Shown here piece after piece: positions 1-32,496 of a stretch of 32,496 nt of DNA. A model generated the notes under the pieces. That model made no database searches. It was not told where the DNA came from and was given only the letters and a program-made list of their open reading frames with translations. Made by a program: the position numbers and the translations under genes. The stretch spans positions 1-32,496 of the forward strand of contig CAIUUK010000034.1 in NCBI GenBank assembly GCA_903902315.1, read 5' to 3'. The stretch is from an uncultured bacterium. GTDB lineage: Bacteria > Patescibacteriota > Minisyncoccia > Phycocordibacterales > PALSA-1337. The first letter of the stretch is position 1; every line of letters begins with the position of its first letter.

Positions 1-226
1 CTGTAAAAGGAGGGTGGTTTTTATTGTTAAATGCCGGAATTGGAGTATGTTCCGCCAAAGTGGCACTTTTGAAATCGTATAGTCATACGGAATTTTGTTT
101 CTAGTGACGATTTTTAGGCGTACAAAACACGTTTTTGCGCACTAATCGTATATTTATACGGATTTAAAATAGGGTGTTTGCGAGAGATGTAGTTACCCTA
201 GACAGTTTTTGCATTAAGTTGGTAAT

Positions 227-260
227 TATGCACTTCAGTCAACTGAAGTGCATAAAAAAA
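227..260 (+). terminator. Perfect 12-bp inverted repeat (TATGCACTTCAG-TCAA-CTGAAGTGCATA) followed by A-run; terminator-like hairpin
   Basis: Inverted repeat 227-254 read directly. A second hairpin, AAAACCGCTCGCC...GGCAAGCGGTTTT, follows at about 257-292. Confidence 0.6.
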
Positions 261-563
261 CCGCTCGCCCAACATAGTTGGCAAGCGGTTTTGGTTGAAG
301 ATAAATTATTTCTGTGTGTATCCAGGAATGTATTCTTCTGGATGAAATACTTGATACCAAGTGAAATTGGGTGACCGAATAATTTCGACGCTGTAATCCT
401 GTTCCTTTATCTGAATTACTCCTTCCAGTTTCTTCCAGTGTTCGATGGTGATTTGATTAAGCCGCCGCGACCCCTGATGGTAGATGATAACGGAGTTTCC
501 TTGAATGTCACCGGCCGCTGTTGAGCGGTTTCTTTACTTTTAATATGCCAAAATCCACCCCTA

Positions 564-592
564 TTGTCAAGCTCGCCTAAAAGAGGTATAAT
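564..592 (+). promoter_or_regulatory. Sigma70-like promoter of rnpB (TTGTCA-N17-TATAAT)
   Basis: TTGTCA 564-569, 17-nt spacer, TATAAT 587-592, located just upstream of the RNase P RNA 5' end. Confidence 0.75.
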
Positions 593-598
593 TGTAGA

Positions 599-1015
599 TA
601 GCCGTACCAAACAACTGCGTTTTGCCGCTCTTTCGGGGGCTGTGCAAAATGAGGAAAGTCCGAACACCGACTTTATGACGCCGCGCAAGCGATCGCTGTC
701 AGAAAGTAGTTAGTAGCAGGTAACGCCTGTCAGGGTAATTCCCAGAGGTGCGAACAGAAACGCCAGAGTCGAAAGATGACGGTATCTGGAAAATCACAAA
801 AGTTACGCAAGTAACCAAGCGATCCTAGATAAGTTCCATGGCAACATGGAGATGCAACGGCAAAATCCTTACTTCGGTGCAAGACCGCGCTTCAGAAAAT
901 CCGTAAGGACAACTGATGAGAGTCGCTCGAGTTCGACAGCGATGTCGTTCCCAGATAAATAGTTGTTCAACTTCGCTTCGGCGAGGCCAACAGAATTCGG
1001 CTTATGGTACGGCCA
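599..1015 (+). ncRNA. rnpB: RNase P RNA, class A-like
   Basis: Contains GAGGAAAGTCCGAACACC (5' conserved region), a ...GAACAGAAACGCCAGAGTCGAAAGATGACGG-type middle, and ...CAGATAAATAGTTG...ACAGAATTCGGCTTATGG (3' conserved region). The ends pair as a P1 stem: GCCGTACC (601-608) with GGTACGGC (1006-1013). Confidence 0.93.
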
Positions 1016-1103
1016 TCAGATATCCTCGTTTCACTTTGTCGTGATGCGGGGATTTTTGATTACTTTGGTGGATATATTTGCTATACTTAACAAACAAAAC
1101 AAA

Positions 1104-2780
1104 ATGGTTAAGAAATGGTTTTCATTTATTGGTAGAGAAATTCGTGGTCTTCACGAAGCTGCTTACTTGCTCGCAACATTTGCTCTACTTTCACAGGCAC
1201 TCGGACTTGTCCGTGATAAACTTCTTGCATATACTTTTGGTGCAGGTCATCAACTTGATGTTTATTATGCCGCTTTTCGTATTCCAGACTTTCTTTTTGC
1301 ATCAGTTGGTTCATTGGTGTCTGCATCTATCCTCCTACCATATTTCATAGATCGTTTCGGTAAAGGTGAACAAACTGGAAAAGATTTTTCAAATGCGATG
1401 TTCACGATTTTCTTTGGTCTCATCGTTGTTGTGAGTGCGGTTGTATATATATTGGCACCATACATCGTCCCACATGTTATACCTGGTTTTGCGAATGATC
1501 CATCACTACCAGATCTTATTACCTCGATGCGTGTGATGCTTCTTTCGCCGTTTCTCCTTGGGCTATCAAATCTTTTTTCAAGTCTTACACAGATGAGACA
1601 TCGTTTTCTCGTATATGCAGTTTCTCCAGCACTTTATAACCTTGGGATTATTGCTGGAACAGTTTTTCTTTACCCGATCCTAGGAATTCCAGGTTTGGCG
1701 ATAGGTGTTGTGGTTGGTGCTTTACTGCATATGGGAATACAGATCCCATTCCTTATGAGCGAAAAGATACTGCCTCGTTTTACTTTCAATATTGACTGGT
1801 CACGAGTTAAAGCAATTATATACTCTTCACTACCTCGTACGTTCACGTTGTCGGCAAATCAGCTCGCTTCTTTTGTACTTGTGTCACTCGCTTCTCTCAT
1901 GGCTACTGGTTCTATTTCAGTTTTTAACTTCGCTTTCAATCTGCAAGCAGTACCACTCACAATCATTGGTGCAAGTTATTCCTCTGCAGTATTTCCAACA
2001 TTATCCCGTCTTTATGTTGAAAAAAACGGCAAAGAATTCTTAGAAAAAATGATAGCTTCAGCTCGCCACATCATCTTTTGGTCTATGCCAATCATGGTGC
2101 TGTTTATAGTTTTGCGTGCGCAGATTGTGCGTACGGTTCTCGGAGCTGGTAAGTTCGATTGGGCTGATACACGCATCACAGCTGCCATGCTCGCTCTGTT
2201 TACTGTTTCGACTATCGGCCAAAGCCTCATCGTTCTATTTGTCCGAGCATTTTATGCAGAAGGAAAGACGAGTAAACCACTGATTATAAATGCGATCTCT
2301 GCTTCCTTTATAGTTGTATCCGGATTTGTGCTTATGGCTCTATTTAAAGACTTTCCGATATTCCAATATTTTATTGAGGATTTACTAAAGGTTGGAGGCC
2401 AGACTGGTACAATTGTTTTGACACTAGCATTGGCTTATTCGTTGGGTGTAATTTTAAATACAATATTTCATTGGGTTATGTTCGAAAAATCATACCCGGG
2501 ATTTACAAAACCAGTTTTAGTGACTTTATATCATAGCTTTGCCGCATCAGTTATTATGGGTTATGTTGCATTCCAAGGTCTCCGTTTGTTCGCATTCTTT
2601 CCTCTTGAAAAAGTTTGGGGTATTTTTATGCAAGGCTTATGTTCTGGAGTCTTAGGTTTGATTGTTGGTGTTGGAATTTTGATACTCCTGAAAAATCAGG
2701 AACTCGCCGAGGTGTGGCGAACTTTGCATCGTAAGATCTGGAAGGCAATCGTTCCTCCTGCCGAAGTGGAGCATTTGTAA
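1104..2780 (+). CDS. murJ: Lipid II flippase MurJ (MviN-like); start placed at ATG 1104 rather than ORF-track start 963, which lies inside rnpB
   Basis: Polytopic membrane protein with MurJ/MviN-like N-terminus (LSQALGLVRDKLLAYTFGAGHQLDVYYAAFRIPDFLF). Confidence 0.9.
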   Translation: MVKKWFSFIGREIRGLHEAAYLLATFALLSQALGLVRDKLLAYTFGAGHQLDVYYAAFRIPDFLFASVGSLVSASILLPYFIDRFGKGEQTGKDFSNAMFTIFFGLIVVVSAVVYILAPYIVPHVIPGFANDPSLPDLITSMRVMLLSPFLLGLSNLFSSLTQMRHRFLVYAVSPALYNLGIIAGTVFLYPILGIPGLAIGVVVGALLHMGIQIPFLMSEKILPRFTFNIDWSRVKAIIYSSLPRTFTLSANQLASFVLVSLASLMATGSISVFNFAFNLQAVPLTIIGASYSSAVFPTLSRLYVEKNGKEFLEKMIASARHIIFWSMPIMVLFIVLRAQIVRTVLGAGKFDWADTRITAAMLALFTVSTIGQSLIVLFVRAFYAEGKTSKPLIINAISASFIVVSGFVLMALFKDFPIFQYFIEDLLKVGGQTGTIVLTLALAYSLGVILNTIFHWVMFEKSYPGFTKPVLVTLYHSFAASVIMGYVAFQGLRLFAFFPLEKVWGIFMQGLCSGVLGLIVGVGILILLKNQELAEVWRTLHRKIWKAIVPPAEVEHL

Positions 2781-2844
2781 AAACCCCTATTTCTGCTATA
2801 TTGAGAGCCTGCGAAAACTTGCCAAAAGCAAGTCAGTTTAAGCC

Positions 2845-4701
2845 ATGAATCCAAAATACATTCGAAATTTCTCTATTATCGCCCATATTGACCACGGTAA
2901 ATCGACCTTGGCTGATCGTCTTTTGGAGGTGACTGGAACAATCGAAAAAAGAAAAATGCAGGAGCAAGTCCTGGATTCTATGGAATTGGAGCGAGAACGC
3001 GGTATCACGATCAAGCTTACGCCCGTGAGGATGCGTTGGCAGGCTGATGGTGCGGAATACATGATGAACCTCATCGACACACCAGGTCATATCGATTTTT
3101 CATATGAAGTCTCACGAGCACTCAAAGCTGTTGAAGGTTCCATCCTCCTCGTTGATGCGACTCAAGGTGTTCAGGCTCAAACTCTCACGACGCTGAACAT
3201 GGCTCGTGAAGGTGGACTGGTCATCGTTCCAGTTGTATCGAAAATCGATTCGCCGCTCGCACGTACAGATGAAGTGGTCAAAGAACTTGCTGAACTTCTC
3301 ATTTGTGATGAATCAGATGTTATAAAAGTTTCTGGAAAAACCGGAGAAGGTGTTGCACATCTTTTAGATGAGATTATCAAAAGAGTTCCGTCACCAGAGG
3401 AAGCAAATCATTGGCAAACTGAGCTTCAAAAAGAAGAAAATAAAAAAACTGGAGGAGCATCTCCGGTAGCTGAACAGTTTCGTTCTCTTATTTTTGATTT
3501 TCAATACTCAAATCACATAGGTGTTATAGTTTATGTTCGAGTTATTTCTGGTTCAGTTAAGCGTCACGACAAGCTCACTTTCAAAGTTGCTGGCAGGGAA
3601 TTCGAGGCGATAGATGTCGGTATATTTACTCCACAAGAAACTCCTGTTGCGTCTCTTTCGGCTGGTGAGATTGGCTATATTGTTACTGGTATCAAGGAAC
3701 CAGGCATCGCTTCTGTTGGTGATACGATTGCTTCAGTTAAAGATACGCTTCCACCACTTCCTGGTTACATGACACCTCGTCCAGTTGTTTGGGCTTCTGT
3801 CTATCCAGAAAGTCAGGATGATCTAGCCATGCTTCGCCAAGCACTTAGCCGTCTACGCCTTTCTGATTCATCTATTACATATGAAGAAGAAGCATCCGGC
3901 ACGCTTGGTAAAGGTTATCGTTGCGGATTCCTGGGTATGCTCCACCTCGAAATCGTGACAGAACGCTTGCGTCGTGAATTTAATTTGAATCTTGTTGTCA
4001 CAATGCCGACTATCACTTATGAAGTAGTACTAAAAAATGGCGAGAAAAAAACCGTCTATTCACCTTCACTTTTCCCTGATGAAAATGACCTTGTTTCTGT
4101 TTCTGAGCCAATTGTTACAATGAAAATAATTCTGCCACCGGCATATTTGAATGGAATCATGAAGTCTCTATATGATCATGAGGCCGAGATAATTGGTACA
4201 GAGAACTTTGGTGATAACAGAACAATGCTCACAATGCTCATGCCGTTGCGTGAACTTATGCGTAATTTCTTTGATGAATTAAAGAGCATTTCATCAGGTT
4301 ATGCATCTATTTCGTATGATATTACGGAGAGCCGTATCGCTGATGTTGTGCGTATGGATGTTATTGTAAATGATGAGCCTGTGCCAGCTTTTGCTCGTGT
4401 CGTTTCGCATCGTCGTGCTGAACAGGAGGCTATAACGACCGTCGATCGTTTGTATGACATCATGCCCCGCGAACTTTTCTCATATAAAATTCAGTCCAAG
4501 GCTTTGGGTCGCATCATTTCATCCCGTACCATTTCAGGTAAAAGGAAAGACGCCGCAGGTACGCTCTCTGGCGGTGATATAACTCGTAAAATGAAGCTTC
4601 GCGAAAAGCAGAAAGAAGGCCGTGCTCGCCTAAAGGAACATGGTGCAGTTATCATTCCTCAAGATGTCTTCGTAAAGATGATGAGGTCAGGAGATAATTA
4701 A
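2845..4701 (+). CDS. lepA: Elongation factor 4 (LepA GTPase)
   Basis: IRNFSIIAHIDHGKSTLADRLLE G1 motif, DTPGHIDFSYEVSRAL, and full-length LepA-type C-terminus. Confidence 0.96.
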   Translation: MNPKYIRNFSIIAHIDHGKSTLADRLLEVTGTIEKRKMQEQVLDSMELERERGITIKLTPVRMRWQADGAEYMMNLIDTPGHIDFSYEVSRALKAVEGSILLVDATQGVQAQTLTTLNMAREGGLVIVPVVSKIDSPLARTDEVVKELAELLICDESDVIKVSGKTGEGVAHLLDEIIKRVPSPEEANHWQTELQKEENKKTGGASPVAEQFRSLIFDFQYSNHIGVIVYVRVISGSVKRHDKLTFKVAGREFEAIDVGIFTPQETPVASLSAGEIGYIVTGIKEPGIASVGDTIASVKDTLPPLPGYMTPRPVVWASVYPESQDDLAMLRQALSRLRLSDSSITYEEEASGTLGKGYRCGFLGMLHLEIVTERLRREFNLNLVVTMPTITYEVVLKNGEKKTVYSPSLFPDENDLVSVSEPIVTMKIILPPAYLNGIMKSLYDHEAEIIGTENFGDNRTMLTMLMPLRELMRNFFDELKSISSGYASISYDITESRIADVVRMDVIVNDEPVPAFARVVSHRRAEQEAITTVDRLYDIMPRELFSYKIQSKALGRIISSRTISGKRKDAAGTLSGGDITRKMKLREKQKEGRARLKEHGAVIIPQDVFVKMMRSGDN

Positions 4702-4812
4702 TTATTGGCGCCAAACTGGGAAATAAAGCAACATCATACTGATGATGACGAGAATTCCGAGAATCATAAAACCGATGCGGAATATTTTTTGTGACTTTTG
4801 ATGAAATAGCAT
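4702..4812 (-). CDS. Small single-TM protein, 36 aa (MLFHQKSQKIFRIGFMILGILVIISMMLLYFPVWRQ); below ORF-track length cutoff
   Basis: Complete ATG-TAA ORF with TM segment, filling the lepA / FtsB-like gap. Confidence 0.45.
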   Translation of the reverse strand: MLFHQKSQKIFRIGFMILGILVIISMMLLYFPVWRQ

Positions 4813-4836
4813 AGTGGCTGTAGTATACTGTGAAGT

Positions 4837-5244
4837 ATGAAATCAGGCAACCGTTTTACTTGGCAGAGATTTTTCTATTCACCAGTTGGTATTGTTATTG
4901 GTTTTATCGTTTTTATTTTTCTCCTTCGTGGCGGGTGGGCTATTCACCAAAAAGCCTTATTGGCACAACAGCGTCTCAATCAAGCACAGACTGAATTAAC
5001 TGACCTCCAGCATCAGCAGTTATCGCTTTCAAACTCAATAAATCAGTTGTCGACTCCAGCCGGCATCGAAGCTGAACTTCGTGAGAAATATCATGCTGTA
5101 AAAGAAGGTGAGTCTGTCGCCGTGATAGTTGATAATTCAAAATTAGGTGATAATGAAGGTGGTTCATCTAGTCAATCAACTAGTTCAACCACAGTTTCTC
5201 AATTGTCATGGTGGGGTAGTGTTATGCAATTTATAGGTTTTTAG
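4837..5244 (+). CDS. Septum formation initiator (FtsB/DivIC)-like protein
   Basis: N-terminal TM, coiled coil, and a C-terminal ELREKYHAVKEGESVAVIV motif typical of the family. Confidence 0.7.
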   Translation: MKSGNRFTWQRFFYSPVGIVIGFIVFIFLLRGGWAIHQKALLAQQRLNQAQTELTDLQHQQLSLSNSINQLSTPAGIEAELREKYHAVKEGESVAVIVDNSKLGDNEGGSSSQSTSSTTVSQLSWWGSVMQFIGF

Positions 5245-5339
5245 GTCGTGTGCTTAAAATAGACTGTTTATAACTCCATTTCGGTATATCTACACATATG
5301 TCATAATAGCAGGGTAATTATCATTAATATAATATTCAC

Positions 5340-5948
5340 ATGCCTCCATTTCCTCCTCAAAATAACGCACCAGTTCCTCCTGCACCAGTCCCATCAAATC
5401 CTAGTCAAAATTCAGGACAAAATTTTTCAGTTGATTTACTTCAGAAAAATCCAAAATTCATAGAAACCATAAAAACTTTTGTTATTTATGGCACAATCAT
5501 GGCCGTAATCAGCTCAGTAGTCGGTATGCTCGTCTCAGTTTTTCATTTCTCAGCGTATTCAGATTACAGTTCTTTTGATTTCGCAGCTTTGATCTTCAGT
5601 ATAATATACGGAGCTATCGGTTCTGCTATAGGTGGAGTGGTCTTTTATTTCCTTTATGAGCCGATCAAAAACTGGGTCAAAGGTAGCGGTTTCTTGTCAA
5701 AATACATCCATGATATGTTTACATTGTTCTGGAAGCCTGCACTTGTTGGGTATATCATCAGTGGTGTTTTTGCACTATTAAGTATATTGAGTATCGGTGC
5801 AACATTAGGAGCGGCGGCTGGACTGGTCGCAGTTGGTTTCGGAGCACTCTTTGTCGGTTGGGCGGTGAGCTTCGTCGTCAACATCGGTGTTTACTATTGG
5901 TATGCAAAGGCTGTTTCTGCAAAGCTTGAACCATTGTATCCTTGGTAA
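5340..5948 (+). CDS. Proline-rich N-terminus plus Yip1-like polytopic membrane protein
   Basis: Cytosolic PPFPPQNNAPVPPAPVP leader followed by ~5 TM segments. Confidence 0.5.
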   Translation: MPPFPPQNNAPVPPAPVPSNPSQNSGQNFSVDLLQKNPKFIETIKTFVIYGTIMAVISSVVGMLVSVFHFSAYSDYSSFDFAALIFSIIYGAIGSAIGGVVFYFLYEPIKNWVKGSGFLSKYIHDMFTLFWKPALVGYIISGVFALLSILSIGATLGAAAGLVAVGFGALFVGWAVSFVVNIGVYYWYAKAVSAKLEPLYPW

Positions 5949-6054
5949 GTTCAAAGAAAGCTTGTTTAATAATGAGTGTAAGATAAATTATGTCAAAAAA
6001 TTATAATATTATAATAGAGGAATTTCTACGGTTGCAATACTAGGTATTATTGCA

Positions 6055-6645
6055 GTGTTAATTGCGGGTGGAATTGGTGCGTTTATTTATTCGCATTTGA
6101 CATCTAGTTCTTCGGCGCCTGTTATAAATGATCAGGCTGTTAATAATCAAGCAGTCACTGATTCTGCTTCAGTCCAACCTACTTCATCTGTCCAAAATAT
6201 CCCTTCAACACCAGTATCTTCAGGGTTAAGTTGCAATAAATATTTTCAAGATGTTCAAAGTGTAGGGCTCGCTCATATATTGGGATTATCTGCTGGAACT
6301 ACGCTTACTGATGTTTCAGATTCAAGTGGTTGTACAGTGACTTGGAATGATCCTGTTAAATATCCTACGTCTATGGGTGAGTATAATTCTGTTGGCACTG
6401 TCACGTTTTCAAATGGTGGAGGATTTTTGACGGCACCAGAAAGTCTCTTTTACTCTGGATACTGTCAGGGTGAAAAATCACTGGGTATAGGAGATCGCTC
6501 TTGTTCAGGGTTTGAGGGATTGGATCATTCCGTGGTGTTTTTAAAGGGTGACCTGTTCGTCATGATAAATCCGATATTGAAAGTAGGTCCGTTCACTACA
6601 ACCCAATTGATTTCATTGGCAAAAGCTATTGAGAGTAAACTTTAG
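6055..6645 (+). CDS. Predicted secreted or anchored protein of unknown function (N-terminus uncertain)
   Basis: Hydrophobic N-terminus then Ser/Thr/Val-rich linker; GTG start at 6055 is within the hydrophobic segment. Confidence 0.5.
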   Translation: MLIAGGIGAFIYSHLTSSSSAPVINDQAVNNQAVTDSASVQPTSSVQNIPSTPVSSGLSCNKYFQDVQSVGLAHILGLSAGTTLTDVSDSSGCTVTWNDPVKYPTSMGEYNSVGTVTFSNGGGFLTAPESLFYSGYCQGEKSLGIGDRSCSGFEGLDHSVVFLKGDLFVMINPILKVGPFTTTQLISLAKAIESKL

Positions 6646-6726
6646 TAATTTTATGGCATACACAAATAATCAATCAGCTAATATACTGGACTCACTCATG
6701 AATTGGTTCGGTTGGAGTTCAAATTA

Positions 6727-8733
6727 ATGAAAAATCGAGGTGTAGCAGCGTTCACGCTCATATTAATTGTAACTGCGATGGCTATCACTGTGGGTGTTAG
6801 TTATTATTTCATCGAAAATACAACCTCATCTTCTGTCACCAATCAACCATTAAATTTGGTAGATGCTCCACTTCCGACATATGCAGATATTTGTACTTAT
6901 CTAAGTACCGATATTTTTGATAACTATATGCCGATTGATTACCCGCGTGACAATATTGTTTTTTCAGAAATATCACTACCTGTTATATTTCCAACACCAG
7001 AACGACAATCGTCAACTTCACTCACAGTATCAAAGTCTTATGGGGTTTGTACGGCTATTTATAATGATCTGAATAAATATAATTATAATAATCCTTACGG
7101 TAGATTTTACAGTGTTGAATTTACCGCTTATGCTGCGAATGGTATTTTCTTTATAAATAATGCGAATATATATTATAGTTTTCTCAAACAACTTCCAAGT
7201 TTTATTAGGTCACATCTTGGATCGCTCGGTTCATTAACAGGCGAGATTGATGCTTTTGTAGGCAATAAATACAAGGATCAAATACAGGCTGGTGCGAAGG
7301 ATCTTCAAGGTGTTGGAGATAAAGCGTGGTGGTTTAAGACTGCAGGGAGTCTTGATGATGATCCAAATTTTATAGATAACGTCACTGGTGACCAGATTAC
7401 ATTGTACTTTGTAAAGGATCATCTCCCGTACATTCTTCATGTTAAAGGAGTCTATAAAAAAACTACTATGGGAAGAGGTGTAACCGAGCTAGAATTAAAT
7501 GAAGCGATAAATATTGCAAAGGCACTAATTCCTAAACTTCCTAAATATAATGAAGGAGAATTTGCATCTTCAACCCCCTCAAAAACCCCACCAACTCTCA
7601 CGGCCACTAGAAGCACCACCAACATCAGTCAAATCAATCTTTCTTGGACTGATAGCTCAAGCGATATAACAGGCTATCAAATCAAAAGGGCCACTGCACC
7701 AAATGATGACACTATAATTGCGAATGTTGGCGTAGCCACAGCATATGTGGATGATTTAAATACGGTAAAATTATTAAATGATCATGAATCATATGCTGTG
7801 CGTGCTGTGTATGCTGATGGTACATATTCAGGTTATTCAAATGTAGTAGAGGTTTCAAACTGCGTTCTAGTTCCTGGAAGTAAATCTGGTAATTTGAATA
7901 AAATCGTGTTTATTGAGACATATGGAATGTATGCAAATATCGACAACTATGCCCAAAAAGTAAATTCAGATATCGATGCGCTTTTGACTGTTGAACCGTA
8001 TAAAACATATAGAAATAATTTTTCTTTTTATATTGATCTAAAGAGTGCTCCAACACCACCCAGTTCCAATGCGGTTGCAGGTGTTGGTAGTTACTATCAA
8101 TTCGCAGTTAATCCTATGATAAATTACTATACTTCTAGCTGTTCAAATGGATCACCAGAAACAGATGCAGTATATTTTGCGCAAAAAGGTTACACTCCAG
8201 TTCAAACTGTCCAATTTGGAAAGACAATATTCTTGCAAGACAATGCTTCACCCGTACCATTTATATATGGATTATCTAGAACATTTGGTTTAAATAATGA
8301 ATCAATCTGGTCGACTACTGGTAATTTTGATCAATCATATAATTATCCTGGTCCACAGAATACAAATTATACTTTGTATGCTAGTCCAGTTAATTGTTCA
8401 CTGAATCCGAGTAACGATTATCGCGGGTTAAATAATCGTATATACGGTTCAATTGTAGATAAAGGTTGCACCTATTTAAATAATGGAGCAAGTCCACATT
8501 CTATGACCTACTATCGACCATCTGAGACGAGTATTATGAATCAGGATTTTGTTAGTATAAAGAATAGTCCAGTTTCTGGCTTGCTCGATAACACTGATTT
8601 GTCAAAGTTCAATGTTATAGATTGTGGCTATATCATTGCAGCTATTTCTGGTCAGAAAGTTAATAAGGTTAATGCCGCAACACACTGGTCTCAATGTTTT
8701 AATCTAGATACTGCTGGTAAATCTGAAATATAG
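6727..8733 (+). CDS. Predicted secreted protein with fibronectin type III-like domain
   Basis: N-terminus MKNRGVAAFTLILIVTAMAITVGVSYYF (TM); FN3-like region PPTLTATRSTTNISQINLSWTDSSSDITGYQIKRA...YSNVVEV. ATG 6727 preferred over track start 6703. Confidence 0.6.
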   Translation: MKNRGVAAFTLILIVTAMAITVGVSYYFIENTTSSSVTNQPLNLVDAPLPTYADICTYLSTDIFDNYMPIDYPRDNIVFSEISLPVIFPTPERQSSTSLTVSKSYGVCTAIYNDLNKYNYNNPYGRFYSVEFTAYAANGIFFINNANIYYSFLKQLPSFIRSHLGSLGSLTGEIDAFVGNKYKDQIQAGAKDLQGVGDKAWWFKTAGSLDDDPNFIDNVTGDQITLYFVKDHLPYILHVKGVYKKTTMGRGVTELELNEAINIAKALIPKLPKYNEGEFASSTPSKTPPTLTATRSTTNISQINLSWTDSSSDITGYQIKRATAPNDDTIIANVGVATAYVDDLNTVKLLNDHESYAVRAVYADGTYSGYSNVVEVSNCVLVPGSKSGNLNKIVFIETYGMYANIDNYAQKVNSDIDALLTVEPYKTYRNNFSFYIDLKSAPTPPSSNAVAGVGSYYQFAVNPMINYYTSSCSNGSPETDAVYFAQKGYTPVQTVQFGKTIFLQDNASPVPFIYGLSRTFGLNNESIWSTTGNFDQSYNYPGPQNTNYTLYASPVNCSLNPSNDYRGLNNRIYGSIVDKGCTYLNNGASPHSMTYYRPSETSIMNQDFVSIKNSPVSGLLDNTDLSKFNVIDCGYIIAAISGQKVNKVNAATHWSQCFNLDTAGKSEI

Positions 8734-8787
8734 AGTTGTGGTATAATTTACGCATAGTTTTATCTATTAATTATTTAATTTATTTAC

Positions 8788-10020
8788 ATGTCTCCACTTC
8801 TTACATATATAGAAAGTCAGCTGAAACTTGGTACGACTAGGGAAGTCATAACCGCTCAACTTCTAGGTCAAGGTTGGACTAGAGCTGACATTGACCGTGG
8901 GTTTATCTCATTGGAGGTGCCATTGACACCAGTCACACCTGTAACACCAACTATTCCTGTAATAACAGCTACACCTCTCGCACCACAACAAGTACAGGTT
9001 AAAAAATCATCAACAAGTTCAGTTATCACGCTCATTGTTCTTATAATTATTCTGCTTCTAATCGGTGGTGGTGTTTATTTTTACTTTACATTTATTGCGC
9101 ACAATACGCCTGCTCAAGTAGCTGACAGCAGTATATTTGATTCAGCTTCGACTACTTCAAATGATATAGGAAATACTACAGTTACTGTTGAATCAACGCC
9201 TATAAATACTTCTGCCACAAATGTTGTTACTCCCTCAGCGTCAGCCACATCTCCAGTCTCAACTCAGAAAACAGCTTCACCAGCTGTAGTAGTAAGTAAA
9301 TCAAATACAGCAGGTACAGCCAGACAATCAAACCCTGTTATAACTCTACGTGGACAATCTAAAGTAGTCATCACTCAAGGTGATACATATAAAGATTCTG
9401 GTGCAACAGCATATGATCAGGTCGATGGTACTATTTCAGATAATATAGTTACAACAGGTTTGCCAATTGACACAACAAAACCTGGTACATATACCATCAC
9501 ATATTCAGTCACTGATTCGGTCGGTTTGTCTGCAACAAAAGTATATAGAATCGTTAGTGTTCTAGCGCCTGCTTATACAAAGTTTGGTTACAAAGCTACT
9601 TTGTTTCCAGGTATAACTTTGACTGTTAGTAAGCCACAACCATATTCTACAACTACTCCGGATTATAATGACGACAGTTCGTATCAACCACGACCTGGTT
9701 ATCAATATATGGTTGCTACTGCAACATTTGATAATCAAACATCTATGGATATGCCTGAACAAGGACAATATATGGATACTAATTATACAGATTTTCACAT
9801 TGTTGATGCAAATGGCAACGGATATCCTGTTTCAGCGACATTTGTTAATAATTCCAGTGCTAATCCAGCAGCTTTAACTGGTTTTCATCTTCTTGCTTAC
9901 ACCCAACAAACTGGAACAGTCATCTTCGAAATTCCTACATCAATGCCAACAACATCTGATTTAAAGGTGGTCTATCAGTGGTCATCTGATCCAACAATTA
10001 AAGCTACTTTCGGTAACTAG
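8788..10020 (+). CDS. Membrane-anchored protein with DUF5011-like Ig domain and C-terminal beta domain
   Basis: Region NPVITLRGQSKVVITQGDTYKDSGATAYDQVDGTISDNIVTTGLPIDTTKPGTYTITYSVTDSVGLSATKVYRIVSV matches the DUF5011/bacterial Ig-like pattern; preceded by TM and S/T-rich linker. Confidence 0.7.
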   Translation: MSPLLTYIESQLKLGTTREVITAQLLGQGWTRADIDRGFISLEVPLTPVTPVTPTIPVITATPLAPQQVQVKKSSTSSVITLIVLIIILLLIGGGVYFYFTFIAHNTPAQVADSSIFDSASTTSNDIGNTTVTVESTPINTSATNVVTPSASATSPVSTQKTASPAVVVSKSNTAGTARQSNPVITLRGQSKVVITQGDTYKDSGATAYDQVDGTISDNIVTTGLPIDTTKPGTYTITYSVTDSVGLSATKVYRIVSVLAPAYTKFGYKATLFPGITLTVSKPQPYSTTTPDYNDDSSYQPRPGYQYMVATATFDNQTSMDMPEQGQYMDTNYTDFHIVDANGNGYPVSATFVNNSSANPAALTGFHLLAYTQQTGTVIFEIPTSMPTTSDLKVVYQWSSDPTIKATFGN

Positions 10021-10024
10021 GGCA

Positions 10025-10054
10025 TAAAAAAGAGGCCACCGAGCCTCTTTTTTA
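10025..10054. terminator. Bidirectional rho-independent terminator (AAAAAAGAGGC-CACCGA-GCCTCTTTTTT)
   Basis: Perfect hairpin flanked by A-run and T-run between convergent genes. Confidence 0.85.
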
Positions 10055-10086
10055 TTGATTCAAATTTTAGACAAAAAAGAATCTAA

Positions 10087-10320
10087 CTAGATTCCTAAAG
10101 CAGTCTTGATATGAGCTTCATCGAAGCCGACGATGACTTCTGAGCCGATATCGATGACAGGAACACCCATCTGACCTGTTTTATCGATCATCTCGCGACG
10201 CTTTTCTAGATCTGAAGCTACATTGTATTCAGTGAAGGCGACATTGTTAGCTTTAAAAAAGGACTTGGCCATGTTGCAATAAGTACAAGTTGGTGTTGAA
10301 TATATTACGACGTTTTTCAT
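10087..10320 (-). CDS. Glutaredoxin-family protein (CTYC active site)
   Basis: MKNVVIYSTPTCTYCNMAKSFFKANNVAFTEYNV...GQMGVPVIDIGSEVIVGFDE. Confidence 0.9.
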   Translation of the reverse strand: MKNVVIYSTPTCTYCNMAKSFFKANNVAFTEYNVASDLEKRREMIDKTGQMGVPVIDIGSEVIVGFDEAHIKTALGI

Positions 10321-10415
10321 GTGTATTATTTTTGTTTGTTAATTAAATAATAAATATCGAGCAAAACTAATTAGATTTTTAGTATAGCATATACATGCTA
10401 TAATTTACATTAACT

Positions 10416-11708
10416 ATGCACTACAGTTCAGTTCTCCACATCTTTTCAGTTTTGTCAGATAATATAAGCTATTACATTACTATAGGAGGTTATCCATTCT
10501 TGTTTTTGGCTGTTATTTTGGAGGGATTACCCTTAATTGGTACTCTTGTACCTGGTCATATTGCTATTATTGCTGGGGGCTTTCTGGCACATACTGGAAT
10601 TATGAATATTTGGATGGTGATCATCATCGCTCTTATTGCGGCAATTTTAGGTGATGCTATGGGTTTTTATTTAGGACGGCATTACGGAATTAGTTTTATT
10701 GATAAATTCAAAAAATATTTCTTTATAAAAAATCAGCATATCGATAAGGCACAAAAGTTACTTACGAAACACACAGGCAAAGCGATGATTTTGGGACGAT
10801 TGAGTCCCATCACTCGTGCATTTATGCCTTTTTTGGTTGGAACAGGTCAAACTGGGGTGTTGAAGTTTTGGGTATTTAATTTAATTGGAGCAATTGTCTG
10901 GGTTGGTTTATCTGTGACTTTGGGTTATGGATTTAGTTATGGATATGAAGCCGCTACGGGTTACTTTGGTCGAGCTGTTGTTATGACGGTGATATTTGCT
11001 GGTCTCATCGTTTGGGGTTATAGATTTATAAATACTCGATTTCATATATTTCGCAAATATGAATTATTTGCTTTGATTATAAATATAGTTTCTTTGATTA
11101 TTCTGGCTTTCATGATACGAGATGCGTGGTCATCAACATCACTGATGGCTAATTTTGATATCTATGTAAATAGTTTTATGAATAATCAAGTCGGTAGTAC
11201 AATGATCAGTGTCGCAGAATTTATAAGTTTCATTGGAAGTGTGGCGATACCAGTTTCGGCAGGATTAATTATCGCTGGAGTTTTCGTATTTCATGGAAGA
11301 TGGCGTTCTGCTGTTGTGATGATTTTGTCGATCGTCTCTGCCTTTACTTTATTTAGTTTTATGAAGGAGTTCTTTGATAGGGCTCGACCGGAAAATGCAC
11401 TACAATTGCTTACAGACCCAAGTTTTCCATCTGGTCATGCTACGATGGCAGCAACATTCTTTTTTGTGTGCGCGTATCTCTTTTCACGAAAAATTAAATT
11501 TTGGGTTTGGCGTGAGTCGTTTATTGTCATCTGTGCTTTAGCAACTATTGCTATAGGTGTGAGTCGAATTGTTCTAAATGTTCACTGGGTTTCAGATGTT
11601 ATAGCTGGCTGGGCTCTGGGAATTTTCTGTGCAACAGCATCTATTTTACTTGTTAGGTATGTTGGAGAGTTGTTTCGAGGTGAGATAAAGAAAGGAAAGA
11701 AGGTTTAG
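10416..11708 (+). CDS. DedA-family (VTT domain) N-terminal half fused to PAP2-family phosphatase
   Basis: N-terminal half: ILEGLPLIGTLVPGHIAIIAGGFLA...GDAMGFYLGRHYG. C-terminal half: FFDRARPENALQ...PSFPSGHATMAATFF...LNVHWVSDVIAGWALG (PAP2 motifs). Confidence 0.9.
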   Translation: MHYSSVLHIFSVLSDNISYYITIGGYPFLFLAVILEGLPLIGTLVPGHIAIIAGGFLAHTGIMNIWMVIIIALIAAILGDAMGFYLGRHYGISFIDKFKKYFFIKNQHIDKAQKLLTKHTGKAMILGRLSPITRAFMPFLVGTGQTGVLKFWVFNLIGAIVWVGLSVTLGYGFSYGYEAATGYFGRAVVMTVIFAGLIVWGYRFINTRFHIFRKYELFALIINIVSLIILAFMIRDAWSSTSLMANFDIYVNSFMNNQVGSTMISVAEFISFIGSVAIPVSAGLIIAGVFVFHGRWRSAVVMILSIVSAFTLFSFMKEFFDRARPENALQLLTDPSFPSGHATMAATFFFVCAYLFSRKIKFWVWRESFIVICALATIAIGVSRIVLNVHWVSDVIAGWALGIFCATASILLVRYVGELFRGEIKKGKKV

Positions 11709-11732
11709 AATAGTCGACTTCTGACAAATAAT

Positions 11733-13268
11733 CTACTTCAACAAACTAACACCAGTCATTTTTTCTGGTTTCTTTAAGCCCATAAGAGCGAGGATAGTTG
11801 GTGCGACATCTGAAAGACCACCATCCGTGAGAGTGTAATCATGGGAAGTAAGAATACATGGAACTGGACTGGTTGTATGAGAAGTGTGTTTTGTTCCAGT
11901 TATAGGATCGATGTTTATCTCAGCGTTTCCGTGATCAGCGATAATGATAGCTGAACCACCAGCCTCTGTGAGAGCCGTTATAACTCTTTTGAGTTGTGTA
12001 TCAACTGTTTCAATGGCTGTGATAATGGCTGGGACATTTGCAGTGTGACCAACCATGTCTGGGTTAGCAAAATTTATAAATACAAAAGGTGTATTTTTCT
12101 TTACTTCAATTATAGCTGCAGCGGCTATAGCTTCAGCACGCATTTCCGGAGCTAGATCATGAGTTTTTACATCTTTTCTACTTGGAAGCAAAATATCCCT
12201 TTCGCCAGTATACGGAGCTTCACGTCCACCATTCAAGAAATATGTGGCATGAGCAAACTTGTCTGTTTCAGCTATGTGTGCTTGATCAAGTCCTGCATTT
12301 GCAATCTCTTGACCTAGAGTCGTTTCTATTTTTATTGGAGGAAATACAATTTCACAAGCAAAATCAGAAGAATACTCCGTGAGAGTGACAAACATGATAT
12401 TTTCATCTTTTGCATGAGCAATAATCTTTTCTGAAATCATACGCGCACGATCGGCTCTGAAATTAAAAAAGAAAACAGCATCATCTTTTTCAATAGCACA
12501 ACCAGTACCTTCTGGTGTAGCACAGACAGTTGGTTCTAGAAGCTCATCGTTTTTACCAGCTTTGTATTGTTCTTCTAGGTATGCTGAAGGTTTAATTGCA
12601 CAAACATTTCCTTCACATTCAAAAATAGCTTTTTCTGTTTGAGCGAGGCGATCCCAGTTATGATCACGATCCATAGCGTAATATCTTCCAGAAATAGTAG
12701 CAATAAAAAATTTAGGTTTATCGACAGGCTCGTCAATGTTCAACTCCGTTAGAATAGTTTCAAGAGCTTTCAAATATTCAGAAGCACTTTGCGGAGGTGT
12801 GTCACGACCATCAGTAAAAACATGAATCGCGACTTTAGGAACATTGTTTTTCTTGGCAATTCGTAGAAATGCATAGAGATGTTCTTGGTGACTATGAACT
12901 CCACCTGGTGAGACGAGTCCTTGGACATGGAGTGTTGAATCGTACTTTTTTACATGAGTGAAAAGATCCTGGATTGATTGGTTTTTTTCAAAATCTCCAT
13001 CAGCTATAGCTTTATCAATACGGACTAAATCAGTATCAATGACGGCTCCAGCACCGATGGTAGTGTGACCAACTTCACTGTTACCCATTTGACCTTCAGG
13101 AAGACCTACGGCATTACCGGAAGCTTTAAGAAGGGAATGAGGATATGTATTCCAGATAAGGTCGAAAAAAGGTTTTTTTGAGCCTAGAATAGCGTTATTT
13201 TTAGTCTCTTCGCGGTAGCCCCAGCCGTCGAGGACGATGAGCATAGTAGTCTTTTGTGCAGTTTTCAT
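11733..13268 (-). CDS. gpmI: 2,3-bisphosphoglycerate-independent phosphoglycerate mutase
   Basis: LDGWGYREE...NSEVGHTTIGAG...FTDGRDTPPQSA...ADHGNAE motifs. Confidence 0.97.
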   Translation of the reverse strand: MKTAQKTTMLIVLDGWGYREETKNNAILGSKKPFFDLIWNTYPHSLLKASGNAVGLPEGQMGNSEVGHTTIGAGAVIDTDLVRIDKAIADGDFEKNQSIQDLFTHVKKYDSTLHVQGLVSPGGVHSHQEHLYAFLRIAKKNNVPKVAIHVFTDGRDTPPQSASEYLKALETILTELNIDEPVDKPKFFIATISGRYYAMDRDHNWDRLAQTEKAIFECEGNVCAIKPSAYLEEQYKAGKNDELLEPTVCATPEGTGCAIEKDDAVFFFNFRADRARMISEKIIAHAKDENIMFVTLTEYSSDFACEIVFPPIKIETTLGQEIANAGLDQAHIAETDKFAHATYFLNGGREAPYTGERDILLPSRKDVKTHDLAPEMRAEAIAAAAIIEVKKNTPFVFINFANPDMVGHTANVPAIITAIETVDTQLKRVITALTEAGGSAIIIADHGNAEINIDPITGTKHTSHTTSPVPCILTSHDYTLTDGGLSDVAPTILALMGLKKPEKMTGVSLLK

Positions 13269-13419
13269 GCAGGCTATTGTAGCATATTTTATGAAACGGT
13301 TTTTTTATCGTTTCTTTAGCGAAATTTTATCGTTTCTTTATCATTTTTTTATCAGAATTTGATCAATATCAAATATCATTATGAATTATTAGTTTATTAT
13401 TAGTTTAATTATACAAATC

Positions 13420-13896
13420 ATGTATTTAAGAAAATTGAAGAGAGGTTTTACTTTGATAGAAGTTCTAGTGGTTATTGGTATTATTGCGGTTCTAGCTGCA
13501 GTTGTTCTGGTTGCCGTAAATCCAGCCAGACAATTCAAATTGGCTCGTGATTCACAACGAACAAGTAATGTAGTGGAGATATTAAATGCGATTGGTCAAA
13601 ATATTTCTGAACACAAAGGAACATTTGTCTGTAATGGTTCATCGAGAGACATTCCGGTTACGCACTCGTATGTTAGTAGTTTAGCGTCGTCTACTTCGTT
13701 TGTTACTATTGATATAGCTTCATGTCTTGTGCCAGATTATATTTCCTCATTACCATACGATCCATCACTTGTTGGAGCATTCTACATCTCAACAACATCA
13801 TATAATACTGGTTATGAGGTGTTCCGTGATTCTACTGGTAGAATTACCGCTAGTTCAACAGGTGAATTAACTCCAACTATTTCTGCAACCAGATAA
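13420..13896 (+). CDS. Type IV pilin-like / pseudopilin protein
   Basis: Prepilin N-terminus KRGFTLIEVLVVIGIIAVLAAVVLVAVNPARQ. Confidence 0.88.
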   Translation: MYLRKLKRGFTLIEVLVVIGIIAVLAAVVLVAVNPARQFKLARDSQRTSNVVEILNAIGQNISEHKGTFVCNGSSRDIPVTHSYVSSLASSTSFVTIDIASCLVPDYISSLPYDPSLVGAFYISTTSYNTGYEVFRDSTGRITASSTGELTPTISATR

Positions 13897-13951
13897 TACA
13901 ACTCGTTAGTAAAGTAGTTAGTACAGTAGATTAGTATGGTAAAATTGTATC

Positions 13952-14947
13952 ATGAATATGTCACCAAAGTTCTTTGTGTTTTTCATCACTATTCTAATTA
14001 TTACGGTCATCGGTATTATTGCTGGTGTAAATTTGATTATGATGAATTCTACATCGATACCAGTATCCTCAACTCATACAATTCAGATAGATAATCAATC
14101 CGATAGACAAGACCAGGGACAAGCACAAAGTCAGAAAATAGTGACAAAAGGTATTTTTTTGAGCACTACAACTCTGAGTACTACTACACTAGGCAAATCA
14201 TCCCAAGTAGTAAATCCAATTACAGCTTACGCGTATCTGGTAGGGAATGTCGATACAGGACAGGTGTATTTTAGTTCTAACCAGAGTGAAGTTTTACCAG
14301 TGGCTTCGATGTCAAAATTGATGACAGCTATCGTTGCTACAGATGAATTCACACCAACAACTACTATAGAGATAACATCACTGAACATGGAGGTTGCTAC
14401 TGATACGAGCAATCTCTATGTTGGTGAAAAGTTTACTTTGAAGGAGATTTTACAGCCACTTCTACTTAGTTCTTCAAATATTGCAGCTGAAGCAATTGCT
14501 TCTACAGCAATTGATCGCGCCGTATTTATGAATGCAATGTCTAATACTGCTTGGGAAATTGGTATGCCACATGCGTATTTTGCAGATCCATCAGGGCTTG
14601 ATCCAGAAAATCATGCAAATGCCAAAGATGTTTTTGCTATGGCTGAGTATCTATATAAATACCGCCCAGATATTTTGGAAATAACCAGGACAATTCAGGC
14701 TAATCTGGCTACGACTACCAATCATGGCTCTCACATTGTCAACAGTACACATCCATTTGTGACTGACCCTAGATTTATAGGCGGTAAAACAGGTCGTACA
14801 TTTGAGGCTGGAGAGACGATGTTAACTATTCTTAATATCGACAATAAACCGATCGTATTTATAGTTCTACATTCTAAATATGGCTATAGAGCAACTGACA
14901 CGAGTCAGCTCATAAAGAAATTCATTTCAGATTACATCACTGCTTGA
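13952..14947 (+). CDS. D-alanyl-D-alanine carboxypeptidase (peptidase S11, PBP5-like)
   Basis: ASMSKLMTAIVA (SxxK), SSNIAAEA (SxN), GGKTGRT (KTG). Confidence 0.92.
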   Translation: MNMSPKFFVFFITILIITVIGIIAGVNLIMMNSTSIPVSSTHTIQIDNQSDRQDQGQAQSQKIVTKGIFLSTTTLSTTTLGKSSQVVNPITAYAYLVGNVDTGQVYFSSNQSEVLPVASMSKLMTAIVATDEFTPTTTIEITSLNMEVATDTSNLYVGEKFTLKEILQPLLLSSSNIAAEAIASTAIDRAVFMNAMSNTAWEIGMPHAYFADPSGLDPENHANAKDVFAMAEYLYKYRPDILEITRTIQANLATTTNHGSHIVNSTHPFVTDPRFIGGKTGRTFEAGETMLTILNIDNKPIVFIVLHSKYGYRATDTSQLIKKFISDYITA

Positions 14948-15615
14948 AATTCCTCCCGGTCTTTTTTGAATGTCTTTGCTGTTATGACGAATATTGTATA
15001 TGAAATAAAGAAAGCTGAAGCAACATCAATTGTATAGTGCAGGTGTCCTAAAAGAACTATAATTCCGAAGAATATAGAAGTAGCAAAACAGAATATGCGA
15101 GTCAAACGATGTTTCCAGAAAACCAGAGCGAGCATGAACGGAAGTCCGGTATGTCCAGAAAAGAATAGATCGGCACCAGTACTCAACAAAAAGAAGTTAG
15201 GGTTATTTGAAAGTGCATGAAGAAGTGCAGCTGAACTTCCATCTATTATATTGTGATCTGGAAATGGTCCTATGTGTGTGAGGGTTATGAATCCTGATCG
15301 AATAAGTACGAACATGGCGACACTTTTCATTGCAAAAGGTAATGTGCGTGGGTTGCTGAAACATAGAATCGCTATCCACAATCCAAAGACCATTGGTCCA
15401 AATACGAATATCCAATCAACTTCGAATACAGGTATGTTTGATAAAACAATATCCGATACAGCGCTGGAAGCTCGTTCAAACGCATAGGCTGCTGCAAAGT
15501 AGTTAACTACTAGTGCACCAAGTAAGAGAAGAATGCTTATGATTAATGATTTAACAAATTTCCTATCCCTAAAAGCTTCGCGGTATTTATGAATGATGTT
15601 TGATGGTTTGTACAT
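14932..15615 (-). CDS. PAP2-type membrane phosphatase-like protein
   Basis: GADLFFSGHTGLPFMLAL...LLGHLHYTIDVASAFFISY PAP2_C-type signature; overlaps the upstream gene convergently by 16 nt. Confidence 0.75.
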   Translation of the reverse strand: MYKPSNIIHKYREAFRDRKFVKSLIISILLLLGALVVNYFAAAYAFERASSAVSDIVLSNIPVFEVDWIFVFGPMVFGLWIAILCFSNPRTLPFAMKSVAMFVLIRSGFITLTHIGPFPDHNIIDGSSAALLHALSNNPNFFLLSTGADLFFSGHTGLPFMLALVFWKHRLTRIFCFATSIFFGIIVLLGHLHYTIDVASAFFISYTIFVITAKTFKKDREEFQAVM

Positions 15616-15624
15616 GTTATTTAA

Positions 15625-15795
15625 TTAAAGAATGTGTGAAAGTTTGAATCCTCCCCAGATGCCGAGTAATCCACCTATTGTGCTCCAGATAATTGATGCA
15701 AATGAAAATGAATCACCACCCCAGATCATTGGTATAAAACTGCCAGCAGTTGATCCTATAAATACACCGATCCAGATAAGACTTTTTGACGACAT
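15625..15795 (-). CDS. Small membrane protein, 56 aa (MSSKSLIWIGVFIGSTAGSFIPMIWGGDSFSFASIIWSTIGGLLGIWGGFKLSHIL); below ORF-track cutoff
   Basis: Complete ATG-TAA ORF, two Gly-rich TM segments, divergent to uppP. Confidence 0.6.
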   Translation of the reverse strand: MSSKSLIWIGVFIGSTAGSFIPMIWGGDSFSFASIIWSTIGGLLGIWGGFKLSHIL

Positions 15796-15839
15796 GGCTC
15801 GAATTATACTCTATTTTTTACTCGTGGTACAATCCTCAC

Positions 15840-16751
15840 ATGCTTACAAATATTCAGGCCATAATCATGGGCGGGCTTCAGGGTATAACTGAATTGTTTC
15901 CAATTTCGAGTCTTGGCCACAGTGTTATATTTCCTCAGCTTTTTGGCTGGCATATCGATCAATCAGCTGATAGTTTTTTGGCATTTCTAGTTGCTACTCA
16001 TTTAGCCACAGCACTCGTTCTATTTTTCTTTTATTTTAAAGATTGGGTGTTGATTATTTCTGGAATTTTTCGCTCATTAAAGCAAAGAACGATAGATACA
16101 AAAGATACATATGCAAAGTTGGGCTGGCTGATAATTGTCGGTACGATACCAGTTGGAATTCTGGGTATATTATTTGAACAGCCACTAAAAAATCTTTTTG
16201 CCTCACCTCGTGCAGCTGCTTTTTTTCTTATATTGAACGGTTTGATGTTGTGGGGATTGGAAGTATATAAAAAACGCCATGCACGCACACAAGCAGACAT
16301 ATCCATAGATACACCTGTACATATACTCGAATCTTCTGAATCCGCTGAATTAAAAAATCCTGATCAACAAATAGCTGATTTATCATGGAGTTCTGCAGTA
16401 AAGGTTGGTATTGCTGAATGTTTCGCTCTTATTCCTGGATTTTCTCGTACAGGTGCGACCATTGGCGGAGGATTAGCTATCGGTTTAGATCATATATCCG
16501 CTGTTCGATATTCATTTCTTTTGGCTACGCCTGTAATTATGGCTGCAGCAGTATTAAAACTTCCAGAACTCGCAGTTTCCAAGGATTTATCAGTGCTCGG
16601 CCCAATAATCATTGGTTCAATTACTTCGGCTATATGTGCGTATTTTTCAGTTCGTTTTTTGACGAAATATTTCAAAAGCCATACGCTTAGGCTTTTTGCT
16701 ATTTATTGTGTTGTCTTTGGTATAGTCGCTTCTATTTCTTTCCTCCTTTAA
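15840..16751 (+). CDS. uppP: Undecaprenyl-diphosphate phosphatase UppP/BacA; ATG 15840 preferred to track start 15786
   Basis: GGLQGITELFPISSLGHSVIFPQLFGW and GIAECFALIPGFSRTGATIGGGLAIGLD. Confidence 0.93.
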   Translation: MLTNIQAIIMGGLQGITELFPISSLGHSVIFPQLFGWHIDQSADSFLAFLVATHLATALVLFFFYFKDWVLIISGIFRSLKQRTIDTKDTYAKLGWLIIVGTIPVGILGILFEQPLKNLFASPRAAAFFLILNGLMLWGLEVYKKRHARTQADISIDTPVHILESSESAELKNPDQQIADLSWSSAVKVGIAECFALIPGFSRTGATIGGGLAIGLDHISAVRYSFLLATPVIMAAAVLKLPELAVSKDLSVLGPIIIGSITSAICAYFSVRFLTKYFKSHTLRLFAIYCVVFGIVASISFLL

Positions 16752-16950
16752 ACCAAGCATAAGCAAATAATCCAAGAGCTAGAATAAATGAGGCTAAACC
16801 ATGTTTGATATGAACGGTCGTTGAGCCTGACTCGAATCCGGGGATATAGCTAGCCAGTGATCCTGCTGGAGTAACCCAATAATAAATAGCTAATATAATA
16901 AATATTATTCCAAGGATAATAGCGATTGTACTAAATAATTTTTTTGACAT
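16732..16950 (-). CDS. Small two-TM membrane protein, 72 aa
   Basis: Complete ORF with two hydrophobic segments; 20-nt convergent overlap with uppP. Confidence 0.6.
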   Translation of the reverse strand: MSKKLFSTIAIILGIIFIILAIYYWVTPAGSLASYIPGFESGSTTVHIKHGLASFILALGLFAYAWFKGGKK

Positions 16951-17013
16951 GATTTTAACTTTATTAATGATTTACATCTATATTATACAAACAGTATACG
17001 CGAGTTATTATAA

Positions 17014-17044
17014 AAAAGGCAATGACGGTGAAGACATTGCCTTT
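17014..17044. terminator. Hairpin terminator AAAGGCAATG...CATTGCCTTT downstream of the 322-aa gene
   Basis: 10-bp perfect stem with A/T flanks. Confidence 0.7.
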
Positions 17045-17048
17045 CGAA

Positions 17049-18017
17049 TTATTTTTTGCGTTCAGGTTTTAATTTCCGAATCTCTCGAGCCATTTCGTGA
17101 GATGTTTTATAAACCTTGATTCGGTCCCAGACTGCGACTTGTTCTGACTGATCAAACCTCGATAATAGAGCGGCCACCTCGATGCTCATTTTTTGTGTGC
17201 CAGCCCGATGAGCTTCTTCGGTAGTCATATCCACCAATGGTTTTAGTTCGTCACACAAGTTCGCTAGTGCGAGCAGGTGATAGAAAACGATTGGTGATGT
17301 CTCATTCACACGCTTGTGGAATGTTGATTTTGAGGCATTATTATCTTCCAAATAAGACATGATTCCTTTTGAAACCTCAGTTGGCTTGTAACTGCCACCG
17401 CAGTATTTCTTGGTGAACTTATCAAATTCTGGATTTCGTTCAGCCAACCTAACAAGTGTGTCTAGGCGACCTTGTATAGCAACATTTTCCAACCGTTCGA
17501 TTTTTTCTGTGCTTTTTAATTCACAGCTCTCACCATTGTCTCGAACGATCATGGATTTGTCGTCGAACAGATTTGATCTCTCGACGATGTTTACAGGTGT
17601 TGGTTTCGCAATAATTTCCCAATTAGGAATACTTTCTCCTATGATTGAGAAGGACATTGAATCACTATGAATTTCTGGTGAAAATTGTATTTTGCCAGTA
17701 TCAAGGACGTGTCTCGTTTGGCGGTCAATCAAATAAATGATACATGGAACATAAAACATATTTTGTGTTGGCACATATTTCAATATGACGAAAATATTAG
17801 TCCCATCTGACGGTGCCGCACCTTGAATGTGATCAATAAATTCTTTGTTATCAGTTTTGAATGTTTCAACTGATTTGAAGCTGGCTTCGACTAGTTTATT
17901 GAAACCATCAGAGTAGCGAACGCCACTAATGCCTCCAGAAACCACAACCGAAATTACTTGCATAACTATAGTCTGCACCACTGTTGAAGCTGGTGCTTTT
18001 TGTGCTTTGTTTTTCAT
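17049..18017 (-). CDS. Hypothetical protein, 322 aa
   Basis: Long complete ORF; no family recognised. Confidence 0.7.
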   Translation of the reverse strand: MKNKAQKAPASTVVQTIVMQVISVVVSGGISGVRYSDGFNKLVEASFKSVETFKTDNKEFIDHIQGAAPSDGTNIFVILKYVPTQNMFYVPCIIYLIDRQTRHVLDTGKIQFSPEIHSDSMSFSIIGESIPNWEIIAKPTPVNIVERSNLFDDKSMIVRDNGESCELKSTEKIERLENVAIQGRLDTLVRLAERNPEFDKFTKKYCGGSYKPTEVSKGIMSYLEDNNASKSTFHKRVNETSPIVFYHLLALANLCDELKPLVDMTTEEAHRAGTQKMSIEVAALLSRFDQSEQVAVWDRIKVYKTSHEMAREIRKLKPERKK

Positions 18018-18188
18018 TTTTAATGTGGGTTTTGAATCACTACGAATGATTCGGTTTGCTGTGCTTAAATTAGAACATAATCTTTAATATGTCAACAGGA
18101 TTTGAACTTACTTCTTAGTCATGCCGACTCTAAAAGACATAGCTACATACGTCATTGAAATACCTATTTGTAATGCTATAATTATATC

Positions 18189-21100
18189 GTGTTGAAAACT
18201 TCGCCATCATCCATGAGACGATTCAATTCTTTTACAGTTTTACCAGTTCTATCGGTTTTTTTGTTTAGTGTTTTTTTTATAATTCCTAATTTCGCGAAAG
18301 CGTCAGTAAATCCATCAGCATATTGGAAGTTTGATGAAGCGACGACTGGTGTAAGTATTTTGGATTCTTCGAGTAACGGAAATAATGGAAGTGTCACAGG
18401 TGATACTCCTTTGCCGGCTTCTTCTTATCCTCCTTTAAAAAATATCAGTGATACAGAAAGTTTGAGTTTCGATGGTAATACAAGTATCAGTGTTGTGGAT
18501 TCGCCAAGCATAAATTTTGCAAGTAGTTTTACAATTGCGTTTTGGATAAATCCGAGCGCGTGGAATGATGGTGCTAGTAGGGGAATCGTCAGTAAATTTG
18601 ACAGCGGATCCAGCAAAGGTTTTATCATCTATGATGATGGATCTAGTTCGTGTGGAGGAAGTTGTGGACCACTTATGAATTTGCGTATTCATGGCGCAGA
18701 CTCTGTTGGTGAGTATCTTTATTCAAACTCATCGGTCGATGTTGGTACGTGGCAACATTGGGCGGTTGTATATGATGCTGGTGCTCAAACAGTGGTTTGG
18801 TATAAAAACGGCGTAGTAGATGCGACTTATACAAGTGTCAGCTTTGGTGATGCAACAAATAGTGCACCTTTGACTCTCGGTTATTCTCAACCTTGGAGTG
18901 GGTATTTCCAAGGTTCTATGGATGAAGTTCGTACGTATCAAAGTGCGCTTTCAGCCGATGATGTTGTTTCTCTAGCAGCTTTGTCGGTGGCTGGTTATGA
19001 GAGTAGTGATGCCACTGTTAGCACTAGTTCGCCTGGAACTGCTCATACTCCAGCAAATGTTGGCTCAGAAGATGGAAATTATTGGACTACAGCACTTTCT
19101 ACGAGTAATTCAGGATATGACACACAGGTATATAAATTCAGTCCTGATCTGGCAGGTGTTACGACTCCACAGTTTGGTGTGAATTGGTTTGGTCATGGAG
19201 CTACGCCTAGCGACAAAAATGTTTATCTTTCTATTTGGAATAATCTTTCATCCGCATGGGAACAGCTTAATTCAAATCATTGTGATACAGATTGTGCACT
19301 TACTGGAAATAAAACCGGTGCAGACTATAAAGATAATAATGGCAGTGTCTGGGTTATGGCAAAGGCTGATAATTATGCGCCAGCCATCAGTATTTCCAAT
19401 GTATCATTCAATGGTACAAATAATATCAGTTGGAACTCAAATATCCCTGGCACAAGTGAAGTGGTATACGACTCAGTTCCACATGATACTTGGCAACAAT
19501 TTTTGGATAATGGTCAGAATGGAAATGGTCCATATGGCTCGCTGATAAATATAAACGGAATTTTCTACGGAATAACTCATAGTGGCGGAGCAAATGATTA
19601 TGGAACAGTATTTTCTTTTAATCCAACTGGTAATGTTTTAACTAAAATTCACGATTTTGATTATAATTCCGATGGCGGATCACCTTATGGCGGACTTACA
19701 AACATCGGAGGCGTGCTATACGGAACAACTTATTATGGTGGAGCACATGGTTATGGAACTGCGTTTTCAATTGATACAACAAACAACAATCAATTTACAG
19801 ATCTCCACGATTTTAGATGTGGAACAGATGATGGATGCTATTCATTTAGTACTCTTACAAATATAGGAGGTGTGCTTTATGGAATGACCGCTCAAGGTGG
19901 AGCGAATAGTTGTGGAATAATATTTTCAATTGATACGACTAATAACAATACTTTTGCCAAACTTCATGATTTCAATTCTGTGACAGATGGTGGAAATCCG
20001 TACGGATCATTTGCAAATATAGGAGGAATTCTTTATGGAACAGCTTATATTGGCGGATCTGCTAGTTATGGAACAGTGTTTTCTTTCAATCTAACGGGCA
20101 ATATTTTAACTGATATTCATGATTTTGATTCTACTCATGGAAGATGGCCGTATTTTTCTACTCCTATCAATGTAAATGGAGTTTTATATGGAATGACTTA
20201 CTATGGTGGGTCAAATAGTAATGGCACAGTGTTTACTATAGACACGACAAACAACAATCAATTTACTGATATTCATGATTTTTATTATCCTGTGGATGGA
20301 GCATTTCCACTTGGTTCTTTGGTAAATGTTGGGGGAATTGTTTATGGCTTGACTCAAACGGCTTCAAATAACTACGGAACTCTATTCTCTATAGATACGA
20401 CCAATAGTAATAATTTTTCTAGTGTCCATGTTTTCAATCAAATTGACGGCGGATCCACTGGTAGTTATTTGTTGAATGTTGGAGGAGTGATTTATGGACT
20501 ATCAACAAGTGATGGGGCAAATGGTGCTGGAACTATATTTAGTCTCGATACTACAAATGGCAATGCTTTTAGTAAGTTATATGACTTTGTTGGTAACACA
20601 TCAGGTCACTTGGTAGATAATTCATTGGTTACCTCTCATTCGAGAAATGAGTCTGTGCATACCTCGACATTTTATTTCATGGTTCGTTCAACAGATACGA
20701 ATGGAAATACAGCAACTAGCACTATTCAAGGACCATACGTTTCATCATGTCCATTTGTCTGGACCTATGACGGTGAAAAATACAATTTTATCGTTGATGC
20801 ATCAGCGGCAGCTGGTCTTGGTGCTGGCTTGAAGCTTGCAACTTGGGCTACGACTCCTTGGTATAAGAGTCCAAACGCAAATAATAATTATCCCGATCCA
20901 CTTTCTTATGTAAAAATATCCGGGGATGAGTTGAAGCCCAGAACTGTCGGCGGTGAGACATATTATGATGTGAAAAATACGACAGAGCTCAATGAAACTA
21001 ACTACTATGATCAGGCTTCACTTGAAGTGGTTGACCATGATGCGAGTGTTGATGTATATCCTGATTATCGAAATAACGGCGTCATACATACGATTAGTAA

Positions 21101-22544
21101 AGATGCCCCAGCACCCATCTCTGTTATAGATCAAAGTGGTAATGATGTAACTAGCCTTGTAACGCATGATGATGGCATCTACTATCACACCTCAACTTCT
21201 TCTGTTTCAGATTATATAGATATCAAACTATCAAATAGTTCAACGACTCCTGTAAATTTGAAATTGTTAATTAAGCGTGGCAAAGAGGGTACCTTTAGTG
21301 GCGGAAACGGCTCAGACGGTTTTCAATACAAGAGTTCCAATGGTAGTTTTGTGAATCTTCCTGCAAATATGGATCCTATTACGGTCACTCGAGCTGGCGC
21401 ATCTCATGCATCACGTAACCTGATTAACACTTATGGTACAGAGACGAGTGTGATTGATTTGTCAGGTCTGACCATCAGAGACAATACTGTCAGATTGATT
21501 ACAACCAGTGGAAGTCGTTTCTGGGATATTGATTGGTTAGCGGTTGATACAAATCCAGATTCTAGTATCAGTACAACAACTCTTTCGCCATATTATGCTG
21601 ATTTGCATCATCGAGGAATATCACAAATGTATCTAGTCAATCCTTTCGATCCAAATATGAGTTTGACCCAGCCAAAATATGATGAGTTAACTAACACTTT
21701 CGTCAGTAATCCTGTCTATGGAATGGCGACGAGATATGGTGATGTTGCGCCACTTTTACAGACTGCTGATGATAAATTTGTAGTTATGGTTCAAGGCGAT
21801 GAGCTCTCAATGAAATATTCTGTGCCGGCTCAAGCTTCTAATACGGTTCGCGACTTCGTCTTTGAGACTTGGGATTATCATAAACCATATGCAAATGCTC
21901 TTGGTGATACGATTGCACCACTTCCATTCAATGAAATGACGCAGTATCCGTATCATACGAATGTTGAAAATTATCCAAATGATGCAGATCATCGTTTGTA
22001 TCAGGATACATACAATACTCGTCTGGTGAATCTTCCTGTTGTTCCTGCTCACCATTCACTAAATACTGATCAAGTAACACTTTCTGTTTCAGATGTTTCA
22101 GTACCAACACCTCCACCAACACCACCACAGACTCAGTCAAGTCAATCGGGAGGTTCGGTTTCGAGTCAGGTGGCCAATCTTCGATCTATGGGAAACAATG
22201 TCCTGGCTGATCAATTAATAAAGCAGTATCCAAACCTGTTTAATAGGGGTACTTATCAATTCCCACGTTCACTACGATTTGGTATGAATGGTGTGGATGT
22301 AAAAGCTCTGCAGAAGTTTTTAAATAATAATGGATTTGCTCTGGCTACAACAGGTCCAGGATCTCCAGGTCATGAGACAACTTTGTTTTCATCCAAGACC
22401 AAAACTGCCCTTATGCGCTTCCAAGCCGCGCATCGTAGCGATATTGTCACACCTGCTGGTTTGACCTCACCAAGTGGCGTCTTCGCGCAGTTTACACGCA
22501 GTTATATAAACAGAGCTTCTGTTATTGAGAGTTGGAAACCGTAA
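18189..22544 (+). CDS. Large surface protein (1451 aa): signal/TM, LamG/ConA-like domain, ~8 TIGR03803-like repeats, C-terminal PG-binding-like domain
   Basis: LamG-like YWKFDEATTGVSILDSSSNGNNGS...GSMDEVRTYQSAL. Repeats such as PYGGLTNIGGVLYGTTYYGGAHGYGTAFSIDTTNNNQFTDLHDF. C-terminus RSLRFGMNGVDVKALQKFLNNNGF...TKTALMRFQAAHRSDI. Start is GTG 18189 or ATG 18213. Confidence 0.85.
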   Translation: MLKTSPSSMRRFNSFTVLPVLSVFLFSVFFIIPNFAKASVNPSAYWKFDEATTGVSILDSSSNGNNGSVTGDTPLPASSYPPLKNISDTESLSFDGNTSISVVDSPSINFASSFTIAFWINPSAWNDGASRGIVSKFDSGSSKGFIIYDDGSSSCGGSCGPLMNLRIHGADSVGEYLYSNSSVDVGTWQHWAVVYDAGAQTVVWYKNGVVDATYTSVSFGDATNSAPLTLGYSQPWSGYFQGSMDEVRTYQSALSADDVVSLAALSVAGYESSDATVSTSSPGTAHTPANVGSEDGNYWTTALSTSNSGYDTQVYKFSPDLAGVTTPQFGVNWFGHGATPSDKNVYLSIWNNLSSAWEQLNSNHCDTDCALTGNKTGADYKDNNGSVWVMAKADNYAPAISISNVSFNGTNNISWNSNIPGTSEVVYDSVPHDTWQQFLDNGQNGNGPYGSLININGIFYGITHSGGANDYGTVFSFNPTGNVLTKIHDFDYNSDGGSPYGGLTNIGGVLYGTTYYGGAHGYGTAFSIDTTNNNQFTDLHDFRCGTDDGCYSFSTLTNIGGVLYGMTAQGGANSCGIIFSIDTTNNNTFAKLHDFNSVTDGGNPYGSFANIGGILYGTAYIGGSASYGTVFSFNLTGNILTDIHDFDSTHGRWPYFSTPINVNGVLYGMTYYGGSNSNGTVFTIDTTNNNQFTDIHDFYYPVDGAFPLGSLVNVGGIVYGLTQTASNNYGTLFSIDTTNSNNFSSVHVFNQIDGGSTGSYLLNVGGVIYGLSTSDGANGAGTIFSLDTTNGNAFSKLYDFVGNTSGHLVDNSLVTSHSRNESVHTSTFYFMVRSTDTNGNTATSTIQGPYVSSCPFVWTYDGEKYNFIVDASAAAGLGAGLKLATWATTPWYKSPNANNNYPDPLSYVKISGDELKPRTVGGETYYDVKNTTELNETNYYDQASLEVVDHDASVDVYPDYRNNGVIHTISKDAPAPISVIDQSGNDVTSLVTHDDGIYYHTSTSSVSDYIDIKLSNSSTTPVNLKLLIKRGKEGTFSGGNGSDGFQYKSSNGSFVNLPANMDPITVTRAGASHASRNLINTYGTETSVIDLSGLTIRDNTVRLITTSGSRFWDIDWLAVDTNPDSSISTTTLSPYYADLHHRGISQMYLVNPFDPNMSLTQPKYDELTNTFVSNPVYGMATRYGDVAPLLQTADDKFVVMVQGDELSMKYSVPAQASNTVRDFVFETWDYHKPYANALGDTIAPLPFNEMTQYPYHTNVENYPNDADHRLYQDTYNTRLVNLPVVPAHHSLNTDQVTLSVSDVSVPTPPPTPPQTQSSQSGGSVSSQVANLRSMGNNVLADQLIKQYPNLFNRGTYQFPRSLRFGMNGVDVKALQKFLNNNGFALATTGPGSPGHETTLFSSKTKTALMRFQAAHRSDIVTPAGLTSPSGVFAQFTRSYINRASVIESWKP

Positions 22545-22553
22545 TTAGCACTA

Positions 22554-22637
22554 CTACAAAAAGAAATGCCAGTAGATTGCAGTCAAAACACAAACTACTA
22601 GGAGTGCTATCAATGATTTTTTGTCACCTGATGTCAT
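22554..22637 (-). CDS. Very small TM ORF, 27 aa (MTSGDKKSLIALLVVCVLTAIYWHFFL)
   Basis: Complete ORF with single TM; coding status uncertain. Confidence 0.3.
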   Translation of the reverse strand: MTSGDKKSLIALLVVCVLTAIYWHFFL

Positions 22638-22657
22638 GTGTATAAGTATAAGTTAAT

Positions 22658-23352
22658 TTACCCAAAAGTAAATGTGTATACTCTCACACCAGGTTTAGAG
22701 AAAATAATATCTATTCTATGTTGACCTAGTTTTGAACTTGAATATAAGCTATATAATCTAGATTGATTAATCTTTAATACGCCTGTGCCCGAAACATCAG
22801 CGCCAACAAGTCCCGAAGAAATTTGTTTTCCGTCAATCAATATTTGAACATCGACTGCAGATCCGTCTGCTGATTCCGCAATCATATACATTTTTGAAGA
22901 ATTAAATACATACGATAGTTGTGTTGTCGTTCCTATGTTTTCTGCGTATTCTTTATCAATTTTCCATTCTCCTCCTAAGTAAAACTGATTATTAGAGAGA
23001 TTGTTTGGAATTGTAAAAGTATTTGAGTTGGCGATAAAAGGTATTCCGTTACCAAAATATTCGTTACGCATAGCACCAAAATACGTTTCAGGACTTTCTG
23101 TCTGCACCGTGTAACCTGGAAGAGTTGACGTGCTCATAGGAATGACATCAGTTTGACCCAAATATTTTGAACGAGCATTTAATGCTTTGACAATTTCAGC
23201 CTCAACTTGATCATCGTTTCCTTCACCGATTTTGTCATAGATCATATTTCCGTGAATATCTATAAGGTATTTATGCGGCCAATACTCATTGCCATAAGCA
23301 TTCCAGGTATCATAATCATTATCCAAGACGATAGGGAACGTGAGACCGAATT
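22658..23352 (-). pseudogene. C-terminal remnant of a TlpA/DipZ-like thioredoxin-domain protein, N-terminus missing
   Basis: Reading back past the ORF start gives YKQFGLTFPIVLDNDYDTWNAYGNEYWPHKYLIDIHGNMIYDKIGEG, the back half of a thioredoxin fold without the catalytic CxxC half. Confidence 0.65.
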
Positions 23353-23429
23353 GCTTGTACGGCTTTCTGTGTGCGCTCGTACAGCTCCTTGCACTTTTTA
23401 CATCCCGAACCTAATACTTGTACCTTCAT
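23319..23429 (-). pseudogene. N-terminal fragment of a small thioredoxin-like (TIGR00412-type redox-active disulfide) protein, 36 aa before frameshifted stop
   Basis: MKVQVLGSGCKKCKELYERTQKAVQ then out-of-frame AIRSHVPYRLG*; its ATG overlaps the arsR-like stop (ATGA). Confidence 0.65.
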
Positions 23430-23704
23430 TTTTGTATAGTCTTAGATAATAATTTCTGATAATGCTTAATCTCGTTTTCTTTCCGTGTGTAAATTATCTT
23501 CGTACCTTCACGTCTACATTCAACAAGTCCGCAGTATTTGAGGACCTTCAAATGATGTGAGGCGAGATTTTGAGGAATGTTAAGCAGAGGAAAAATCTCG
23601 CATACGCAAAGCTGGCCATTCTTGAGAGTATTAAGTATAGCCAGACGGTTTTCGTCGCTTATAGTCTTCAGGTATTCTGTTAATGTAGATGGTTGTTTCT
23701 TCAT
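23426..23704 (-). CDS. ArsR-family HTH transcriptional regulator
   Basis: EYLKTISDENRLAILNTLKNGQLCVCEIFPLLNIPQNLASHHLKVLKYCGLVECRREGTKIIYT. Confidence 0.92.
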   Translation of the reverse strand: MKKQPSTLTEYLKTISDENRLAILNTLKNGQLCVCEIFPLLNIPQNLASHHLKVLKYCGLVECRREGTKIIYTRKENEIKHYQKLLSKTIQK

Positions 23705-23778
23705 ATATCAATGTACATTGATATTAGCACTGGCAATAATGTGATGCAAGTCCTACTATGAACATATCTACGGATAGC

Positions 23779-23807
23779 AAAAAGCTCCCACGAATGAGAG
23801 CTTTTTG
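23779..23807. terminator. Hairpin terminator AAAAAGCTC...GAGCTTTTT
   Basis: Stem AAAAGCTC/GAGCTTTT with adjacent A and T runs. Confidence 0.65.
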
Positions 23808-23990
23808 TCGGAATAGCCAGTTACTCGACGGGAAATCAATATCTATACATGTCCCCATTTTTCGCCTCCCTTAAGGGCTCTTGGTAGACCCTTAAGCCAG
23901 TTGTTGCTTTTCACTGCTCCTTTTGCCTGAAGGCAAATCCACCGCACTGTGGCGGGTGACAGACTTAATTCACAACCCCCGTCCCGAGCG

Positions 23991-24017
23991 AATGCCCGGA
24001 AATACCAACTCTCGCTA
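23991..24017 (-). repeat. 27-nt repeat, copy 1 (AATGCCCGGAAATACCAACTCTCGCTA on +)
   Basis: Two mismatches to copy at 24262-24288; minus strand reads ...SESWYFRAF. Confidence 0.85.
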
Positions 24018-24077
24018 CCCAGCAGTTATCTTATCAGACCTTGCGTGCATATTCACCCCACCTCGCTTCTCACTACT

Positions 24078-24239
24078 TCATTTGAACGCAAAGTGCATCA
24101 ATACAATGGTCAAGGCGTTAAGAACGACTAACGCAATCACAAACACTGTTTTTGAGGGTACCGCACTGGGATTTACTAAAATATAAATCGTGTAGATTAT
24201 TGCAACAATCGCCGCGCCGAGGAAGTTTCCTTTTATCAT
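24078..24239 (-). CDS. Small two-TM membrane protein, 53 aa (MIKGNFLGAAIVAIIYTIYILVNPSAVPSKTVFVIALVVLNALTIVLMHFAFK); below ORF-track cutoff
   Basis: Complete ATG-TGA ORF on minus strand lying between two copies of the 27-nt repeat. Confidence 0.65.
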   Translation of the reverse strand: MIKGNFLGAAIVAIIYTIYILVNPSAVPSKTVFVIALVVLNALTIVLMHFAFK

Positions 24240-24261
24240 AGTTTTATAATTAGGTTAATAA

Positions 24262-24288
24262 AATGCTCGAAAATACCAACTCTCGCTA
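24262..24288 (-). repeat. 27-nt repeat, copy 2 (AATGCTCGAAAATACCAACTCTCGCTA on +)
   Basis: See copy at 23991-24017. Confidence 0.85.
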
Positions 24289-24314
24289 TTCCGATGACAT
24301 TGTATCATCTGCAA

Positions 24315-24826
24315 TCACAATCCAAAATACGCAGACAGGTCAGTATAGTACGGACTCTTATGAATCGTTTCTGTTAGCTGGGTCCAAAAGTCATCCTTTG
24401 ACGAGAACTCGCCTATGTCACTATCTCGCCATGCAAGGTCAACATACTTTCGAGCAGATGCGATATTGCCTGAGTAAATGAGGTCAATAGCATATTTCCA
24501 TGCCACATCAGGACCAGCCGCGCTACTCCAGCTCGTAATCATCTTCGCCATCTTCTGTATTTCCGCACTGCTCGGCGCAGGCTTTCGCATGAGTGTAGCA
24601 TCGGCTTTGTATTTTCCGTGCTGAAGACTTAGTACGACTGGCGGCATCGGCGACCCAGCAAAACTTGTATGCCAATATGAAAATATATCCTCGTTAGTTT
24701 CAATTTCCAAGACCCCATCATGGTTCAAGTCTTTGAATACTATACCGTAATCGCCAGTATTGAGGTCCAGCAGAACAGAAAGAGGTGTGCTCAACTGGAT
24801 GATATAGCTATGTGTACAGCAATGAG
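24315..24826 (-). pseudogene. 5'-truncated gene for a secreted/periplasmic-type protein (AHCCTHSYIIQLS...TGDYGIVFKDLNHDGVLEI...FGL)
   Basis: The ORF track extends it to 24938, but the N-terminal ~38 aa are antisense to recombinase coding sequence, so they are probably not native. Confidence 0.5.
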
Positions 24827-25181
24827 CATTACTAAGAACGACTATGACAAAAAACAGCAAGAGTTCATGGATAAACAAAATCTGCTCAACCTTGAACTTG
24901 AGGAACACACCACAGCGGACCATGACTATAAAATCCATGTGGATACTGTGTTTAATCTGGCTCGCAACATGAAAGAGATATTCGATGGTTCTGAACCGCT
25001 CGAAAAACGCGCATTTCTCAACTTCATGCTTCAGAACCCGACCGTATCGGGAAAAAGGCTAGAGTTTACAATGCGAAAATCATTCAATCTGATACTTGAA
25101 TTGGCTACTTGTCCAATTGGGCTCACAACATGGGACGATGTTCGAACCTACATTATGTGTGATTTACCCCACAGCGGGTGA
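24823..25181 (+). pseudogene. C-terminal remnant of a large serine recombinase (resolvase/invertase family); catalytic N-terminus absent
   Basis: ITKNDYDKKQQEFMDKQNLLNLELEEHTTADHDYKIHVDTVFNLARNMKEIFDGSEPLEKRAFLNFMLQNPTVSGKRLEFTMRKSFNLILELATCPIGL is the typical C-terminal coiled-coil/tail of Patescibacterial site-specific serine recombinases. No SR catalytic domain lies upstream. Confidence 0.75.
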
Positions 25182-25222
25182 CACTATAGTTTGCAGGGAA
25201 GTTCACGATGTTTACATGTGCA
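25121..25222. repeat. Junction element, full 102-bp copy 1 (includes recombinase 3' end)
   Basis: GCTCACAACATGGGACGATGTTCGAACCTACATTATGTG...GATGTTTACATGTGCA; aligned by eye with copies at 27055 and 27953. Confidence 0.93.
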
Positions 25223-25239
25223 CTTGAGGTAATAAAATC

Positions 25240-25262
25240 AGCGCCACCTTGCGGAGGCGCCG
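25240..25262 (-). terminator. Terminator of the 120-aa cassette gene (AGCGGCGCC-TCCGCAAGGT-GGCGCT + ATTTTATT on minus)
   Basis: GC-rich hairpin then T-rich tail, read on minus strand. Confidence 0.7.
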
Positions 25263-25287
25263 CTTTGAAGACTAAGGTATATTTTGA

Positions 25288-25650
25288 TTATAGTTTTGGC
25301 TCTGGACGACCAGAAGCCTCGCGCGCCGCTTTGAGACTTAACCAAATGTTGTCTGCGGGAGAAAGTAGTAAGGTGACGTCTCTTCGGTTGTTCATGCGGG
25401 AAATAAATTCGTCGAGAAAAGCCTCAGAACGATCATTGAGTGTTGTTAATGTGTTATCAGGTGCTTGCTCAGACCCTTGTTTAGGCTTGAGAAGCTTCTT
25501 GGTCTCCTCTAATGTGGCCATGGTTATGTTGAAACCTTCTGCAAGTTTTGGGTCTGTAAGCATCCTTTGAGACCGCACTTCAAGCTGATGAATGAGTTCT
25601 CCAAGTAAGAAAAGTCTATCTTGGAGTTCTCTTGTTTGTTTTTCGTCCAT
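25288..25650 (-). CDS. Hypothetical protein, 120 aa (cassette gene)
   Basis: Complete ORF with upstream promoter-like TTGACA and downstream terminator. Confidence 0.7.
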   Translation of the reverse strand: MDEKQTRELQDRLFLLGELIHQLEVRSQRMLTDPKLAEGFNITMATLEETKKLLKPKQGSEQAPDNTLTTLNDRSEAFLDEFISRMNNRRDVTLLLSPADNIWLSLKAAREASGRPEPKL

Positions 25651-25728
25651 ACTATTCCTTATTGTTTTGTTGTTGTTCTGTTGTTTACCCCCCAGCCTAC
25701 CTCTTAGGAAATAAATGTCAATAAAAGA

Positions 25729-25752
25729 AAAACCCGCCTGTCACACGGGTTT
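25729..25752 (-). terminator. Terminator hairpin AAACCCG...CGGGTTTTTC (minus)
   Basis: Hairpin plus T-rich tail downstream of 25770 gene. Confidence 0.75.
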
Positions 25753-25769
25753 AATGTGTTTGAGGCGAG

Positions 25770-26006
25770 TTAAGGTTTTTTCTTCGGTCCGCATTTCTTT
25801 GCAAGACCTTGGAAGATTTCTGCGAGGAGTTGAAACAAATGCTTCAGTATCCATCTCCCGAATTTGGTGAGCTGTTTAAGCTCCCAAGTGATTACCTTCT
25901 TACCAGTATCAGGTCCACCAAAGAGTAAACCAGTAGCAAATGATATGATAAGAATGAAGACGACGAGGACGAACAAACTGTTGAGCGGGTTATTCGAATT
26001 ATTCAT
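25770..26006 (-). CDS. Small membrane protein, 78 aa (cassette gene)
   Basis: N-terminal TM LFVLVVFILIISFATGLLF; 13 nt downstream of the next gene's stop, operonic. Confidence 0.65.
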   Translation of the reverse strand: MNNSNNPLNSLFVLVVFILIISFATGLLFGGPDTGKKVITWELKQLTKFGRWILKHLFQLLAEIFQGLAKKCGPKKKP

Positions 26007-26019
26007 TGGTTTCCTTGAT

Positions 26020-26322
26020 TCAGTTCAAAATCCCGCATCCACCTTGATTTGGAATCCAGAGTATTGCCTCCGGCCACTTCAAAGGTGACTGGGCGAGATT
26101 TTGCGGAAAATGGACAACACGTCCATCTGGGAAATGTGTAATCTTGGAAATTTTACCGATCATCATTTCCCACGTTCCGTAAGAACGGTAGGGAATGGGA
26201 AGTTCGGCACCAGTTGTAAGCGCTTGCTTAAGCACTTCTTCTGGAGGAACGTTACAACGTTGGACTGCGACGAATATGCTCTTGGGTTTCAAGGGGTAAC
26301 CGTCGGTATTTAGATGTGTCAT
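26020..26322 (-). CDS. Hypothetical protein, 100 aa (cassette gene)
   Basis: Complete ORF downstream of promoter 26377-26405. Confidence 0.65.
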   Translation of the reverse strand: MTHLNTDGYPLKPKSIFVAVQRCNVPPEEVLKQALTTGAELPIPYRSYGTWEMMIGKISKITHFPDGRVVHFPQNLAQSPLKWPEAILWIPNQGGCGILN

Positions 26323-26376
26323 GTGCTATCCTTTCTTTGTTTATCCAGCTGGTTCATCCAGGCAGATTTGTTGTTA

Positions 26377-26405
26377 ATGATAGCACGACTATTTAGTTTT
26401 GTCAA
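26377..26405 (-). promoter_or_regulatory. Promoter TTGACA-N17-TATCAT (minus)
   Basis: Direct match: TTGACA at 26400-26405, TATCAT at 26377-26382. Confidence 0.85.
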
Positions 26406-26408
26406 ACG

Positions 26409-26449
26409 GCTCCCATGGTCGTCTGTGCTTGGAACTTTGGAGTGGGGGA
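26409..26449. repeat. Junction element, short subtype (GCTCCCATGGTCGTCTGTGCTTGGAACTTTGGAGTGGGGGAA)
   Basis: One mismatch to the copy that runs into the window end at 32456. Confidence 0.88.
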
Positions 26450-26491
26450 ATATAGGTATGAATTTGAAAATTACTTGTTTTATCCAAAAGA

Positions 26492-26524
26492 AAAACCGCC
26501 CCAACAAAGTGCCATCGGGGCGAT
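26492..26524 (-). terminator. Terminator CGCCCCGATGGCACTTTGTTGGGGCGGTTTTTC (minus)
   Basis: Perfect GC stem plus T-tract. Confidence 0.8.
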
Positions 26525-26549
26525 CTTTGGGAGGGCGGAATATGCGGTA

Positions 26550-26936
26550 TCAATTATACCTACAGGTTGCACCAACAATTTTTCCGTCCAATTCAAACAG
26601 TAGTGTGACGTTATTCAAAAGGTTGCCACATTTTTGATAAAGTTTAATTCGAACAGCCGGGACTTTGTCCTCGAAGTTGAAAACAAACGATACCATTCTA
26701 TTGCAGTCAGTTGTTTTAATCACTCTGGTCAGTTCACATATGACCTCCCAAAATTCATTCCGTCCCATTTGAGATGAGTATTTGGCTGCCGTTACTGTAT
26801 CACCCATTGCCATTAGCTGTAACTCAATAGGTAGGCGCATGGCCGCCATGTAGGCAATTGTGTAGGGTCCATCGGGGAATGTTTCTACTGAACTACGGAC
26901 ATTGGAGTCTACTGTCATGCTTGTGCGTTTTACCAT
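26550..26936 (-). CDS. Hypothetical protein, 128 aa (cassette gene)
   Basis: Complete ORF. Confidence 0.65.
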   Translation of the reverse strand: MVKRTSMTVDSNVRSSVETFPDGPYTIAYMAAMRLPIELQLMAMGDTVTAAKYSSQMGRNEFWEVICELTRVIKTTDCNRMVSFVFNFEDKVPAVRIKLYQKCGNLLNNVTLLFELDGKIVGATCRYN

Positions 26937-27022
26937 AACGTGATTTTCCTTTCGGGTTGTGGCTCACTACGGCCAGGTTTTTGTTTTAATAGAGCAGTTC
27001 TCACATGAGGTGCCCAAATTCT

Positions 27023-27050
27023 ATTATATAACACTATTTGTGTTTGTCAA
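27023..27050 (-). promoter_or_regulatory. Promoter TTGACA-N16-TATAAT (minus)
   Basis: TTGACA 27045-27050; TATAAT 27023-27028. Confidence 0.85.
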
Positions 27051-27054
27051 CTCT

Positions 27055-27156
27055 GCTCACAACGTGGGATGATGTTCGAACCTACATTATGAGTGATTTA
27101 CCCCACAGTAGGTGACACTATAGTTCGTAGGGAAGTTTACGATGTTCACATGTGCA
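27055..27156. repeat. Junction element, full 102-bp copy 2
   Basis: GCTCACAACGTGGGATGATGTTCGAACCTACATTATGAG...GATGTTCACATGTGCA; keeps frame LTTWDDVRTYIMSDLPHSR*. Confidence 0.93.
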
Positions 27157-27160
27157 TCAC

Positions 27161-27214
27161 ATAAACAGAAAACCCACCATCTCGTGACAGTGGGTTACTG
27201 TGTTGAGAGGTGAG
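27161..27214 (-). terminator. Terminator/3'UTR (AACCCAC-...-GTGGGTTTTCTGTTTAT on minus), duplicated at 31953-32006
   Basis: Hairpin plus T-rich tail; near-identical copy elsewhere in the array. Confidence 0.8.
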
Positions 27215-27219
27215 TTGTT

Positions 27220-27792
27220 TTAGAACCCGTTGACGTAGGCAGGGCGAGGTTCGCCACATTCAGTCCAGGTGCCGTCTGTCTCGAGTTTTTCCCAGCGAAC
27301 TTCGTAGGAGAGCGTCATCGGCCCAAGTTTGGAACTGAATCCAGACTTGAGAGTATCAACCGAAGCGTTGCGGGGGAATTGGCGACAGATGTTAATCAAG
27401 GAGTCTTCGACCAGCACAACGTCATGTTTCGTATTCGATTGAAACTTGCCGTTGTTGCGATGGTTGTAGGCGACAGCCCGGAAGGTCGTCTTGGCATTCA
27501 CTGCCCAAGAGACTTCATCCCAATCCTGTTTGATGGCCCAACGCGCAGCTTTGGTCCGGTTGTTCGTATCGCGAATCAGGACAACCTTGTCACCCAATGA
27601 CGGTGGATAGATTTCCTGATTCCGCGTCATGACAATCGCGCCAGTCGGAGTGAGCTCCAGATTGCCACCTTGTTTGCAGTGGCAGAGGATATGTTCCGGT
27701 TCGCCATTCTGGACGAAAAAGTAATCTGCATTTTGGACACGTTTGACTGTCGCAACGACAAGTCCTTGATTGATGTTAAAGTTCAGTATCAT
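27220..27792 (-). CDS. Hypothetical protein, 190 aa, N-terminal cold-shock/OB-like domain possible (cassette gene)
   Basis: GLVVATVKRVQNADYFFVQNGEPEHILCHCKQGGNLE...YPPSLGDKVVLIRDTNNRTKAARWAI resembles CSD spacing (FFV / HILCH / GDKV / AARW). Confidence 0.65.
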   Translation of the reverse strand: MILNFNINQGLVVATVKRVQNADYFFVQNGEPEHILCHCKQGGNLELTPTGAIVMTRNQEIYPPSLGDKVVLIRDTNNRTKAARWAIKQDWDEVSWAVNAKTTFRAVAYNHRNNGKFQSNTKHDVVLVEDSLINICRQFPRNASVDTLKSGFSSKLGPMTLSYEVRWEKLETDGTWTECGEPRPAYVNGF

Positions 27793-27923
27793 AAACGTCC
27801 TTTTCTTTTCCTTAAAGGTCCTTCAAAGAAGGAGAGAATAGCGATTTTTGGTTATTTAGTCTCTAGCACATGCCTATTCTTGCCGTGTGGTAAGAAAGCT
27901 CTCGTATTTAAGGAACCTTCACA

Positions 27924-27952
27924 ATGGTAGCATATAAATGTATGCTTGTCAA
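27924..27952 (-). promoter_or_regulatory. Promoter TTGACA-N17-TACCAT (minus)
   Basis: TTGACA 27947-27952; TACCAT 27924-27929. Confidence 0.8.
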
Positions 27953-28054
27953 GCTCACAACGTGGGACAATGTTCGAACCTATATTATGAGTGATTTACA
28001 CTTCAGTAGGTGACGCTATAGTTTATAGGGAAGTTCACGATGTTCACATGTGCA
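27953..28054. repeat. Junction element, full 102-bp copy 3
   Basis: GCTCACAACGTGGGACAATGTTCGAACCTATATTATGAG...GATGTTCACATGTGCA; keeps frame LTTWDNVRTYIMSDLHFSR*. Confidence 0.93.
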
Positions 28055-28125
28055 CAGAGATAAAAAGAAACCCGCCACCATATTTCAGATAGCGAGAGTT
28101 TTTGTGTGGTGTTTAGTAACCACTT

Positions 28126-28428
28126 TTATCTACCGAGCTTCTGTGGACGAATGTCCGCAGGCAACTTCATGTCCAAAGCATACTCGGCAGTTCCTGCCAA
28201 ATGAAGAAAGCGTCCTTCCAGACTCTTGAACTTCATCAAGCACTCGCGTAGCTTGAGACTGTGCTCAGGTGTCGGCTTGTCGTTCATGTAGACGAGAGCA
28301 TTGTGCAAGTCTGTTGTCGCACTTGTCAGCTCATCGTGTAAGTCGCCCAGAAGTTCGTCAAGCGCATCACTTACTGGTTTGAGCGGGGCGAAACCATCAG
28401 TTGCTTCAGTAGCGGTTCCAAGTAACAT
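28126..28428 (-). CDS. Hypothetical protein, 100 aa, helical (cassette gene)
   Basis: Complete ORF. Confidence 0.6.
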   Translation of the reverse strand: MLLGTATEATDGFAPLKPVSDALDELLGDLHDELTSATTDLHNALVYMNDKPTPEHSLKLRECLMKFKSLEGRFLHLAGTAEYALDMKLPADIRPQKLGR

Positions 28429-28503
28429 GTCGCTGGTTTTTAGGTGTATTGTTTTGGAACACCAAGGCTTCCTTTCAGAGCCAATCCATTTATATCAAAA
28501 AAC

Positions 28504-28543
28504 TATATGCCAGCATGATAGCATATAAGATGTATAGTGTCAA
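28504..28543 (-). promoter_or_regulatory. Promoter TTGACA-N17-TATCAT with dyad TATATGC-N10-GCATATA over the -10
   Basis: TTGACA 28538-28543; TATCAT 28515-28520; dyad arms 28504-28510 and 28521-28527. Confidence 0.85.
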
Positions 28544-28548
28544 GTAAT

Positions 28549-28589
28549 GCTCGCTCTATTGGACGAGTTCAGAACTTTGGAGTGGGGAA
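28549..28589. repeat. Junction element, short subtype (GCTCGCTCTATTGGACGAGTTCAGAACTTTGGAGTGGGGAAG)
   Basis: Aligns with 26409, 29830 and 32456 copies. Confidence 0.8.
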
Positions 28590-28630
28590 GGATTGAAAGA
28601 GGGTTGGAAAAGTTGAGTTTTGTGTAAATA

Positions 28631-28662
28631 AAAACCGCGCCTACTTCAAGAGTAAACGCGGT
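28631..28662 (-). terminator. Terminator ACCGCG...CGCGGTTTTTATTT (minus)
   Basis: Hairpin plus T-tract. Confidence 0.75.
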
Positions 28663-28713
28663 CATTTGAGTCCTATGACTCCGGATTTTCACCGAGTGCG
28701 GATAGCACCATTT

Positions 28714-29265
28714 TTAATCCATCGGGAACGGGAATGGCGAGGTAACAATGCGTGGTTCGATATAAATCGGTTCCACTTTCGAGCTGTTTGGGTCCTTCAT
28801 CAGGATCCATGTCCCCTCGGCGCTCGCCGGAGAGAACAATCCGTTCGGATCAGCTTGAGGCAAGGTCAGATAACCTCCACCACTGCGGTATTCAACCTTC
28901 TGCGGGTTGGTGTATTCCGTCGCGTAGGGGATTCCATATCCGATAGTCTGGCCGATGTAGGTCAGCTTTCCACCGCGCGCCGTGTAGCCGTGCACAATGG
29001 TCGGGTTCATGTTTTCCAGGTAGGTGTAGGTCACCAGATTGGCCTGATCCCGCAGTTCCAAGACCATCTTGAGAAGCTTGCGCTCCTGGAAGTTCTTGAT
29101 AGCGGGCATGCCCGTCTGCGCCGTGCCTTCCTGCAGGAGTTTTTCCTGGTTGTCGCGTTGGATGTCGTCGCTCGACGGGGCATCACAACCCGAGTTTCCG
29201 GCGCAGGTCAGATACAGCAATGAGCCGCAAACAGCCGTCATGATGATTCGTGTCAGTTTTTTCAT
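28714..29265 (-). CDS. Predicted exported/lipoprotein-like protein, 183 aa (GC-rich cassette gene)
   Basis: Signal-like MKKLTRIIMTAVCGSLLYLTCAGNSGCDAPSS; ...LRDQANLVTYTYLEN...GKLTYIGQTIGYGIPYATEYTNPQK. Confidence 0.75.
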   Translation of the reverse strand: MKKLTRIIMTAVCGSLLYLTCAGNSGCDAPSSDDIQRDNQEKLLQEGTAQTGMPAIKNFQERKLLKMVLELRDQANLVTYTYLENMNPTIVHGYTARGGKLTYIGQTIGYGIPYATEYTNPQKVEYRSGGGYLTLPQADPNGLFSPASAEGTWILMKDPNSSKVEPIYIEPRIVTSPFPFPMD

Positions 29266-29298
29266 AGTCGTTTTTTCGTTTCAGTTTTTCTGTGGTTT

Positions 29299-29649
29299 TT
29301 ACTGTATCAGACCAGCGTTGAGTTTGAGTTGACGAATGAAGGTCCGCAGGCTGTCCGGCATACTTGCTTCCGGATAGTCAGCGGCTTGTTGGAGGATAAC
29401 ACTTGCCATGGCGGACTGAACGTTTGTGTCGCCGGTGTGGCTGATGTATTCGAGCTGCATCTTTTGCAGCTGCTGAACCATGCCCTGATTGTAGGACTTG
29501 GTTTGTTCGAACGTCTGGCGCCGGACCGCTTCATACTTCGGTGCGAACACCTTGTAGAGGAAGAAGTCGTTGCCTTCTGCGATCCACCCGAGCCCCAACA
29601 CCACGATGAGTGTCAGGAGAGCGAGTCCGATGATTTGACTTGTTTTCAT
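29299..29649 (-). CDS. Predicted membrane-anchored protein (GC-rich cassette gene); start moved to MKTSQIIGL
   Basis: TM IIGLALLTLIVVLGLGWIAEGNDFFLYKVFAPKYEAVRRQTFEQTKSYNQGM; codon/GC pattern changes at about 29649. Confidence 0.75.
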   Translation of the reverse strand: MKTSQIIGLALLTLIVVLGLGWIAEGNDFFLYKVFAPKYEAVRRQTFEQTKSYNQGMVQQLQKMQLEYISHTGDTNVQSAMASVILQQAADYPEASMPDSLRTFIRQLKLNAGLIQ

Positions 29650-29782
29650 AATAAATATACTGCGTTTTTGGTTTCTTTTGTTTCTGCAGTGTTTTTTAGT
29701 CAGCTGCATTTTTCAGGGCTCAATAAAGCACTAAAAAATGCAGCCGTCGAAAACAAGTCACCATTTGAATATGTCAAAAAAC

Positions 29783-29822
29783 TATATGCCAGCATGATAG
29801 CATATAATATGTTGTGTGTCAA
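29783..29822 (-). promoter_or_regulatory. Promoter TTGACA-N17-TATCAT with TATATGC-N10-GCATATA dyad
   Basis: TTGACA 29817-29822; TATCAT 29794-29799; dyad 29783-29806. Confidence 0.85.
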
Positions 29823-29829
29823 TAGTGGG

Positions 29830-29860
29830 GCTCCGCACGTTGGACGAATTCAGAACTTTA
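29830..29860. repeat. Junction element, short copy (GCTCCGCACGTTGGACGAATTCAGAACTTT)
   Basis: 5' half matches the 31908 copy (GCTCCGCACGT), 3' half matches the 28549 copy (TTCAGAACTTT). Confidence 0.75.
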
Positions 29861-29911
29861 AATTGTTTTATTATTGAAAGTGAGATGGGGAAGTGGAGTT
29901 TAGAAATTCTA

Positions 29912-29948
29912 CAAAAAAAATTAACCCACCTTCTTTCGTTGGTGGGTG
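29912..29948 (-). terminator. Terminator ACCCACC-AACGAAAGAA-GGTGGGTTAATTTTTTTT (minus)
   Basis: Perfect stem plus T8. Confidence 0.85.
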
Positions 29949-29962
29949 TCTACGTCTTGTTT

Positions 29963-30175
29963 TTATGGAACAAGTCTTGCAGAACAAATGATGGCGATGA
30001 AAAGAAAAATTAATCCCCAAATCATCGGTCCGTAGGTTGGTCGCGTTCCTGCAAGAGTAACGCTCTGTTTTCTTTGTTCAGACTGGATTTTAAATGCCCA
30101 GATCATGTTCAACATGAACAGCAGTGTTGAAATGGCACATATCGTTGCAAGTATTATGATTTTAAATTCGGACAT
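29963..30175 (-). CDS. Small two-TM membrane protein, 70 aa (cassette gene)
   Basis: Complete ORF. Confidence 0.65.
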   Translation of the reverse strand: MSEFKIIILATICAISTLLFMLNMIWAFKIQSEQRKQSVTLAGTRPTYGPMIWGLIFLFIAIICSARLVP

Positions 30176-30200
30176 GGTATTCCTTTGTTTATGGTCGTTA

Positions 30201-30270
30201 GTTGCTACTCACAAGACATCTAAATGTCCTCTGAGTAACAGCCAACACCAAACAGGTATGTCAAAAAACT
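30201..30270 (-). repeat. Duplicated 5' leader, copy 1, with hairpin TACTCA...TGAGTA
   Basis: Matches 30987-31056. Confidence 0.8.
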
Positions 30271-30271
30271 A

Positions 30272-30310
30272 CTATGCCGAAATGATAGCATAGATTATTA
30301 ATTATGTCAA
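30272..30310 (-). promoter_or_regulatory. Promoter TTGACA-N17-TATCAT with CTATGC-N10-GCATAG dyad
   Basis: TTGACA 30305-30310; TATCAT 30282-30287; dyad arms 30272-30277 and 30288-30293. Confidence 0.82.
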
Positions 30311-30311
30311 A

Positions 30312-30593
30312 TTACTTTCGTAACTTTTCTCCTTTCTTGTAACAGATAAAAATAAGAAGAGTAGTCAATACAATGATTGGCAATGCGAATGTCAAGAAAT
30401 TGCTTCCCGAATCAGGATTACCGAAGGTCTCATTTTCTCTATTGAGTACAAAAACCACGATGAGTGCAACATATGCAAGAATGACAAGCCAGCCTTGCCA
30501 TTTTGCTGGCGTCCAACCCCAGCCGTAGATCTTGGCCTTGAACCAATAACCCTGCGGGTTGTCTCTCAAGTAGTTTATATATTCTTTGATCAT
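30312..30593 (-). CDS. Small membrane protein, 93 aa (YWFKAKIYGWGWTPAKWQGWLVILAYV family seen in CPR genomes)
   Basis: Complete ORF, 2-3 TM; family recalled, not searched. Confidence 0.7.
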   Translation of the reverse strand: MIKEYINYLRDNPQGYWFKAKIYGWGWTPAKWQGWLVILAYVALIVVFVLNRENETFGNPDSGSNFLTFALPIIVLTTLLIFICYKKGEKLRK

Positions 30594-30640
30594 GTAGTTC
30601 TATTTTAGCACTAAAAGAAATTTCTACTGTATAAAAAGAA

Positions 30641-30676
30641 AACCGCCGATCGGATTTCTCTGATCAGACGGTGTTA
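30641..30676 (-). terminator. Terminator ACCGTCTGATCA...CGATCGGCGGTTTTCTTTTT (minus)
   Basis: Hairpin plus T-rich tail. Confidence 0.75.
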
Positions 30677-30692
30677 AATTATGGTGTCACTT

Positions 30693-30965
30693 TTATGGAA
30701 CCAAGGTGACACCTGGAACATTTAGTTCGATAAGAATGCCATCTTCGCTATCGACGATGTTGTTTGGACCGTAGAACAAGACGTAAAACAAATATTCGTC
30801 GTCCCCGTTACAGTTTTTTACTAACCGCTTAATCGGGGAAGCTGGTATGGTGTTGGGTTGTGGTTCTTCGAGAAATGTCCACAATCCTCCACGCACATCC
30901 TTGATTTTTGAACCTTTTGCTGCTTGAGCAAAGTCTTCTGGTCTAATTGGTGTGATGTAATTCAT
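30693..30965 (-). CDS. Hypothetical protein, ~90 aa (start at MNYITPIRPEDF preferred over track start 31031)
   Basis: Upstream 22 codons lie in the duplicated leader. Confidence 0.6.
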   Translation of the reverse strand: MNYITPIRPEDFAQAAKGSKIKDVRGGLWTFLEEPQPNTIPASPIKRLVKNCNGDDEYLFYVLFYGPNNIVDSEDGILIELNVPGVTLVP

Positions 30966-30986
30966 ATTTCTATTTGTTGGTTGATG

Positions 30987-31056
30987 GTTGCTACTCACAA
31001 GGCACCTAAATGTCCTCTGAGTAACAGCCAACTACCTATAGGTATGTCAAAAAACT
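30987..31056 (-). repeat. Duplicated 5' leader, copy 2
   Basis: See 30201-30270. Confidence 0.8.
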
Positions 31057-31096
31057 ATATGCCAGCATGATAGCATATAAAATACATAGTGTCAAG
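31056..31096 (-). promoter_or_regulatory. Promoter TTGACA-N18-TATCAT with TATATGC-N10-GCATATA dyad
   Basis: TTGACA 31091-31096; TATCAT 31067-31072. Confidence 0.8.
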
Positions 31097-31101
31097 TAAT
31101 G

Positions 31102-31137
31102 CTCCAGATGTTGAATGAAGTTAGAACCAACGTATTT
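31102..31137. repeat. Junction element, divergent short copy (GCTCCAGATGTTGAATGAAGTTAGAACCAACGTATTT)
   Basis: Occupies the same position relative to promoter and terminator as other copies. Confidence 0.6.
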
Positions 31138-31144
31138 AAATAAA

Positions 31145-31189
31145 AAAGAACCCACCAAACGAACAGTGGATTCTCTGTTCGGGCGGGCA
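31145..31189 (-). terminator. Terminator CCCGCCCGAACAG...CTGTTCGTTTGGTGGGTTCTTTTTT (minus)
   Basis: Two-part stem plus T-tract. Confidence 0.75.
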
Positions 31190-31210
31190 CTAATACTTAA
31201 AACTCATTTG

Positions 31211-31717
31211 TTATGTTAACTCTTTAGCGGCGTTAGCAATGCTTTCAAGATACGCTAACCAATCATCAAGAGCAGGGTTAATTTCGGGTATTTCCACACG
31301 ACTTCGTCCGCCATTGTCATACTCGATGACTATTCCGTCATTGATGAGACCGTTAAGGATTGTTCGTCGCTCTTCTCTATCTGTATTGTGTGCAAAAGAA
31401 CGATTAATGACGAATGGGTATGTAAGGTAAGAGTGACGTTTTTGAAGCAATTGGATCGATGCAATCATGTCGTTCTTTTTCTTGATTGTTTCGACCAAAT
31501 TGAAGAGTTGCCCATACAACTGACTGTTGATCATTGCGCGATAGTTTATAACAGCCGCCGCAATTGTCATCTTACCGTTGTTTTTAACCTCATAGGTTAA
31601 TTCATCAAAACCAACCTGAATCACGGAATCACTTTTTTCTGAGGCGGTTTCGATAGATTTACCAAGGGACCATAACTGTTCTCCAAATTGTTCAATTAGT
31701 TCATTTCTTGATGGCAT
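31211..31717 (-). CDS. Hypothetical protein, 168 aa (cassette gene)
   Basis: Complete ORF; TTGACA at 31807-31812 upstream. Confidence 0.65.
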   Translation of the reverse strand: MPSRNELIEQFGEQLWSLGKSIETASEKSDSVIQVGFDELTYEVKNNGKMTIAAAVINYRAMINSQLYGQLFNLVETIKKKNDMIASIQLLQKRHSYLTYPFVINRSFAHNTDREERRTILNGLINDGIVIEYDNGGRSRVEIPEINPALDDWLAYLESIANAAKELT

Positions 31718-31907
31718 ATTTAGCCTTTCTATTTAATTGTGTTTATTGGTTACAAGCCAATGTGTGCCGTTGTATTATGTGTACAGTACTATTTATTATG
31801 GACATATGTCAACTATGACTAACACAGATTCAATTCTGAAGTGTAACGGGTTCGAAACCTATTCTAGTCAACTAAAATCACCTTGATATACAAAGTGATT
31901 TTTAAGT

Positions 31908-31944
31908 GCTCCGCACGTGGGATGATGTTCGAACCTATATTGTG
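31908..31944. repeat. Junction element, truncated A-type copy (GCTCCGCACGTGGGATGATGTTCGAACCTATATTGTG)
   Basis: Matches the first ~37 nt of the 102-bp element. Confidence 0.88.
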
Positions 31945-31952
31945 GATAATAT

Positions 31953-32006
31953 ATAAACAGAAAACCCACCATCTCGCGACAGTGGGTTACTGTGTTGAGT
32001 GGTGGG
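31953..32006 (-). terminator. Terminator/3'UTR, near-identical to 27161-27214
   Basis: ATAAACAGAAAACCCACCATCTCGYGACAGTGGGTTACTGTGTTGAG shared. Confidence 0.8.
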
Positions 32007-32010
32007 TTGA

Positions 32011-32376
32011 TTAGGTGGTAACCAAACTCAGTTCACCTTTCTCCTCGTTCACGACCAAGACAGAGAATGGACTTGGAAAGGGAAGTGATTTGGCTTCGAC
32101 AACTTGAGCTGGTTTTCTTTTCAAAAGACCAGCACGACGTAATCTTGCTTCGGAAACCACAACCAAGTTCAGCTCATCGGCCTCCTTGCGAATATCGAAG
32201 CTCGCCATACCAAGACTGAAGCGTTCCTTCAAATTTTTTGGAGTTGGAAGAATTAGGACCCTGATCCCGCTATGTTTTTGCATGTGAAGCCAAGACTGGA
32301 ACGGTTGTAGTATGAAATCCCACGGACCATTAGACAGAGCGTCAATGTGGTGTAGTGGAACGAATGCTTTTTTCAT
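32011..32376 (-). CDS. Hypothetical protein, 121 aa (cassette gene)
   Basis: Complete ORF. Confidence 0.65.
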   Translation of the reverse strand: MKKAFVPLHHIDALSNGPWDFILQPFQSWLHMQKHSGIRVLILPTPKNLKERFSLGMASFDIRKEADELNLVVVSEARLRRAGLLKRKPAQVVEAKSLPFPSPFSVLVVNEEKGELSLVTT

Positions 32377-32416
32377 CTGTAATCCTTTTTGTTTGTGGTT
32401 GGTTTAATCAAAAAAC

Positions 32417-32455
32417 TGCTAAGTACATCTTAGCATATAATATAGTGTCTGTCAA
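32417..32455 (-). promoter_or_regulatory. Promoter TTGACA-N17-TAAGAT with TGCTAAG-N5-CTTAGCA dyad
   Basis: TTGACA 32450-32455; TAAGAT 32427-32432; dyad arms 32417-32423 and 32429-32435. Confidence 0.82.
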
Positions 32456-32496
32456 GCTCCCATGGTCGTCTGCGCTTGGAACTTTGGAGTGGGGGA
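32456..32496. repeat. Junction element, short subtype, cut by window end
   Basis: GCTCCCATGGTCGTCTGCGCTTGGAACTTTGGAGTGGGGGA. Confidence 0.88.

Follow-up and report, generated by a model that had tools for sequence, protein, structure and literature searches.

Integrons, the gene-collecting systems known for the spread of antibiotic resistance, are the best-known collectors of single-gene cassettes in arrays, and they depend on recombinases of the tyrosine family and on attC sites that fold. In staphylococci, large serine recombinases (LSRs) of the Ccr type move cassette chromosomes (SCC) into one site, sometimes in tandem; these elements are tens of kb long, carry ccr and target rlmH rather than a tRNA gene. 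Other LSR integrative elements, located at tRNA 3' ends, span several kb including the LSR gene. Finally, att-flanked elements without recombination genes (CIMEs) and their tandem accretion have been described (PMC5704250). No earlier description of arrays such as the one reported here was found in the open-access literature.

We have analysed the window, a stretch of 32,496 nucleotides that is a complete contig (C34) from the Patescibacteria, tiny and probably parasitic bacteria. We propose that it carries part of a tRNA-anchored gene-cassette array, quite probably assembled by LSR site-specific recombination, which is integron-like and made of other parts. As in an integron, small single-gene-type cassettes, mostly of unknown function, stand in tandem and in one orientation on a fixed platform, separated by recombination sites, one to each, and their cargo types (acetyltransferase, methyltransferase, NUDIX, toxin) overlap with those of integrons. 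The differences lie in the recombinase (serine here, tyrosine in integrons), in the sites (attP-type half-sites that are double-stranded and unfolded, where integrons have the folded attC) and in the platform (integrons have attI next to intI, the array here a tRNA gene). Furthermore, the cassettes here commonly have their own promoter, although sedentary chromosomal integrons also have cassette promoters, and the LSR remnant is distal, away from the entry point. With the LSR integrative elements the locus has in common the recombinase clade, the distal attachment half-site and, judging from relatives, a probable tRNA landing site, whereas most units here measure 0.3-2 kb and lack a recombinase. 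As in the CIMEs and ICE-IME accretions of Streptococcus, att-flanked units without recombination genes pile up in tandem at one site; the streptococcal elements, however, are large and decayed and for the most part have tyrosine integrases, while here nine or more single transcription units can stand together in a genome of less than 1 Mb.

Layout of the array and its junctions

Judged by its sequence, each junction is a composite attachment site, formed by a conserved P half of about 40 bp, a GAGC crossover core and a variable X side, which is the beginning of the next cassette and usually contains a promoter. The features are as follows.

24756..25136, plus strand: decayed C-terminal part of an LSR (tRNA-Asn clade) reading into junction 1; 48% identity, E 6e-30
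25121..25222, minus strand: junction 1, class 2 P half conserved over about 102 bp, plus core GAGC; the X side is the LSR remnant
25121..26408, minus strand: unit 1, ORFs 25288-25650, 25770-26006 and 26020-26322
26409..26449, minus strand: junction 2, P half plus core; TTGACA 3 nt past the core
26409..27054, minus strand: unit 2, ORF 26550-26936
27055..27156, minus strand: junction 3, P half (class 2) plus core
27055..27952, minus strand: unit 3, ORF 27220-27792
27953..28054, minus strand: junction 4, P half (class 2) plus core
27953..28548, minus strand: unit 4, ORF 28126-28428
28549..28589, minus strand: junction 5, P half (class 1, GTTCTGAACTCGTCCAA) plus core
28549..29829, minus strand: unit 5, two-gene cassette, 28714-29265 and 29299-29709
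29830..29870, minus strand: junction 6, P half plus core
29830..31100, minus strand: unit 6, ORFs 29963-30175, 30312-30593 and 30693-31031
31101..31141, minus strand: junction 7, P half plus core
31101..31907, minus strand: unit 7, ORF 31211-31717
31908..31948, minus strand: junction 8, P half (class 2) plus core
31908..32455, minus strand: unit 8, ORF 32011-32376
32456..32496, minus strand: junction 9, P half plus core, truncated by the contig end
31055..31100, minus strand: example of a cassette start, with the core, then the -35 TTGACA, the -10 within a hairpin, then TTTTTTGACAT

All nine junctions proposed in the first-pass annotation are present, the one placed at 31102 becoming 31101 once core-aligned, and ORF mapping bears out its count of eight complete units with 13 small ORFs, all on the minus strand. 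On the minus strand, a gapless alignment of the junctions covers 45 columns, of which G15TTC18 and G38AGC41 never vary. Since BLAST alone with the 27055-type element recovered four of the nine copies, profiles were adopted for the junction search. A scoring matrix trained on 17 sites from other genomes, the window sequences being left out, gave the nine junctions scores of 23.6-46.1, the best other position of the window reaching 10.6; the full matrix produced no hit of 20 or above across 3.2 Mb of shuffled sequence. The whole genome, searched with the profile (E<0.1), returned the nine window junctions only.

The element sits between terminators and promoters, and its class 2 copies are alike over about 100 bp, as might be expected of a dispersed regulatory repeat or terminator whose arrangement arose by ordinary duplication and homologous recombination. 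This explanation is largely refuted, and we hold it to be highly improbable: within the genome the element is confined to this array, in many genomes it lies downstream of same-strand tRNA genes, with its last bases following the tRNA sequence, and homologous recombination would not set breakpoints exactly at the core with differing P halves.

Putative attachment half-sites and their tRNA anchors

The distance from GTTC to the core is 27 nt in the P halves versus 22 nt in the host tRNA, a difference of exactly 5 bp. In serine integrases, the motif bound by the zinc domain lies 5 bp farther from the centre in attP than in attB (PMC3783163), and the spacing of the P half is that of such a predicted attP site. 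The reading of the units as cassette-like and bounded by recombination sites, as first annotated, is supported, each junction being a putative attP-type half-site of an LSR of the tRNA-Asn clade. The promoter motif TTGACA, noted after the GAGC end in most units, lies 0-7 nt past it at seven of the nine junctions, the exceptions being 25121, which faces the recombinase remnant, and 31908. As this spacing is too variable for a fixed recombinase motif, the X halves were not adopted as symmetric recombinase half-sites, and no clear recombinase motif was seen in them at fixed spacing. Such an absence is unusual for an LSR dimer site.

Same-strand arrays or single sites were found downstream of tRNA-Asn in about 18 other genomes, none of which had an opposite-strand tRNA upstream of the sites. 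An array of eight sites with a matching core lies downstream of a tRNA-Gln, and the core still corresponds to the host tRNA when the core columns are masked: GAGC for Asn, CAGC for Gln-ctg and CGCAC for Gly-ccc. In the window's genome (G000), the tRNA-Asn gene and a cassette downstream of it stand on a separate contig, C69; insertion at the tRNA 3' end is seen in relatives. We infer that C34 and C69 are adjacent, so that the window's array probably continues onto C69 up to the tRNA-Asn.

The two halves of the junctions have separate relationships. The X side at 31101 is 85% identical to an X side of G023 over 122 nt from the core, while identity on the P side is 52%. A Fic cassette shared by two genomes at 90% identity loses its similarity precisely at the core, and a degenerate P site was subsequently located at that point. 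At the level of sequence, the core separates P and X halves that assort independently of each other. Fixed cassette content and order among relatives had been named in the first-pass annotation as the result that would speak against cassettes; in our comparison, with one genome per species, content and order differ among relatives, and even congeners differ in array content.

Could the junctions be divergent attC sites of a classical integron, on which the genome's only tyrosine recombinase acts? The small tandem ORFs of unknown function, the conserved boundaries and the presence of that enzyme agree with such a proposal. RNAalifold, however, found no conserved pair in 26 junctions, the junction alignment contains no GTTRRRY/RYYYAAC box pair, and the sole tyrosine recombinase is Xer-like: it passes the XerA cutoff and scores 123 against the 265-bit cutoff of the integron-integrase model. 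In addition, the sequence and position of the junctions are shared with LSR attachment sites. We therefore reject the attC reading, and a classical integron seems scarcely credible; the label "integron-like" stands by analogy, IntI and attC both being absent.

The recombinase remnant and the present state of the array

The frame 24720-25181 encodes the C-terminal part of an LSR; its identity to residues 387-507 of L095, the intact tRNA-Asn LSR of the relative G031, is 48% (E 6e-30), which vindicates the earlier likening of the boundaries to the end of a serine recombinase gene. The same layout, with an LSR remnant at a junction, is repeated in another genus (G044). In intact-LSR elements at tRNA-Asn(GTT), the distal attachment site consists of the P half that also bounds the units of the window, and the ORF of the LSR extends into the 3' end of the tRNA.

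The eight units are free of serine recombinase genes, the decayed C-terminus outside junction 1 being the only trace of one. A full-length serine recombinase for the element, which the annotation had suggested seeking in the genome, was not found for this clade: G000 contains five other serine recombinases, and no match to an intact LSR of the tRNA-Asn clade at E<=1e-52. The best match between its intact LSRs and the remnant is 28% over 58 residues (E 0.002), which rules them out as the source of the remnant. The arrays of G001 and G023 are likewise without an intact adjacent LSR. Mobility would thus now need a recombinase in trans, or has ceased; with no intact clade LSR found in its genome, the array of the window may be dormant.

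Proposed assembly, cargo and meaning of the array

We infer LSR catalysis, circular intermediates and the polarity of insertion. The landing site would be the 3' end of tRNA-Asn(GTT), an attB-type half ending in GGAGC, and a cassette would be a small unit of transcription, with a promoter, one to three genes and a terminator, ending in an attP-type half-site of about 40 bp, followed by GAGC. Its circle would read P half-core-X, X being the promoter end of the cassette itself. Recombination with B half-core-X' at the tRNA would rebuild the tRNA and give B-core-X ... P-core-X'; as the reaction gives back the kinds of site that it uses, another cassette could then enter at the tRNA. LSR-bearing elements would enter likewise, with the recombinase gene leading into the 3' end of the tRNA, and the LSR for cassettes lacking one would come from another element, either co-resident or formerly present. 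In the window's genome, the cassettes would have the decayed LSR copy on one side and the expected position of the tRNA on the other.

Alternatively, the units could be shrunken CIME-like remnants of successive tRNA-Asn LSR elements, piled up by site-specific accretion after loss of their recombinase genes, and not mobile cassettes. tRNA-Asn does harbour elements whose LSR is intact and whose distal P site is the same, and decayed LSR pieces are found within arrays. The units, however, are small and compact (median 848 bp, n=74), they are often complete transcription units with a common promoter-leader start directly at the core, and the same cargo genes are found repeatedly next to sites that belong to different tRNAs. 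Repeated production of such compact units with recurrent cargo would not be expected from decay. We regard accretion as a doubtful but serious explanation; the cassette-array and accretion readings grade into one another. The LSR remnant is located at one array end only, and the units are compact transcription units.

Regarding cargo, both genes of unit 5 are adjacent in a genome of another family (G355; 59% and 54% identity), beside the same-clade LSR L187, and the gene at 30312 is 77-79% identical in G022, G020 and G004. Unit 6 contains an internal promoter/hairpin at 30264-30310 without a junction and is a probable fusion of two cassettes. Pfam gave nothing above curated cut-offs for the 13 window ORFs, and Rfam no known RNA within the array. 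PADLOC hits among 81 cassette proteins were merely scattered, leaving a defence island unsupported, and the viral contig collection searched, which yielded neither junction pattern nor LSR, lends no support to a phage vector.

Patescibacteria appear to have evolved an integron counterpart from a different enzyme. More tentatively, at somewhat under an even chance, integrons would have evolved a second time and independently: Patescibacteria would have a general platform for gene capture, on which an LSR in trans repeatedly inserts circular, self-expressing cassettes at the tRNA; B half-core-X and P half-core-X would regenerate each other, which would keep the array open to further cassettes. 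If so, array-type gene capture arose more than once, and these reduced, mostly uncultured bacteria have a concrete route for acquiring accessory genes. The array model would account for their stock of small unknown genes, and it predicts where variable genes lie: downstream of tRNA-Asn, -Gln and -Gly. It also yields new LSRs with defined tRNA targets; the clade LSR shows a weak, sub-cutoff similarity to the CcrA/B/C models.

Junction elements and a recombinase remnant

The nine junction elements of the window (25121 to 32456) align without gaps on the minus strand, all of them ending in the GAGC core. Those at 25121, 27055 and 27953 are similar over about 102 bp, and those at 26409 and 32456 over 41 bp. 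A matrix built solely from sites of other genomes ranks these nine at the top of the window (scores 23.6-46.1; next place 10.6), the full matrix, run on 3.2 Mb of shuffled DNA, gave no score of at least 20, and a profile run against the entire genome (770 kb in 69 contigs, the window being one complete contig, C34) recovered only these nine at E<0.1. The eight units between them carry 13 ORFs, 13/13 on the minus strand, as the first-pass annotation had described; searched against families, these ORFs gave no match above the cut-off.

That annotation had also likened the boundaries to the end of a serine recombinase gene, and this holds. The plus-strand frame 24720-25181 terminates in junction 1 and matches residues 387-507 of the intact 509-aa large serine recombinase (LSR) of a congener, G031 (48% identity, E 6e-30). 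In G031 the LSR gene lies directly behind tRNA-Asn(GTT), its last codons extending into the tRNA 3' end. Within the order its clade is present in 18 of 397 genomes, spread over 16 genera, and most intact LSR genes with 3' flank sequence extend into the tRNA-Asn 3' end and some into that of tRNA-Thr, -His or -Gln. In the window's own genome, where the annotation proposed to locate a full-length serine recombinase, the search yielded no intact LSR of the tRNA-Asn clade. Many of the LSRs (C-termini at loci L003, L072, L075, L087 and L090) terminate in motifs such as LDSNQR or WDSNPR, which look like a tRNA T-arm read antisense and offer an easy way to recognise LSR genes that overlap their tRNA attachment site. 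In G048 an LSR of another clade (L140:16138-17721) likewise terminates at a junction, whose core is at 17706, suggesting that sites of this type serve several LSR clades.

tRNA anchoring and the putative attachment half-sites

A search that started from junction matches placed a same-strand tRNA-Asn upstream of the junctions in about 18 genomes. None of the junctions checked was preceded within 12 kb by a tRNA on the opposite strand, and at a few (L144, L148) a same-strand tRNA lies downstream instead. The core tracks the host tRNA even when its columns are masked in scoring: GAGC behind tRNA-Asn, CAGC in an eight-site array behind tRNA-Gln(ctg) (G416, L219), and CGCAC behind tRNA-Gly(ccc). 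In the window's genome tRNA-Asn is on contig C69, where it is followed by a terminator, a degenerate stretch resembling the P half of a junction, one cassette-like gene that opens with the promoter-leader start of other cassettes, and the contig end; the flanking genes match the locus in G023. Contig C34 stops exactly where the 41-bp repeat found also at junction 2 ends. Contig breaks commonly fall in repeats, and we infer that C34 and C69 adjoin. In relatives (L105, L106, L108, L110, L178, L208 and L217) tRNA-Asn(GTT) carries introns of 212-574 nt near the anticodon; Rfam, applied to three of them, reported a group I intron in L105 and L178.

The distal, non-tRNA end of LSR elements carries one window-type junction, as in G218, G193, G291, G082 and G219. 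Further junctions come after an intact LSR element at tRNA-Asn in G363, which places recombinase and array at a single locus. The interval that begins with GTTC and closes with the core is 27 nt long in junctions and 22 nt in the host tRNA, with the inner TCC motif at equal distance in both. According to Rutherford et al. 2013 (PMC3783163), serine integrases have their zinc-domain motif 5 bp closer to the centre at attB than at attP; by this sequence comparison we read the tRNA as a putative attB-type half-site and the junction as a putative attP-type one.

Probable recombination at the core

Cassette starts (X, the sequence after the core) are common to cassettes with different P halves: window 31101 and G023 5382 share 85% over 122 nt from the core, against 52% on the P side. 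Junctions 1, 3 and 4 have the same P side and different X. Over 1.2 kb a cassette with a Fic domain shares 90% identity between G363 and another genome (L210), the homology starting right at the core and the upstream P halves differing; the degenerate P site at G363 11056, initially missed, was located only through this homology endpoint. The two-gene unit 5 was found again in another family, where an LSR of the tRNA-Asn clade adjoins it. A gene of about 170 aa forms its own unit behind tRNA-Asn in G044 and lies within a tRNA-Gly unit in G013. At tRNA-Asn, a YdeI-like gene follows 55 nt after the tRNA in G006, and its homologue in G001 stands after a 3.87-kb insert and a junction. These comparisons used one genome per species. 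The window's cassette genes were looked for in the G023 array and none was found; the identical, fixed cassette content and order that the annotation named as a refuting outcome is not what the relatives display.

A circle carrying P-core-X could recombine with B-core-X' at the tRNA (B being the tRNA 3' end), yielding B-core-X and P-core-X'. The landing site would therefore be regenerated, which would account for tandem growth with no need of a special rule for direction. In the main rival reading, LSR elements accreted and decayed, leaving att-flanked remnants like CIMEs (PMC5704250); the compact promoter-gene-terminator units and the shared cassette starts favour cassettes, and the two readings are compatible. 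The recombinase type and the unfolded sites exclude a classical integron.

Cassette anatomy and distribution

Across 74 units from 26 stretches the median unit size is 848 bp, and 84 of the 111 ORFs of at least 80 aa are on the tRNA strand. A -35-like motif lies no more than 20 nt from the core at 34/157 sites, compared with 2.9% of random places. In twelve cassette starts the -10 is part of a hairpin with a T run behind it (usually TTTTTTGACAT); their summed stem scores (90) are above all 300 shuffled sets (mean 50), although individual starts, among them G023 5382 and 9416, do not exceed shuffled scores. This promoter-overlapping hairpin, followed by T6 (AGTTTTTTGACAT), has arms that differ between cassettes. 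It is possibly a nested terminator insulating each cassette, which would block read-through yet spare the cassette's own transcript. Several unrelated cassette genes also share a long, stable 5' leader hairpin (TTGGCTG..GGACATTTAAGTGTCTT..GCAACC type) whose stems differ in sequence, yet remain complementary; Rfam gave no family match for it in the window.

Hairpins at cassette starts
Window 28440-28548: promoter with hairpin and T6
Window 29680-29829: promoter with hairpin and T6
Window 30176-30312: leader hairpin
Window 30960-31100: promoter with hairpin and T6
Window 30966-31100: leader hairpin
Window 32377-32455: promoter with hairpin and T6
L112:505-651: promoter with hairpin and T6; leader hairpin
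L055: promoter with hairpin and T6
L055:5244-5381 and 9260-9415: leader hairpins
L140:3160-3342: leader hairpin

A promoter and hairpin of the cassette type stand at 30264-30310, immediately after gene 30312 ends and with no junction between; two cassettes have probably fused here. Among the cargo of other arrays are methyltransferases, NUDIX proteins, an acetyltransferase, a YafQ toxin, a polysaccharide deacetylase and Fic proteins.

An earlier description of such arrays was not found in the open-access literature, which is no proof of novelty. Sequences related to the window bear Patescibacteria names (e.g. Kaiser-, Taylor- and Nomurabacteria), and an exact-pattern scan of GTDB genomes returned 20 stretches, 13 named as Patescibacteria, six only as 'bacterium' or 'uncultured bacterium' and one as Alphaproteobacteria. 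The last, L216 (JAGWIK010000052.1, 3.9 kb), has two junctions and a Patescibacteria-type cassette start, and is probably mis-binned.
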